Shown here: piece by piece, positions 1 through 64,000 of the stretch | Position numbering within the stretch: position 1 is the stretch's first letter | Layout of the letters: each line of letters begins with the position of its first letter | Source of the DNA: Leptospiraceae bacterium | GTDB taxonomy: Bacteria > Spirochaetota > Leptospiria > Leptospirales > Leptospiraceae | Assembly: GCA_015075105.1 (NCBI GenBank) | Contig: JABTUZ010000001.1 | Location: 879,001-943,000, forward strand | DNA length: 64,000 bases | Direction of reading: 5' to 3' | The notes under the pieces: generated by a model | Seen by the model: only the letters and a program-made list of their open reading frames with translations | Told to the model about the DNA's origin: nothing | Database searches by the model: none | Made by a program: the position numbers and the translations under genes

Positions 1-165
1 AAGAATAGAATTTTTATAAGAGCAATGCTCACTCCACATACCGGAAAATATACCGAGTTCTGTTGAGTTAGGAATCCTCTTTAATATATCTATAATCTTA
101 TTAAATTCTTCTTCTGTAATTCCATGCTCTATAGCGTCTTTTAGAGATACTTCACTTTTTTCCAT
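1..165 (-). CDS. purL: Phosphoribosylformylglycinamidine synthase subunit PurL (5' part)
   Basis: Only the first 55 codons are present; the gene runs off the left edge. The reverse-strand reading starts with ATG at 163-165 and contains [12 protein letters not shown] near residues 42-53, the characteristic N-terminal signature of PurL, the ATP-dependent ligase converting FGAR to FGAM in purine synthesis. An acidic helical N-terminal stretch precedes it, as is usual for the stand-alone small PurL. No strong Shine-Dalgarno is visible upstream, only an A/T-rich run. The gene is divergent from gap, so 166-394 should hold promoters for both. Identity rests on the signature motif alone. Confidence 0.85.
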
Positions 166-283
166 ATATTTACAATAAAAAAAAAATGCTCATTTTTATC
201 TCTTATTTTACCATTTTTTTACATATAAATTCCTATTTTCTTATAAGTATTTTCGTGATTTCTAATTCCATGTATTTTTCTTT

Positions 284-312
284 TTGACTTTCTTTGTCCT
301 TTGAAAAATATT
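284..312 (+). promoter_or_regulatory. Candidate sigma-70 promoter for gap operon
   Basis: TTGACT at 284-289 and AATATT at 307-312 are separated by 17 bp. The -35 matches the consensus at five of six positions and the -10 at four of six. The pair lies about 80 bp before the gap start in the divergent purL/gap spacer (166-394). No transcript data support it; in an AT-rich region such matches arise by chance. Confidence 0.35.
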
Positions 313-323
313 GAGTCTTAACG

Positions 324-338
324 AACACTATAGGTGTT
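324..338 (+). other. Small stem-loop in gap leader
   Basis: AACAC (324-328) and GTGTT (334-338) form a 5-bp perfect inverted repeat around TATAG. It would lie near the start of the gap mRNA if the candidate promoter is real. It could be an operator half-site pair or a 5' stabilising hairpin. It is short and could be chance. Confidence 0.25.
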
Positions 339-379
339 TTGATTGTATTCAATAGAAGACGTAAAAAGTATTACAGTAA

Positions 380-1405
<1,026 letters not shown>

Positions 1406-1408
1406 TCA

Positions 1409-2602
1409 ATGAATCTTCCCCGTATTGAAAATATTGATGTAAAAGGGAAAAGAGTTTTTCTAAGGGTTGATTTTAATGTACCCATGAAAGATGGGAAGGT
1501 AAGCGATTCAACCAGAATAGAAAAGACTATGCCAACGATTGAGATTTTGTTGAGCAAGGGAGCAAGACTCATCGTAGCGAGCCATCTCGGGAGACCCGAT
1601 GGGAAGGTTGACCCCAAATATTCCATGAAACCGGTTTGTGATACTTTTCAAAGTATTTTGAAAAAAAGCGTAGCTTTTTCCGAAAAACTTGTCGGAGACG
1701 ATGTTGTAAACTTGACTAATGGACTGAAAGACGGTGAAGTCCTAATGTTAGAAAATTTGAGATTTTCTAAGGAAGAAGAAGAAAATTCTCCTCAATTTTC
1801 CAAGCAGCTTTCAGAATTGGCAGATATTTACGTAAACGATGCTTTTGGAACAGCACACAGGGCGCACGCATCTACCGAAGGGATTACCCATTTTCTGCCA
1901 GCTTATGCAGGTACTCTTATGTACAAGGAGATTGTGTTTTTGACCGGACTATTTACAAAACCGGAAAGACCGTTTGTGGCAATTATTGGTGGAGCAAAAG
2001 TTTCTTCAAAAATTAAAATACTGAATCATTTGATTGGGAAGGTAGATGCTATTCTTATCGGTGGTGGTATGGCTTATACTTTTTTAAAATCCAGGGCTGT
2101 TCCTGTGGGGGCTTCATTAGTAGAAAAAGATTTTGAAGTTCAAGCCTACCAAATTATAGACAAGGCAGGAGTAGAGGGTGTTGATATTCAATTGCCTGTC
2201 GATCACGTAATTGGCGACAGTTTTTCTGAAAAAGCAAAATCGAAAACTGTAGATAAAATGGGAATCTTGGATGGTTGGATGGGAATGGATATTGGCCCAA
2301 ACACGATTACTAATTTTGAGAAAATTATCAAAAATGCAGGTACAATTTTCTGGAATGGACCTATGGGCGTTTTTGAAATGGACAAGTTTGCAAATGGTAC
2401 AATTTCGATTGCTAAGGCAGTAGCCAAGTCCAATGCAAATTCTGTAGTTGGTGGAGGGGATTCTATTTCAGCGATTCATAAGGCAGGGGTAGAAGATAAA
2501 ATTACCCATATTTCTACAGGTGGTGGAGCGTCTTTAGAATTTATGGAAGGAAAAACCCTACCCGGAGTTGCAGCAATTTTAAAAAATACTATGGAGAAAT
2601 AA
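1409..2602 (+). CDS. pgk: Phosphoglycerate kinase
   Basis: Transfers phosphate from 1,3-bisphosphoglycerate to ADP in the cytosol. The 397-residue length is typical. RVDFNVP near residue 19 and the later ASHLGRP and LENLRF segments build the substrate-binding N-terminal domain. GGAKVSSKI and the C-terminal GGGDSISA loop mark the nucleotide domain. It starts three bases after gap and ends five bases before tpiA, so the three enzymes are almost certainly co-transcribed. Confidence 0.97.
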
Positions 2603-2607
2603 TTGAT

Positions 2608-3360
2608 ATGCGCACAAAAATTATTGCCGGAAATTGGAAGATGAATTTAAACCGGAAAGAAGTTGAAACTCTTTCTAAAGGAATTAAGGAAGGTTTTTCC
2701 GTGAAAAAATATTTTGAAAGAGCAATTGTTTTTCCAAGCTCAATCCATATTCCTAAAGTAACTGAAACACTTTCCGGTTCTGGTGTGGAGGTTGGAGTCC
2801 AAAATATTTATCCATCGAATCTTTCTGCATTTACAGGAGAAATTTCCACTGATCAAATTAAAGATTTTGGAATCAAATACGCTCTTATTGGTCATTCTGA
2901 GAGAAGACAATTTTTAAAAGAATCCAACGAATTTCTAAATATGAAACTTTTATTTTGCTTAAAAGAGGGAATTACGCCTATTTATTGCATTGGAGAAACT
3001 TTAGAAGAAAGAGAAAGCGGAAAAACTTTTGAAATACTAAAATCACAAATTGTTGAAGGGTTAAAAAATATTTCTCCCTCTGATTCGGTGAAATTAATCT
3101 TAGCTTATGAGCCAGTTTGGGCAATCGGTACAGGAAAGGTGGCATCCCCCGAGCAAGCTGAAGAAGCGCATGATTATATAAGAAAACAGATTTCTGAGAT
3201 TTTTGGTCAAAGTCAGGCAGATTCTATTTCTATTTTATACGGTGGGTCTGTTAAACCGGATAATGTAAAAGCCCTTCTCGAAAAACCCAATATTGATGGT
3301 GGACTCGTAGGTGGAGCAAGTCAAAAGGTAGATTCATTTCTTGGACTCTTTTCAAATTGA
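2608..3360 (+). CDS. tpiA: Triosephosphate isomerase
   Basis: Interconverts dihydroxyacetone phosphate and glyceraldehyde 3-phosphate. The 250-residue TIM barrel has N9 and K11 in AGNWKMN, catalytic H96 in GHSERR, catalytic E168 in YEPVWAIGTG, and the phosphate-binding loops YGGSV and GGLVGGAS near the C-terminus. All active-site residues are present. Third gene of the gap operon, followed 32 bases later by secG, an arrangement also seen in many other bacteria. Confidence 0.97.
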   Translation: MRTKIIAGNWKMNLNRKEVETLSKGIKEGFSVKKYFERAIVFPSSIHIPKVTETLSGSGVEVGVQNIYPSNLSAFTGEISTDQIKDFGIKYALIGHSERRQFLKESNEFLNMKLLFCLKEGITPIYCIGETLEERESGKTFEILKSQIVEGLKNISPSDSVKLILAYEPVWAIGTGKVASPEQAEEAHDYIRKQISEIFGQSQADSISILYGGSVKPDNVKALLEKPNIDGGLVGGASQKVDSFLGLFSN

Positions 3361-3392
3361 CGTAAGTAGTTAATTATTATTTTTGGTAAATT

Positions 3393-3767
3393 ATGGGATT
3401 TCTTGTAGGCACAGTACTAACTCTTTTTATTATAACTTCACTATTTTTGATTTTTATGGTTCTAATGCAAGCCGGAAAAGGTGGAGGGGGCGGACTCTTA
3501 GGTGGAGGAGCAAGTCAGACAACCTTTGGGGCTTCTGGTGGAGATGTTTTAACTAAAATAACTCGCTACTCTGCAATTGCATTTATTTTATTGGCTTTCT
3601 TGCTTTCTTTTTTATTTGCAAAAAAGCAAGAGTCTATATTACCTGAGACTACCATAACTTCTGATCCGACATTAGTACCTCCTGTTGAATCAAAAGAACT
3701 GCCTAAATCGGCTACTCCTGAAGAGTCACCAAAAAACCCGGCAAATTCTAATCCTTTACCAAAGTGA
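3393..3767 (+). CDS. secG: Protein translocase subunit SecG
   Basis: Small inner-membrane subunit of the SecYEG channel. Two hydrophobic segments (about residues 5-26 and 53-73) flank the glycine-rich cytosolic loop with [14 protein letters not shown], the SecG hallmark. At 124 residues it is longer than the usual 75-110 because of a Pro/Ser/Glu-rich hydrophilic tail (about 78-124) of unknown role. It ends the tpiA-secG unit; an inverted repeat directly follows its stop codon. Confidence 0.93.
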
Positions 3768-3795
3768 CACCAAGAGTAGAATACTAATATTGGTG
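3768..3795 (+). terminator. Inverted repeat after secG, possible terminator
   Basis: CACCAA at 3768-3773 pairs perfectly with TTGGTG at 3790-3795. An inner AGTA/TACT pair can extend the hairpin across a small internal loop. It starts right after the secG stop codon, the expected place for an operon end. The nearest T-run (TTTTTT) is about 14 bases further on, so it is not a textbook intrinsic terminator and may instead protect the 3' end. Confidence 0.35.
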
Positions 3796-3843
3796 GGATA
3801 GGACTCAGTTTTTTAAAAGGAATACTTTTTTTTTGGAAGTCCA

Positions 3844-4989
3844 ATGCAATCCTATAACTCAGATTTCTCGGAAGAGAATCATTTTAGCGATTCAGAAAAT
3901 ATAGCAGAATTAGAATTAATTTTAAACGGAATTACTGAGCCTTTAGTTTTAATAGACCCAAAATTTACTATCAAAAGGGCCAATCTTTCAGCATTAGAAT
4001 TTGCAAAAGAGAATTCTAAACCAGAGGATAAATGTTACCAAATTTTATATAGAAGGGACGATGTTTGCCCTTATTGTCCGTTTGTAAAACACGATGTATC
4101 ATTGACGGAGTTTGACGATGTATTTGAGAATAAAAATATAGAAAAAACAATTGAAAGAGAAATATTTTTTAAACTGAATAAAAAGACAGAAACTCTATTT
4201 TTGTCGTTTTTCCCTCTTATAAAGAACAACAAGATTTATGCAGTAGTCGAAAAAATCAGTAATATAACCGGAATCAAAGAGAAAGACGAAGAAACGCTGA
4301 GGATGAGAAACTTGGCTTCTATAGGAGTGCTGGTTTCCGGTGTAGCCCATGAATTGAACAATCCATTGACAGGGATCGGTCTCACAGTTCAAAATCTAAT
4401 CAATAATTTAGAAAGTAACGATTTGAATTTTTTTAGAAAAAGACTTGATATGATCCAAAAAGATTTATCTAGAGCCTCAATAATCGTTTCGGATATTTTG
4501 AGTTTTGCAAAACCCGGCAAGATAACCAAGACCTATTCCAATATAGGTGAGTCCATTTATTCTGCAAAAGAAACAGTAGAGAGATTGTATCCAGTTTTGT
4601 CCAAAGAAATCCGGTGGCAGGTTGAATGTGACTCGGGACTATTTTTTTATTTTAACCCGGTGAAAATAGAGCGACTATTTTTAAATTTATTTAGAAATTC
4701 TATTCAGGCTTTTGATTACAAGAAAGGCACCATAAAAGTTGAAGTTAGGAAAACAAAAAAATGGTACCATATTTTTGTAGAAGACGATGCAGGAGGGATC
4801 TCTCCCGAAATACTCGATAAAATATTTGATCCATTTTTTACTACCAATAAATACGGGGGTGGAACTGGGCTTGGTTTGTCTATATGCTATTCAATTGTGC
4901 AAGAACACGATGGAAGTATCAGTGTAAAATCTTTTGACAAGAAAACTCGCTTTTTTATATCTTTACCAGCAGGGATTGATTTTGCATGA
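3844..4989 (+). CDS. PAS-domain sensor histidine kinase with a cysteine cluster
   Basis: Soluble two-component kinase of 381 residues with no membrane segment. A PAS-like domain (about 20-140) carries C64, C75 and C78 (final pair CPYC), resembling a PAS subgroup with a C-terminal CxxCP motif; metal, Fe-S or redox sensing is possible but not shown. The HisKA box has H169 in VAHELNNPL. The ATPase has the N-box around N285, DDAGGIS at 314-320 and the [11 protein letters not shown]2 box. It overlaps the next gene by 4 bases (ATGA), so the two are a cognate pair. Signal and targets are unknown. Confidence 0.88.
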
Positions 4990-5990
4990 CCGAGGAAAGT
5001 CTAAAAAAATTACTAATAGTAGAAGACATTCAGTCAATTCGAGAGGCGATTGTCGATCTATTATCAAGGGAATACGAGGTCTTTTCTGCCGAGAACTTTG
5101 ATGTGGCAGTCGGCATTCTTGAATCGGAAAAAATTGATTTGGTGATTACAGATATTCGGATGCCCGGTAAATCTGGTCTAGACCTAATTCATATCATCAA
5201 AGCACACTACCCGGAAACACTGTATGCTCTGATGACAGCCTACAACATCAATGACTATATTCGGTTTGCCCATGAACACGGGGTATGGAATATTATTCCT
5301 AAATATTCTTTTTTAGATATTCGTTTGATTTTAATTATGGTCAAAAAGTTATTGACTAAGAATATTTTTGGTGTAGAGAAATACTTTCCGGAAGATTTTA
5401 TTTTGGTGAATCAAAAATCGAAATCTGGATTTGAGCCTTCTCCAAAAAATGGAGTAATTTTCAAGACTATTACATCTGATAAAGAAAGAAGTACTATTTG
5501 CAACAAGATTGGAAAATTTTTACAGAACAAGGGTGCGCCGATGGTTATCCAGCAAGTTCTGGAAGAGTTGACATCCAATGCAATGATACGTGCACCGAGA
5601 GATAGCCAAGGAAATTCCAAGTATCAGTACGAATTGCCTTCTAGAGATTTGATTGTTCCTTTAAAGAAAATACAATTGTCTGAGAACGATTTTTTTGAGA
5701 TCGGATACGGCAGTTACAAAGAAACATTTATTTTAGTTGTGAAAGATCATTTTGGCTCCTTGCCCAAGGAAGAAATTTTAAGAAGATTGGATCGTCATAT
5801 TAGTGTAAATGAAGAAACCGGGTTGCCTTTGGGGCTATCTGACTCTCACGGTAGAGGGTTGTATATTTGCAGAGAGGTTTCCGATCACTTAATTTTTAAT
5901 ATCCATGAGAATGTTCAAACAGAAATTATTACACTTATTGAGGGCAATGTAACAAAATCATATAAAGCGCTTTCAATATACGAGGTATAA
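4986..5990 (+). CDS. Response regulator with receiver and HATPase-like output domain
   Basis: An N-terminal receiver (residues 1-120) has the acidic pair E13/D14, phosphoacceptor D56 in VITDIRMPG, and a late lysine in IPKYSFLD. Instead of a DNA-binding domain, the C-terminal half (about 150-320) resembles an anti-sigma/serine-kinase type HATPase: an N-box-like EELTSNAM and a G-box-like [12 protein letters not shown]. Output may therefore be protein phosphorylation or partner switching; whether it binds ATP cannot be judged here. It is translationally coupled to the kinase upstream. A STAS protein, a possible type of partner, is encoded about 4 kb away. Confidence 0.8.
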
Positions 5991-6024
5991 AAAAATAAAG
6001 GATGAAGGATTTCAATTTACATCG

Positions 6025-6483
6025 ATGAAAATTAAAAATCAAATTTTGAGAAAATCTCTGGTAGCTCTAAGTATTTTTATCTTTTACGCATTTCCTATAT
6101 TTCCTGAAGAGAAGGAAAAAATCTGGCATTACGAGAAACTTACTATTCGTGAAAATCCCGAAAAAAGACCAAAAGCGATTCAACAGGAATTTATTCCTGA
6201 AGGTGGAAAGTTGTTGTATTCCACGGAGTTTAGAGGCTCTTTTGGAGACAGTATAGAGTCTGTTCTTATATTTAGCCACTCTTTTGACTTGGTAGCACTG
6301 AATCTATTTTATGAATTGGTATTGAAAAATTTAGAGTGGAAAATTTTACAAAAAGATATACAAGATAAAAAATCAGTATATTTAGCGGAAGGTCCTGCAA
6401 GAAGAATGGTCACTATTTTGTTGACGGATGAAAAAGAGTATAGAAGTATAAAAATATTTTTGAAGAAGGCAATGTTATTTTGA
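6025..6483 (+). CDS. Secreted hypothetical protein
   Basis: A 152-residue protein of no family I recognise. A basic start and hydrophobic segment (about residues 10-27, ending near FPIFPEE) look like a signal peptide, so periplasmic export is likely. The rest is mixed alpha/beta with many Lys, Glu and aromatic residues and no cysteine. It follows the two-component pair by 34 bases and overlaps the next gene by 4 bases (TTGA), so it is probably co-expressed with the permease. Confidence 0.7.
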   Translation: MKIKNQILRKSLVALSIFIFYAFPIFPEEKEKIWHYEKLTIRENPEKRPKAIQQEFIPEGGKLLYSTEFRGSFGDSIESVLIFSHSFDLVALNLFYELVLKNLEWKILQKDIQDKKSVYLAEGPARRMVTILLTDEKEYRSIKIFLKKAMLF

Positions 6484-7601
6484 ACTCAGATAAAATGAAA
6501 GGGAAAGTGCTTGCACTGGCTATTATTATTGGCTCTTTATTTATAGCTACTTGCATTTTTATGTTTTTTGTTTTTCGTACTTATTTTTGGGCAACATTTA
6601 TTTCGTGTATTTTGTATATTGCTACAAGAGATGCTTACAATAAAATTAAAAATTCTTTTCCGAAAATCTTGGTTGGATTGTCTCCTTGGGTTATGATTTG
6701 TCTTGTTTCGGTTGTTTTTATTGTACCGGTAATTTTTATTATACGTACTTTGATTTCTGAAGCGATGGATCTTTTGACATTAATCAAATTGTCTTTGAGC
6801 GAAGATAGGATTGTATCTACTCTTTTGAATTTTCCGATTCTTACAGATTATTTTTCAGATAGTGAGTTTTTCTGGGTACAGCTTCCGGAGACTTACAGAG
6901 AAATTGTCGGCTCCTATGGTGATATTTTAAATATCGATAGTCTTTATGGAATATTAAGCAATGCCTCGACTTTTATCATAGGTAGTATAGAATTACCTAC
7001 TGGGATAATTATGAACGTGTTTTTCTCCCTCTTGCTGCTATTCTTTTTTTACAAGGACGGGCACAAGATAGAAATGTTTTTTTTGTCGAATCTGCCTTTT
7101 TCTAAAGAGATCGAGGAAAAAATTGGACTGCGTGCAACTGAGGCAGTGAAGGCTGTGATTAGCGGAAATATTTTTATCTCGTTTTTACAAGGTGTTGTGA
7201 TCGGATTTGCTCTCATGTTTGCAGGAATCCCAAGTCCTTTTTTTTATGCGAGTATAGCCGCAATTTTTTCTTTAATTCCAATCATTGGTACAATGGTTGT
7301 TTGGCTTCCTGCGGGTCTATACATTGGCTTCATAGAAAATGATTGGGTCGTTGCCATTGTTTTAATGGTTACATCGCTTGCCTCTTATTTGATTTTAGAA
7401 AATTTTATAAAGCCAAAAATGTTAGACAAAAAATTAAACCTACACTCATTTTTATTATTTTTATCTTTGATCGGTGGAATAAAAGAGTTTGGAATTATGG
7501 GACTCGTGATAGGGCCACTTACGATTACCTTTCTTGTGATTCTTTGGGATTTTTGGAAAATGTATAGAAATGGCGAGCTGAAATTTTTAGAGAATCAATA
7601 A
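6480..7601 (+). CDS. AI-2E family (PerM/YhhT-like) membrane permease
   Basis: A 373-residue inner-membrane protein with about seven to eight hydrophobic segments. The late motif region FAGIPSPFFYASIAAIFSLIP, followed by G-T-x-V-V-W-L-P, is typical of the AI-2E transporter superfamily. Members export or take up small molecules or cations; the substrate cannot be assigned. The TTG start at 6480 overlaps the previous stop as TTGA; an ATG at 6495 in the same frame is an alternative. It ends five bases before xseA. Confidence 0.85.
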   Translation: MNSDKMKGKVLALAIIIGSLFIATCIFMFFVFRTYFWATFISCILYIATRDAYNKIKNSFPKILVGLSPWVMICLVSVVFIVPVIFIIRTLISEAMDLLTLIKLSLSEDRIVSTLLNFPILTDYFSDSEFFWVQLPETYREIVGSYGDILNIDSLYGILSNASTFIIGSIELPTGIIMNVFFSLLLLFFFYKDGHKIEMFFLSNLPFSKEIEEKIGLRATEAVKAVISGNIFISFLQGVVIGFALMFAGIPSPFFYASIAAIFSLIPIIGTMVVWLPAGLYIGFIENDWVVAIVLMVTSLASYLILENFIKPKMLDKKLNLHSFLLFLSLIGGIKEFGIMGLVIGPLTITFLVILWDFWKMYRNGELKFLENQ

Positions 7602-7606
7602 TAATT

Positions 7607-8905
7607 TTGGAAGATACAAAAAGTAAAAATAAAGTTTTTTTAGTTTCAGAAATTACAAAAATTGTCAAGACTATTTTAACTGAAGAAGATATTTTAAAAA
7701 ATATTTGGATCCGTGGTGAGGTTTCAAATCTTTCTTTTTCTTCTTCCGGGCATATATATTTTTCTTTGAAAGATGATAATAGTATCTTAAAATGTATTTT
7801 TTTGTCTTTTAACAGCAATCGTTATAAAGGAAAAAAATTGCAGAATGGAATGGAAATCCAAGTAAATGGCGGGATCACGGTTTACGAAGCCGGTGGATAT
7901 TATAACTTTAATGTGACAAAGGTTGAAGAAATTGGTCAGGGAGAAATACTACAAAAGATCGAAAATCTTAAAAATAAATTAGACAAGATGGGAATTTTTA
8001 ACCCTGCCCATAAGAAACCTATTCCAAAATTTCCAAAGACATTAGGTATCGCTACTTCCCAAACTGGGGCTGCATTACACGATATTATAAAAATAGCCAA
8101 AGAAAGATTTCCGAATATCAATATACTTATTGCACCTTGCCTTGTTCAGGGTGTTGATGCCCCAAACTCTATTGCAAGGGCAATTCTTGAGTTGAATAAT
8201 CCTGAATGGCAGGTTGATGTAATTATTGCCGGTAGAGGAGGGGGGAGTTTTGAGGACTTAATTGCTTTTCATGATGAAATTGTAGTAATGGCTTTTTACA
8301 ATTCTGTAGTTCCTATCATTTCTGCGGTTGGGCACGAAGTAGATCGAGTGTTGTCTGATCTTAGTGCTGATATTGCTGCACCGACTCCAACAGCAGCAGC
8401 AAAACTCGCAATTCCAGATATATCAGAGGTAGATAACTATATTGAAGATATGGAGAGAAGATTTTTACATGCTTTGAATTCCAAAATCAATCTATTGCAA
8501 GAAAAGATTATTTCTTTTACCAATAAAAGAATATTTCAAGAGCCAAAATCAATTTTAATAGAGCGTTATCAAAGAGCCGATGAAGTTTTAAATAGAATCT
8601 ATTTACTTGGGAAAAATTATTTATCTCACAAAAAATCAGAGCTTCAAAAATTTGAATCTATTGATTTTTTTATTCAAACAGGATTAACAAAATTTGTCGG
8701 TGTATTCAATGTAGTTGCCGAAAGAATAGAAAATTTTTCTCCACTTTCTACATTAAGCCGAGGATACTCTGTAACAAGAACTCTTAAAAAAGAAGTAGTG
8801 TCTTCAACAAAAAAAATACTTGTTGGAGACGAGTTAGAAGTAATTTTACATGAAGGTATTATTCAAGTCGAGGTGAAGAAAATAAATGACAAAAACTCAG
8901 GATAA
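7607..8905 (+). CDS. xseA: Exodeoxyribonuclease VII large subunit
   Basis: Catalytic subunit of the single-strand-specific exonuclease VII, which trims DNA to oligonucleotides during repair. The 432-residue protein has an N-terminal OB-fold (about 8-105, with [10 protein letters not shown]) and the exonuclease core with [21 protein letters not shown] and SAVGHEVD. A helical coiled region and a final RGYSVT segment follow. The start is TTG at 7607; no ATG is in frame nearby. It overlaps xseB by 20 bases, so the subunits are co-translated. Confidence 0.95.
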
Positions 8906-9149
8906 ACAAATTACATTTGAAGAAGCATTGGCTGAATTGGAAGAAATTGCTGAAAAGTTAGAGCGGGGACAGCTTAGTTTAGAAGAATCCATTGTGGCTT
9001 ATGAAAAAGGAATGACGCTCAAGAAAATTTGTCTGGAGAGATTAAAAACAGCGGAAGGAAGAATTGAATTTTTAGCGAAAAATAAAGAAGGCAAAGTCGT
9101 AAAAGAAAATGCAAAGAAAGAGATTGACGAAGAAGAAAATTTGTTTTAG
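8886..9149 (+). CDS. xseB: Exodeoxyribonuclease VII small subunit
   Basis: An 87-residue acidic helical protein. [19 protein letters not shown] and the following [13 protein letters not shown] are the standard XseB signature. Several copies wrap the large subunit. The overlap with xseA suggests coupled translation, which helps set the subunit ratio. The lysine/glutamate-rich C-terminal tail (about 68-87) is poorly conserved in the family. It ends 13 bases before the convergent rdgB stop with no clear terminator hairpin between. Confidence 0.95.
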
Positions 9150-9162
9150 AATGTTGTGAGTG

Positions 9163-9756
9163 TCAAAAATTTTCTTGTATATACTCATTTAACTTTTGAA
9201 GTGCAATTCCCCTGTGCGATATTTTTGATTTTACTTCTCTTGTAATTTGAGAAAATCGTTTCTGTAAGGGAGGATAAAAAAATATTGGATCATACCCGAA
9301 ACCGTTTCCTGTTTCATCATAATCGAAAGCAATTTCTCCATAGCATCTCCCTTCAAAAAAAGTATTTCCGAGTTTTGTTGAAAGGCTAATCACGCATTCA
9401 TAGTGTGCAAGTCTATTTGTATAATTTTGAACTTTTGAAAGGAGGTAAAGAGTTCTATCCTTATCAGTAAAATTCGGTTCTCCGTATCTGGCAGAATAAA
9501 TTCCCGGTTCCCCGTCAAGGCAGTCAACACAAATTCCAGAATCATCTGCTATAGAAGGGAATTTGGTTGCTTTGAATAATTTTTCAGATTTGATTAAGGC
9601 ATTTTCTTTAAAGCTATTTCCATTTTCCTCGACTTCAAAAATTATCCCTAAATTTTTTGGAGTCAATAATTCGATTTTTGAATTTGAAAAGTAATGTTTT
9701 ATTTCTTCGATCTTATGAGGATTGTTTGTTGCTACAGCAATCGAAAGTGAGTTCAA
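9163..9756 (-). CDS. rdgB: Non-canonical purine NTP pyrophosphatase (RdgB/HAM1)
   Basis: Hydrolyses ITP, dITP and XTP to monophosphates, cleaning the nucleotide pool. The 197-residue length is typical. VATNNPHKIEEI at the N-terminus is the HAM1 phosphate-binding start. IADDSGICVDCLDGEPGIYSAR holds the catalytic aspartates, and GNGFGYDPIF with a final SHRGIAL completes the family pattern. It overlaps the upstream STAS gene by 4 bases (ATGA), so both are in one minus-strand unit. Confidence 0.95.
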   Translation of the reverse strand: MNSLSIAVATNNPHKIEEIKHYFSNSKIELLTPKNLGIIFEVEENGNSFKENALIKSEKLFKATKFPSIADDSGICVDCLDGEPGIYSARYGEPNFTDKDRTLYLLSKVQNYTNRLAHYECVISLSTKLGNTFFEGRCYGEIAFDYDETGNGFGYDPIFFYPPLQKRFSQITREVKSKISHRGIALQKLNEYIQENF

Positions 9757-10085
9757 GTTTTATAGGTTCTTTCTGCAGATTCCAAATCTTTGTATATATT
9801 AAAAATTTTATCCAACATTGTAATTTCAAAAAGCTCTAACAAATCGTCGTCGTAAATTATGAGTTTTATGTCTCCTGAGGATTCGTTGAATTTCTTTTTG
9901 TAAGCAACAAGAATTCCAAGCCCCATAGAGCATATATGATTCACATCGGTCAAATCGACTATGATATTTTTTTGTGACTTAGCAAACAGTGCATCAAGAC
10001 TCGAATCTATCTCCTTGATGTTAGACTCTAAAATAGATCCGCTTAATTTAAAGATAGAATAGTTTGGATTTGTAGAGAGTATCAT
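9753..10085 (-). CDS. STAS-domain protein (anti-sigma factor antagonist type)
   Basis: A 110-residue single-domain STAS protein. The pattern IIVDLTDVNHICSMGLGILV (about 40-59) matches the SpoIIAA/RsbV loop in which a serine is phosphorylated by a partner kinase; here C-S-M-G-L holds the candidate serine. Such proteins bind anti-sigma HATPase kinases in partner-switching circuits. No partner is adjacent, although the receiver/HATPase protein at 4986-5990 is of a type that could act on one. It is coupled to rdgB downstream. Confidence 0.85.
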   Translation of the reverse strand: MILSTNPNYSIFKLSGSILESNIKEIDSSLDALFAKSQKNIIVDLTDVNHICSMGLGILVAYKKKFNESSGDIKLIIYDDDLLELFEITMLDKIFNIYKDLESAERTYKT

Positions 10086-10125
10086 ATTTATTATATTGCA
10101 GTCTGTAACTAAAACGGGTAAAAAA

Positions 10126-10848
10126 TCAAGTAAAAAAATCGTTAGAAATACTTTTTACAAACACAATTAAGTAAACTTTTTCAACCCCATTCTCTTTTAA
10201 TATCTTAGAGCATTCATTTACGGAAGCCCCGGTAGTAAAAATATCGTCTATTAAGATTGCATTCCCTCTAAGATTGTGAATAAATTTTTTTTCTATTGAA
10301 TACGCTTTTTTAGCGTACAAGAATCTTTCTCTATAGGATTTTTTCGATTGAAGATCAGCCGAATTTTTCTTTAGTAAAAGGTCGTTTTTTAAGCAAAATT
10401 TACTTCTTTTCTCTAATATTTTTAAAATTGAAAACGATTGAGAAATCGGCCTTTTTCGCAATGTGTTTTTATGAGAGGGAATTAATGTTAAATAATTAAA
10501 CTCATTAAATTGTATTTTTTTTAAAATTCTTCCGATACCTAACCTGAAATAATTAGATAAGATCATCTCATTTCCAAACTTTATCTTATTTAGAATTTTT
10601 TTTTCAAATACCCCCGTTGGATTTATAAAGAAAAGTTTATCAAAAAAAACATTCCTTGATTCACAATACCCACAAGAATTTTCAAGTAGTGGGGTTGCAC
10701 AAATTTCGCAAAGGTTGTCGGGAATAGGAACTTGTTTCGGGATACATTTTCTGCAAATGCCGATCTTTTTAGAAAGGATATCAACTTGTCCGCATTCTGT
10801 ACAACTCACAGGAAATAGAAAATCAACTATTTTTAAAATCCAATTCAT
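10126..10848 (-). CDS. comF: ComF family phosphoribosyltransferase-like protein
   Basis: About 240 residues from the chosen ATG at 10846-10848 (MNWILK). The open frame continues 48 codons upstream, but that part is an unlikely Phe-rich leader overlapping the receptor gene. Two CxxC pairs near the N-terminus (CTEC, CRKC) and two more (CEIC, CGYC) form the zinc module of ComF. The C-terminal half has the PRPP-binding signature AILIDDIFTTGASVNEC. ComF proteins support DNA uptake in competent bacteria; ComM, another such gene, lies at 51507-53045. Here it lies downstream of the TonB receptors with an 88-base gap. Confidence 0.88.
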   Translation of the reverse strand: MNWILKIVDFLFPVSCTECGQVDILSKKIGICRKCIPKQVPIPDNLCEICATPLLENSCGYCESRNVFFDKLFFINPTGVFEKKILNKIKFGNEMILSNYFRLGIGRILKKIQFNEFNYLTLIPSHKNTLRKRPISQSFSILKILEKRSKFCLKNDLLLKKNSADLQSKKSYRERFLYAKKAYSIEKKFIHNLRGNAILIDDIFTTGASVNECSKILKENGVEKVYLIVFVKSISNDFFT

Positions 10849-10936
10849 ACAATATAAGGTAAAAAAGAGTGCAAAAAAAAAATAAAAATTTACAAAACAT
10901 ACATAAAAAATACTAAAAAGGGATAAATTTGTAAGT

Positions 10937-13786
10937 TTAAAAATTGGCTGAGAAATCGAACATGATTCTTCTCGAATCTCTTTGGTAGTCAAATGGATAA
11001 TAGTTATTCTTTATAAGAGTTTGGCAACTATTTAAAGCATTAGACACAAATACACCGAGGTGGACATTTTCATGTATCTTATATACAAATCTGGTATTTA
11101 GATTTACCCAAGGCGGTACATCTTTAGGTCGATATTGTGGGTAAGTGTTTTGATATGAAATAGGCTCTCCCGTATTCGTGTCCAAGGGACCAAATCCTGT
11201 CAATGGATCGACAGATCCCATATCGCTTGTCTTTCTATACACTAAACCTTGTCTTTCAAAAGAAAGGGAAAAGTTGAACTTAGGAAAATTTCCACTAAAT
11301 CCAAGATTGAGTCTGTGGGAAGGAGCCCAAGTTAGGTGATCTTTATTGGCTGAAATTGTATTGTCTTGAATAAATTCGTTTAGTCTTTCTATGTATGTCA
11401 TATTTGCAAAGCCAGAAAAATATTTATAAGAAAAAATTAATTCAGTTTCAAGACCGTGAGTGACTAGGGTATAAATATTGGAACTAAGGTTATTGTTTTG
11501 TAAGCTATAGGCAATTTGATTTTCAAACCTTGTACGAAAATAGTTTCCTCGTAAGTTAATGTACCTATTTAGAAAGTAGTCTATTCCGATTTCATTCGTT
11601 TGAATTACTTCCGGTTTTAATTTTCTTGGGTTAGACGCAAGCGAAAAAGTATTTGCCCCAAAAAGCTCTGTCATGGCCGGCTCTCTAAAAGCTCTACCGC
11701 TTATTAGCTTTAAATTTAAGTTTTTCGTAATAAAAAAAACTGCACCGAGTCTTGGGCTTGTTCTTCTAAAAATTCTTTTGTCATTTGTGATAAGTGGAGG
11801 ACCAACAAATTGGTCGTAAGGTTTTTCTATATAAATTCCTGTATCGCTCGAATATCTTTGGTCAATCCCTCTAAATTTTACAACTGTTTCGTCATAACGC
11901 ACACCTGCCGTAAGTTCAAGTTTATTGTAAAGTATTTTTCCGGAAACAACTTGTGCAAATGCTGCACCTTTGTTTACAGGTTTCTTTTTTATCCACTCAA
12001 ACCAAGGACCCTGTTTTTGAAATGAGTTATCGTCATAAGGTGGATAACCATTGACCGAATCACTAAGATTGATATTGCTGTAGTGTTCCTTGTCACCGTT
12101 ATAGCGAAAGTTCGTCCCTTCCACCCCACTTAATAAACTTCCTCCGTTTCCAAAAAGATAGGTCAATTGACCTCGTAAAAATATATCTTTTGCACTTGTT
12201 TTTAAATATTCAGATACTCCTCCCGGGTAAAAGTTTTCATAGGCACCATTTTCTGCATACCTTGTGTTCCAATCAATCCCTCTTTCTTGATATCGCATAA
12301 CGTATTCTTGAATCAATTTATCCGTTATATTTTTAGAATACTTGATTGTAGCAATTTGGCGAGACTCGGACATATTTTCTTTCGAGTCAGGGATTCTCCA
12401 CAGCCAACCATGCCCTGATTCATAGCTCCAGTAGCTTTTATGGAATTGGATAGATAAACCTTTTAGAACTCCTTCACCTTCTAATTTTGTAAATAAGTAA
12501 CTTGAGTTTCTTTCGTCTTTAACCGGAAATTTTTGTGGAAATCCGAAAGCATCTAATCTTCCTGAGCTGTCCGTATCCATATAGTTATTTCCTTTGGTTT
12601 TATATATGTTGTAACTCGCTATATATGAAAAAATTTTACCAGTGTTTCCCGTAAGAACATCATAAATTTGTGTTCCTGCATCACCCGAACGTATGCGGGT
12701 TTTAATCCCCCCTTTCAAATCAGATCCTGAAAAAGTGTTTATAGAAACAACTCCATTTGTAGCATTTGAGCCATAGAGCGCAGAACCGGGGCCTCTGATA
12801 ACTTCTATAGACTTAATCATATTCAAGGGAGTGATCTCCCAAGTATAGGCAGTACCGTATAGATTATCATTAAATTGGACTCCATCCATCAAAGTTAAAA
12901 TATGGTTGTTGTTCCAGCCTTCAAAAATTCCACGCCCTGTGACAGTTCTTCTGTCATAGTCTTGCGAAGGAGCGAAACCCGGGAGTTGATACAAAATATC
13001 GTTAAGGCTAACTCTTCCGTAGTTACGAATTTCTTCTTCTGTTATTACGGATATAATATTGGGCGCTTCGCTTGCTTTTTTTTCCGTCTTAGTAGAAGAG
13101 AATGTGACCTGGCTTTGCAAAAAAGAAAACACTTGTTTTGCTGCTTCTTCTTCGGCTTCTTTTCCCGAAGAAATCGGGAATTTTTTATTCCGGCTGATTT
13201 TTGAAAATAATACAAATTCGTTTATGCTTTCTCTTTTCTCTTGTCTTTTCCAATTATTTAATAGAAGAATATTCAGTCGCTTTGAGAAATTTAGTATTCT
13301 TGTAGAATCTAATTCTTTGGATTCTGTAGAATCTAACTTGATTCCTATGGACTCTGAAATTTCATCGGTAATATTAAAGGCATCTATCATTAAACCGGTT
13401 TCAGGATTATAAATTTGAGAGTATAGTTGAAGATTTTCGTTTTCTAATTTTTTATAAAACCCATCTACTAAGAAATGACAATTTTCTTTTTTTGTAGAGG
13501 AAATTTTATCTTCTATTTTCGTTTCTATTATTTTTTTGATTTGCATTTTTTTTGAGTTCAGCACTTCAGAGATTTTAGAATAGATCTGTTCTGAAAGTTT
13601 TTTATTTTCAGTAGATTCAAAATTTGTAAATTCTGAAAGGCAAGCTATTTTGTTTGTGGGCTTCTCATCTTCTGAATATAAATCGGAGAAGTTGAATAGA
13701 ATAGCAAAAAGAACACAGGTAGTAAACAAGTTCGTTATTGGGTGCTCTTTACAAGATAAAATAAATTTCAATACGAATGCAATCAT
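10937..13786 (-). CDS. TonB-dependent receptor with N-terminal periplasmic domain (copy 1)
   Basis: A 949-residue outer-membrane receptor. After a long hydrophobic leader (about 1-37) comes an unusual 130-residue domain (about 46-178, from ACLSEFTNFES to LLLNN) with a conserved Cys pair (C49, C103), reminiscent of the small alpha/beta N-terminal domains of TolB/LpoB-type proteins. A charged linker (180-235) leads to the plug (about 240-370, with APNIISVITEEEI and EVIRGPGSALYGSNATNG). The beta-barrel ends in the aromatic terminus FSANF. The ligand is unknown. It starts within the stop of the upstream paralogue (ATGA). Fold assignment of the extra domain is my inference. Confidence 0.9.
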   Translation of the reverse strand: MIAFVLKFILSCKEHPITNLFTTCVLFAILFNFSDLYSEDEKPTNKIACLSEFTNFESTENKKLSEQIYSKISEVLNSKKMQIKKIIETKIEDKISSTKKENCHFLVDGFYKKLENENLQLYSQIYNPETGLMIDAFNITDEISESIGIKLDSTESKELDSTRILNFSKRLNILLLNNWKRQEKRESINEFVLFSKISRNKKFPISSGKEAEEEAAKQVFSFLQSQVTFSSTKTEKKASEAPNIISVITEEEIRNYGRVSLNDILYQLPGFAPSQDYDRRTVTGRGIFEGWNNNHILTLMDGVQFNDNLYGTAYTWEITPLNMIKSIEVIRGPGSALYGSNATNGVVSINTFSGSDLKGGIKTRIRSGDAGTQIYDVLTGNTGKIFSYIASYNIYKTKGNNYMDTDSSGRLDAFGFPQKFPVKDERNSSYLFTKLEGEGVLKGLSIQFHKSYWSYESGHGWLWRIPDSKENMSESRQIATIKYSKNITDKLIQEYVMRYQERGIDWNTRYAENGAYENFYPGGVSEYLKTSAKDIFLRGQLTYLFGNGGSLLSGVEGTNFRYNGDKEHYSNINLSDSVNGYPPYDDNSFQKQGPWFEWIKKKPVNKGAAFAQVVSGKILYNKLELTAGVRYDETVVKFRGIDQRYSSDTGIYIEKPYDQFVGPPLITNDKRIFRRTSPRLGAVFFITKNLNLKLISGRAFREPAMTELFGANTFSLASNPRKLKPEVIQTNEIGIDYFLNRYINLRGNYFRTRFENQIAYSLQNNNLSSNIYTLVTHGLETELIFSYKYFSGFANMTYIERLNEFIQDNTISANKDHLTWAPSHRLNLGFSGNFPKFNFSLSFERQGLVYRKTSDMGSVDPLTGFGPLDTNTGEPISYQNTYPQYRPKDVPPWVNLNTRFVYKIHENVHLGVFVSNALNSCQTLIKNNYYPFDYQRDSRRIMFDFSANF

Positions 13787-16605
13787 CAGAAATTAGCCCT
13801 CAGGTCTATAAGTACTCTTCTTGTTTCTCTTAAATAATCGGTTGGAAAGTTTCCTGTTTGGGTTAAGTACTGGGGTCTATTCAACGCGTTAGATGCAAAA
13901 ACACCTAATCGTAAATTTTCCATAAGTTTTACTTCAAATCTTAAGTTTACGTTTGTCCAAGCCTCTACACGAATTGGTCGATAAACCGGATATCTATAAG
14001 GGTCTGAGTAGGTATTTTCTGTTAGCGTACCGGTTATCGGCTCTATACTTCCAAGGTCACTTCTTTTTCTTGTCACAACACCTTGTCTTTGAACACTAAT
14101 ACTTCCCGAAAATATCTTGAAACTGCCTGTGATTCCAAAATTAGCTAAACTTGCAGGGGAGCCTGTTATCTCGCTTTGATGTTTTGATTCACTCGCTTTT
14201 AGATTGTGATCTAAGTATCGGGTAAATTTAGAATAGTTTGCAAAGGCTGAAACATTTTTGTATGTAAATAATAATTCTGATTCAAGACCTTTTGTTCCGA
14301 GTGTGTAAGCGTTTATAATCGTGTTGGAAGTATCGCTATAGTCTATCATGTTTTCGGTTCTGGTAGCAAAAGCATTGAGTCTTAGATTGATATATTTATT
14401 TGCATACCAGTCAAGTGCACCTTCATAAGTTTTTATAATTTCAGGGCTGATTTTTCTTGGGTTATTTGAGCCTCCGACATAGGTATTTACTCCAAAAAGT
14501 TCTCCAGGTGAAGGCTCTCTAAAAGCTCGCCCTGCAAGCAGTTTAAAGGTAAGTCTGTCTGTTGCAAAAAAGACTAAACCAATTCTTGGGCTTGTTTTCC
14601 GGTAAACTTTTTTTTCGTTGGTAACGAATGGAGGAGCTAAAAATCGACTTGGAACAATATTTGAAGTTTCAAGACCTGTAACCGGATCTGTATAATTGTA
14701 GGTCGGATAGCCGAGTAATCCATTGTACGGCATATCAATTCCTCTAAAGTGCATGGATGATTCGTCATATCGAGTTCCTAAAGTTATTTCTAATCTTTTT
14801 TCAAATATCTTCCCTGAGCTGAACTGCCCAAATGTTGCAATCTTTTTAATCGGACGGTCTGTTATCCAATCCATATACGGCTCTAAAGGTCTGACTATAT
14901 TTCCAGAGAAAGGCTCGCCTGTTCCGAGTAAATTCATGTCTACATTCGAGCTATGCTCCTTGTCTCCACGGTAGCTTATTTGATTTGCCTCTACACCCGC
15001 TACTATTGAACCTTTATTATCAAAATGGTAGGTGACTTGCCCTCTCCCAAAATAATTGTCTAATCTCGTGTTTAAGTTTTCCGTAACCCCCGAAGGATAA
15101 TTATTTGGGTCGCTTGGGTATAGCCTTGCATTGAACTTCCATTCTCCAGGTGAATATTTTATTACGTATTCATGAGAAAGTTTATCTGTGATATTTTTCG
15201 AGTATTTTAGAACTGCAATGTCTCTATTTTCAGACATTTGATCTTTGAAATCCGGGGTATTCTGCAACCAGCCGTTAAACGTACCGTATTTCCAGTATTG
15301 GCGATTGTATTGTAAAGAAAATCCTTTTAAATCTCCTTCCCCTTCTAATTTTAATAGAAGGGAATAGTTATTTCTTTCGTCTTTGTAGGGAAATTTTTGC
15401 AAGAAACCTAAATCATCAACTCTACCGGAATTATCGTAACCTTTTATACTGTTTCCCGTTGTATCGTAAGAATTCATGCTAACAATATATGAGATTAAAT
15501 TTGTAGTATTGCCCGTAACTATATCGTAGATTCTAGTGCCATGATCGCCCATTCTGGCACGAAGCCTGACTTCACCATTCAGGTCTTTTCCTGAATAGGT
15601 ATTTAGAGAAACAACCCCATACATTGCATTTGACCCATAAAGCGCAGACCCTGGACCTCGAATCACTTCAACAGACTTTACCATATTTAGTGGAGTTAAC
15701 TCCCAAGTGAGCGCAGAGCCATAAAAGTTTTCGTTAAATTGAACTCCATCTTGAAGTATTAAAATATGGTTATTATTCCAACCCTCGTGCATACCTCTTG
15801 CTGATACCGTTCTTCTCTCATTGATTTGAGAAGGAGAGAATCCGGGAAGCTGGTATAAAATATCGTTAATGCTATTTCTACCGTAATCTATGATTTCTTT
15901 GTCAGAGATAACTGAAATAACGTTAGGTGCCTCGTTTGTTCTTTTTTGGGTTTTTGTTGATGAAGTGGTTACTTGATTTTGCAAAAGATTGAAAACTTGT
16001 TTCGCGGCTTCCTCTTCGGCTTCCTTTCCTGATGAAATAGGGAATTTATTATTTTCACTGATTTTTGATGAAAGTACATACTCATCAATATTTTCTCTTC
16101 TTTCTATTTTTTTAGAGTTATTCAGTAATACAATTCTAAGCCTTTTTGCAAGGTTACGAACGCGCAATTCATCGGATTCTTTTGATTCTTCAGGATCCAA
16201 TTTTAACTTGCCTAATTCTGTGTACTCATCGGCAATATTGAATGCATCAATCATTAGAGAAGTTTCAGGATTATAAATTTGGCTGTACAATTGGAGGTTT
16301 TCTGAATTATTGAGTTTTTTATAATACCCATCAATGAAAAAGTAACAATTATTTTTTAGTGAGAAATGCAATTTTGACTGTATTGAGTTTTCATTTACCT
16401 TTTTAATTATAAAATTTTTTTCAGAAAAAGACTTAGTTATTATTGAATCTATGAGTTTTACAATTTCTAAGTTGGAATTCGATTCAAAGTTAGAAAAGTT
16501 AGATAAGCAAATTGTTTTTTCGTTTGTTTTATTTGGCTTTTCTTGAGAAAAAATTCCAAAAGCAGATGCAATGACAAATACAATTGAAATTATAGATTTT
16601 CGCAT
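13786..16605 (-). CDS. TonB-dependent receptor with N-terminal periplasmic domain (copy 2)
   Basis: A paralogue of the downstream receptor, 939 residues from ATG at 16603-16605; a TTG six bases earlier is less likely. The signal peptide is about 1-21. The extra N-terminal domain (ICLSNFSNFES onward) shares YSQIYNPET and MIDAFNI with copy 1. The linker contains ISSGKEAEEEAAKQVF, also nearly identical in copy 1. The plug has EVIRGPGSALYGSNAMYG and the barrel ends in DLRANF. The two genes overlap by one base and likely arose by tandem duplication, now well diverged. No TonB, ExbB or ExbD is in the window. Confidence 0.9.
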   Translation of the reverse strand: MRKSIISIVFVIASAFGIFSQEKPNKTNEKTICLSNFSNFESNSNLEIVKLIDSIITKSFSEKNFIIKKVNENSIQSKLHFSLKNNCYFFIDGYYKKLNNSENLQLYSQIYNPETSLMIDAFNIADEYTELGKLKLDPEESKESDELRVRNLAKRLRIVLLNNSKKIERRENIDEYVLSSKISENNKFPISSGKEAEEEAAKQVFNLLQNQVTTSSTKTQKRTNEAPNVISVISDKEIIDYGRNSINDILYQLPGFSPSQINERRTVSARGMHEGWNNNHILILQDGVQFNENFYGSALTWELTPLNMVKSVEVIRGPGSALYGSNAMYGVVSLNTYSGKDLNGEVRLRARMGDHGTRIYDIVTGNTTNLISYIVSMNSYDTTGNSIKGYDNSGRVDDLGFLQKFPYKDERNNYSLLLKLEGEGDLKGFSLQYNRQYWKYGTFNGWLQNTPDFKDQMSENRDIAVLKYSKNITDKLSHEYVIKYSPGEWKFNARLYPSDPNNYPSGVTENLNTRLDNYFGRGQVTYHFDNKGSIVAGVEANQISYRGDKEHSSNVDMNLLGTGEPFSGNIVRPLEPYMDWITDRPIKKIATFGQFSSGKIFEKRLEITLGTRYDESSMHFRGIDMPYNGLLGYPTYNYTDPVTGLETSNIVPSRFLAPPFVTNEKKVYRKTSPRIGLVFFATDRLTFKLLAGRAFREPSPGELFGVNTYVGGSNNPRKISPEIIKTYEGALDWYANKYINLRLNAFATRTENMIDYSDTSNTIINAYTLGTKGLESELLFTYKNVSAFANYSKFTRYLDHNLKASESKHQSEITGSPASLANFGITGSFKIFSGSISVQRQGVVTRKRSDLGSIEPITGTLTENTYSDPYRYPVYRPIRVEAWTNVNLRFEVKLMENLRLGVFASNALNRPQYLTQTGNFPTDYLRETRRVLIDLRANF

Positions 16606-16693
16606 AGTCAAAAATTTTAAACACCTTATAAATAATGCAAGTTTTTTTTAACGGTTTCTAAATAAAAATGAATCTTCAAGCAAGTATATTCAC

Positions 16694-16733
16694 AGGTTTC
16701 GGGAAGCATCACTAGCGATCCGTAGAAAGACCT
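16694..16733 (-). other. GC-richer structured island in receptor leader region
   Basis: In the divergent spacer 16606-16832 this block stands out from AT-rich flanks. On the minus strand AGGT...ACCT closes a hairpin, with TTC/GAA extending it across a 2-base bulge and possible inner pairs. It would lie about 90-130 bases upstream of the receptor start, so it could be a 5' leader element or operator. It also resembles a short stretch of 16S rRNA (ATCGCTAGT core). Nothing else in this spacer could be assigned. Confidence 0.25.
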
Positions 16734-16832
16734 AGTTTAGTTTTTGAAATAACATCATAATTTATTTTTCTCATTGGTAATATATTGTAGAAAAAAAAAG
16801 TGCAATATGAAATTTTGAAAAATAAACACAAT

Positions 16833-18308
16833 ATGAATTTAACAATTGAAAATATACTAATAGTAGGCTCTGTGCTACTTTTTATAAGCATAGTTGTTGG
16901 TAAAACTTCTTACAAATTTGGAGTACCGACTCTACTTTTATTTTTAGCAATAGGGATGCTTGCAGGCTCAGACGGAATAGGTGGTATTCGGTTTGATGAT
17001 CCTAAAATCGCTCAATTCGTAGGAGTAGTTTCTCTAAATTTTATTTTATTTTCGGGAGGGCTCGATACAAACTGGACATCAGTAAAACCCATTCTCAGGG
17101 AAGGGATTGTTTTATCTACGTTGGGAGTTTTACTCACTGCGTTGACACTTGGAGGGTTTGTATGGTATATAACAGATTTTACATTTTATGAGAGTATGCT
17201 TTTGGGCTCCATTGTTTCTTCAACGGATGCAGCCGCAGTATTTTCAATTTTGCGTTCAAGAAACCTAGCGTTAAAAGATAATCTTCGCCCAACTTTAGAG
17301 TTAGAAAGTGGGAGTAACGACCCAATGGCTTATGTTTTGACAATTGTGTTTTTAACCTTAGTCACAAATCAGGATCAGAGTATCGTATCCGTAATTCCTC
17401 TTTTTTTAAAACAAATGATTCTTGGAGGAATCTTTGGTTTCGGATTTGGGAGGCTTAGTAAATTCATTATCAATTCTATTCAGTTGGATTTTGAGGGGCT
17501 GTATCCTGTATTAGTAATTGCGCTCATGTTTGTCACATTTTCAATTACTGACTCATTAGGCGGTAACGGTTTTTTAGCAATTTATATTTGTGCGGTGTAT
17601 TTGGGGAATCAGGAATTAATTCATAAAAATACAATTCTTAAGATGTATGACGGCTTGGCTTGGCTAATGCAGATTGTACTTTTTTTGACTCTTGGACTAC
17701 TCGTTTTTCCTTCACAAATTCTTCCTTTTATCGGTATCGGTTTACTCATCTCAATTTTTTTAATAGTCGTTGCAAGACCTGTAAGTGTACTACTAAGTCT
17801 TTTTATGTTTAAGATGGAGATAAAGAGAAGGCTCTATATTTCTTGGGTGGGGTTAAGAGGTGCAGTTCCAATCGTATTTGCTACATACCCACTCTTGGCA
17901 GGAATAGACAAAGCCTATACAATTTTTAATATAGTATTTTTTATTTCAGTGACTTCGGTTCTAATTCAAGGAACAACAATCTCAATTATAGCTAAATGGC
18001 TACACGTATCGCTACCTGAAAAAATAAAAAATTCTACCGAAACAGACCGACTTATTTTGGATTTACCGAAATCAACCTTGCAGGAATTTGAAATATTGTC
18101 GGATTTCTGTGCTGTAGGGAAAAAAATTGTAGATTTGGATTTTCCGAAATCAGTTTTTATTATTATGATTAAAAGAGGTGGAGAATATATACGGCCGGGT
18201 GGCTCTACAATTATTGAAGCAAAAGATATTTTAATGGTTCTTGCAGATGCCCCGGAAGATTTTGAGAAAGTAGATGGGTGTATTCAAAGTCAAATTAAAA
18301 AAATGTAA
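16833..18308 (+). CDS. CPA1-type Na+(K+)/H+ antiporter with C-terminal RCK_C domain
   Basis: A 491-residue membrane antiporter of the NhaP/CvrA type. About twelve hydrophobic segments include the exchanger core: LFSGGLDTNW, SIVSSTDAAAVFSIL, LELESGSNDPMAY (paired acidic/Asn transport site) and WVGLRGAVPIV. The last about 80 residues form a TrkA-C-like ligand-binding domain (VGKKIVDLDFP onward), which in KefB/CvrA-type proteins senses nucleotides. I chose the ATG at 16833; a GTG at 16800 in frame is possible. It stands alone, divergent from the receptors, so a role in pH or cation homeostasis rather than nutrient uptake is likely. Confidence 0.9.
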   Translation: MNLTIENILIVGSVLLFISIVVGKTSYKFGVPTLLLFLAIGMLAGSDGIGGIRFDDPKIAQFVGVVSLNFILFSGGLDTNWTSVKPILREGIVLSTLGVLLTALTLGGFVWYITDFTFYESMLLGSIVSSTDAAAVFSILRSRNLALKDNLRPTLELESGSNDPMAYVLTIVFLTLVTNQDQSIVSVIPLFLKQMILGGIFGFGFGRLSKFIINSIQLDFEGLYPVLVIALMFVTFSITDSLGGNGFLAIYICAVYLGNQELIHKNTILKMYDGLAWLMQIVLFLTLGLLVFPSQILPFIGIGLLISIFLIVVARPVSVLLSLFMFKMEIKRRLYISWVGLRGAVPIVFATYPLLAGIDKAYTIFNIVFFISVTSVLIQGTTISIIAKWLHVSLPEKIKNSTETDRLILDLPKSTLQEFEILSDFCAVGKKIVDLDFPKSVFIIMIKRGGEYIRPGGSTIIEAKDILMVLADAPEDFEKVDGCIQSQIKKM

Positions 18309-18467
18309 GGTGTGTTCTAAATGTAGGAGTTTTTTAGTTAGTCAAAAAATACAAAATTGGTGAATTTATGAAATAGTTTAAAAAATATTTTCAATTTAGT
18401 ATATAATTATAAAATTTGATTTGCATATATTTTATTTTCTGTAATAAAAAGCTAAGGAGAAAAATTT

Positions 18468-18995
18468 ATGACTATTCAACCGATTTCTATTTATAATGAA
18501 TTTCAAGAAATTTATAAGAACAAACTTTTAGAAGACCTTACCGAGCTTACGATTGAGGAAAATCCTCAAAGTGGTTTTTTTATTAGATATACCCTTGATT
18601 ACGAAGGAGAAATTAAACAAGGAAAATTGCAAAGTTTTTATAGTTCTGGGACAGACAATCCCAATGATTTGAAAAAGTTTTTTTTGAATCTTGGCAAGGA
18701 TGAACATTTTTATTTTTGCGATACGGTTTTTAAGGAGAACGATCATTTTCATGAAAACTACGATTTGCTAATTTATTATCCTGATTGTCAAGAATCAGAT
18801 GCGGTTGAGTTTCTGATACGAGACTACGCAAATAACCCAACAGATGAAGCTACAAAAAATAGATTAAAAAAGTACATTCAAAAAGAAATCGATGCAGATA
18901 GTTTAGTGTTGGTTGAGGAAGAGGGAGGAATCGAAGTTTACCATTCCGAAAAAGAAGATTTTTTAGAAAGATTGCATTCTATCGTTTTGGAATAG
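18468..18995 (+). CDS. Hypothetical acidic protein
   Basis: A 175-residue soluble protein with many Glu and Asp residues and no signal peptide or membrane segment; I recognise no family. A good Shine-Dalgarno AAGGAG is about 8 bases ahead of the ATG. It is monocistronic: the 159-base spacer upstream (18309-18467) includes TATAAT at 18402-18407 without a convincing -35, and the gene converges on the GltS-like gene downstream. The beta-rich N-terminal half and helical, Glu-rich C-terminal half suggest a compact cytosolic protein. Confidence 0.75.
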   Translation: MTIQPISIYNEFQEIYKNKLLEDLTELTIEENPQSGFFIRYTLDYEGEIKQGKLQSFYSSGTDNPNDLKKFFLNLGKDEHFYFCDTVFKENDHFHENYDLLIYYPDCQESDAVEFLIRDYANNPTDEATKNRLKKYIQKEIDADSLVLVEEEGGIEVYHSEKEDFLERLHSIVLE

Positions 18996-19083
18996 GATGT
19001 GTCGATGGAAATTTGTTAAAGAAAAATTTTGTTGTATATACAATATTAAACGTTAGGCGATTTTCATAAGCCTCTGGCGTATA

Positions 19084-20349
19084 TTAAAATTTTTGAATTT
19101 TCTTTAGTAGGTGCTTTCCAAAGAAAAATAAACTAAACCAGACTGATATCAATATAAATAAGATTAGGTTTGGATTAAAATTTGTTAATAGAAACGGATA
19201 GGATAGGGTTAGAATTCCACCTCCTATAAGAGGAGCTGAAAATGGAGACGCTGCTGCATAGATCTTTCCAGCTTTACTTTTCATGGATGGGTCGGTCATT
19301 TTCCAGAGCATAAGTCCGGTCGCAGTAGTTCCATTCAGCATTCCGAAATTGATTAGACTCAATTCAAACCTGTAATTATTGTGAATTAGTTTTTTACTTA
19401 ATACAAAATGGCAAAATAAATTCCATAGAAAACCAAAACCAAACAGGATGAGCAGTGGAATTAAAAATTTCAAGATGATTTGCAAGTTCATCGTGGATAT
19501 TCCAGTAAAAATTAAAATTTCCATTACAATAGATGCAATTAATGAATTGGAAGAGTTGTCTAATAGGTATTCTTGTTTAGAAATTTTTAACAGAAATTTT
19601 AAAAGAATACTTCCGAAAAGTGCATATACAAAAAGTGGAAGAACGGGTATAGGAGTTGAGTAAGACTGGAAAGTTGCTTGTAGTAATTTTCCAATGAAAT
19701 AGGCTATAAAAATCAGTGTGCCGGAAAATATTAATGAGAAGTATGAAATAGAAAACTTTTCGCTTACGATAGAATTTTCTCTAATTTTTTTGCCTTCTTT
19801 TATGATTATAAAAATTCCACCAACGATACCGAGTATCATTCCGGCAGTTGCGCTGAACAGTCCAAATTCCAATCCACCTTTCAAGCCATTTTTTTCTAAG
19901 ATTTCTTTCATTGCAAATGCAGTTCCGTGTCCACCTGCAAATCCTGTTTCTAAGATTATAGCAAAAGACATAGGTATCTCATAAAATTTTTGAAACACAA
20001 ATAGGGTTAGAGAGATTGCTATTATGGTTTGCCCAAGAACAGAAAGCCAAACTAAGATTCCTTCATTTACAATTTCGTTAAAAGTGGACTGGCTTGAATT
20101 TTCAGATTTCTCCAAGAAAAGGGATGCAAAAATAATTGCTATAAGTTCGGACGGCCACGATTTCCATGTTGAAAATATTGTACTAGATTTTAAATCGTCA
20201 AACAAAGTAAAAAGAATTAATACAAAACTTGAGCTGATAAGAGAAATCGGGATTTGAAATCTTTCAATAATAGAAAAGAATTTTGCGAAAAAAGAAAAAC
20301 AACCAAGTATTGTAATTACTAAGAAAAATTCTGTCAAGGATCTTTCCAC
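19084..20349 (-). CDS. GltS-like sodium/glutamate symporter family protein
   Basis: A 421-residue membrane protein with about eleven hydrophobic segments. ETGFAGGHGTAFAM (about 142-155) matches the re-entrant loop GGHGTA of the ESS/GltS family. A second half-repeat loop is GMLNGTTATGLMLWKM, the internally duplicated partner. The family imports glutamate with Na+, but overall divergence leaves substrate uncertain. It overlaps the ispG 3' end by 16 bases, so it is translated from the same mRNA, an odd pairing with an isoprenoid gene. It converges on the hypothetical gene at 18468. Confidence 0.8.
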   Translation of the reverse strand: MERSLTEFFLVITILGCFSFFAKFFSIIERFQIPISLISSSFVLILFTLFDDLKSSTIFSTWKSWPSELIAIIFASLFLEKSENSSQSTFNEIVNEGILVWLSVLGQTIIAISLTLFVFQKFYEIPMSFAIILETGFAGGHGTAFAMKEILEKNGLKGGLEFGLFSATAGMILGIVGGIFIIIKEGKKIRENSIVSEKFSISYFSLIFSGTLIFIAYFIGKLLQATFQSYSTPIPVLPLFVYALFGSILLKFLLKISKQEYLLDNSSNSLIASIVMEILIFTGISTMNLQIILKFLIPLLILFGFGFLWNLFCHFVLSKKLIHNNYRFELSLINFGMLNGTTATGLMLWKMTDPSMKSKAGKIYAAASPFSAPLIGGGILTLSYPFLLTNFNPNLILFILISVWFSLFFFGKHLLKKIQKF

Positions 20350-22322
20350 ATACCTGAATCTTTTATCAGGTCAACTAACTTTTGATCTGCAATCTCAAAA
20401 GGAATAGATTTCTCTATAATTTCTTTTCCCTTATACAAGTGTACTTTTCCGGGTCCTGCACCTACATATCCAAAGTCTGCGTCAGCCATTTCCCCTGGCC
20501 CGTTTACTATGCAGCCCATGATTGCAATTTTTACGCCTTTTAAATGCTCTGTTCTTTTTTTGATTCTTTTTGTGGTCTCTTGTAGGTTGAACAAAGTCCT
20601 GCCACAGGACGGGCAGGAGATAAACTCTGTTTTTGAAATTCTGAGTCGAACTGCCTGAAGTATGTCTTTTGTAAGCTCTAAAGATTCGTTAATGTTTTCA
20701 CCTTCGATTGAAATTCTAACCAAATCTCCGATTCCGTCAATCAGCAGCCCTCCGAGACCAATTGAGCTTTCGTATAACGCATTTTTTATATTGTCTGAAT
20801 CTGAAAACAGTGCAAAAGGGTAGGCTGTATTTTGCAGAATATATCCTAACTTACGATAATCAAAAATTATATTTTTCGTTTTTACTGAAAAGAGTAGATT
20901 TTTCAATTTTTGAAATTCACTATTTTCCAATAAATTTTCTAACTCATTAAAATTTTCCGGCTTTATTCTAAGCTCAAGAATTTTTTCCTTTTTCGTAAGA
21001 TTCTGAATAAGGTCGATTATTTCGGTAAATGATTCTTTGGGAAAATCAAAGATGTCTATAATTAATTTATCAAAATTTTGTAACTCGTTTAGAAATTCTA
21101 ATTCTTTAAATTTAATCTTGTCTGTAAGTTCAACAGAAAAAGGAAGTTCAGGAAAATTCGTATTTTTTAGATTGGAATAAAAAGTGAGTTTTTCTTTAGA
21201 GTTCGCTAAAAAATGAAATATATCTGGGATGATCGTTTTGTCTTTTTTCTGAAGAAAACTTTGAATCGTATCTTGTAGTGCTTGATTATTTAGTCCTGTG
21301 TCTAAAATAGTTTCAATTTTTACGGGAGTGTTTTCTCCAATTTTAAAATTTTTAGAACATACTAAGTTGCTATGAAATCTGGAATACTGAAAAGGGTTTC
21401 TAAATTCAAAATATTTTTTAGTAGAAGGCACCGAGGTTTCTATAGTTGAGTATTGAATAATTTTTTTTGCTACAGGGATTTCATTAACAGCGTCTTCAGT
21501 AAGAGAAACACGAATTGTATCTCCGAGTCCATCGTTTAGTAGAGAGCCGATTCCTATTGCAGATTTAATCCTACCGTCTTTTCCGTCTCCGGCTTCAGTC
21601 ACCCCGAGGTGCAAAGGATAATCCATCTTCAACTCATCAAAACGAGATGCAAGTAATCTGTACGCTTGAACCATTACCTGTGGGTTGGAAGATTTCATAG
21701 AAACTACTATATCTCTATAATTTTCCGTTTCAGCCATTTTGATAAATTCGATGGCACTTTCTACCATTCCTTTTGGAGTGTCTCCAAATCTATTCATGAT
21801 TCGATCTGACAAAGACCCGTGGTTAGTGCCTATTCTTAAAGCTACTCCAAGTTCCTTGCACCTGACTAAAAGAGGTCTAAAGATTTCAAAAATTCTTTCT
21901 AATTCTAATTCGTAATCTTTATCGGAATATTCTATGCTTGCAATTTTTTTTTTATCCGCAAAATTACCCGGATTAATTCTGATTTTTTCAACAAATTCTA
22001 CTACTTTTAATGCAACGCTTGGAGTGAAATGAATATCGGCGACCAAGGGGACTTTGGATTTGTGCTTTTTTAATTCGATTCGTATATTGGGCAAGTTTAG
22101 AGCATCTGCCATAGAGGGAACAGTGAGTCTGACTATTTCACAACCTGCGTTTTCTAAGTCTAAAATTTGTTTTACAGAATTTACAGTATCCTGTGTGTCG
22201 GAGGTAGTCATAGATTGGATTCGTATCGGGTTTGTTCCTCCGATTTCTATATTTCCGACTTTTACTGATTTGGTTTTTTTTCTTTTATAATAAAATGGAG
22301 ACAGATTGTAAGCAAGATTCAT
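20334..22322 (-). CDS. ispG: 4-hydroxy-3-methylbut-2-enyl diphosphate synthase, long form
   Basis: Fe-S enzyme of the MEP isoprenoid pathway converting MEcPP to HMBPP. At 662 residues it is the long form (also in plants, Chlamydia and some other bacteria): a TIM barrel (about 20-290, with NPIRIQSMTTSDT), a large insertion (about 310-540) of low similarity, and the Fe-S domain with C570, C573 and C604 in SCPSC and MGCIVNGPGEMADADFG. All three cluster cysteines are present. The insertion has a barrel-like but degenerate sequence. It reads into the GltS-like gene. Confidence 0.95.
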   Translation of the reverse strand: MNLAYNLSPFYYKRKKTKSVKVGNIEIGGTNPIRIQSMTTSDTQDTVNSVKQILDLENAGCEIVRLTVPSMADALNLPNIRIELKKHKSKVPLVADIHFTPSVALKVVEFVEKIRINPGNFADKKKIASIEYSDKDYELELERIFEIFRPLLVRCKELGVALRIGTNHGSLSDRIMNRFGDTPKGMVESAIEFIKMAETENYRDIVVSMKSSNPQVMVQAYRLLASRFDELKMDYPLHLGVTEAGDGKDGRIKSAIGIGSLLNDGLGDTIRVSLTEDAVNEIPVAKKIIQYSTIETSVPSTKKYFEFRNPFQYSRFHSNLVCSKNFKIGENTPVKIETILDTGLNNQALQDTIQSFLQKKDKTIIPDIFHFLANSKEKLTFYSNLKNTNFPELPFSVELTDKIKFKELEFLNELQNFDKLIIDIFDFPKESFTEIIDLIQNLTKKEKILELRIKPENFNELENLLENSEFQKLKNLLFSVKTKNIIFDYRKLGYILQNTAYPFALFSDSDNIKNALYESSIGLGGLLIDGIGDLVRISIEGENINESLELTKDILQAVRLRISKTEFISCPSCGRTLFNLQETTKRIKKRTEHLKGVKIAIMGCIVNGPGEMADADFGYVGAGPGKVHLYKGKEIIEKSIPFEIADQKLVDLIKDSGMWKDP

Positions 22323-22386
22323 GTTTTAATAGTGTCTCAATAATGGTCTAAGTTGTAAAGCAATTTGCTCTTTCTCAAAATTTGGC

Positions 22387-22415
22387 TTTAAATACTTGCC
22401 TCTTTTCCTTATATA
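22387..22415 (+). promoter_or_regulatory. Candidate promoter for dedA operon
   Basis: TTTAAA at 22387-22392 and TATATA at 22410-22415 are 17 bp apart, each matching four of six consensus bases. Placed in the divergent ispG/dedA spacer, the predicted start point (about 22421-22423) falls at the left arm of a perfect 13-bp inverted repeat. That position would suit repression or a 5' leader hairpin. Confidence 0.35.
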
Positions 22416-22417
22416 GA

Positions 22418-22451
22418 AAAAACATATTTTGGCAAGGTAAAATATGTTTTT
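22418..22451 (+). promoter_or_regulatory. 13-bp perfect inverted repeat upstream of dedA
   Basis: AAAAACATATTTT (22418-22430) and AAAATATGTTTTT (22439-22451) are exact reverse complements around the 8-base loop GGCAAGGT. The element ends 12 bases before the dedA ATG, with AGGGG in between as the ribosome site. It could be an operator for a dimeric regulator, or an mRNA hairpin affecting initiation. The arms are A/T-rich, but 13 matching pairs are unlikely by chance at one site. Confidence 0.6.
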
Positions 22452-22463
22452 AAAGCAGGGGTA

Positions 22464-23072
22464 ATGGATTTTTTACAAATTTTAATTGATTTTTTTGCAA
22501 CCTATGGATATATTTCAGTTTTTCTTGTTTTGATCTTATGCGGATTGGGTCTTCCTGTTCCTGAAGATATTTCACTTGTTGCTGGAGGAGTGATTAGCGC
22601 CCTTGGCAATACAAACGAGCACGTTATGTTTGCTGTAGGGATGGCCGGGGTTTTAATCGGAGATGGGTTTGTATTTTTTTTAGGTAGATTTTATGGAGAG
22701 AAAGTTTTGAAAATAAAATTAGTCTCCAAGATACTCACCCCAAAAAGATTTGAAGAAGTAAAAATCCAGTTTGAGAAATACGGTAAATTTGTAATCTTTG
22801 TAGGCAGGTTTACTCCTGGACTAAGGATGCCTATTTTTATGACTGCCGGGATTACCAAGAAAGTTCATCCAGTGTTATTTTTTACTACTGACTTTCTTGC
22901 AGCAGCGATTAGTGTGCCTGTTTGGGTTTATCTCGGATTTTACAGTGCAAGTAATTACGAGAAATTATTAGAAATCATGCACCAAGCGCAAATTTCCATA
23001 ATAGTTCTTGTTGCTACTCTTGTTGTCAGCTTTTATGTATTTTTAAAAATGAAAAAAAGAAAAAATAAATAG
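22464..23072 (+). CDS. DedA family membrane protein
   Basis: A 202-residue inner-membrane protein of the DedA/SNARE-associated superfamily. Motifs are [16 protein letters not shown] (about 28-43), replacing the usual P-x-E-x-x-P loop, and [13 protein letters not shown] (about 113-125) with the functional arginines. Four to five hydrophobic segments are present. DedA members are linked to lipid carrier recycling (undecaprenyl phosphate or phospholipid flipping), envelope integrity and pH tolerance. It is followed 14 bases later by thyX. Confidence 0.9.
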
Positions 23073-23086
23073 AGAAAAGTTTTTAT

Positions 23087-24667
23087 ATGGAAACAAATTT
23101 AGACAACGAGCCAATCATAAAACTTATTGATTACACTAAAGAGCCATTCAATCTTTCTATTGCATCGGCAAGAACTTGCTATTCTTCAAAAGGAATACTG
23201 TACCCTGAAGATATGGTAAAAACCGAAAAGTCTATTGAAATTAGAGATAGGGTAGCCAAGTCAACAAAAAAAGCAGGGCACCTGACTACACGGCAGCACC
23301 CTCAGTTTATTTATTCTATTGATAAAGTTTCAAGACAATTTGTTTGGGCGTTTTTGCATTCTCATCCATTTTACAATTCAGAGCAGGTTAGCCAAAGGTA
23401 TGTAGAAGTAAAAGATGAAAATTACTATCTTCCACCACATTTAAATGAAAAAGAAAAAAAACTATTCTTAGAAAGCGTTAGGTTTAGCACTCAAAGTTAT
23501 TTTCAATTTTCTGAAATGCTAAAGCCTGTAATTGAAAAAGAATATTTTTCTATTTTCAAAGCAAGGGCAGATTACCCGGAAAAATGGCAGATTCCAATCA
23601 AGAAAAAAGCTATTGAAGTTGCGAGATACTTTTTGCCCTTAGCTACTTTTACTTATATGTACCATTCCATTAGCGGGATTACTCTTCACAGATATCATCG
23701 GTTGATGAATTCTTACAATGTTCCCAAAGAGCAGTCAAGGGTAGTTCAGAAAATGATCGATTTAGTTGGTGAGATCGATCCTCTATTTATAAAAGAAATG
23801 GACGATCCGATTCCATTGGAAGAAACCCAAGAGTACTTATATTTTGAAAAAGTATTTGGAACATCACTTGCTAAAAATTTTTCCAATGCAAAAGATTTTA
23901 TAAAAGAATACGATTCTGATTTGAATGGAAGGTATTCCAAGTTAGTCGGCTATTACCCCAATGGAGAAAAATTACTTACGGATGCCCTGCGATCTGTTCT
24001 TTCTTCTACAAAATCATCGTTGAGCGACGAGGATGCTATTCGGATGCTTTTGGATCCTTCCTTAAACAGAGGTTTAACTTCCACATTAAACGAAACTACA
24101 ATGAGTCCTATCTCCAGAGCAATGCTTCAGCTATCTTACACGTTTAAGAAAAAAATATCGCACACTGCGGATAGTCAGGATCAAAGACACAGGATGGTTC
24201 CGGGGTCAAGACCAGTTTTACTTTCACAGTTTTCAGGTGAGCCGGATTATATCATTCCTTTTATCGTTAAAAAGTACCCGGAACTATTAGATTTTTATGA
24301 AAGTACTATGATAGAGATTTTTAAAAAGATAAAAATATTTGCAGAGGCCACGACTGATTCAGAGACGATCTCCTATCTTTTGCCAAACGCTTTTCCTATA
24401 CGTTTTTATGAGACTGGGAATTTACTAATGCTTTATCATAAATGGAAGACAAGATTATGCTACAATGCACAAGAAGAAATTTTTCAGGCATCGGTAGAAG
24501 AGGTAGAAGATCTAAGTAAGGTAAACCCGGATATTGCAAAATGGTTAAGAGCACCATGTTGGATTCGAATGCAGGGAGGGGTGAAACCTTTTTGCCCGGA
24601 AGGAGACAAATACTGTGGAGTGCAGGTTTGGAAGAATGATTCTTTGAATTATGTTAGGACGATTTGA
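23087..24667 (+). CDS. thyX: Long-form flavin-dependent thymidylate synthase (ThyX)
   Basis: A 526-residue protein built as two ThyX-like halves, as in the chlamydial type; the usual ThyX is about 220-300. The family makes dTMP from dUMP using FAD and methylenetetrahydrofolate. In the first half the signature region reads [15 protein letters not shown] (residues 91-105) where RHRxxSxNxxSxRY is usual, so the arginines of RHR are missing. The second half has RHR at 367-369 but lacks the SxRY tail. Activity may need both halves. Its start has no strong Shine-Dalgarno. It precedes mgtE by 9 bases. Confidence 0.85.
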
Positions 24668-24676
24668 GTTTGGAAA

Positions 24677-26077
24677 ATGAAAGAAGAAAATATTGATGAG
24701 ACCGGTCTGAATTCTAAAATTGTAAGTTTTAGCGAGCACGGGTCAGAGTGGATCGAAAAACTAAAAGATCAAATTCAAGCAAAAGAAGACGGGAAATTAT
24801 TAAAATTCATAGAAGTCTCTCACCCGGCAGATATTGCTGACGCTATCTCTCATTTAGATTCTGAAGATGCAATTTATCTATTTCGTTTGTGCAACACAGA
24901 GCAAAGAACGAATGTGCTGGTAGAATTGAACGAAGAAATCCAGATGGTTTTTGTAAACAGCCTGAATTTGAAAGAAATTTCCCCTATAGTTGAAAATATG
25001 GAGTCGGACGATGCCACTTCTCTTTTCGATGAAATTAGTCCTGAAAAAGCTGAAGCGATTTTGAATTCCTTGGACAAGGAAGATTCTTCTAAAATCAGAA
25101 ATCAGATGAACTTTGAAGAGAATAGTGCCGGAAGACTTATGACTTCTGATTTTGCAGTTGTGAAAGAAGATGAAAACGTCAGGAAAGGGATCATCAATTT
25201 AAGAAAAGCATCTCGAGAATCAGACAATATTTATTTAATTTATGTGACTGATGAAAAAGGAGTGTTGAAAGGGTTTGTAAAACTCAAAGATCTTTTTCTG
25301 TCTTCTCCTACCACTAAGATTTCTAAAATAATGAAAGACAATATCAAATCCATTCATTTCGATTCTGACAAGCAAGAGGTTGCCAAGTTTTTCCGTAAAT
25401 ACGATTATGTATCTGCTGCCGTAGTTGACGACAATGGTGTTATCCTCGGTAGAATTACAGTAGATGATATTTTGGACATTATGCAAGAAGAAGCGTCTAA
25501 GGATATTTTGCGACTGGGTGGGGTGAGTGAAGACGAAAGACTTTCTACTTCTATTTTTGTATCTTTAAAAAGAAGACTTACTTGGCTGAATTTGAACTTA
25601 GTCACTGCGATTGTTGCATCTTCTGTAGTGTCTATGTTTGAAGATACGATCCAGAAAATTGTAGTACTCGCATCTCTAATGCCTATTGTTGCCGGGATGG
25701 GTGGGAATGCCGGCACTCAAGCGATTACAATAGTCGTCAGGCATATTGCTACTGGGGATTTAACGAGCAAAAATTGGTTTTTAGCAATCCGAAAAGAATT
25801 AATCATCGGAATTTTAAACGGAATTTTTATTGGAGTTGTTTCCGGAGTTTTTACATTTATCATTAAAAATAATTTGGTTTTATCTATTGTAATTGGTTTT
25901 GCCATGTTCATCAATTTAGTTATTGCCGGAATCTTTGGTTCTATTATACCAATAATTTTAAAAATCTCAAAAATAGATCCAGCAATTGCTTCTTCGATTT
26001 TTGTAACAACAAGCACAGATATATTCGGGTTCTTTTGCTTTTTAGGGCTTGCTTCTTTATTGATTAATTTTCTTTAA
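24677..26077 (+). CDS. mgtE: Magnesium transporter MgtE
   Basis: A 466-residue Mg2+ channel. The N-terminal superhelical domain (about 30-140) and a tandem CBS pair (about 145-275, with GRLMTSDFAVV and DNGVILGRITVDD) form the cytosolic Mg2+ sensor. Five membrane helices follow, with the pore motif PIVAGMGGNAGTQA (about 337-350). The final TST-D-x-x-G-F-F pattern near the C-terminus is also typical. It follows thyX by 9 bases and is probably in the dedA-thyX-mgtE unit. Confidence 0.95.
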   Translation: MKEENIDETGLNSKIVSFSEHGSEWIEKLKDQIQAKEDGKLLKFIEVSHPADIADAISHLDSEDAIYLFRLCNTEQRTNVLVELNEEIQMVFVNSLNLKEISPIVENMESDDATSLFDEISPEKAEAILNSLDKEDSSKIRNQMNFEENSAGRLMTSDFAVVKEDENVRKGIINLRKASRESDNIYLIYVTDEKGVLKGFVKLKDLFLSSPTTKISKIMKDNIKSIHFDSDKQEVAKFFRKYDYVSAAVVDDNGVILGRITVDDILDIMQEEASKDILRLGGVSEDERLSTSIFVSLKRRLTWLNLNLVTAIVASSVVSMFEDTIQKIVVLASLMPIVAGMGGNAGTQAITIVVRHIATGDLTSKNWFLAIRKELIIGILNGIFIGVVSGVFTFIIKNNLVLSIVIGFAMFINLVIAGIFGSIIPIILKISKIDPAIASSIFVTTSTDIFGFFCFLGLASLLINFL

Positions 26078-26132
26078 TAAAGATACTTGACTTTAAAAAT
26101 ATGAAAAAATAATGATTGAGCGAGGTATCAAT

Positions 26133-26735
26133 TTGAAATCATTTTTCTTAATTCTTTTGACTGTATTTATACTCAATCAATGTGCCTCGGATAACCGAAG
26201 CGTAGATTCAATAACCTATACAAAATTAAAAAATCCTGCCGGTGATTCAGAAAAAATTTTAGATGAGAAAGGTGAGGTTGTAGAAAATAATTCTGGTGAG
26301 CCAAAATTTTTTTCAAAAGAATCAAGCGATACACAGGAATATTTTAGAGTAATCATATCGAGCGATTCATACCAATTGAGGCAAATCAGAGGAACAGAAA
26401 ATGTAATGAGAAAACCCGATCTTGGTGGAGACCAGTTGATTTGTGATGAATTGAAAAAGTTTAACTTAATTGATTTTGTGGACGATGGGATTGTACTCGT
26501 AAAGTTAAATGGAGAAACCGGGAAGTTAGAAAATTTTAACTTTCATACAAGAGTTCCTCGTATCAACGATATAGCTAAGATTATCCAAAATGACGCAACA
26601 AGGTGGAATCTTGAACACAAGAAGGGTAATATCCCTGTAGTTACAAAATATCTTATTTATTATAATATAATTTTAAAAAATAAATCCAACAGGGAAGAAG
26701 TCAAAAATAAGCTAAAAAGAGAAATTAGAAAATAA
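26133..26735 (+). CDS. Putative lipoprotein
   Basis: About 200 residues. I chose the TTG at 26133 because GAGG lies 7 bases before it and it gives a clean lipoprotein signal: MKSFFL, a hydrophobic core and ILNQC with the acylated cysteine at residue 17. The ATG at 26112 in the same frame would add seven residues. The lipobox is loose (L-N-Q-C), as in spirochaetes. The mature part is hydrophilic and Lys/Glu/Asn-rich, with no recognised domain. Convergent with rfaE2; the 24-base spacer holds no hairpin. Confidence 0.75.
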   Translation: MKSFFLILLTVFILNQCASDNRSVDSITYTKLKNPAGDSEKILDEKGEVVENNSGEPKFFSKESSDTQEYFRVIISSDSYQLRQIRGTENVMRKPDLGGDQLICDELKKFNLIDFVDDGIVLVKLNGETGKLENFNFHTRVPRINDIAKIIQNDATRWNLEHKKGNIPVVTKYLIYYNIILKNKSNREEVKNKLKREIRK

Positions 26736-26759
26736 AGTGCAAAGCTATTAATTTTTTAC

Positions 26760-27242
26760 TTATGTTCTTATTTTTTCGATAATATTTGTAGTAGATTTTC
26801 CTTTTACAAAAGGCAGAATAGTAATTGTCCCTCCATAAGATTGAATAGTTTCATACTCAGGTAGATTTTTCGCTATATAGTCTCCACCCTTTACGTGAAT
26901 GTTTGGCTTTAATTCAGTGATCAATCGAATGGGCGTGTCTTCAGAAAAAATGGTAACATAGTTTATAAAAAATAAGGAGGCAAGGAGTAAGGCTCTATCT
27001 TCTTCGGAATTTATGGGTCTTGATTTCCCTTTTAATTTCTTTACGGAAGAATCTGAATTCAACCCGACCCACAGTACATCTCCCAAGTCTTTGGCTTTTG
27101 ATAAATAATTCAAATGACCCAAGTGTAGAATATCAAAACATCCATTGGTGAAAACTATAGAGGATTTTTTTTGTGAATTTTTAATTTTCTGAATATCTGA
27201 AAAAGAAATAATTTTTTTATGGATTTGTGAAAGAGTTTTCAT
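26760..27242 (-). CDS. rfaE2: Heptose 1-phosphate adenylyltransferase (RfaE2)
   Basis: A 160-residue nucleotidyltransferase making ADP-D-glycero-manno-heptose for LPS core. VFTNGCFDILHLGHLNYL (about 30-47) holds the HxGH catalytic motif, and IKGGDY near 117 is the later nucleotide-binding element. In E. coli this is the C-terminal half of HldE; here it is separate and overlaps the kinase gene by 4 bases (ATGA), so the two halves are coupled. The length fits the stand-alone type. Confidence 0.92.
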   Translation of the reverse strand: MKTLSQIHKKIISFSDIQKIKNSQKKSSIVFTNGCFDILHLGHLNYLSKAKDLGDVLWVGLNSDSSVKKLKGKSRPINSEEDRALLLASLFFINYVTIFSEDTPIRLITELKPNIHVKGGDYIAKNLPEYETIQSYGGTITILPFVKGKSTTNIIEKIRT

Positions 27243-28249
27243 GTTAATAGATTCATGTTTTCAAGTGAGTTTTGAATCTCTGAAAAATTGGTAGTAGAAG
27301 AACCTAATTTTCCAACCACAATTCCTGCGGATGCGTTAGCCGCTATAGCTGACTCTAATTGACTTAGACCTGTTACAATAAATGCAGTATAAACCGATAT
27401 TACTGTATCTCCTGCGCCTGTTACATCAAATACCTCTTTGGCCACAGTAGGGATATGAAATATTTTTTCTTCTTTACGGGAATAAATTGTCATACCTTTT
27501 TCTCCCCGAGTAATCATAATAGATTCAGAATTTAGTTTTTTTGTTAATTCTTTTGCTCCTGTTTCAATTTCTTCGTCTGTGAAAATTGTTCTTTCTAAGG
27601 CTCTTCCTGCTTCGTGGTGATTTGGAGTAAGAATTGAAACCTGTTCGTATTGAAAAAAATGTCTGACTTGCGGATCCACAGAGCAAAACTTTTTATTTTC
27701 CAAACAAATTTTAATGATTTGTTGAATCAAGCTAATAGTTAGAAAACCTTTATCATAATCAGAAATAATCACCCCATCGCATTCTTGTATTTTTTTCTGA
27801 AAATGATTTAGAACTCTCAACTCTTCTGATTTTGTGATTGGGTTTGTTTTTTCTCGATCTACTCTGCACACTTGTTGATGAGTAGCGATTACTCTTGTTT
27901 TAATGGTGGTAGGGATGTTTTCCGATTTTAATAAAAACAGATCCTTTGTATTTACATTTTCTTTCAGTAAAAGATTCTCTATTGTATTTGCTTTTTCGTC
28001 GTTTCCTACTCTTGCAAACACAATCGAAGATACTCCAATTGAGGTAAGATTTTTTACTACATTCCCTGAACCGCCTAAGGTAATATTTTCTTTTTCTACG
28101 AGTACTATTGGCACGGGAGCTTCGGGAGAAATTCTGGAAACACTTCCCAGTAAATATTCATCCAGAATAATATCGCCTATGACTATAATTTTTTTTTCTT
28201 TAAACTGTTCTTTGCATTTTAAAAATTTTTCTCTATTGATTTGATACAT
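27239..28249 (-). CDS. rfaE1: Heptose 7-phosphate kinase (RfaE1, PfkB family)
   Basis: About 336 residues from ATG at 28247-28249 (MYQINREKF); a longer frame from 28276 lacks support, while AGGGA lies 4 bases before the chosen ATG. The N-terminus IVIGDIILDEYLLG, the GGSGNVVKNL loop and the C-terminal DVTGAGDTVISVY (anion hole and catalytic Asp) are PfkB/ribokinase signatures. It makes heptose 1,7-bisphosphate for the ADP-heptose pathway. The required phosphatase and epimerase are not in the window. Confidence 0.92.
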   Translation of the reverse strand: MYQINREKFLKCKEQFKEKKIIVIGDIILDEYLLGSVSRISPEAPVPIVLVEKENITLGGSGNVVKNLTSIGVSSIVFARVGNDEKANTIENLLLKENVNTKDLFLLKSENIPTTIKTRVIATHQQVCRVDREKTNPITKSEELRVLNHFQKKIQECDGVIISDYDKGFLTISLIQQIIKICLENKKFCSVDPQVRHFFQYEQVSILTPNHHEAGRALERTIFTDEEIETGAKELTKKLNSESIMITRGEKGMTIYSRKEEKIFHIPTVAKEVFDVTGAGDTVISVYTAFIVTGLSQLESAIAANASAGIVVGKLGSSTTNFSEIQNSLENMNLLT

Positions 28250-28433
28250 ACATTCCCTGTGAAAAAAAAATTCCATTAAAATTATTTAGAAGATTGATGT
28301 ATTTTGAGTGCTTTAGAAGCATCGCACAGAAAAAAGAATCCTCACTTATTCTGTGTAGGTAAGCAATATCTTTTTTTAAAACTTTCATTAGAACCCTTGT
28401 ATTCAGATATTTAGAATTCAACCATGTTGTCAA
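28233..28433 (-). CDS. Small ORF between rfaE1 and an unknown gene
   Basis: Sixty-six codons from a TTG that overlaps the upstream stop as TTGA, a start style used elsewhere in the window. An internal ATG at 28388, preceded by AGGG, would give 51 residues. The product is basic and helical, with no signal and no recognised family. It overlaps rfaE1 by 17 bases. It may be a real coupled gene, or the displaced C-terminus of the 231-residue protein if a frame shift is present. Low confidence. Confidence 0.35.
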   Translation of the reverse strand: MTTWLNSKYLNTRVLMKVLKKDIAYLHRISEDSFFCAMLLKHSKYINLLNNFNGIFFSQGMYVSNQ

Positions 28434-29125
28434 TCAGATCGGTGAATTTCTGAGGTCCAAAAAAGAAAATCTGTATCAATTTTTTTTTCTAGGTTTTGGA
28501 AGAATAGATTTTTAGTCGGTTTTTTATTTAAAAATTCAGTAAAAATAGAAAAGTTATTTTGTAGAAAAAATAAATTCCCTGAATTTTTCTTTTTTAGGAT
28601 AGAGTGGTAAATATTTTCAAAATTTTTATTTGAAGGAGACTTCTTTGCTAAAGACCCACCTGCAAGAAAAATAGATTGATTTAATTTTTGGTAATAAAAA
28701 AAGCTATTTTTAAAAAAATATACCTTAAAAAAACTTGGATTTTTTTTTGAAACGAGTCTTGGTATAAATTCGGAAAATTGTATTCCGGGGATATTTGTAT
28801 TTTTACAATTTTTTGCAATAAAGTTTTTTATATTTTGGGGCAAAGAATCAATTCTTGTGTTTTTCCCGTATATCTTGAGAAGCAAAAATGCCCTCATAAA
28901 CAAAAAGGAAAAAAAAGTAGGCGAGTAGGAAGTCAGGTTGCCTAAGTTCCAAGTTTCATTTTCTTGTATTTCTGAAAAGAAAAGTGAATTATAAGAATAG
29001 ACATTGCCGTTACCCCAAGGTTTATAAATTGATATGTTGGGTTTTGCAGTTTCAGACACAGTTTTTATATCGGAATGAATTCTATAATTGAGTATAAATT
29101 TATTTTTGTCAAAAAAAACATACAA
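28430..29125 (-). CDS. Hypothetical protein next to pyrG
   Basis: A 231-residue protein, strikingly rich in Phe, Asn, Lys and Tyr, of no family I recognise. A moderately hydrophobic stretch sits around residues 70-84 (FFSFLFMRAFLLLKIYG), otherwise it looks soluble. It is divergent from pyrG with only 24 bases between start codons, so the promoters must overlap the coding ends. The base composition is even more AT-rich than its neighbours, consistent with weak constraint. It heads the heptose genes and may be co-transcribed with them. Confidence 0.6.
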   Translation of the reverse strand: MYVFFDKNKFILNYRIHSDIKTVSETAKPNISIYKPWGNGNVYSYNSLFFSEIQENETWNLGNLTSYSPTFFSFLFMRAFLLLKIYGKNTRIDSLPQNIKNFIAKNCKNTNIPGIQFSEFIPRLVSKKNPSFFKVYFFKNSFFYYQKLNQSIFLAGGSLAKKSPSNKNFENIYHSILKKKNSGNLFFLQNNFSIFTEFLNKKPTKNLFFQNLEKKIDTDFLFWTSEIHRSD

Positions 29126-29149
29126 CCATTGACTTGACTTTTAAATAGC

Positions 29150-30805
29150 TTGTCATTTTCTAAAAAAATAGATAAAGAACAAAAGAGAAAATTTTTGGTT
29201 AAATCAAAATACATTTTTATTACAGGTGGTGTTTGCTCTTCGCTTGGTAAGGGAGTTACAGTTGCGGCTTTGGGTGGTCTTTTGGAAGGGAGAGGGTATA
29301 CTGTCTCACTCCAAAAAATGGATCCATATATAAATATTGACCCCGGAACAATGAGTCCATATCAACATGGCGAGGTCTATGTCACTGATGATGGAGCTGA
29401 AACAGACTTAGACCTTGGGTATTACGAAAGATTTACCCATTCCAAAGTAACCAGAAAAAATTCTGTAAGCACCGGGCAAATTTATTTTACAGTAATCGAG
29501 AGAGAAAGAAAAGGAGACTATTTAGGCCGAACAGTTCAAGTTGTACCTCATATTACAAATGAAATCAGAAATAGAGTGTATTCCCTATCTTCAGATACAA
29601 AAGCAGATTTTGTGATTGTAGAAATTGGTGGGACTGTTGGGGATATTGAGTCTATTCCATTTTTAGAAGCGATTCGACAGATGAAATATGAGCACGGTTC
29701 GTCTCAGGTGTTGTTTATTCACCTGACTTTAGTTCCAACTATTACCGTAGCTGGTGAAGCAAAAACAAAGCCTACTCAACACTCCGTGAAAGAACTACTT
29801 CAACTTGGGATTCAGCCGGATATTTTAATTTGCAGGATTGCAAATCCTTTGAGTAAAGAAATGCGATCTAAAATTTCTCTTTTTTGTAACGTAAAAGAAG
29901 AAAATGTGATTTCGGCAGTAGATATTAATTCTTCAATTTATGAAATCCCTCAAATGTACAAAAATGAAAAATTGGATGAGGTAGTTTTAAAAACTTTTGG
30001 AATGGAGATTGGTAAACTCAATTTCTCGGAGTGGGATAAAATTTCAAAAAAAATCAACCTCGCTAAAAAGAAGGTTACAATAGCTGTGGTCGGTAAATAT
30101 ATTAGTTTACAAGATGCCTATCGGTCTATATACGAATCCTTATCCCACGGTGGAATTGCAAACGATTCTACGATTGAGTTTCTAAAGGTAAATCCTGAAG
30201 AATTGGATAAGTCTAATGTAAAAGAAGTCTTAAAAAATGCTCATGGGATTTTAGTACCGGGTGGTTTTGGAGATAGGGGAATCGAAGGTAAAATTTCTGC
30301 AATCCAATTTGCAAGGATTAAAAATATCCCGTTTCTGGGAATTTGTCTCGGTATGCAGTGTGCTGTAATAGAATTCGCTCGAAATGTGATGGGCTACAAG
30401 GATGCAAATTCTACAGAGTTTAATTCCAGAACGGATTATCCTGTAATTTCTTTAATAGAAGAGCAGATGGATATTGAGAGGATGGGAGGAACTATGAGAC
30501 TTGGTGCTTATCCTTGCATTATCAAAAAAAATACTCTTGCGTATAGTGAATATAAAACAGAAAATATTTCCGAAAGACACAGGCATCGTTTTGAATTTAC
30601 TTTGAAGTACAAGGAAGAGTTTGAAAAATCCGGGTTAGTTTTTTCCGGTCATTCCCCGGATGAGAAATTGATTGAAATTATTGAAGTCCCGGATCACCCT
30701 TGGTTTATAGGGGTCCAATACCACCCGGAGTTCCAATCGAAACCATTTGCTCCTCATCCGTTGTTTGCGGGATTTATAAGAGCTGCGGAGAAAATTCTAA
30801 AATAA
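29150..30805 (+). CDS. pyrG: CTP synthase
   Basis: Converts UTP to CTP with glutamine and ATP. The 551-residue protein has the synthetase domain (about 18-285; KYIFITGGVCSSLGKG and MDPYINIDPGTMSPYQHGEV) and the class I glutamine amidotransferase domain (about 305-551; GICLGMQ with the nucleophilic Cys, and a late HPEF His-Glu). No ATG lies near the start; the TTG at 29150 or the TTG at 29195 begins the protein. CTP is needed for CMP-KDO, which fits kdsA starting two bases later. Confidence 0.95.
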   Translation: MSFSKKIDKEQKRKFLVKSKYIFITGGVCSSLGKGVTVAALGGLLEGRGYTVSLQKMDPYINIDPGTMSPYQHGEVYVTDDGAETDLDLGYYERFTHSKVTRKNSVSTGQIYFTVIERERKGDYLGRTVQVVPHITNEIRNRVYSLSSDTKADFVIVEIGGTVGDIESIPFLEAIRQMKYEHGSSQVLFIHLTLVPTITVAGEAKTKPTQHSVKELLQLGIQPDILICRIANPLSKEMRSKISLFCNVKEENVISAVDINSSIYEIPQMYKNEKLDEVVLKTFGMEIGKLNFSEWDKISKKINLAKKKVTIAVVGKYISLQDAYRSIYESLSHGGIANDSTIEFLKVNPEELDKSNVKEVLKNAHGILVPGGFGDRGIEGKISAIQFARIKNIPFLGICLGMQCAVIEFARNVMGYKDANSTEFNSRTDYPVISLIEEQMDIERMGGTMRLGAYPCIIKKNTLAYSEYKTENISERHRHRFEFTLKYKEEFEKSGLVFSGHSPDEKLIEIIEVPDHPWFIGVQYHPEFQSKPFAPHPLFAGFIRAAEKILK

Positions 30806-30806
30806 T

Positions 30807-31661
30807 ATGGCAACTACAGTTAAAGAAAGAAACTTTTTAAATACGAAATTTGGGGAGAAGAATCCATTTTTTCTAATAGCCGGGCCTTGTGTGATGGAAT
30901 CGAAGGATCTTATCGACAGGGTTTGTGGAGAAATGGTTCAGATTTGTGGAGAGCTTGGAATATTTTATATTTTTAAAAGTAGTTTTGATAAAGCCAATCG
31001 TTCTTCGGTGCATTCTTACAGAGGACCCGGAATCATAGAAGGTGTTAAAAATTTAGAGTTTATTAAATCTAAATACAATGTTCCTGTCTTGACAGATATT
31101 CACGAAACCTCTCAAATTTCTCCATTGAAAGATGTGCTTGATATTTACCAAATTCCTGCTTTTCTTTCTCGTCAAACTGATTTAGTGGCTGAGGCCGCAA
31201 AAACAGGCAAGTGGGTGAATGTAAAAAAAGGGCAGTTTATGGCTCCGGCAGATTGCAGGCATATAGTTGATAAGATCAAAGAATGCAATTCTGAAAAATA
31301 CCTAATCACAGAAAGAGGTACAAGTTTTGGTTATAATAATTTAGTCTTTGACATTAGATCAATCCCTATTTTACATAGCATGGATATTCCTTTTATTTTT
31401 GATGCTACCCATTCCGCACAACTTCCCGGAGGTGCAGGAAATATCACAGGAGGACAAAGGGAATTTATACCCGATCTATTGAGTGCTGCTGTTTCTTGTG
31501 GAGTAGAAGGGATTTTTATGGAAGTGCATCCGGATCCACCTAAAGCAAAGAGTGACTCGACTACCCAGTTTTTTTTATCTGAAACAAAAAGCCTTTTAAA
31601 GAGAATGGCAGAGTTAGACAAACTTGTAAAAACATATATTGGTGCAAATTCGGAAAAATAA
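30807..31661 (+). CDS. kdsA: 3-deoxy-D-manno-octulosonate 8-phosphate synthase
   Basis: Condenses PEP and arabinose 5-phosphate to KDO-8-P for lipid A/core assembly. The 284-residue length is typical. FLIAGPCVMES (about 22-32), YIFKSSFDKANRSS and LITERGTSFGYNNLV are family signatures. HSAQLPGG and MEVHPDP complete the barrel active site. It follows pyrG by one base. Downstream 53 bases later comes lptC, so precursor synthesis and LPS export are adjacent. Confidence 0.95.
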   Translation: MATTVKERNFLNTKFGEKNPFFLIAGPCVMESKDLIDRVCGEMVQICGELGIFYIFKSSFDKANRSSVHSYRGPGIIEGVKNLEFIKSKYNVPVLTDIHETSQISPLKDVLDIYQIPAFLSRQTDLVAEAAKTGKWVNVKKGQFMAPADCRHIVDKIKECNSEKYLITERGTSFGYNNLVFDIRSIPILHSMDIPFIFDATHSAQLPGGAGNITGGQREFIPDLLSAAVSCGVEGIFMEVHPDPPKAKSDSTTQFFLSETKSLLKRMAELDKLVKTYIGANSEK

Positions 31662-31714
31662 ATTTCATTGATTGTTGAGTTATTGAGAAATTTAAGGAAA
31701 CAAATTTCTAAGAA

Positions 31715-32269
31715 ATGAACAAAAAAATACTTCAAGCTACAAGTCTCCTGTTTTTTTCTTTGGTCTTTTCTTTATGCAAAAAAGACAAAGGAATAAAAAT
31801 CGAAAGTGAGAGAGAATCCGGCTCTACTATTTCATTAAGAAATTTTACTCGAGATTCTTTTGATAAAGATGGAGTTAAGATTTCTAAATTGACTGCTGAA
31901 GAGTCATTCATATTTTTTGATGAAAATCGAACTGTATTTTATTCGTTGGTATTTGATCAGTTTAAGGATGGAAAATTTGAATCCAGTTTGAAAGGGGATA
32001 GGGGAGAAGTTAATCACACGACAAAGAAACTAAACGTAAACGGAAATATTGTTCTAAATACAGTCGATCACAAAAGACTCGAAGCAGAAGAGCTGTTGTA
32101 CGATATAGACGAGCAGACACTAGTTTCTGATAAGTCTGTCATCGTAAATTCAAGAGGGACAACAATTCGAGGTATTGGTTTACGTGCAGATAAGAATTTA
32201 AACAAAGTAACGATATTAAAACCTACTGCGATTTCTAAAGAAGGCAATCCTCTTGAAAAAAATAAATAA
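31715..32269 (+). CDS. lptC: LPS export protein LptC-like, lipoprotein
   Basis: A 184-residue protein. After a signal peptide, FSLC at residues 18-21 forms a plausible lipobox, whereas E. coli LptC keeps a membrane anchor. The rest follows the LptC pattern: F-D-x-x-G, an unfolding beta-jellyroll, A-E-E-L-x-Y-D and a final IRGIGLRADKNLN segment. LptC bridges the LptBFG transporter and periplasmic LptA. It overlaps lptA by 17 bases. Sequence similarity is modest, so the call rests partly on neighbours. Confidence 0.82.
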   Translation: MNKKILQATSLLFFSLVFSLCKKDKGIKIESERESGSTISLRNFTRDSFDKDGVKISKLTAEESFIFFDENRTVFYSLVFDQFKDGKFESSLKGDRGEVNHTTKKLNVNGNIVLNTVDHKRLEAEELLYDIDEQTLVSDKSVIVNSRGTTIRGIGLRADKNLNKVTILKPTAISKEGNPLEKNK

Positions 32270-33701
32270 ATTATTTCTACATATTGTTTGGGTATCAATA
32301 TCTATACAAGGCTCTATTCGCCCTCCCATACTCAAGTCTCCTTTGGAAATCAACCCTCGAAAAAAAAATGAGTCATTCATTCAAAATATAGAAAAAACGA
32401 AAAAGAAAACCATCCCTACTTCATGGGGCGGGAGTGAGCTTACTCAAGAGGAAAAAGAAGAAAACGGAATCAAGGTTACCACTTATAGTTTAAAAGGAGG
32501 GGCATGGATTTTACACGATAAAGTAAAATTATCTTCATTGTCCATAGAAATAATTGGAGAAGATGCGGTTCATGGTTTTTTAAAAGGAGGGGTAAAGGTA
32601 GAAGATACGGAGAGTAAGTCCGTGCTGTATGCAGGAAAGGGTGTGTATGATAAGTACGGGGAAATAGTGACTTTGGATGAACGCCCTCAAATTCTAACTC
32701 GTGGAAAAAATAAAGAAGTTACCAAGGTCACCTCTCCTTATATACGAAGGTATTTAGCTGATTCTAGAAGTGCTATGGAAAAAGGTGTAATTTTAGAAAA
32801 TAAAGAATATACCATCTTAGGCGAATCTGCCGTGATGTATGAAAAAGAAGATAGGGTCGTAATGGATGACTATCCTTATATATTCGGAAAAAATAAATTT
32901 ATGTCTGCTACAAAAATGTATTATGATTCAGAAAAAAAAGATATTGTTTTAGAAAATGAAGCGATGATAGTTCAGTCCTCTATGGAAAAAAAGAAAAAAA
33001 AGCCCAAGGAAGACAAAGAAGAAAATGTAGAGAACAATTCAACAAGTAGTAAGGACACAAAAAACTCATCTACTGAAAATTCTGAAGAAGAAGATGCAAC
33101 TGTAAAAGTTACCAGTATTTTTATCGGAGATAAAATTATCAGTCATTCTGGAAGTGATTTAGAACGATATACTGGGATGTTTGGAAATGCAAAATTCATT
33201 CGACCAGATAATGAATTTCAAGCTGCCTATATTAAAGCCTTTGGCAAGGACAACGAAAAAGTAGAAGCAAGAGATGGGGTCACTATGACAGACTTTGAAA
33301 ATAATGTTCGGTTGTCGGGAAATTTATTGGAATACGATAAGCCCTCAGATTACGCTCATGTTACAGAAGACGCTAAGATCGAATTTTTAAGCAAAGAAAC
33401 TCAAGACGTGAATTCAACACTTACAGCAGTAGAAATCGAAAAATTTTCGGACAAGAAAGAAATTGTGGCGAGGGGAGAGGTTACTATAACTACAGAGGAT
33501 TCAATTTCAAAAGGCGAGTTTGCTACTTATTTTGAAGAAGAAGAAAAAATTTATTTAGAAGGAAATCCAACACTAACAAGAGGCGGAAAAACTATTCAGT
33601 GTGGAAAAATTGTTGTATATCCAAATGAGAACAAAGTGTATATAAGTGAAGTTGTGAACACAGCACCAGGAAAGGAAAAATTTCGTGAATTCTCCCCGTA
33701 A
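32253..33701 (+). CDS. lptA: LptA/OstA-like periplasmic LPS transport protein, long form
   Basis: A 482-residue exported protein with repeated OstA-type beta-strand units, e.g. [20 protein letters not shown] and [19 protein letters not shown]. coli LptA is only 185 residues, so this resembles a double-length version. A Lys/Glu/Ser-rich low-complexity segment (about 245-285) splits two repeat blocks. The TTG start at 32253 lies inside lptC; the leader (about 4-21) is hydrophobic. It likely carries LPS across the periplasm to the outer membrane. lptB follows with a 17-base overlap. Confidence 0.85.
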
Positions 33702-34419
33702 AACTTTTCGCATGGAAAATTTAGTAAAAATTTACAACAAGAGAAAAGTTGTAGATGGGGTCAGTTTTCAAATAAGCAAAGGAGAAATCGTTGGGTTACT
33801 CGGTCCAAATGGAGCAGGGAAAACAACTTCCTTTTACATGTCGGTCGGGTTCGTGAGACCGGACGAGGGTCATGTATTTATAGATGGAGACGATATTACA
33901 AACGCTCCAATGTATATTCGCGCAAGAAGAGGGATCGGATATTTGGCGCAGGAAGCATCTATTTTTAGAAAACTAACCGTTGCGGAAAATATTGAAGCAG
34001 TGCTTGAAACTTTGAAAATTCCAAGAAAAGAAATTATACAAAGAAGAGACGAGCTACTTGTTGAACTTCAGATTATGAGAGTTGCCAATCAAAAAGGATA
34101 TACCTTGTCGGGTGGAGAAAGAAGAAGATGTGAAATCGCAAGAGCTCTTGCTACCAAGCCAGATTTTATTTTATTGGACGAACCTTTTGCTGGTGTAGAT
34201 CCTATTGCAGTAAAAGATATTCAGAATGTAATTAAGAGTTTAAAAGATAGAGGGCTTGGAATTTTAATTACAGACCATAATGTCAGGGAAACTTTGAAAA
34301 TTACTGATAGAGCTTATATCATGTATAGTGGGAAAATTTTAATTTCTGGAACTGCAATGGACTTGATCAATGACCCTGAAACCAGAAGAATATACCTTGG
34401 AGAGGATTTTACACTGTAA
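33685..34419 (+). CDS. lptB: LPS export ABC transporter ATPase LptB
   Basis: A 244-residue ABC ATPase that powers LPS extraction with LptFG. It has the Walker [10 protein letters not shown], the Q-loop region YLAQEASIF, signature LSGGERRR and Walker [14 protein letters not shown], with the switch H in [17 protein letters not shown] is specific to the LptB family. The GTG start at 33685 has AAAGGA 8 bases before it; ATG at 33712 is the alternative. It overlaps lptA and sits two bases before rpoN, the same lptA-lptB-rpoN order as in proteobacteria. Confidence 0.95.
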
Positions 34420-34421
34420 AT

Positions 34422-35837
34422 ATGGGACTTAGCCAACGTATTGTCCAGAAGCAAACTCAGAAGTTAGTTATTACTCAAGATTTGAGGCAGTCTATTGAGT
34501 TACTTCAATTGTCCACAGTCGAGTTGTTGGAAAAAATTCAATCTGAATTAATGGAAAATCCAATGCTCGAAGAAGATAATAATTTTGAAAAGCAAAAGAC
34601 CCCTGAATTGTATTCGATAAGTGAAGAAAGATTGATTGAGAAAAATTCTTCCATCAAAAGTACAGACACTTCTTGGCAGGATGTGTATTCTATTGATAAA
34701 CCAAGTTATGTGGATAGCGAAGCTTCAGATAGAAATCAAAAAATGATCGAGTCTTCTCCTGTAGGAGAAACTCTTGCAAATCATCTATTGTTCCAACTTC
34801 ATATTTTAAATTTGACTGATGAAGAAACCGAAGTGGGAGAAATATTGATTTCGATGATTGATGATAGAGGGTTTATTTCTGCTTCTGTAGAAGAAATAAG
34901 TAACGAGCTAAATCTAAAAAAATCCATCATTCAAAAAGTATTGGAACAAATTCAAGAGATGGAGCCGGTTGGATTAGGTGCAAAAGATATAAAAGACACA
35001 ATCCGAATTCAAGCAAAAATTTTATATCCAGAAGACTTTTTTCTTCATAAATTGATAATCGAAAATTTTGAAGACCTTGAAAAGTTTGATTATAAAAAAA
35101 TAAGTCGAAATTTAAAAATTACAGAAAAAGAGGTTGAAGAACTTTCAAAGATTATTAAAAAATTAGAGCCTTACCCGGCGACGAAATACTCAAGTAAAAA
35201 AATTGAGTATATTGTCCCAGATATTATCATCCAAGAAATTGACGGTGAATTTGTAATACAATTGAATGATGAGTGGTTACCAAAATTAAAAGTGAATGAC
35301 AGCTACAAAAAAATAGTAAATAGCCATACTCTCTTGACAGACAAGGAATATATTAACGTAAAAATAAATGCAGCACAGTGGTTGATTCGATCCATAAACC
35401 AAAGAAGGCAGACATTATTCAAAGTGATAAATTCTATTTTGGATTTTCAGATAGAATTTTTTAAAGGTGGAATTCGTTTTCTAAAACCACTTACTTTAAA
35501 AGATATCGCAGAAAAATTATCTATGCACGAATCTACAATTTCCAGAGTGACAACGAACAAGTATGTTCAAACTAATTGGGGAGTGTTTGAGTTGAAGTGG
35601 TTTTTTTCTTCAAGTGTTAAGTCAACTGAAGGACAAATGGAATCTTCCAAAAAAATCCACGATATAATCAAAAACTTAGTAAAAGAAGAATCGCAGATGA
35701 ACCCTTTGTCGGACCAAGAAATTGTAGAAATTATGAACAGCAAAGGAATTGGTATCGCAAGAAGAACAGTTGCAAAATATAGAAAAATTTTAAAAATTCT
35801 TCCATCCAATAGAAGAAAAAAAAATGAGGGACGTTAG
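34422..35837 (+). CDS. rpoN: RNA polymerase sigma-54 factor
   Basis: A 471-residue sigma-54. Region I (about 1-50) is rich in Gln and Leu (KQTQKLVITQDLRQSIELLQL) and binds activators. An acidic middle region, the core-binding domain and a helix-turn-helix region (LSMHESTISRVTTNKYV) follow. The RpoN box IARRTVAKYRK lies near the C-terminus and reads the -24 element. The activator ntrX lies downstream at 38923, so the whole sigma-54 system is here. Confidence 0.96.
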   Translation: MGLSQRIVQKQTQKLVITQDLRQSIELLQLSTVELLEKIQSELMENPMLEEDNNFEKQKTPELYSISEERLIEKNSSIKSTDTSWQDVYSIDKPSYVDSEASDRNQKMIESSPVGETLANHLLFQLHILNLTDEETEVGEILISMIDDRGFISASVEEISNELNLKKSIIQKVLEQIQEMEPVGLGAKDIKDTIRIQAKILYPEDFFLHKLIIENFEDLEKFDYKKISRNLKITEKEVEELSKIIKKLEPYPATKYSSKKIEYIVPDIIIQEIDGEFVIQLNDEWLPKLKVNDSYKKIVNSHTLLTDKEYINVKINAAQWLIRSINQRRQTLFKVINSILDFQIEFFKGGIRFLKPLTLKDIAEKLSMHESTISRVTTNKYVQTNWGVFELKWFFSSSVKSTEGQMESSKKIHDIIKNLVKEESQMNPLSDQEIVEIMNSKGIGIARRTVAKYRKILKILPSNRRKKNEGR

Positions 35838-35842
35838 CATCC

Positions 35843-36814
35843 ATGTCAATTCAAGGAATTAGTGTTGAGTCTATATGGAATGACCATAAAGAATTAGATT
35901 TGAGTTTGTTGGAAGGAGAAGAGGGGTTAGGAAAACAAATTTTAAATTCAGAAATTAATCGCCCAGGGTTGTCTCTGACCGGTTTTTTTGATCACTTTGC
36001 TTATGACCGAATTCAAATTTTTGGAAAAGGAGAGTGGGCGTATCTTCATTCTCTTTCGGATGAGAAAGTGCAGGAAATAGCCGAGCAGTTTTTTGCTTAT
36101 AGCTTGGTTTGTATTATTTTTACTCACAGCAACCCGCCACATAAATATTTTGTACAAATGGCAAAATCTAAAAATGTTCCGATTTTCACCTCTAACCATT
36201 CTACTTCCAAATTCATAACTTTAATTTCTCAGATACTTGACAGAAGTCTTGCACCGAGAACTATGAGGCATGGAGTTTTAATCGAAGTATTCGGGATCGG
36301 AATCTTGCTTTTCGGAAAAAGTGGAGTAGGGAAAAGCGAAACTGCACTCGAACTCATCGAAAGAGGACATAGGCTCGTTGCAGATGACATGGTTGAGATA
36401 CGAAGGGTTTCTGAAAGTTTTCTAATCGGAACATGCTCCGATTTACTAAGACACCACATGGAAATAAGGGGACTTGGAATTATCAATATAAAAGATATTT
36501 TTGGTGTAGGCTCAGTAAGAGAAAGTAAACTCATCGAGCTTATAATAAATTTAGAAGAATGGAATCCAGAGTTAGATTATGAAAGAAGTGGACTCACAGA
36601 GCAGACAGAAGAAATCTTGGGAGTGAATATCCCTTTTTTAAAAATTCCAATCAAGCCCGGTAGAAATATTCCAATTATTGTAGAAACGGCTTCCATGAAT
36701 CAACGATTGAAAAAAATGGGTACCTTTGGTGCTCAAGAATTTAACAAAAAACTTGTTGGTACTATAGAAAGAGAAAAGAATCAAATTGAAAAAAATCAAA
36801 ACATCAATTCCTGA
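35843..36814 (+). CDS. hprK: HPr kinase/phosphorylase
   Basis: A 323-residue bifunctional enzyme phosphorylating HPr on a serine. The N-terminal domain (1-130) precedes the catalytic core with the P-loop GKSGVGKSETALELIERG (about 156-173) and DDMVEIRR. The HPrK signature LEIRGLGI appears as MEIRGLGIINI, and a C-terminal PIKPGRNIPIIVE completes the pattern. It overlaps the HPr gene by 29 bases. No PTS enzyme I, EII or catabolite regulator is in the window, so this pair may act in a regulatory rather than a sugar-uptake role. Confidence 0.95.
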   Translation: MSIQGISVESIWNDHKELDLSLLEGEEGLGKQILNSEINRPGLSLTGFFDHFAYDRIQIFGKGEWAYLHSLSDEKVQEIAEQFFAYSLVCIIFTHSNPPHKYFVQMAKSKNVPIFTSNHSTSKFITLISQILDRSLAPRTMRHGVLIEVFGIGILLFGKSGVGKSETALELIERGHRLVADDMVEIRRVSESFLIGTCSDLLRHHMEIRGLGIINIKDIFGVGSVRESKLIELIINLEEWNPELDYERSGLTEQTEEILGVNIPFLKIPIKPGRNIPIIVETASMNQRLKKMGTFGAQEFNKKLVGTIEREKNQIEKNQNINS

Positions 36815-37052
36815 TAGTGGTCATGGGCTACACGCAAGACCTGCCTCTATGTTTGTGAAGTTGGCGAGCAAATTTCCTTGTGAGATTTTTGTAATAAAGG
36901 AAGGTGTTGAAGTAAACGGGAAAAGTATAATGGGATTAATGATGCTTGCATTATACCCTGGTGCTGAGTTTGAGATTTGTGCAACAGGTGAAAAAGAAGA
37001 GGAAGCAATCGAGGCTTTAAATAAACTCATTCAAAGTGATTTTTCGGAGTAA
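36786..37052 (+). CDS. HPr family phosphocarrier protein
   Basis: Eighty-eight residues from a TTG start inside hprK. GHGLHARPASMF gives the enzyme-I target His16, and NGKSIMGLMML gives Ser47, the site used by HPr kinase. Both phosphorylation sites are therefore present. The small alpha/beta fold matches HPr length. Its overlap with hprK implies a matched pair. It precedes the ntrY kinase by 65 bases. Confidence 0.92.
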   Translation: MKKIKTSIPDSGHGLHARPASMFVKLASKFPCEIFVIKEGVEVNGKSIMGLMMLALYPGAEFEICATGEKEEEAIEALNKLIQSDFSE

Positions 37053-37117
37053 ATGCTTTGTTTAAAAATTGTAACGATTTTAGTGCAAAAGAAAAATTCA
37101 ATGTGTGCGAGTAAATA

Positions 37118-38926
37118 ATGAAATTTTTTCAAATTAGAAAACCTATTTCTAATGAGTTAATGTACTATTTAAAAGATCTATTTATTCTTTTATTAAGTAT
37201 ATTCATCTCTATTATTGCTGCCGAGTTTGTAGTGTTGAAAGATATACCGGATACGGATGCAGTGGATCGTACCTTCACCTATTTTTACTTTATCGTGCCT
37301 GTTTTTTCTTTTTCTATGCTTGCTTCCTATATCTATAGAAACAAGAGAATCAAAGAAACAGGAAAAGCAAAAAGTTCCTTTCGTTATAGATTGACTTTAG
37401 CCTTTGTTTTTGTATCTTTGCTGCCTTCTATTCCAATATTTCTTTTATCATCCAATGTGGTTGGAAAAATTGTAGAAAGTTTTTATCGTATAGACATTTC
37501 CGATGCCTTAAAATCTGCCAGATTCAATATCCAGTTGATTGAGACATCGGATCGGTTGGACTTATTAGAAAAGGCAAAATTAATTTCGGCAACATTAAAA
37601 CATAAAAACAATGATTTGAAATCTATTTTTTCAAAAGCCATAGAATTAAAACTTTTAGATACCGAAACTTATTATATTTCCGTACTGCAAGGAGGAAAAT
37701 TTATCTCTGAAAGTTTCAGTTTGAGCGGGCAGATTCCTAAAGAGGGTTTTGTAAAGCATACCGGGGAGGATTTTTTAAGTTTCAATTTATACAAAAGAGA
37801 TCTGTCGTATATTTTATTGAAAGTGGAGCTGAATTCATTTCAAGCTATCATCCTTGGTAAAAGAATCCACAAAGATAATGAAAGAAATATTTATAATATT
37901 ATAAAAACAGAAAACGCATACAATTCTATCAATCTTTGGAAAGAAAAAGTTCCTTTTGTTTTAAGATTAGGGCTTGCCATATTTTCAATAGGTATGTTTG
38001 CTATTTCTGTAATTTTGTCATTTATTCTTGCAAGACAAATTTCCAGACCGGTTGTGCAATTATCAAACGCCACTCAACTCGTATCGCAAGGGGTGAGTGA
38101 TGTAAAAATTGATTTGAAAGCAGAAGGAGAAATGGGAATTTTGATTAATTCTTTTAATGATATGATATTGAATTTAAAATCTAAAAACGAAGAGTTAATG
38201 CACACACAAAGAATTGCAGCATGGAAAGAAGCAGCTCAGAGAATGGCACACGAAATAAAAAATCCACTCACACCGATTCAGTTGTCTGCAGAAAGAATTA
38301 GAAAGCGACTGGACAATCCAAATAAAGAAAATTTTGAAGAAGTGATACGAACAGGCACAGAAACAATTATCGGACAAGTTCGAGTCTTGGAGCATTTAGT
38401 AAAAGAATTTTCCGAATTCGCCAGAATGCCGAACCCTATTCTAATAAACCAAAATTTAAACCCATTAGTTGAAGAAGCAGTTTCTTTGTTTAAGGAATCA
38501 ACAACTGTCCAGTTTGAGTTAAAACTTTCAAAAATTTTGCCGGAAGTATATTTAGATAAAAGACTATTTTTAGGTGTAATAAATAATTTAATAAAAAATG
38601 CAATTGAAGCTATTCAAAATGAAGTTGTTGAAAATAAAAATAACTTAGAGGGAAAGATTCGAATCACAACTAAGTTAGAGAGAAAAATCGGAACAAAAAT
38701 TGTTTTATTGACTATTGAGGATAGTGGGCCCGGACTTACACCAGATCTTAGAGAAAAAATATTTGAGCCTTATTTTTCAACAAAAGACAGTCACGGAAGC
38801 GGAATCGGACTTACAATTGTGGAGAAGGTTGTATTTGACCATCATGGTAGGATTCAAATCAGTGATTCAAATTTAGGAGGCTGTTCTTTTAGGATTGAAT
38901 TGCCTGTTAGTGGAAATGCAAGATGA
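37118..38926 (+). CDS. ntrY: NtrY-like membrane sensor histidine kinase
   Basis: A 602-residue kinase. Membrane segments lie at about 14-34, 48-68, 88-110 and 285-307. The extracytoplasmic loop (about 111-284) is a possible sensor domain. A HAMP (about 308-360) follows, then the HisKA box AHEIKNPLTPIQLSAERI with its phospho-His, and the HATPase with NNLIKNAIEAI, EDSGPGLTPD and GSGIGLTIV. The order and the HEIKNPLTPIQLSAERIRKR signature are those of NtrY. It overlaps ntrX by 4 bases. The signal is unknown. Confidence 0.92.
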   Translation: MKFFQIRKPISNELMYYLKDLFILLLSIFISIIAAEFVVLKDIPDTDAVDRTFTYFYFIVPVFSFSMLASYIYRNKRIKETGKAKSSFRYRLTLAFVFVSLLPSIPIFLLSSNVVGKIVESFYRIDISDALKSARFNIQLIETSDRLDLLEKAKLISATLKHKNNDLKSIFSKAIELKLLDTETYYISVLQGGKFISESFSLSGQIPKEGFVKHTGEDFLSFNLYKRDLSYILLKVELNSFQAIILGKRIHKDNERNIYNIIKTENAYNSINLWKEKVPFVLRLGLAIFSIGMFAISVILSFILARQISRPVVQLSNATQLVSQGVSDVKIDLKAEGEMGILINSFNDMILNLKSKNEELMHTQRIAAWKEAAQRMAHEIKNPLTPIQLSAERIRKRLDNPNKENFEEVIRTGTETIIGQVRVLEHLVKEFSEFARMPNPILINQNLNPLVEEAVSLFKESTTVQFELKLSKILPEVYLDKRLFLGVINNLIKNAIEAIQNEVVENKNNLEGKIRITTKLERKIGTKIVLLTIEDSGPGLTPDLREKIFEPYFSTKDSHGSGIGLTIVEKVVFDHHGRIQISDSNLGGCSFRIELPVSGNAR

Positions 38927-40266
38927 AAATTTTTATCGTGGATGATGAGTTGGAGATTCGCAGGTCATTGAAGGATATTCTTCAAGACGAGAATTATGAA
39001 GTTGAAGATTTTGGGACGGGGAAGGCGTTATTGAAAAAATTGTCCAAAGAGAGACCTTCTTTAGTATTGTTGGATGTGTGGCTTGGAAAAGAAGATGGTT
39101 TGGAGATTTTGGACGAGTGTAAAAAAATCTATCCGTTAATGCCGGTCGTAATGATATCCGGTCATGGAACGATAGAGCTTGCAGTGAATGCAACGAAAAA
39201 AGGAGCGATAGACTTTTTAGAAAAGCCCCTTTCTATCGAGAAAGTTTTGCATACGATTCGTTTTGCTCTATCGAGAGAAGACTCCCCTGAATTGCCTGAA
39301 GTGAAATTAGATTACGACCAGCTTATAGGTGAATCCTATTCGATACAAAGAGTAAAATTTGCAATATCTCAAGCCGCAGCAACTAACGCACGAGTATTTA
39401 TTTATGGAGAAAATGGGACTGGAAAGGAATTGGTTGCTCGATCCATTGTTTTAAACTCCAAGAGAAAGGACAATCCGTATATAGAAATTAATTGTGCAGC
39501 AATTCCAGAAGACTTGATTGAGTCAGAGTTGTTTGGATTTGAGAAAGGTTCATTCACAGGAGCCGGTGAAAGGAAAATGGGCAAATTTGAGCAGGCGAAT
39601 GGAGGCACTCTTTTTCTTGATGAGATATGCGATATGAGTTTGTCCACTCAAGCAAAAGTTCTTCGTGTTTTGCAAGAGCAGAGATTTGAGAGGATAGGCG
39701 GAACCGAGACTATAGAAGTTGACGTTAGAATTATCGCTGCTACAAATATTGCAGTAGAGGATGCAATCAAAGAAGGAAAATTCAGAGAAGATTTGTATTA
39801 TAGATTGAATGTTGTCCCTATTATTATTCCACCGCTACGAGAAAGAAAATCAGACATTCCTTTACTCTTGGATCATTTTTTAAAAAGGAATTTTGAAGAA
39901 AGTAATCTCCCTCCAAAAAAAATCGAATCGGACGCTGTGAGTATTTTAATGAATCATTTTTGGCCAGGTAATATTCGCGAATTAAAAAATGTGATTGAGA
40001 GACTTTGCATTATGACAATTGGTAATACAATCACTGCAAAAGATGCGAAGGAAGCATTGATCGGATTTAAAAGAGCTGCTGAAATTTTTGAGCAAGGAGA
40101 GCTTCGTAAGGCGAAAGAAGAATTTGAAAAGCAATATATAGTGAAAACATTGCAGTTGAATGAAGGAAATGTCGGTAGAACATCAAAAATTTTAGGAATA
40201 GAAAGAACCCATCTGTACAGAAAAATTAAATCTTTGAATATTCTGATAGAGAATCTTACAGAATGA
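38923..40266 (+). CDS. ntrX: NtrX/NtrC-type sigma-54-dependent response regulator
   Basis: A 447-residue activator. The receiver (1-120) has D7/D8 and D51 in LLDVWLG. The AAA+ domain (about 145-380) has Walker A GENGTGKE, the sigma-54 contact loop GSFTGA (usually GAFTGA), and GGTLFLDEI. The C-terminal FIS-type helix-turn-helix is near GNVGRTSKILGIERTHLY. The GSFTGA variant is also seen elsewhere in the family. It is coupled to ntrY upstream and the UDG-like gene downstream (ATGA overlaps). Confidence 0.95.
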   Translation: MKIFIVDDELEIRRSLKDILQDENYEVEDFGTGKALLKKLSKERPSLVLLDVWLGKEDGLEILDECKKIYPLMPVVMISGHGTIELAVNATKKGAIDFLEKPLSIEKVLHTIRFALSREDSPELPEVKLDYDQLIGESYSIQRVKFAISQAAATNARVFIYGENGTGKELVARSIVLNSKRKDNPYIEINCAAIPEDLIESELFGFEKGSFTGAGERKMGKFEQANGGTLFLDEICDMSLSTQAKVLRVLQEQRFERIGGTETIEVDVRIIAATNIAVEDAIKEGKFREDLYYRLNVVPIIIPPLRERKSDIPLLLDHFLKRNFEESNLPPKKIESDAVSILMNHFWPGNIRELKNVIERLCIMTIGNTITAKDAKEALIGFKRAAEIFEQGELRKAKEEFEKQYIVKTLQLNEGNVGRTSKILGIERTHLYRKIKSLNILIENLTE

Positions 40267-41090
40267 ACGAAAATATTCGACTAAAATTTATCACCCTATT
40301 GAAAGATGTAAATTTTTTAATTGAGAATCATACCTTTTCGATATTAAGAAAAAGAGAAGAGAAAGATCCTGAGAGTATTGCATTTGTATATCCAAAAAAA
40401 CCCAAACAAGCCGATGTGATTAAGTCTCCAAGTGGAATTTTGTTTAAAGAACAAATCTCTAAAGAAGAAAGAAATTTTTTGTGCAGGCTTTGTATCGATA
40501 GACTATCTGGAATACGCACATTTAAAAGGAATGGTAGAAAAAAGATTTTAGTGCTGCATTATACGGGTGAGACAAAAAAAGGGCGTAAACTATTCGTAAA
40601 AAAATCCAAGTACCAAGTCTTTCGTACAAAAGAGGCAGAGACTATTTTTGAAAAATTGATTCAAAAAACCTTTGGCTTCTCCTACTTAGAATTTTTTTAT
40701 CAGGAGTATCTTGGTTGCAATTTTCTTCCTGATAGCTCTAATAATTCGGATTGGTTAAGAAGAGCAGAAAACTGCAAGTCTCAAGTTAAGGAGACTTTGG
40801 AGGAGGATGAAATCGTCGGTGTAATTATGCTTGGAAGTTCGGCAGTCTTATCTATGGGAATTGAAAAAGCAAAAAAAATAGAAGGCCATATTGAGGAATA
40901 TTCATACAATGGGAAAAAAATTCCTCAAATTGTAATTCGCTCTCCTGAGGCAATTTTACAAATACAAGAAAAGAAAAAAAAAATTCAGATAGAGTCAGAC
41001 GATTATAAAACCCTTCAAAATGAAGAGGAACAATTGTTTCAAAAACTTTATGAACAACTTACGCAGTTCAAGACTTATACCGGTTTATAG
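40263..41090 (+). CDS. UDG-superfamily-like protein with Fe-S cysteines, divergent active site
   Basis: A 275-residue protein I relate to the iron-sulfur family 4/5 uracil-DNA glycosylases. C74-x2-C77 and C152-x18-C171 sit where that family has its 4Fe-4S ligands. The beta-strand KKILVLHYTGE replaces the GEAPG motif, VIMLGSSAVLSM matches the late LG-x-x-A strand, and IRSPEAIL replaces HPS/HPA. The fold therefore seems kept while the uracil-binding residues are altered. It overlaps ntrX and lies 3 bases before priA. Inference from pattern; an unrelated Leptospira protein family remains possible. Confidence 0.55.
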   Translation: MNENIRLKFITLLKDVNFLIENHTFSILRKREEKDPESIAFVYPKKPKQADVIKSPSGILFKEQISKEERNFLCRLCIDRLSGIRTFKRNGRKKILVLHYTGETKKGRKLFVKKSKYQVFRTKEAETIFEKLIQKTFGFSYLEFFYQEYLGCNFLPDSSNNSDWLRRAENCKSQVKETLEEDEIVGVIMLGSSAVLSMGIEKAKKIEGHIEEYSYNGKKIPQIVIRSPEAILQIQEKKKKIQIESDDYKTLQNEEEQLFQKLYEQLTQFKTYTGL

Positions 41091-41093
41091 ATA

Positions 41094-43055
41094 TTGATTC
41101 GCTACGCAGAAGTTGCATTGAATGTTTCTTTTGAAGAAGAGACTCTCACTTATGAGATCCCAGACAATATGAAAAATTTGCAGATTGGAATGAGAGTGGA
41201 AATCCCACTGAGGGGTAGAAAAAATGAGGGGATTGTAATTGATATTCATCGCATCATGCCAAATCATCCTACCAAAGAAATTATACGGCAAGTTGATAAA
41301 AGAGCTGTTGTAAACAAAGAGCAGATTGAACTTGCGAAATGGATGAGTGAGACTTATTTATCTACACTTGGAGAAGGGTTGTATAAGATGATCCCATCGG
41401 GTAGAAAAAATAAATCAATAGATTTTATTTCTTCGATAGCAAATGAAAAACTTTTGGATTTGAATTCTGAACAAAGCAAGGCTTTTCAGGAGATTCAGTC
41501 TAAATTAGGAAGTGAGTCTATTCATTTATTGTACGGTATTACAGGTAGCGGTAAAACAGAAGTGTATATACATTTAATCAAAGAGGTATTGACCAACTCA
41601 GATAAAAGTGTAATATTTTTAGTCCCGGAAATTAGCCTCACTGTACAAACCCTTGCAAGATTAGAAAATGTTTTCAAAAATCAAGTAGCGATTCTTCACT
41701 CTACACTAAAAGTATCCGAGAGATTTTCTTCTTATATATCTTTGCTTGACGGGAAAAAAAGAATAGCCGTAGGAACAAGAAGTGCCATATTCGCTCCTGT
41801 AAAAAATTTAGGTCTCATTATTATCGATGAAGAGCACGATCATTCTTATAAAGAACACTCTACACCAAGATACCATACAAGGCAAATTGCATTGCAGAGG
41901 TGTAGGATAAACCAGGCGAGCTTGATACTCGGAAGTGCAACTCCATCTATAGAAGTTTTCTATCAAGCAAAAGTCGGAAAAATTCATTTACACAAATTAA
42001 CGAAAAGAGCTAAAACAAGTTTACTGCCAAAAATAATCATACACCATAAAAAAGACAACTCCGAACTACTCGGAGACGAACTCTTGCACGCTATCAAAGA
42101 TAGGCTATCTAAAAAGGAGCAGGTGATATTGTTACTGAATAGAAGAGGTCATAGTCCTCTGATCTATTTAAGAGAAGAAAAGAAATTTCTTGAGTGCCCG
42201 AATTGCACAACTCACCTATGTTTTCATAGTCGAGGGAAAGCGATTTGCCATTTATGTGGCTACAAAGAAAGCATTAGCTCTATCGAAAAAAAATATTCAA
42301 ACGATTTAGAATATATTGGCTCAGGGACACAAAAATTAGAAGAGTATCTTCTCGAAAAATTTAAAAATGCTGTAGTAGAAAGGTTGGATCAAGATAGCGC
42401 AACGAAAAAAGAAATTTTTTTTGAAGTGATCGGTAAACTACTCGAAGGAAAGATTAATATATTGACAGGTACTCAGATGATCGCCAAGGGATTGGATGCG
42501 TCCATGGTAACTTTGGTTGGAGTGATTAATGCAAATACCGGTCTTGGAGTTCCTGACTTTCGATCTAACGAAAGAGTATATTCACTTTTGACTCAAGTTG
42601 CGGGAAGAGCCGGGAGAGCTGATCTTAAGGGCGAGGTTATCATTGAAACCACCAATACAGATCACCCGGTGATCCAGTTGGCAAAAGATCAAAACTACGA
42701 AAAATTTTTTCAATTTGAAATTCAATTTAGAAAAGATGCCTACTACCCTCCTTATTGTAGGTTAGTAAGGTTTGTTGTACGATCTAAATTGGAAGAAAAA
42801 TCAAAGTTTTCGATAGAAGAAATTAAAAAAGAAATAGATTTGTTTCTTTTAAAAAACACAAATCAAAAAATTATAGTTCTTGGACCTGCGGAATGTCCTT
42901 TTTATAAAATTGATTCTAATTACAGAAACCATATTGTATTAAAAACATTGAATCTCACAATCTTAAAAAATTTTATTCGTGAAAAAATAAAACCCTTGAA
43001 ATTTCATAAAAGTGTGTATTTGGAAATAGATTTTGACCCAATGGATTTGTTATAA
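41094..43055 (+). CDS. priA: Primosomal protein N' (PriA helicase)
   Basis: A 653-residue replication-restart helicase. The N-terminal fork-binding domain (1-105) precedes the SF2 core with GITGSGKTEVYIH, IIDEEHDHSYK and VAGRAGRA. Of the eight zinc-binding cysteines normally present, only CPNC and CHLCG remain; the outer pairs (CxxCG before and CPxCG after) are replaced, LYLREEKKF-like and SSIEKKYSN. One of the two zinc sites is thus absent. The start is TTG at 41094. It overlaps fmt by one base. Confidence 0.93.
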   Translation: MIRYAEVALNVSFEEETLTYEIPDNMKNLQIGMRVEIPLRGRKNEGIVIDIHRIMPNHPTKEIIRQVDKRAVVNKEQIELAKWMSETYLSTLGEGLYKMIPSGRKNKSIDFISSIANEKLLDLNSEQSKAFQEIQSKLGSESIHLLYGITGSGKTEVYIHLIKEVLTNSDKSVIFLVPEISLTVQTLARLENVFKNQVAILHSTLKVSERFSSYISLLDGKKRIAVGTRSAIFAPVKNLGLIIIDEEHDHSYKEHSTPRYHTRQIALQRCRINQASLILGSATPSIEVFYQAKVGKIHLHKLTKRAKTSLLPKIIIHHKKDNSELLGDELLHAIKDRLSKKEQVILLLNRRGHSPLIYLREEKKFLECPNCTTHLCFHSRGKAICHLCGYKESISSIEKKYSNDLEYIGSGTQKLEEYLLEKFKNAVVERLDQDSATKKEIFFEVIGKLLEGKINILTGTQMIAKGLDASMVTLVGVINANTGLGVPDFRSNERVYSLLTQVAGRAGRADLKGEVIIETTNTDHPVIQLAKDQNYEKFFQFEIQFRKDAYYPPYCRLVRFVVRSKLEEKSKFSIEEIKKEIDLFLLKNTNQKIIVLGPAECPFYKIDSNYRNHIVLKTLNLTILKNFIREKIKPLKFHKSVYLEIDFDPMDLL

Positions 43056-43999
43056 TGAAGATTGGATATTTTGGAACACCTTTCTATTCCGTACAACTCT
43101 TAGAAGCACTTTTTAGTGAAGGGCACGAAATTTTATTTGTAGTTACAAATATGGACAAACCTATCGGAAGAAAAAAAATCATAACTCCTCCACCTGTAAA
43201 AGAATTTGCTCTAAAGCATGGAATTCCTGTTTTCCAATTTCCTTCTATTAAAGAAGAATCTGCAATTTCTTCCATAAATTCAGTTTTAACAGACCTGAAT
43301 ATCGTATTTGCCTATGGATCAATAATTCCAGAAAAAATCTTTTCTCATCCTATCTGTGGAACGATCAATTTGCATACTAGCCTTCTACCAAAATATAGAG
43401 GTGCATCCCCTATTGAGTCTGCCATTCTTTCAGGAGACAAATATACCGGGGTTTCGATTCAATACATTACCGAAGAATTGGATTCTGGAGACATCATCAC
43501 CCAAAAACAAATCGAAATTCTTGAAAATGATAATGCAGAAACCTTACTGAATAAACTCACTCAGGGTGGGACTCGGGAAATTCTAAATTTACTAAAAAGC
43601 TATAATGGTAAAAAATTTCCTGCAACCCCACAGGATCATTTACAGTCATCTCATTGTAGAAAAATTTTGTCTCAAGATAGAAAGTTGAATTTTCAAACTT
43701 CGGCTACAGAGGTTTTTAATAAAATTCGGGCGTTTTATCCCTATCATACTGCGTATTGCAATTTTCGGGACAAAAGATTGAATATTTTAGAGTCGAGGCT
43801 AATCACTGAAGCAAATTGGGGGGGTATCTCTGGTGAAACCGGGGAAATCTTACTTGTGGACAAGAAGACACTGGTTGCAAAATGTGGAGATGGTGGTGGA
43901 GTAGAAATACTTCTTTTGCAGCCTGAAAATAAAAATCAAATGACGGCTTTGGAATTTATAAACGGATATAGAATTAAAGAGGGAGAGCGATTGACTTGA
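43055..43999 (+). CDS. fmt: Methionyl-tRNA formyltransferase
   Basis: Formylates initiator Met-tRNA with 10-formyl-THF. 314 residues. IGYFGTPFYSVQLLEAL at the N-terminus, the catalytic triad region with NLHTSLLPKYRGASPIESAIL (Asn and His) and SGVSIQYI-like GVSIQYITEELDSGDI with Asp are all present. The C-terminal OB-like domain (about 205-314) is kept. In Firmicutes fmt also follows priA. No peptide deformylase gene is in the window. It overlaps the PASTA gene by 4 bases. Confidence 0.95.
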   Translation: MKIGYFGTPFYSVQLLEALFSEGHEILFVVTNMDKPIGRKKIITPPPVKEFALKHGIPVFQFPSIKEESAISSINSVLTDLNIVFAYGSIIPEKIFSHPICGTINLHTSLLPKYRGASPIESAILSGDKYTGVSIQYITEELDSGDIITQKQIEILENDNAETLLNKLTQGGTREILNLLKSYNGKKFPATPQDHLQSSHCRKILSQDRKLNFQTSATEVFNKIRAFYPYHTAYCNFRDKRLNILESRLITEANWGGISGETGEILLVDKKTLVAKCGDGGGVEILLLQPENKNQMTALEFINGYRIKEGERLT

Positions 44000-44997
44000 A
44001 GGAATTTTTGCAAAAATTAAAGGTAATGCCAATTACGGGCTATATTTTGTTTCTATTTACTGGACTCGTTATTTTTTTCTTTGGAGCATTTTTAGTAATT
44101 CTACTTAGAACAAAAAATCCATCAAAAATAATCATGCCTGACCTAATTGGAAAAAATTATATAGAAGTTCACAACGAGTTAGTTCGACTTGGTTTTAAGG
44201 TTCACATTCAAAACAAAAGATTTTTGGATAAAAACGACGGTAGCATTTTATCCCAATCTATCACTCCTGGCAAGTCAACCGAAAGAGGAAGTAAGATTAC
44301 CTTGGTAGTAAACATTGGTGTTGATAGGGTGACTATCCCTGATTTAAGAGGGCAGAGTCTGTCCAATGCACGAGCTAATTTAGAAAAAGTGTTGTCTGGG
44401 GAAACCTATGTCTCTATTCCTTTGGGAGAAATCACGTACATAGAGGCAAAAGAAGGACAGTTTCCTGAAACAGTCATTGATCAGATTCCAAAACCCGGAA
44501 AAGAAACTACAACAAGAGAAAAAATATATTTACTTGTTACCGAGCCAAAAGGATATAAAAATCCTGTTGACAATTTCAAATCACTTCAAGGAAAACCAGT
44601 ATCTTTTGCTACAGAAAAATTAAAAAGGAAAAATCTTTCATGGAAGATTTCAGATATAGTTTCAACTAAATCTAAATCAGAAAGTGGGCTTGTGGAGTCT
44701 ATTGAAAAAAAGGACAACCGCTATAATCTAAAAGTATTTTTTTTCCCTGTTTCGCAAAGAATCGAAAGTGGGTATGAATCTATTTCCTATAAAATAGATG
44801 CTCCAAACGAATACAAAGTGGTAGAAGTAGCTGAAGATCAAAAAGGAAAAAAAGAAGAAGAAATTTTGCCCTTGGCATTTTACGCAAAAAATGAAGAACT
44901 GAAACTAGTTTATTACAGAAACGGAAACTCTAAGTTGACGATCTATGCAAAGGATGGTGATAAAGAAAAATCCTATTCTTTTGAAAGTGATTTATGA
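43996..44997 (+). CDS. Membrane-anchored PASTA-domain protein
   Basis: A 333-residue protein from a TTG overlapping the fmt stop (TTGA). One membrane segment (about 14-37) is followed by a periplasmic part with two clear PASTA repeats (about 45-112 and 113-190; [17 protein letters not shown] and [14 protein letters not shown]) and a weaker third (about 195-260). No kinase or transpeptidase domain is present. PASTA domains bind muropeptides or cross-linked peptidoglycan. It sits between fmt and rpe, where Firmicutes have prpC-prkC-rsgA. Its role is unknown; envelope sensing is plausible. Confidence 0.85.
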
Positions 44998-45656
44998 AAA
45001 TATCTCCTTCGATATTAGCTTCAAAAATTACTGGTCTTAGAGAAATTCTTCCTTCTTTGGATCCAAAGCTAATTGATTTTATTCATTTAGATGTAATGGA
45101 TGGGAATTTTGTACCCCAGATTAGCTTTGGGGAAGCGATTTGCAAGGAAGTCTCTGATTTGACAAATATACCATTGGACATACATTTAATGGTAAAAAAT
45201 CCGGAATTTCATGTTCCGAAATATTTTGACTTAAATCCGGAGATTATTACATTCCATATAGAGACTACTCATTTTGGAGTAAGGCTTGCAAGTGAAATTC
45301 GTTCTAAAAATATAAAAGCAGGTATTTCTATAAACCCCGGAACTCCTGTAGAGTTGTTAGAGCCATTTTTGCCGTACATTGACTTAATTCTTATTATGAC
45401 AGTCGAGCCCGGGTTCTATGGTCAAAGTTTTATTCAAAACGGGTATGAAAAAATCCAGAAAGCCAAAAAAATAATTGGTAACTATCCTATTCAATTAGAA
45501 GTAGATGGAGGGATTAATCCCAAAAATATCCAGAAAATTTCTTCTCTTGGAGCTGAAATTGCAGTAGCTGGATCGGCTGTTTTCAATGGGAAGAACTCAA
45601 ACGAAAATGTTAAGGAATTAAAAAACTTGACAATAGAAAATCAAAAAAAATCGTAG
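44994..45656 (+). CDS. rpe: Ribulose-phosphate 3-epimerase
   Basis: Interconverts ribulose 5-phosphate and xylulose 5-phosphate. The 220-residue TIM barrel has [29 protein letters not shown] (metal His/Asp), [23 protein letters not shown] and [11 protein letters not shown], all family motifs. It overlaps the PASTA gene by 4 bases (ATGA). The short spacer to rpsP (37 bases) carries the rpsP ribosome site. Confidence 0.96.
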
Positions 45657-45693
45657 TAATTTAATATATAGAAATTGATATAAGGATTATAAA

Positions 45694-45945
45694 TTGGTAA
45701 AAATCAGACTTCAAAGAACAGGTGCAAAAAACGATCCTCACTACAGAATAGTAGCTGCGGATATTCGTTCCCCAAGAGACGGGAAATTTTTAGAAATTTT
45801 AGGGCAATACCACCCGGCTGCAAAAAAAGATCAAACTGTGTTGAAAAATGAATCTATTCAAAGTTGGCTAAAAAAAGGCGCGCAACCAACCGAAACAGTA
45901 CGCACTATTTTAAAAAAAGCCGGAATTCTTTCTAACGGTAAATAG
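45694..45945 (+). CDS. rpsP: 30S ribosomal protein S16
   Basis: An 83-residue ribosomal protein. [19 protein letters not shown] and [12 protein letters not shown]-like [19 protein letters not shown] are the S16 signature. The start is TTG with AAGGA 7 bases ahead; no ATG fits. It begins the rpsP-khpA-rimM-trmD-rplS translation cluster, which keeps the same order in many bacteria. Confidence 0.96.
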
Positions 45946-45946
45946 T

Positions 45947-46183
45947 ATGAATTCAGAAGGGCTAATTCGATATATCGTATCTTTTCTTGTAGATAAACCT
46001 GAATCGGTCAATATAAACGAAATTCAAGGAGAAGAAGAAAATATTATCGAACTGCGTGTTGCTCCTGAAGATATAGGGAAAGTAATCGGAAAAAATGGTA
46101 GAATTGCAAAGTCCCTTAGGACACTCTTAAGTGCATCCTCTGCAAAAGAAGGAAAAAATTACGTTCTAGAAATCATTGACTAA
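45947..46183 (+). CDS. khpA: KH-domain RNA-binding protein KhpA
   Basis: A 78-residue KH protein with the GxxG loop in [16 protein letters not shown] (about 47-62). It starts one base after the rpsP stop and overlaps rimM by 8 bases. The family (YlqC/KhpA) binds RNA with KhpB and affects cell size and small-RNA biology in other bacteria. The position between rpsP and rimM is the standard one. Confidence 0.93.
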
Positions 46184-46739
46184 GCAATCATTTTGTTCAA
46201 AACAAAATAGTATCAAAGATGAATTTATTTCAATTGGAAGAATCTCTGGAGTTTTTGGCTTAAAAGGTCACCTAAAAGTAGAAAGCTCCGGAGATATTTT
46301 AGAGTATTTACAACTCCCGTATAATCTAAAAATCGGAGAAAAAGATAATTTCTCTTCTTTACACTCCTACACTCTTTTAAATTTACGAAAAAATAAAAAT
46401 TCATACATATTGTTATTGGATCCAATCCATTCGATTGAGATCGCAGAAAAAATGAAGTCCAAAATTTTATACATTGAAAAGTCTAAGGTTACTCCACTAA
46501 ATAATAAAGACGAGTTTTATATTTTTCAACTACTTGGGTTAAAACCTGTATCAGAAGGTTATGACTTGTTTCATTTTCAAATTCGAGAGGTATTGGATAA
46601 TCCGGCGCACCCTATTCTTATATTTACCGATGGAAAAATTGAAGTTTTGATTCCATTTTTAGATCGGTTTGTCAAAAATATTAACATAGAAAATTCAACT
46701 ATTGAAATTGTCAATTGGGGAGACTGGGTTGAAGATTAA
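46176..46739 (+). CDS. rimM: Ribosome maturation factor RimM
   Basis: A 187-residue 30S maturation factor. [19 protein letters not shown] (about 17-35) is the typical RimM N-terminal domain, and the PRC-barrel C-terminal domain (about 105-187) includes [13 protein letters not shown] and [14 protein letters not shown]. The start is TTG at 46176 inside khpA; I see no ATG in frame nearby and no strong ribosome site. It overlaps trmD by 11 bases. Confidence 0.92.
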
Positions 46740-47382
46740 CTTTATCACTCTTTTTCCTAAAAGAATAGAATCCTATTTTCAATATGGCTTACCCAAAAAA
46801 GCCGTAGAAAATAAAATATTTGAAATTCAAATTTTAGATTTGAGGAAATTTTCCACAGATAAATTCGGAAGAGTAGATGATACTGTTTATGGAGGTGGAG
46901 CAGGGATGCTTTTAAAGGTCGAGCCAATCCATAGAGCCTTAGAATTTTTAGGCGAAGAGAAGGGGGCTGTTTGCCTTATGACTCCAAGTGGAGAGCCTTT
47001 TAGCCAAGCTCATGCAAGAAACTTTTCTGAATCTAAAAAAAATATAACTTTAATTTCGGGGTATTATGAGGGTATTGATTATAGAGTAAACCAGTTTCTT
47101 ATTGACAAGGAACTAAGCATTGGAAACTATGTAATTTCATCGGGTGATTTAGCCTCACTTTGTGTGAGTGATGCTATTGTTCGACTTTTACCTGGTTTTA
47201 TGGGTGGAGGGCAGGCGAGTCTTTCGGAAGAATCTCACAACGAAATTAATTTGTTGGAGTATCCTCAATATACCAAGCCATCTGATTACAATGGTTGGAT
47301 AGTTCCGGAAGTGTTACTTAGTGGGAATCACGCCGAGATTAGTAAATGGAAGGAAAGAAACAGAATCCAGCCTAGGCTGTGA
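46729..47382 (+). CDS. trmD: tRNA (guanine-N1)-methyltransferase TrmD
   Basis: Methylates G37 of tRNAs reading CNN codons, preventing frameshifts. I chose TTG at 46729 ([10 protein letters not shown]), preceded by GGGGAG; the frame opens earlier at 46702. The 217-residue protein has [27 protein letters not shown] and the knot segment [14 protein letters not shown]. The C-terminal domain carries [16 protein letters not shown]. It ends 19 bases before rplS. Confidence 0.95.
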
Positions 47383-47401
47383 TTTTTTAAAGGGTTACAC
47401 A

Positions 47402-47821
47402 ATGAATCAGTTATTATCTAAAGCAGTTTCTTCGGATATCATCTCTTCAAGATTAAACTTTGAAGTAGGAGATACAGTAAAAGTACATTATAAAATTGTT
47501 GAGTCAGGAAAAGAAAGGGTTCAATTGTACGAAGGCACTGTAATTTCTATTACAAATAAAGAAAATACAAAGTCTTTTACTGTAAGAAGAATTTCTTATG
47601 ATATTGGTGTAGAGAGAATTTTCCCTTTATATTCTCCAAAAATAGCCAAGATCGAATTGGTTAGAAAAGGGAGAGTAAGAAGAGCTAAGCTATTTTATTT
47701 AAGAAATAAGTTTGGTAAATCGGCTAGAATACGAGAAAAGAAGGGTGGGCAGGCAATCGTTCAAGCTGAAAAGAAAAAACAAAAAGAAGCTATCGAAAAT
47801 TCAAAAGCGACTACAGCATAA
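47402..47821 (+). CDS. rplS: 50S ribosomal protein L19
   Basis: A 139-residue ribosomal protein from ATG at 47402 (MNQLLSKAV); the frame opens earlier without support. [49 protein letters not shown] and RAKLFYLRN match L19 throughout. The C-terminal Lys/Gln/Ala-rich tail is longer than in E. coli (115 residues). AAAGGG precedes the start by about 7 bases. rnhB begins within its 3' end. Confidence 0.96.
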
Positions 47822-48461
47822 ACAAAGTTTTTTTTTTGAACAGGAAGAATATCAAAATATTCATCTGCATCCTGTTTGTGGAATAGACGAGGCGGGTAGA
47901 GGCCCCTTAGCTGGTCCACTATCTATTGCCTTAGTACAATTTTCTAAAGAAGCATTAAATTTAATTTTTGAAAGAAAAATTTTAGTCGATCTGAATGATT
48001 CAAAAAAACTTTCTGAAAAAAAAAGAGATTCTCTTTTTCATGAAATTTCATTGAATGCAGAAAAGATCGTTCACCAATTTATCAGTAACAACTTCATAGA
48101 TAAACACGGAATGTCGTATTCGATATTTTATGGAATTCAAAAATTGTACAAAAAAAGTGGGTTAAGAAATTCTCTCTTTTTAATAGACGGCAATTACAAA
48201 TTCACTAAGTATGAAGGTGTGGAGAATTCTTTTCGATATCATTCTTTCATTAAAGGGGATTCAAGAATTGCTTCGATTGCAGCAGCTTCAATAATCGCAA
48301 AAGTGAAACGAGACCGGTTTATGAATTCAATCTCAAAAAAATACCCCGAATACGAATTTGAAAAGCACAAGGGTTATGGCACGTCTACTCATTTACAAAA
48401 AATCCAAGAATTTGGCTATTCAAAAATTCATAGAAAAAGTTTTATAATAAAAAAATTTTAA
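47712..48461 (+). CDS. rnhB: Ribonuclease HII (start uncertain)
   Basis: Removes RNA from RNA-DNA hybrids and misincorporated ribonucleotides. The core begins at [16 protein letters not shown] (about nucleotide 47875) with the catalytic Asp-Glu, then [20 protein letters not shown] and [21 protein letters not shown], all family motifs. The core needs only about 200 residues. No ATG is in frame; the listed TTG at 47712 would add 53 basic residues and overlap rplS by 110 bases. GTG at 47745 or rare codons (ATT, CTG) nearer the core are alternatives. Confidence 0.88.
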
Positions 48462-48465
48462 TACT

Positions 48466-49224
48466 ATGGAACTGCGAATTCTTCCAATCCAGTCCGGGCG
48501 AGGTTCAACCGGAATACAAATAAAAACACCATCCAATGAAATACTTTTTGAGAATTTTATTTTTGGGAAAGTAGTAGGGTTTTCCAAGGATACAGGCAAT
48601 TATTTATTGTTTTATAAAGGAAAAACTGTGGAGGTAAAAAGCGAAAATCTATTGCATTTAAACGAATTTTTACACCTGAAAACAGTTAGAACAGAAAAAG
48701 GACTTCATCTTGAAATTATTGAAAGATCTTATGAAGAAAAAAATACAGAACAAACTGGGTTTACAAAAAACTCTATACATTCGCTTAGAACATTAAATGA
48801 AATATTAGAGCCGTATTCATTGAATACAAAAGAATTCGATGAGTCAAATTTCTTAAAAATTTTACAAACTTTTTTTCCAGAAATAGAATGGAAAGATGAC
48901 ACTCCATGGTTTGAATGGAAGTTTGAAGATTCAAGAGCTGAAGGTTATTTAGGACAAAAAAATGAGAAAAAATCTTTTTATTTTCAGTTTTTTTCGTCTA
49001 ATTTAGGCAGAATTGTATTTTTACTTAGTTGGGAAAAAGAGGATATGGATGATCTCACTATACAATCTTTTTTTTCTGAGGAAAAGACATACCATTTAGC
49101 ATACATTAAAAGAGAGCAAGTTTATGATTTTTTAAATACGAATGGTGTACCGTGTAAAAATTTTTCCTTCTCGTTTTCGGAGCTTCAGTTGTCTGAAAAT
49201 GAAAATACAGAGTGGATTGTATAA
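48466..49224 (+). CDS. YlqG/FliK-like protein of the rnhB-ylqH position
   Basis: A 252-residue soluble protein. The N-terminal part (about 1-85) is beta-rich; a helical linker follows. The C-terminal half (about 150-240: WFEWKFEDSRAEGYL, then NLGRIVFLLSWE) recalls the FliK hook-length-control C-terminal domain. Position supports this: in B. subtilis ylqG (FliK-like) and ylqH (FlhB tail) follow rnhB, and here an FlhB tail follows. The similarity by eye is weak, so function is uncertain. Confidence 0.5.
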   Translation: MELRILPIQSGRGSTGIQIKTPSNEILFENFIFGKVVGFSKDTGNYLLFYKGKTVEVKSENLLHLNEFLHLKTVRTEKGLHLEIIERSYEEKNTEQTGFTKNSIHSLRTLNEILEPYSLNTKEFDESNFLKILQTFFPEIEWKDDTPWFEWKFEDSRAEGYLGQKNEKKSFYFQFFSSNLGRIVFLLSWEKEDMDDLTIQSFFSEEKTYHLAYIKREQVYDFLNTNGVPCKNFSFSFSELQLSENENTEWIV

Positions 49225-49274
49225 AATTTTTTTTATATTGAAATTGCACAAGAAGTATGTAATGATTATTTTCC

Positions 49275-49595
49275 TTGGGTTTTAAGCGTATCCCCCCAAG
49301 AAAATTTTTTGCAGGTGCGCCATTGATAAGTGAGGCAGTAATGAAAAGTGTTGCGATGAGATTTTTACCTGAAGAAAATCAAGCACCGGTGGTTGTAGCG
49401 AGTGGTGAGGGAATTTTAGGAGAAAAAATTCTAACTATTGCAAAGAAAAATCAAATCCCTGTCGTAAAGGACAAAAATTTAGCTGAAACACTTTCCTATT
49501 TACCGATAGATAAAGAAATCCCTGAAAATTTGTACAAAGCAGTCAGTGCCATTTTTCGATTTATTATAGAGTTAGAAAGAGAAAATTTGAGATAA
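49275..49595 (+). CDS. FlhB C-terminal-domain-like protein (YlqH type)
   Basis: A 106-residue protein from TTG at 49275. APVVVASGEGILGEKILTIAKKNQIPVVKDKNLAETL matches the export-gate FlhB cytosolic domain after the cleavage site, but the NPTH autocleavage motif and the membrane part are absent. The equivalent B. subtilis gene ylqH occupies the same place after rnhB-ylqG. Such tails can bind flagellar export substrates. It begins 50 bases after the FliK-like gene. Confidence 0.85.
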   Translation: MGFKRIPPRKFFAGAPLISEAVMKSVAMRFLPEENQAPVVVASGEGILGEKILTIAKKNQIPVVKDKNLAETLSYLPIDKEIPENLYKAVSAIFRFIIELERENLR

Positions 49596-49641
49596 AAATA
49601 ATCTTGATTTATTGATAAAGAGTTACGATTGTAATATTAAG

Positions 49642-50811
49642 ATGAAGGTAATTAAAGTTTCTGAAATTAAACCTGGTCAATTTTTTACAAAACCTGTCTA
49701 TTTAGATAAAGATATTGTTTTTGTAAATGCGAATGTACCGATTTCTGAAAATGATTTAGAAAGACTGAAAAAATTCGGAATCACTGAGGTTTCTACAGCA
49801 GGTGAAGTCGGAGAGTCCAAAGCTCCTATAGTGTCGTCTCCCGAATTAGCAATTTTGAATAAGGGAACTGAAAAAACTGAAGAGATCAATACTCTAAAAA
49901 TTCTATATGAACAAATTGTAAAAAGTAAAACTCATTTTCATACTCTTTATCGAGAATCGTTTGAAACGATTCAATACATTTACAGGCAAATAGCTGAAGA
50001 CAAGATTATAGAAATTAATTCTATTCGGGAGGTTTCTGAAAAGTTGGTTGATTACATTCGAGCCAATCCTCATGTTGCGTTCAATATCTTAACCGTATCT
50101 ACCAGTGGATATTTTTTATACAATCAGGTATTGCAGTCTAGTCTATTTTCTATATTGATCGGAACTTACTTGGAATACTCGAAGCCTAAGTTAGTAGAGC
50201 TTGGAATCTCTTCGCTATTTGCAGATATCGGAATGGCTAAAATTCCTTCTTACATATCTGAAAAAAATTCTTCCTTGTCTGAAGATGAAGTGAAAACAGT
50301 TAGAAAACACACAGTCCTCGGTTATCAAATTCTTACTCAACAGGTGAAGATTAAAAACAATCTTGCGTTGACTGCATTGCAACACCATGAAAATTTTGAT
50401 GGATCAGGGTATCCCCAAAAACTAAGCGGCACAAATATAGAAGAATTTGCTAGGATTCATACTATTGCTGACAACTTCGCCGCAAGGATTCATCCCAGAC
50501 CATACAGAGGCAGGATACTTCCTTATGAAGCAATTAAATCAATGATTAGTATAGATATGAATAAATTTGATTTAAAAATTGTTCGAATTTTCTTGAATAA
50601 AATTTCTATGTATCCGATCGGTTCTTCTGTTGAATTGTCTGATGGGAGAACAGCTATGGTGATCGACTCAAATACTGCAAAACCGTTGAGACCTTCTTTA
50701 AAACTAATGCAAGACGCTTCAGGTGCGTTTTTAAAAGATATGCAATTTCTCAATCTGTTAAACGACACAAATATTTATATTACTAAGGCTATAGAAACTC
50801 CGAATCTATAA
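49642..50811 (+). CDS. HD-GYP-domain protein with altered HD residues
   Basis: A 389-residue protein from ATG at 49642 (TTG at 49612 is possible). An N-terminal domain of unknown type (about 1-130) precedes an HD-GYP fold (about 150-330). Present are HHENFDGSGYP (248-258), HTVLG (223-227) and TIADNFAA with RPYRG. The usual HDIGK reads ADIGM (A194, D195), so the HD histidine is lost, and the first HD-GYP histidine also seems replaced (NQ). GYP-side ligands remain. It may be a c-di-GMP-binding rather than hydrolysing protein. Confidence 0.82.
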   Translation: MKVIKVSEIKPGQFFTKPVYLDKDIVFVNANVPISENDLERLKKFGITEVSTAGEVGESKAPIVSSPELAILNKGTEKTEEINTLKILYEQIVKSKTHFHTLYRESFETIQYIYRQIAEDKIIEINSIREVSEKLVDYIRANPHVAFNILTVSTSGYFLYNQVLQSSLFSILIGTYLEYSKPKLVELGISSLFADIGMAKIPSYISEKNSSLSEDEVKTVRKHTVLGYQILTQQVKIKNNLALTALQHHENFDGSGYPQKLSGTNIEEFARIHTIADNFAARIHPRPYRGRILPYEAIKSMISIDMNKFDLKIVRIFLNKISMYPIGSSVELSDGRTAMVIDSNTAKPLRPSLKLMQDASGAFLKDMQFLNLLNDTNIYITKAIETPNL

Positions 50812-50812
50812 A

Positions 50813-51172
50813 ATGGAATTAATAGAGGGAGACTATCGCTATCAAAAAGGGAAGACCGGCGAAAAAATCTCCGAAGAATTCTTACTGACTGAAGGGCATA
50901 AAATTTTATATAAAAATTTCCGAAAGAGTTCGGGGGAGATTGACATAATTTCCGAAAAAGGTGAGACAATTTTTTTTATAGAAGTAAAATTTTGGAAAAG
51001 TAAATTTATTTCTCCTTTAGAAACTTTTCACAAATCAAAAATTTTAAAGATGCAAAGAACTGCAGAGAGATTTTTGGCAGAAAACGTTTCGTTTCGATCT
51101 CATTTAGTCTCATTCTCTCTTATTAGTATTGGGGAAAATAAAGAGATTCAATTTTATTCAAATCTTTTTTGA
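50813..51172 (+). CDS. YraN/UPF0102 family endonuclease-like protein
   Basis: A 119-residue protein. GEKISEEFLLTEGHKILYKNFR and GEIDIISEKGETIFFIEVKFW give the E-x(n)-D-x(n)-E-V-K restriction-like nuclease core of the YraN family. Commonly found near rnhB and comM, as here. Its start is one base after the HD-GYP stop. Its biological role is not settled in the family. Confidence 0.9.
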   Translation: MELIEGDYRYQKGKTGEKISEEFLLTEGHKILYKNFRKSSGEIDIISEKGETIFFIEVKFWKSKFISPLETFHKSKILKMQRTAERFLAENVSFRSHLVSFSLISIGENKEIQFYSNLF

Positions 51173-51302
51173 TATTCTATATTTGTTTTATAAAGGATTG
51201 GAATGTAGTGTCCGATTCTTAAAGAAGACTAAAGAAAGAAAGAATTGTCTATTAACATTCCACGGATGGAATGAACAAACATTTTGTTACAGGGAAGTAA
51301 CT

Positions 51303-51503
51303 ATGAAAAGATATAAAGTTGTTGGTAATCTTGCGGAGATGGACAAGTTTGGTCCTGACCCAATTATACTTAGAAAACAAGGCGTTTCAAATTCAGAAAA
51401 AAAGAAATTTGATTTATACAAGAAACGCTTGGATGATCCTACCTATATGGATTTTGCAATCAATAAAATTGCAATGGAATTATCTCATTTTTTATCAAAA
51501 TAA
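51303..51503 (+). CDS. Small hypothetical protein
   Basis: Sixty-six residues from ATG at 51303, preceded by GGGAAG about 7 bases away; the open frame continues upstream without start support. It has MKRYKVVGNLAEMDKFGPD, a central basic helix (SEKKKFDLYKKRL) and an amphipathic C-terminal helix. No family recognised. It lies between yraN and the convergent comM with a 3-base gap to comM's stop, and has its own 130-base spacer upstream. Confidence 0.6.
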   Translation: MKRYKVVGNLAEMDKFGPDPIILRKQGVSNSEKKKFDLYKKRLDDPTYMDFAINKIAMELSHFLSK

Positions 51504-51506
51504 TTT

Positions 51507-53045
51507 TTACGCTATCTTTTCATTCAGATAAGAAAAATATTTGGCAAAACTTTGATAAACCATTGCTTCATACAAATGCTCTTCTTGTACTTTTTCACTG
51601 TTCAGAATATCTGCAATAGTTCTTGCTGTTTTTTTTAAGGCACTCAATTTTCGTAAACTTCTCGATGGATTCTGGTTTATACTGTTTATCAGCTTTTTAG
51701 ATTTTTCATCGAAGTTGAATAACCTGTCTATTTCTTCTGATTTTACTCTTCCGTTAAATTCTGTATGAGATTTCGCAAATCTGATTTCTTGGATTTTTCT
51801 TACCTTCTGAATTCTTGTAGAAATTTCTTCTAAGTCAATATTTGTTGTTCTTCTGTCACTTGTAAGATATAGTTCTATTTCTAAATCAATTCTGTCTAAA
51901 AATGGTCCTGAAAATTTACTGAAATAATTTCTAATCTTTTGTTTAGAGCAGATGCATTCAGTTTGGTTGGATAGGTAGTAACCACATGGGCAAGGGTTGG
52001 TTGCTCCAACAAATATAAATGAAGAAGGGTAGGTCAGGTGTCCGTTGACTCTCGAAATAGTAATTTTTCCTTCTTCCATTGGCTCTCTCAATGATTGGAT
52101 AACATGGGGTTTGAACTCACCTAATTCATCTAAGAAAAGTATTCCCCTGTGGGCTAAGGTGACTTCTCCCATCTTTAAATCTCTCCCACCACCTACGATG
52201 GATATATCGGATGCAGTGTGATGAGGGGAACGAAATGGTCTTCTGATATTTAAAAAGTTTTCATTTATGATGTGCTCATTGGATGATTTAATTCTTAATA
52301 CATCCAAGAATTCTGAATCGGAAAGTGGAGGGGAAATAAGTTTTGCGAGTTTTGCGAGCATACTTTTTCCGCTACCTGGAGAGCCGATCATAAGTAGATG
52401 GTGGTGCCCGGCGAGACTAATCTCAATGGCTCGAAGTGCCAGAATTTGGTCATTATAAACATGGATATTGCCCTTGGGAAACATAGTGTGGGTTTTTCTT
52501 TTTTGGTGTGGCTCTTTTATTTTTTCATAACTTAATATCTCATTGATTTCAGAAAGATGGGATATAGTGTAAACATTCAGAAAATTTATTAAAGAGGCTT
52601 CTAATTTATTTTCTTCCGGGACAATTACGGATGTAAATTGAGTATGTTTTAGAGACAATAAAATGTTTGTGATTCCTTTTAATGGACGTACGCTGCCATC
52701 CAATCCCAATTCCCCTAAGATCAAGAATTCGTTGTATGGAAAATTGCTTTCTATTTGTCCGCTTGATTTTAAAATTCCAAGTGCAATTGGAAGATCAAAC
52801 CAGCTACCGTCTTTTTTTGCACCTGCCGGAGATAGGTTCACTAAAATATTTTGAAGTGGAAATTCAAATCCACTGTTTTCGATCGCAATTCTTACTCGAT
52901 CAGTTGCTTCTTTTATGCTTGCTGCCGCCAAACCAACTACGCTAAACCTTGGAATTCCTCTTTTAATATTAATTTCTACTTGTACAATCTTTGCAATTAG
53001 TCCGTCAAGGCTCGAGCTGAATAGATATGCCATTTTAGAATTCAT
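51507..53045 (-). CDS. comM: ComM/YifB family Mg-chelatase-like AAA ATPase
   Basis: A 512-residue ATPase. The N-terminal ChlI-like domain (about 20-140, with RVRIAIENSGFEFP and ILVNLSPAGAKKDGSWFDLPIALGIL) precedes the AAA+ core with GSPGSGKSMLAKL, RRPFRSPHHTAS, ILFLDELGEF and the cysteine set CPCGYY...CIC. ComM is a hexameric helicase helping branch migration in natural transformation. ATG at 53045 has GGAAG a few bases ahead. With ComF at 10126 it is a second competence-linked gene in the window. Confidence 0.95.
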   Translation of the reverse strand: MNSKMAYLFSSSLDGLIAKIVQVEINIKRGIPRFSVVGLAAASIKEATDRVRIAIENSGFEFPLQNILVNLSPAGAKKDGSWFDLPIALGILKSSGQIESNFPYNEFLILGELGLDGSVRPLKGITNILLSLKHTQFTSVIVPEENKLEASLINFLNVYTISHLSEINEILSYEKIKEPHQKRKTHTMFPKGNIHVYNDQILALRAIEISLAGHHHLLMIGSPGSGKSMLAKLAKLISPPLSDSEFLDVLRIKSSNEHIINENFLNIRRPFRSPHHTASDISIVGGGRDLKMGEVTLAHRGILFLDELGEFKPHVIQSLREPMEEGKITISRVNGHLTYPSSFIFVGATNPCPCGYYLSNQTECICSKQKIRNYFSKFSGPFLDRIDLEIELYLTSDRRTTNIDLEEISTRIQKVRKIQEIRFAKSHTEFNGRVKSEEIDRLFNFDEKSKKLINSINQNPSRSLRKLSALKKTARTIADILNSEKVQEEHLYEAMVYQSFAKYFSYLNEKIA

Positions 53046-53269
53046 CTTTCACTTCCTTATTTAAGAAGGTAAAAAAAATGGATTAAAAAAAATAAAAAAT
53101 ATCAAAATTTACGCATTTGATTTACTTTTTTTAAAAAATATGTATTGATTTACTTCTTTGTTAAAAAAAAATCACATAATTGTAGAATAAATGACTTTCC
53201 GAAAAAAAATTTCAGTGTCAATTATCTAAATTAGTTTTAGAAATATTTTTGAGTATTTGGAGTATTTTA

Positions 53270-53671
53270 TTGAAAAATAAAAATACAGTTATTGCATTTC
53301 TTGTTTTAATATCCGTTTTTGCGCTTTTTTTTTATTCTTGCGCAACCCATCTTGTTAAAAGAGAAGAATTGGTTCAGTTGAATGAATACTATAGCGATAA
53401 GACATATTATTTAAAAGAAAATATCTATATCGGTAACGATGAAGTAATAAAGAAAGGTGCATCTGTTAAAATCTGGGTCGAATCTACCCCAACTATTTTA
53501 AAAATAAAATGTTATCCGAGCGATGAAGATAGAGAGCACGTAATCGGAAAACTAATTATTTATATTGTAAACGATGAATACAAAAAGCGATTTATTACAA
53601 GAGAAGAGTTGGACTCAATAATTGGAGAAAAATTGGTTGCCTACAATCCTAAAAAAAGGAGACATAGATAA
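53270..53671 (+). CDS. Putative lipoprotein
   Basis: About 133 residues from TTG at 53270, with GGAG 7 bases before; TTG at 53249 is another choice. MKNKNT then a hydrophobic core ends in FYSC, a spirochaete-like lipobox. The mature part has beta-rich DEVIKKGASVKIWVEST and IVNDEYKKRFI and a basic C-terminus. No family recognised. The divergent spacer before it (53046-53269) holds promoters and a near-direct repeat, nothing else identified. Confidence 0.65.
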   Translation: MKNKNTVIAFLVLISVFALFFYSCATHLVKREELVQLNEYYSDKTYYLKENIYIGNDEVIKKGASVKIWVESTPTILKIKCYPSDEDREHVIGKLIIYIVNDEYKKRFITREELDSIIGEKLVAYNPKKRRHR

Positions 53672-53745
53672 TTTTGATTTTCCTTGTTTTTTTTGTATTC
53701 AAGCGATTTAAGATTCACAATTCACAAATCCGATGATAGAATTAT

Positions 53746-54654
53746 ATGCAGCGAATTTTTTATATAATATTTATATTTTTCTTAGTTTCAAAACTTTTTC
53801 CTGATTCTACCGGGCAAATAGATACAGAGATCAGTGAATACACGGAAAAAGAAAATTCCTCATTTTTTGACTCAGAGGAATCCAAGATTAAAGAAATGTT
53901 TTCATTTGAAGAAAATAATTCAGATAATTCGTCTGAAAACTCAGAAAAAAGTCAATACGGATACCAGAGACTTCCCAATTCTATCCGAGTTTCCAATATT
54001 CTATCTACAAAAATTGTAAGAAATACTAAAGCAGGGATCGAAAAATATAAGGTAGGCGATAACGAGACATTGGATGGGGTCGCTAAAAAATTTCGAGTTT
54101 CCACCAAAAAAATACAAAAAACCAATCGTTTAAAATCAACTAAATTAAAGAAAGGACAGTTGTTGAAAATCCCGATTGTTGTTCCGACGGGCTCTTATTC
54201 CAGAGTTACCAAAGTAAAAGTATTTGCCTTGCCTGTGCAAAACCCAAGGATTTCTTCCCGATTTGGTGGTCGAAGAGATCCATTCAATGACTACAAAAAA
54301 AATTACCATACCGGGTTAGATTTAGCGGTTGAGATAGGCTCACCGGTCATTGCCTCGGCAGACGGAGTTGTGGAATTCACCGGAAGAAATGGCGGCTATG
54401 GAAATATTATAATCATTCGCCACAAAAATGGCTATAGAACAGCCTATGCTCACTGTGCAGATATTTTTGCCAAAGTTGGAGATAAAGTAAAAATGGGAAA
54501 AGTAATTGCACGGGTAGGAAGAACTGGAACAGCCACAGGATCCCACCTACATTTTGAAGTAACTCTTAACGGAAGATACATGAATCCCGAAAAGGCATTG
54601 AAAAAAGTAGAAATCTATACATCAAAAGTCACAAATTCTGTAGCAAAACTATGA
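53746..54654 (+). CDS. Secreted LysM / M23 metallopeptidase-family protein
   Basis: A 302-residue exported protein: signal peptide (about 1-20), acidic serine-rich spacer, a LysM domain (about 98-145, KYKVGDNETLDGVAKKFRVS) and a peptidase M23 domain (about 175-285). Zinc ligands are in HTGLDLA, and in AYAHC and GSHLHFEV, all kept, so it may cleave peptidoglycan peptides. Such proteins also act as division-amidase activators. It lies directly before gspC. Confidence 0.92.
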   Translation: MQRIFYIIFIFFLVSKLFPDSTGQIDTEISEYTEKENSSFFDSEESKIKEMFSFEENNSDNSSENSEKSQYGYQRLPNSIRVSNILSTKIVRNTKAGIEKYKVGDNETLDGVAKKFRVSTKKIQKTNRLKSTKLKKGQLLKIPIVVPTGSYSRVTKVKVFALPVQNPRISSRFGGRRDPFNDYKKNYHTGLDLAVEIGSPVIASADGVVEFTGRNGGYGNIIIIRHKNGYRTAYAHCADIFAKVGDKVKMGKVIARVGRTGTATGSHLHFEVTLNGRYMNPEKALKKVEIYTSKVTNSVAKL

Positions 54655-54722
54655 TTCTTTTCTAAAATGAAATAAAAAAATACATGACACACAAACCATG
54701 AAATTTCAATGTACAGGTTGAA

Positions 54723-55619
54723 ATGAATTTTATTCTTCTAAGGCTACAGAAAAACAATTTTCTTGTGTTGTTACCTATAGTATTATTCTTTACTTATTCA
54801 TTGGCGTATTTAATTCGATCTATCGTTATTGTTTTTTTGAATCCGGGTCAACAGGTAGCACTGCAATCAGAGAATAATATTACAGTAAGCCAAGGTGAAG
54901 CTATGAAATCCTTGAGTGTCTATGAAGACGTAGTCCAAGGGAATTTAATTCGTGGTCAGATTATTTCGGCATCCGATTCCAAGTTTTCTACAGGTGCTCC
55001 GGGTGAAGCTGAAGATTCTAACTCTGATGAAATGCTTGTTACAGGGACAATTAGTGGTCATCCTTCATTTGCCAGAGTAACAATCTTAGAGAAGGGGAAG
55101 GATGAAAGTGAAGAGTATCCGATTGGAGGAAAAATCCAAGGGTATAAAATTCATTCTATAGGTCAACATTTTGTAGTTTTAGAAAAAAATGGCTTGAATT
55201 TAAAAGTTGAAATTGGTGAAACTATTCAAGTAGCTCGTCAAAGGGTAACAGGGAAGGCTGAATCTACTCCTAAGGATGAATTAGCTTCTACTGGAACTGT
55301 AAAGAAAATTCTTTCAAGAGAAGACGTTAATGCAAAATTAAAAGATCCAGCACTGATTTATAAAGATGCAAAATTTGGACCTAATTTAGTTTCAGGGAAA
55401 ATTGACGGATACAAATTATACCAAGTATCAAGTAATCATATTTTTTATTCCTTAGGGGCAAGAAGTGGTGATATAGTAAAAAGGGTAAACGGAATGCCTT
55501 TAAATGATACCGGTAAAATGCTTGAGATGTGGAATAATATTAAAAGTGCACAAAAAATTACGGTAGATATTGAAAGAAGTGGAAAAATTATTACTTATGA
55601 GTTTATTATTAGAAATTAA
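54723..55619 (+). CDS. gspC: Type II secretion protein GspC
   Basis: A 298-residue inner-membrane protein with a single N-terminal membrane segment (about 14-36). A periplasmic HR-like domain (about 85-165) precedes a PDZ-like C-terminal domain (about 215-298: GYKLYQVSSNHIFYSLGARSGDIVKRVNG). GspC links the inner-membrane platform to the secretin. It heads the gsp operon and is followed three bases later by gspD. No clear promoter could be chosen in 54655-54722. Confidence 0.88.
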   Translation: MNFILLRLQKNNFLVLLPIVLFFTYSLAYLIRSIVIVFLNPGQQVALQSENNITVSQGEAMKSLSVYEDVVQGNLIRGQIISASDSKFSTGAPGEAEDSNSDEMLVTGTISGHPSFARVTILEKGKDESEEYPIGGKIQGYKIHSIGQHFVVLEKNGLNLKVEIGETIQVARQRVTGKAESTPKDELASTGTVKKILSREDVNAKLKDPALIYKDAKFGPNLVSGKIDGYKLYQVSSNHIFYSLGARSGDIVKRVNGMPLNDTGKMLEMWNNIKSAQKITVDIERSGKIITYEFIIRN

Positions 55620-55622
55620 AAT

Positions 55623-57404
55623 TTGGCAGATATGAAAAAAACAAACACCTTGAATCAAATCTTTTATATTATACTTATATTTGGAATTTTAAGTTTTGAT
55701 ATATTTTCTCAAGATCCCGGAACAGAGTCGGTGAATTCTAAAGAGTCGGAAGAAAAAACAAATCCGAATGCAGGAAAACTTTCTAAATCTAAAGACGGAT
55801 CTATTAGTTTTACTGCTGATTGGAGAAACACTGAAATCAAAGATTTTCTAAAAGGCATGAGCGCCATTATTAAGAAAAATATTTTAGTGGATGATACAAT
55901 CAAAGGAAAAAAAATTACGATCATATCCCAAAAGAAAGTAAATGTAAAAGATGCTTACTCTTTTATGAAATCAGTTCTGGAAGTTCAGGGCTTTGCACTA
56001 ATTGAAGAAAATGACTTGATTAAAGTAGTTAGAATCAAAGACGCTCTTGCAAAATCTCCTACAGTTCGAGTCGGAAGAGAATTGATCCCATCGGAGGAAG
56101 CGTATTCTAATAAAATCATTACTCAAATTGTACCTATATTAAATACGAATGCTGCAGAGCTTGAGCCATTATTAAAAAGAGTAACTTCTCCTGATACGGA
56201 TGTAATCGTATATAGAACATCGAACACCGTAGTCCTATCCGGCTCATCCACAGATATTAATAAACTTCTTAAGATGATAATTAAAATCGACCAAAGAATA
56301 GAGGGGCCTGGGCTTACTGCTACCGCAGGGGACATTCATATTTATACCTTGGAATACAACGAAGCAGAAAAATTAGCTTCTATCTTGGTTAAGTTAGACA
56401 ATCCAACTGTTGAAGCTCCACAGGTAACAGACCCTACCAAGCCCCCTGGCACACCGGCTCCACAGGCAAAAGTAGAAAAGATGAAAGCAGTTGCTCACAA
56501 GGATTCCAATTCAATTATTGTAACAGCGACCAATTCAGAATGGAATGAGATAAAAAGAATCATAAAAATTTTAGATATGCCAAGAAAGCAGGTTCTACTT
56601 GAAGTGTTGATCGTAGAATTGACATCCAACGATTTGAATGACTTTGGTATAGATTGGAGATACCAAAAGCAGGCATACAGTCAGTTTAACTCAGGTCTTG
56701 CCGCACAGGGTGGGATTTTAAATAGTAAGGGTCAACCTACAAACGTAAATACTTTGACTGGTTTCTCTCTTGGATTTTTAAGAAGAGGTGGAGAGCAAAT
56801 CATTGGTATCTTGAATGCAAATTCTACAAATGAAAATTTTAATGTACTCTCGGCACCGCAAGTATTGACCATAGACAACCAAGAGGCAGAGATAAACGTG
56901 GGTCAGGACGTGCCGGTCAGAACTCAGAGTAGAAATGCAGGTCTCGGTGGGGACAACGCAGTTACTGTCGATAATTATGAATACCGTCCTACAGGAATTA
57001 AGTTAAAATTCACACCTCATATAAATAAAAACGATAAGATCACATTGGATCTATTTCAAGAAATTAAAAATATTGCAGGGCTCCCTACCCAAGGCGGCAA
57101 CCCGATTTTTAATAAAAGAGATGTGAAGACTACAATTACAGTCGAAAATACTCAAACAATCGTAATCGGTGGACTTATTTCAAACGACAAACAGAAGAAA
57201 ATTACCAAGATCCCTTTGCTTGGAGATATACCTATTCTTGGAAATTTTTTCAGGAGAACTACAACTCAATTGAAAAGAACAAATCTAATGGTTTTTCTTA
57301 CTCCGCATATTCTTGATTCCAGATTAAAATCAGATCGGATCACGGGCGAGAAAAAGGAAGAACAGGAAAGATTGGAAGAGGAAAGAGACAGGAAACTCAG
57401 ATGA
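55623..57404 (+). CDS. gspD: Type II secretion secretin GspD
   Basis: A 593-residue outer-membrane channel subunit. Signal peptide about 1-27, N0 domain (about 60-130, [19 protein letters not shown]), N1-N2 (about 150-310), and the secretin core with VEMEALIVEL-like [21 protein letters not shown] and [14 protein letters not shown]-like [15 protein letters not shown]. The N3 region is apparently short. TTG at 55623 or ATG at 55632 is the start. No S-domain for a pilotin is evident. It overlaps gspE by 4 bases. Confidence 0.95.
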
Positions 57405-59080
57405 GAAAAACACTCGGTGAAGTTCTCGTTGAAGACGGGATTATTACAGAGAAAGATTTAGCGGAAACTCTCAAAGTACAGAAGAAAAATAATTTACCTC
57501 TAAGCCAAATCATTCAAAAGAAAGGTCTTGCCGGAGAAATTGACATTATGAAGTCTCTTGCGAAACTTCATGGTATGGACTTCCTTGATAAATTGGATTT
57601 TAAAAATTTTGAAGAAGTTTATAGAAATATCCCTTTAAAATTAATTCAGAAAAGTAAAATTGTGCCTTTTTTGTTAGAAGGTACAAGGATAAAAATTGCA
57701 ATCAGTGACCCAACCGACCTTCATCCGATGGACGATATTCGTATATTTTTAAAAGGATATACTGTAGAATTTGTTCTAACTCCTGAGCCGGAAATCATGA
57801 GAGTGATTCATCAACATTTTGATACATCCTCTTCGGATGCAAAAGAGTTGATGGACGAGATGGTAGAAGGTGAACTCGGTAGCCTTGCAGAAAGTTTTGA
57901 AAATGAATCTTTAGACCTCTCCAATGAAGCGCCTATCATTAAGATGGTGAACGTGATTTTGTCTCAAGCCGTAACAGAAAGAGCATCTGATATACATATT
58001 GAGCCTTACGAGAAATCTGTAGTAGTACGTTATAGGGTGGATGGAATTTTACACAAGGTATTGTCTCCTCCTAAATCATATCAAGCCGGGATCATCTCTA
58101 GAATCAAGATCATGTCCAATCTAAATATCGCTGAAAATAGGCTGCCCCAAGATGGTAGAATTAAAATTCGCCTCGCCGGAAAAGATGTAGATATCCGGGT
58201 TTCTACTATACCTTGTCAATACGGTGAGAGAGTTGTGATGAGGCTCTTGAATAAAACTGATCAGAAATACTCTCTTGACACAATGGGCTTCAACAAAATC
58301 ATCATGGACAATTTTAAGAAATTAATTTACCAACCCCATGGAATTATTTTAGTAACTGGACCAACAGGCTCTGGTAAATCTACTACACTCTATTCCGCAC
58401 TTTCAGAATTGAATACGGTTGAAAGAAATATCATTACTTGTGAAGACCCTGTGGAATACCAGATCGACGGGATTAGCCAGATGCAGATGCAGGAAAAGAT
58501 TGGTCTGACTTTTGCTACAGGTTTAAGAGCAATCCTTCGTCAAGATCCGGATATTGTAATGGTAGGAGAGATTCGAGACGAAGAAACTGCAAGGATCGCA
58601 ATTCAAGCGTCTCTTACAGGCCATTTAGTATTTTCTACACTTCATACAAATGACGCAGCCTCTGCCGTTACAAGATTAGTGGACATGGGTATAGAGACCT
58701 ATCTGATTACTTCTACTGTTCTTGGGTTCATCGCTCAAAGGTTAGTTCGAGTTATTTGCAAGCAGTGTAAGAAAGCCTACAAACCTTCGTCTAAAGTATT
58801 AGATTCGATTGGGATTTCTTCAAAAGAATTGAAAGATGGTGTACTCTATCACGGTGAAGGGTGTTCTGCATGTATGGGAACAGGGTTTAAGGGAAGAAGC
58901 GGGATTTACGAGTTGCTAGTAATGAACAACGATGTTAAATCAACAATTTTATCCGGTGCAGATGCGAATAAGATTAATGAAGTGGCTTTGAAAACCGGAA
59001 TGATTCCTTTGCGGGAATACGGGAAATTTAAAATCATAGAAGGAGTTACAACTCCTGATGAAGTTCTAAGGGTATGTTGA
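57401..59080 (+). CDS. gspE: Type II secretion ATPase GspE
   Basis: A 559-residue ATPase that drives pseudopilus assembly. N1/N2 domain (1-150, MshEN-like), core with Walker [14 protein letters not shown], Asp box [11 protein letters not shown], Walker [12 protein letters not shown] and His box [14 protein letters not shown]. The zinc-binding part has CKQC and CSAC. All ATPase motifs are intact. The gene is coupled to gspD by ATGA. Confidence 0.96.
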
Positions 59081-59081
59081 T

Positions 59082-60308
59082 ATGCCGCTATATACTTACG
59101 TCGCATTTAGTAAAAAAGGAAAAGAAGAAAAAGGAATCGTTGATGCGAGTAATCTACAAGGAGCAAGAAATAAATTAAAAGCCAAAGGCCTCTATGTTAG
59201 AACCATAACAGAGGACAAAGAAAAGAAAGACAGAGAGTTGTTTCCTTTTTTATCTAAATTACTCTACAGAATTCCAAGAAAAGAAGTAGGATTATTTGCT
59301 CGTCAATTAGGTACTTTACTCGGAGCAGGAATTCCACTTGATAAATCTCTTGGAAATATTATTGACCAAATTGAAAATGAATTTTTTAAAAAAGTGATTA
59401 TTGAAATTCGGGGGGCAATTACGGAGGGCAGTTCGCTTTCAGGTGCAATGGAAAAACACCCGGATATTTTTCCTTCTCAATACCCGTCTTTGGTATCAGT
59501 GGGAGAAAAAACAGGTGAGTACGAAACTACTCTAAATCGTTTAGCAGATTTAGAAGAGGCTGCCACAGAATTAAAATCGAAAGTACAGGTAGCAATGATT
59601 TATCCTATGATTATGGGAGCCCTATCTCTTTTTGTAGCTGTATTTTTACTTGCAGTTGTTATTCCTCAGATTCAGGAATTATTTGCTCAGTTTGATGCAA
59701 AACTTCCATTGATTACAAGGATTGTAATTGGTTTATCCAATTTGATTATCAATTATTGGTGGCTTTTAATTTTGGGGTTCGGTGGCTCTATATATTCATT
59801 TATTCGTTTTAAAAATTCTGAAAAAGGGAAGAAAAAGTGGGATGTTTTTGTTTTAAAAATTCCTATTTTTGGAACACTATTCCAAAAAGTATTGATAAGT
59901 AGCTTCACAAGAAACTTGGGAGTTTTACTTACCAATAGAGTTCCTTTAATTACTTCTCTTCAAATAGTGTCCAGAATTGTAAACAACCATATTTTTCAGA
60001 CTGAGATTGCAACTGCAATAGAAAAAATTAAAGAAGGGGGGAAATTATCGGATTCATTTTTTGATTCCAAGATTTTATCTCCAATGGTCATAGGAATGAT
60101 TTCAGCCGGTGAAATTTCCGATAAAGTTCCTGAAATGATGAATAAACTGGCAGATATTTTTGACGAAGAGGTCAATAATGCAGTCAAATCAATGACACAA
60201 AGTCTTGAGCCAATTATGATCGTGGTGATGGGTGGACTTATTTTTACTATTATGGCAGCGATTATGACTCCAATGTACAAATTGACAAAAGAAATACAGA
60301 ATCTATAA
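59082..60308 (+). CDS. gspF: Type II secretion platform protein GspF
   Basis: A 408-residue polytopic protein with two T2SSF domains. The first (about 65-190) and second (about 265-390) repeat the pattern F-x-R-x-L-G-x-L-L; hydrophobic segments lie at about 170-193, 210-232 and 372-397. It anchors the pseudopilus base with GspE. One base separates it from gspE. Confidence 0.95.
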   Translation: MPLYTYVAFSKKGKEEKGIVDASNLQGARNKLKAKGLYVRTITEDKEKKDRELFPFLSKLLYRIPRKEVGLFARQLGTLLGAGIPLDKSLGNIIDQIENEFFKKVIIEIRGAITEGSSLSGAMEKHPDIFPSQYPSLVSVGEKTGEYETTLNRLADLEEAATELKSKVQVAMIYPMIMGALSLFVAVFLLAVVIPQIQELFAQFDAKLPLITRIVIGLSNLIINYWWLLILGFGGSIYSFIRFKNSEKGKKKWDVFVLKIPIFGTLFQKVLISSFTRNLGVLLTNRVPLITSLQIVSRIVNNHIFQTEIATAIEKIKEGGKLSDSFFDSKILSPMVIGMISAGEISDKVPEMMNKLADIFDEEVNNAVKSMTQSLEPIMIVVMGGLIFTIMAAIMTPMYKLTKEIQNL

Positions 60309-60327
60309 TATAACAAAAGAGGGAAAA

Positions 60328-60816
60328 ATGAAAAAGAATATTTTTAAAAAAGTAAACCGTAGATTTAGAAAGGGTTTAACTTTAGTTGAGCTTGCGGTTG
60401 TTGTATTGATTATGGGCTCGATCATTACTTTGGTTGCTCTAAATATAAATCCTGGCGAATTGAAGGATGATACTGCCTCATTGAAACTCAGGAAAGATGC
60501 AAATGAGCTTGCAATGCAACTCGAAAGGTATGCAGAAAAATATGGGAAGTATCCAAGCGAGGAGCAAGGACTTTCTGCATTAGTGGAAAAACCTACTACC
60601 GGAGATGTACCAGAGGACTGGAGACCAATTCTAAATAAAAAAAATGCAATCTTGGATCCTTGGGGCACACCATATCAGTTGAAAAAAGATCCGAATAGCG
60701 ATGATTATATGATCGTTACCTTAGGGAAGGACAAAAAAGATGGTGGTGAAGGGAAGGACGCTGATTTTAATATTAGGGATGAAAATACATACCCGCAGGC
60801 ATTCCGCAAAAAATAA
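60328..60816 (+). CDS. gspG: Major pseudopilin GspG
   Basis: A 162-residue prepilin. The leader ends RKG, with LTLVELAVV following, so prepilin peptidase cuts after G; Glu at +5 is present. The rest has the GspG fold signature: AMQLERYAEKYGKYPSEEQGL and WGTPYQLKKDP, plus the calcium-loop region near the end. AGAGGG precedes the ATG by a few bases. It is expected to be the most abundant pseudopilin; a hairpin lies 8 bases after its stop. Confidence 0.95.
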   Translation: MKKNIFKKVNRRFRKGLTLVELAVVVLIMGSIITLVALNINPGELKDDTASLKLRKDANELAMQLERYAEKYGKYPSEEQGLSALVEKPTTGDVPEDWRPILNKKNAILDPWGTPYQLKKDPNSDDYMIVTLGKDKKDGGEGKDADFNIRDENTYPQAFRKK

Positions 60817-60823
60817 ATCCCAT

Positions 60824-60860
60824 AAATTGCTTTTTGTTTAAAAAATAAAAAGCAATTTTT
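60824..60860 (+). terminator. Strong hairpin between gspG and gspH
   Basis: AAATTGCTTTTT (60824-60835) pairs exactly with AAAAAGCAATTT (60847-60858) over 11 loop bases, followed by TT-A. It begins 8 bases after the gspG stop and ends 8 bases before gspH's ATG. It may act as a partial terminator or a 3' stabiliser to raise gspG over the minor pseudopilins. The stem is mostly A/T, so termination strength is uncertain. Confidence 0.6.
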
Positions 60861-60866
60861 ATTGAA

Positions 60867-61421
60867 ATGAGATACCGCAAAGGTCTTACGCTCGTTGAAT
60901 TAGCGGTTGTGATTTCCATTATTGGACTTTTGATGTCTATGGTTATTTCGAGCCTTGCCAACTTGATTCGTCCGTCTGTTGCAGATACTTCTGAAAAGTT
61001 AAAATCTGCAATTCAGTTTTGTTACGAGACAGCTATTTTAAATAATCAGACTGTTATCTTGGAAATAGATATTGAAGAAGATAAATACACAGCTTATAAA
61101 TTGAATAGAAAGGAAGAGGGAGTAGAAGAAAAAAAGATTTTAGAATCAGGAAAATTACCCTCCTACAGTTCAATTGTAGACATTACTGATTTAAGAGGGA
61201 TGAAATACGAGTCAGGTAAATTAAGGATACCATTTACCCATAACGGAACTGCAGGCGATTACAATATTCATATCGGAGATGAAACAAAAATAAGAAAAAC
61301 TATTTTAGTCTATAAATATAGAGGGAAGATTGTATTAAAAGATGGGGAAGTAAACAGGACCACAGGTGCCGGAACTCAATCCGATATGGGAAAGGAAGAA
61401 GGTTTTGCTGAAGAGTTATAA
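60867..61421 (+). CDS. gspH: Minor pseudopilin GspH
   Basis: A 184-residue prepilin with cleavage motif YRKG, then LTLVELAVV containing Glu at +5. The mature part is predicted beta-rich (ESGKLRIPFTHNGTAG). GspH joins the GspI-J-K tip complex. Weak ribosome site ahead. It overlaps gspI by 17 bases from the chosen start. Assignment within the minor pseudopilins rests on order. Confidence 0.85.
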   Translation: MRYRKGLTLVELAVVISIIGLLMSMVISSLANLIRPSVADTSEKLKSAIQFCYETAILNNQTVILEIDIEEDKYTAYKLNRKEEGVEEKKILESGKLPSYSSIVDITDLRGMKYESGKLRIPFTHNGTAGDYNIHIGDETKIRKTILVYKYRGKIVLKDGEVNRTTGAGTQSDMGKEEGFAEEL

Positions 61422-61920
61422 ATTACGCAGAGGATTTTCGTTAATCGAAGTTGCAATTGCACTTGCTATTGCAGGTTCTGCCATGGTCTGGTCGTATTCA
61501 CTAATAAGCAATGGAATTACTATGCAAAAAAAAGCATCTGATTTCACCAATGCGGTACAATTAGCAAAAATCAAAATGGCACAAATCGACTCTGCTGTAA
61601 GATTAGAAACCGATTCTTCTAAAGGAGAGATTCCGGGTTATAGAGGGTATAAATTTGAAACTGAGATCAAGGAAGAAGAGCTAGACTTGCTAAAACTTGC
61701 AAAGGGAGAAAAAAATAATAAAGATTCAAAAGGGAGACCTTCTGATTTACTTGGCAGTGAAGACAAGATGAATAGCCTAATGAAAAAAAGAGGGAAGTCC
61801 CAAGGATTAGAAACCGGGGGAATTATAAAAGTTTTTCATATTAAGGTGAAAATTATTTATCCCTCCGGTTACGGTGAAGAATCCTATACTGCAGAAACTT
61901 TCAAGGCATCAAAATTCTAA
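61405..61920 (+). CDS. gspI: Minor pseudopilin GspI
   Basis: About 171 residues from TTG at 61405, with AAGGAAG just upstream; the frame opens earlier. MLKSYKLRRG leader, then FSLIEVAIALAIAG with Glu at +5. GspI is the scaffold of the tip complex. A Lys/Asn-rich insert lies in the middle (about 95-125). Overlaps gspH and precedes gspJ by one base. Confidence 0.86.
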   Translation: MLKSYKLRRGFSLIEVAIALAIAGSAMVWSYSLISNGITMQKKASDFTNAVQLAKIKMAQIDSAVRLETDSSKGEIPGYRGYKFETEIKEEELDLLKLAKGEKNNKDSKGRPSDLLGSEDKMNSLMKKRGKSQGLETGGIIKVFHIKVKIIYPSGYGEESYTAETFKASKF

Positions 61921-61921
61921 A

Positions 61922-62560
61922 ATGAATACTACTCTAAAATTAAGAAGAGGTGTGAATTTAATTGAGCTTGCGGTCGTAGTCATGATTTTAGGAGTATTGT
62001 TTACTGGAGTATTCGGGGCATATTACGCAGCACTAAAAATTTCACAAGGCTCAGAGATGAAAGGCGGGGCACAAAGAAAAGACGTATTTTACGCACTCGA
62101 AAATTTACGATCTACATTTTCTCAAACTTTTTTTCTTTCAGGTCAGAGGAGATTGATTTTTTTTGCAAAGGGAGAAGGTGGACCAAACAACAGAAAAGAT
62201 CGAGTCACCTTTGCAGCAAACCATCCAAACTCAGAAGAAACCGGCACTCCTTCAGTCAGAGAAGTATCTTTTTTTCTTAGGAAAATGCCAAATGAATCAG
62301 ACTACTATTATTTAATTAGAAGAGAAGATGAAATGGTTGACATCAATCCAGACAAGGGTGGAGTAGAACACATACTTTTAGATTATGTGAAAAGTTTTCA
62401 GATAAAGTATTCTCTTAGAGGAGATAAATGGCAGGACGATTGGGATTCCAAAGAATTACAGAAAGTTCCAAAGCTAATCCGTCTGGAATTGATTGTAAAA
62501 GTCGTAAGACAAGAATTGAGGTTTGAAACACTTGCGTACCCGGGCATATATTTCAAATAA
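61922..62560 (+). CDS. gspJ: Minor pseudopilin GspJ
   Basis: A 212-residue prepilin from ATG at 61922 (the frame opens at 61874 without support). The leader ends RRG, then VNLIELAVVVMILG with Glu at +5. The later LDYVKSFQIKY and KLIRLELIVKV strands fit GspJ. It overlaps the gspK start by 38 bases. Normal length. Confidence 0.88.
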   Translation: MNTTLKLRRGVNLIELAVVVMILGVLFTGVFGAYYAALKISQGSEMKGGAQRKDVFYALENLRSTFSQTFFLSGQRRLIFFAKGEGGPNNRKDRVTFAANHPNSEETGTPSVREVSFFLRKMPNESDYYYLIRREDEMVDINPDKGGVEHILLDYVKSFQIKYSLRGDKWQDDWDSKELQKVPKLIRLELIVKVVRQELRFETLAYPGIYFK

Positions 62561-63616
62561 GAATAGAAAAGGTGCGATGGTTATTATGCTCGTGATGGGT
62601 ATAGGTACAGCCTCTTTTTTGACTTCAAATAAATTTGCAAGTGACAGGATGACAGAATTCAAAATGGCTAAATCTGAATCCGAGGGCTTTATCGAAAGAT
62701 TGTCAGAGGCTGGATTTCAGGAGGACTCAGTGCTTTAAAAAAAATCCCGGAAGAAGTTCTGTATCAATCCGGGATTGCTTTAGACCCTCCACCTATTCCT
62801 CTTGGAGGTGGCGTAATTTATTATAAATTATCTCCCGAAGACGGAAAAATAAATTTAAATTCGCTTATTAAAATGTATGATAATCAGCCAAACGCAAGAA
62901 CTCAAGAAATGACTACAAGGCTTTTTGAGCAGCTTGGACTAAAAAAAGAAATGATTTTTCCGATTATTGATTGGATAGATGAAAATTCCCAAGAAATGGG
63001 AGGTGGAGCCGAAATTTATTATTACTCCGGCTTAAAACCACCACGTAAAATAAAAAATGCACCTATGTATTCTTTATCAGAATTGCTATCAGTGAAAGGT
63101 TTTACAAGAAAAAATGTGTACGAATCGCTCAAGCCTGCGGGTTACGATACAAATAAATCTACTTCTTTTCAAACCGAAGAAGAAAAAGTTCTCTTGACAG
63201 ATAAAGACTTTATATTGGCAAATAATGTCACTGCCTATCTTCCATTCAAGGACACCTCGGATGAAAGGATTAATATAAATGGAGCGCCCTATCATATACT
63301 TATGTCCCTATCCGATTTTATGACAAGACAAGCGTCTATGAGACTTTTAAAGTTGAAATTGGAGAAAGGCGGGTATATCAAGGAAATAAAAGACTTAGAG
63401 CCTCTACCGGAGTTTCAGGTTAAAACTTCTGGTGGGTTTACCCTGTACAAAGAGTTAGCCGGGGAGGGGACAGACGTTTCCGGCGGACGGATAAAAACTA
63501 AGGGCGATATTTATAAAATAGTTGGAGTAGGAATCATAAACAATAAAGTGACTCGAAGAATCACTTGTTTGTTTGATCTGGCAAATGATCAGATGTTATT
63601 TTATTCAGAGGATTAG
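62523..63616 (+). CDS. gspK: Minor pseudopilin GspK, interrupted by a -1 frameshift
   Basis: Frame one starts at TTG 62523 and encodes the leader RKGAMVIMLVM (no Glu at +5, as is usual for GspK) and runs to SEAGFQEDSVL, ending at 62738. The rest of GspK is open in the -1 frame from 62678 to 63616: GLSALKKIPEEVL, GGGVIYYKLSPEDGKINLNSL, INGAPYHILMSL and the C-terminal domain. The switch must lie between 62678 and 62735; AGGAGG at 62719-62724 is inside that window. Reading FQ-GG-LSAL there restores a normal protein. Sequencing error, mutation or recoding cannot be separated here. Confidence 0.85.
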
Positions 63617-63622
63617 TCATTC

Positions 63623-64000
63623 GTGTTTTTTGATCAATACTTAGCCATAGACTACGGTACTACTTTTATAAAAGGTATTTTGTATAAACAATTTTTAGGT
63701 GGGGTAACTATTTTACGGAATGAGACTCTAAAAATTGTCCGATTGGAAGAAAGTGAAGGGGATGAGTATGAATACAATATTGTTCGATTCATTCAGAGTT
63801 TTTTTCCTGAAGAAACAAATTTTTTGATTAATCTACCTATTGAAAAATTGTTTATTAGGGATCTTGTAGTTCCGCTTGGCACAGAGAAGGCAGTTCGAGA
63901 AATTATTCCTTTTGAGGTAGAAAATCAAATTCCATTTCCTGTTGAAACTATGGAAGTATTGGGCAATATCTGGAAAATAGAAGATGAAAATTCTAATGTA
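63623..64000 (+). CDS. gspL: Type II secretion protein GspL (5' part)
   Basis: The first 126 codons, running off the right edge. A GTG at 63623 starts FFDQYLAIDYGTTFIKG, the actin-like nucleotide-fold start of GspL/PilM, and REIIPFEVENQIPFPVE is the matching later motif. GAGG lies about 10 bases ahead. GspL recruits GspE. Position directly after gspK agrees. No stop codon occurs before the edge. Confidence 0.85.
   Translation, partial: MFFDQYLAIDYGTTFIKGILYKQFLGGVTILRNETLKIVRLEESEGDEYEYNIVRFIQSFFPEETNFLINLPIEKLFIRDLVVPLGTEKAVREIIPFEVENQIPFPVETMEVLGNIWKIEDENSNV

Follow-up and report, generated by a model that had tools for sequence, protein, structure and literature searches.

A TolB/LpoB-like domain between signal peptide and plug of tandem TonB-dependent receptors in a spirochaete: a possible docking domain for a trans-envelope sensing module

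To our knowledge, signalling by TonB-dependent receptors has been described through one type of domain, STN, and one kind of partner, the FecR anti-sigma factor. FecR genes are possessed by Leptospira-type spirochaetes. Periplasmic binding proteins that signal to a membrane sensor are represented by LuxP-LuxQ and NspS-MbaA. In FecA, FpvA and FoxA the STN domain is positioned between the signal peptide and the TonB box (PMC11658791, PMC11637429), and a study of L. interrogans reports that none of its TonB receptors is extended at the N-terminus in a way that would permit contact with anti-sigma factors (PMC8638967). The VpvABC system of Vibrio cholerae has been described as a predicted module of three components, a predicted porin (VpvA), a periplasmic binding protein (VpvB) and a diguanylate cyclase (VpvC) (PMC12456836); NspS-MbaA is also treated in PMC8967002. 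No description of a TonB receptor domain of the kind reported here was found in the literature searched.

Two receptor genes, A and B, lie next to each other in the window (the whole 64 kb stretch of DNA that was analysed; Table 1), which belongs to a 3.42 Mb genome of 99.97% completeness. Both ORFs are intact and full-length, and the start codon (ATG) of A shares one base with the stop codon (TGA) of B (junction ...TTTCTGATG...), as the first-pass annotation had read it. Both are TonB-dependent receptors, with matches to the Pfam profiles for Plug (PF07715, E = 4e-20 and 2e-19 in the two proteins) and TonB barrel (PF00593, E = 1e-25 and 3e-20). The plug begins at residue 238 of A and residue 224 of B, and the preceding ~170 residues, referred to below as the N-domain, match no family in either Pfam or NCBIfam. 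An extra conserved region between signal peptide and plug had been noticed in both proteins from the sequence, but its size was put at 130 residues; it consists of a ~120-residue core and a conserved helix and linker ending ENIxE...FPI. Profile scans of A and B gave no match to an STN domain or to a CarboxypepD_reg-like (SusC-like) N-terminal extension, in agreement with the initial reading that the region is neither.

The YSQIYNPET motif reported from both copies is indeed common to them, and a degenerate codon pattern for it matches nowhere else in the 64 kb, 0.02 matches being expected. The pair of cysteines pointed out with it is real (C49/C103 in A, C33/C87 in B) but not conserved, being private to A and B and absent from close orthologues and from the paralogues C and D described below. 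Identity between A and B is 56% for the N-domain, 73.5% for the plug and 48% for the barrel, so that the strong divergence first ascribed to the barrel was overstated. Within orthologous clades, it is the N-domain that evolves fastest (36%, versus 75% for the plug and 54% for the barrel). Different ligands for A and B are plausible; the plugs resemble heme/hemoglobin, cobalamin and colicin-I receptors, a similarity too weak for a ligand to be named. Elsewhere in the window (3844-5990, + strand), a histidine kinase gene is followed by that of a response regulator, the C-terminal ~220 residues of which have no Pfam match and look ATPase-like by eye.

Table 1. Coordinates of the receptor pair with its domains and motifs in the window, and of the operons at the sister loci C and D.
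Feature	Coordinates	Strand	Description
Receptor B	13786..16605	-	939 aa from ATG; signal peptide, TolB/LpoB-like N-domain (predicted), TonB box/linker, plug and barrel
Receptor A	10937..13786	-	949 aa; architecture as in receptor B
N-domain of receptor B	15994..16545	-	Core, third helix and conserved ENIDE...FPI linker; from alignments, AlphaFold2 model and fold search
N-domain of receptor A	13157..13675	-	From alignments
YSQIYNP motif of B	16268..16287	-	Hairpin between strands 4 and 5 (predicted)
YSQIYNP motif of A	13404..13423	-	Degenerate codon pattern
C locus operon	L006:2734-9882 = C1:1647233-1654381		Receptor / ABC_sub_bind-TPR / HAMP-SpoIIE(PP2C phosphatase)-TPR sensor
D locus operon	L007:1282-7395 = C1:783281-789394		Receptor / ABC_sub_bind-TPR / HAMP-class III (adenylate) cyclase sensor

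The N-domain of receptor B was modelled with AlphaFold2 (window positions 15997-16551) from an alignment of 19 homologues, giving a mean pLDDT of 87.6 and a pTM of 0.82. A prediction from the single sequence reached a pLDDT of 39 and was discarded. The modelled domain is a compact alpha/beta fold (b-a-b-a-b-b-b-a) with a helical linker after it; the conserved YxQIYNPETGxxIDA makes up the hairpin that joins strands 4 and 5. The best Foldseek matches in the PDB were FlgT (4.3e-6), HpaA, PelC/PelBC (4.1e-5) and the N-domain of TolB (7.3e-5), followed more weakly by LpoB (1.7e-3) and GNA1162 (3.2e-3); neither an STN nor a secretin domain is among the matches listed. TM-scores were moderate (0.35-0.6), which indicates kinship at the level of the fold, not close homology. 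The model supports placing the N-domain in the TolB-N/LpoB/PelC/FlgT fold group, as the first-pass annotation had proposed in suggesting a small TolB/LpoB-like alpha/beta domain, and speaks against a disordered linker or an STN domain. The expected match to TolB-N, LpoB and FlgO holds for the predicted fold but does not extend to sequence profiles: the matches from a Pfam/NCBIfam scan of 47 domain copies were all scattered and weak and were taken as chance, and none of these three families reached its curated Pfam cut-off (best match FlgO, E = 0.053, in 1 of the 47 copies).

The receptors carrying the N-domain are restricted to the window's class. A profile search of spirochaete genomes, proposed at the outset as a check, found the domain in 23 genomes of this class on about 60 receptors (47-copy profile), and among 393 genomes of the phylum the same profile found no receptor with it outside the class. 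The few matches from outside are weak (E = 1e-5 to 1e-3), and those that were read are smaller proteins. A scan of genome contigs with a 10-row alignment returned 12 loci, the window's own record not among them, all of them titled as Leptospirales, Leptospiraceae or 'Spirochaetaceae' MAGs. In the window's genome, the domain is found on four receptors (A, B, C at L006 and D at L007) and four further plug receptors are without it. On a tree of plug and barrel sequences, the N-domain is spread over several very deep receptor clades, and it is therefore not tied to one transporter type. One receptor copy (G026:C77, L059:1228-4366) is interrupted by a TAA stop codon after the domain and ahead of the plug and is an apparent pseudogene or assembly error. 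In other spirochaetes (L116, L118, L119, L120), a TolB/FlgO-like N-terminal domain is followed by a probable small beta-barrel with no TonB plug; such plug-less proteins from outside the class match FlgO at E = 0.02 and OMP_b-brl at E = 0.002.

Many receptors with the N-domain are linked to genes for a TPR-tailed ABC_sub_bind protein and a Cache-like/HAMP sensor. Next to C and next to D is the gene of a periplasmic, TPR-tailed ABC_sub_bind protein (PF04392); a HAMP-SpoIIE(PP2C)-TPR sensor gene is located upstream of the binding-protein gene at C, and a HAMP-class III cyclase gene downstream of D. The input regions of the two sensors share 47% identity. In the window's genome, PF04392 proteins and full-length matches to this input region number just two each, all at loci C and D. 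Across the class, the output domains are swapped behind similar input (SpoIIE, Guanylate_cyc or HisKA+HATPase). The layout of receptor, binding protein and HAMP sensor recurs at about 20 other loci, but not at A and B. For the receptors listed from the same genomes, PF04392 is found within 6 kb of 25 of the 57 with the domain versus 1 of the 49 without it (Fisher p = 1.5e-7), and roughly half of all domain-bearing receptors have no adjacent ABC_sub_bind gene.

A and B are in this latter group. Their flanking genes encode a comF-like phosphoribosyltransferase (assigned by eye) and a Na/H exchanger, and no sensor or ABC_sub_bind gene adjoins them. Their closest relatives (L041, L069, L073, L076, L083) keep the N-domain and likewise stand alone, with no neighbour genes common to this orthologue clade. 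Their nearest relative without the domain (L134) is located in a complete module. Two other arrangements were observed in the class. At L131:7528-9531(-), a single protein of 668 aa combines an ABC_sub_bind domain with a class III cyclase; next to its gene are another ABC_sub_bind gene and one for a symporter that has a cyclic-nucleotide-binding domain. At five loci (L048, L072, L075, L077, L079), tandem domain-bearing receptors from two barrel clades are found directly beside a HAMP-SpoIIE sensor, with an ABC_sub_bind gene 12-16 kb away where the contigs suffice.

The form of the binding protein follows the presence of the N-domain. Its TPR tail is 205-225 aa long beside 23 of 23 domain-bearing receptors, versus a tail of 10-151 aa beside 7 of 7 domain-less ones, and two genomes (G026 and G039) hold both states, each correctly paired. 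Placed on the tree, tail length and domain give only three independent contrasts with support, and all three agree (p = 0.25). Long-tailed PF04392 proteins are present in 22 of the 23 genomes with the N-domain, the exception having a completeness of 75%. None was found in the 25 genomes lacking the domain, among which a match in G047 is truncated at the end of its contig. The module also occurs without the N-domain, mainly in one genus (L123-L127). Moreover, a mirror-tree analysis using partial correlations, with RpoB distance controlled, relates the N-domain to the ABC_sub_bind core (r = 0.56, p = 0.0005) and to the TPR tail (0.53), whereas plug and barrel give 0.07-0.22 against the binding protein, which is not significant. 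With near-duplicates removed, the N-domain retains 0.45 with the core (p = 0.0055) and 0.38 with the tail (p = 0.013), and plug and barrel fall to 0 or below. The N-domain thus changes with a separate binding protein more than with the barrel to which it is fused. Inside single genomes (13 pairs) the mirror-tree is not significant. The tail adds no signal beyond the core, and to prefer it over the core as the docking site would be a guess.

Adjacency, pairing of tail lengths and the mirror-tree would fit equally well if the N-domain recruited ABC_sub_bind, which is a substrate-binding family, to receive the imported ligand, with signalling secondary or absent. We regard such a transport hand-off as unlikely, given that the adjacent genes encode sensors whose outputs are signalling domains, that one ABC_sub_bind protein is fused to a cyclase and that no ABC permease or ATPase was present in the ten flanking genes scanned. 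The N-domain might instead have a structural or energetic role, binding another envelope protein (Tol-Pal, peptidoglycan machinery or TonB) or oligomerising under the barrel. The fold family of LpoB, PelC and TolB does such things, many members (A and B included) have no module nearby, and in other spirochaetes small barrels lacking a plug carry domains of a similar kind; however, ABC_sub_bind is strongly enriched near receptors with the domain and the two agree in presence and absence across genomes, which makes this an improbable account of the domain. FecA-like cell-surface signalling through a divergent signalling domain and a FecR anti-sigma factor was rejected as the main reading and is very improbable: the N-domain occupies the STN position and the window's genome has 11 FecR-domain genes, but none of the 11 adjoins receptors A, B, C or D, fold and profiles are not those of STN, and the L. 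interrogans survey found no receptor extension of the anti-sigma type (PMC8638967).

Since sister receptors with the N-domain have the genes of a binding protein and an inner-membrane signalling enzyme as neighbours, the domain probably reports on what its receptor has bound outside the cell. We lean, by a little, towards a docking domain, distinct from STN, that serves a VpvABC-like module for sensing across the envelope and would act for A and B through shared partners. The N-domain would dock the receptor onto the TPR-tailed ABC_sub_bind protein, and ligand binding or TonB-driven movement of the plug would alter the contact between the two. The binding protein would then relay this state to the HAMP sensor, which would switch a cytoplasmic phosphatase, cyclase or kinase. 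For A and B, the partner may be supplied in trans by one of the genome's only two binding-protein/sensor pairs, those of C and D. Coupling to a periplasmic partner, one of the functions put forward in the first-pass annotation, is strengthened, short of proof, by gene neighbourhoods, tail-length covariation and the mirror-tree in the sister receptors; it bears indirectly on A and B, which have no such gene adjoining them. More tentatively, and with somewhat less than even confidence, these receptors could represent a second, STN-independent class of TonB-dependent transducer, with a TolB-fold domain, a TPR-tailed binding protein and interchangeable outputs (adenylate cyclase, PP2C phosphatase or histidine kinase), in which barrels are exchanged beneath a co-evolving domain and receptors of the A/B type feed shared sensors in trans. 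If true, a docking domain coupled in this way to cyclases and phosphatases would offer these spirochaetes a possible route from external nutrients to cAMP or phosphatase signals. The N-domain and the ABC_sub_bind-TPR protein form a defined candidate pair of domain and partner, accessible to simple binding assays.

The receptors described here resemble the transducers FecA, FpvA and FoxA in having a folded periplasmic domain ahead of the TonB box and a genetic link to an inner-membrane regulator. They differ in that a predicted TolB-N/LpoB-like fold, a binding protein and HAMP enzymes are found in place of STN and an anti-sigma/sigma pair. TolB-N, LpoB, PelC, FlgT and GNA1162 share the predicted fold and are its matches in the PDB, but they are separate periplasmic proteins or lipoproteins, whereas the N-domain forms part of a TonB receptor and has no Pfam match at threshold. 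LuxP-LuxQ and NspS-MbaA provide a precedent for a binding protein that acts on a membrane sensor and not on a transporter, although they are without an outer-membrane receptor carrying a docking domain. Unlike VpvABC, the systems described here have a TonB receptor that carries a TolB-like domain, a TPR tail on the binding protein and SpoIIE (PP2C phosphatase), Guanylate_cyc (class III cyclase) or HisKA/HATPase in place of GGDEF as output, and A and B themselves are outside such an operon. Nevertheless, it is VpvABC, a module spanning outer membrane, periplasm and inner membrane with an enzyme as its output, that most closely matches the layout of C, D and many of their relatives.
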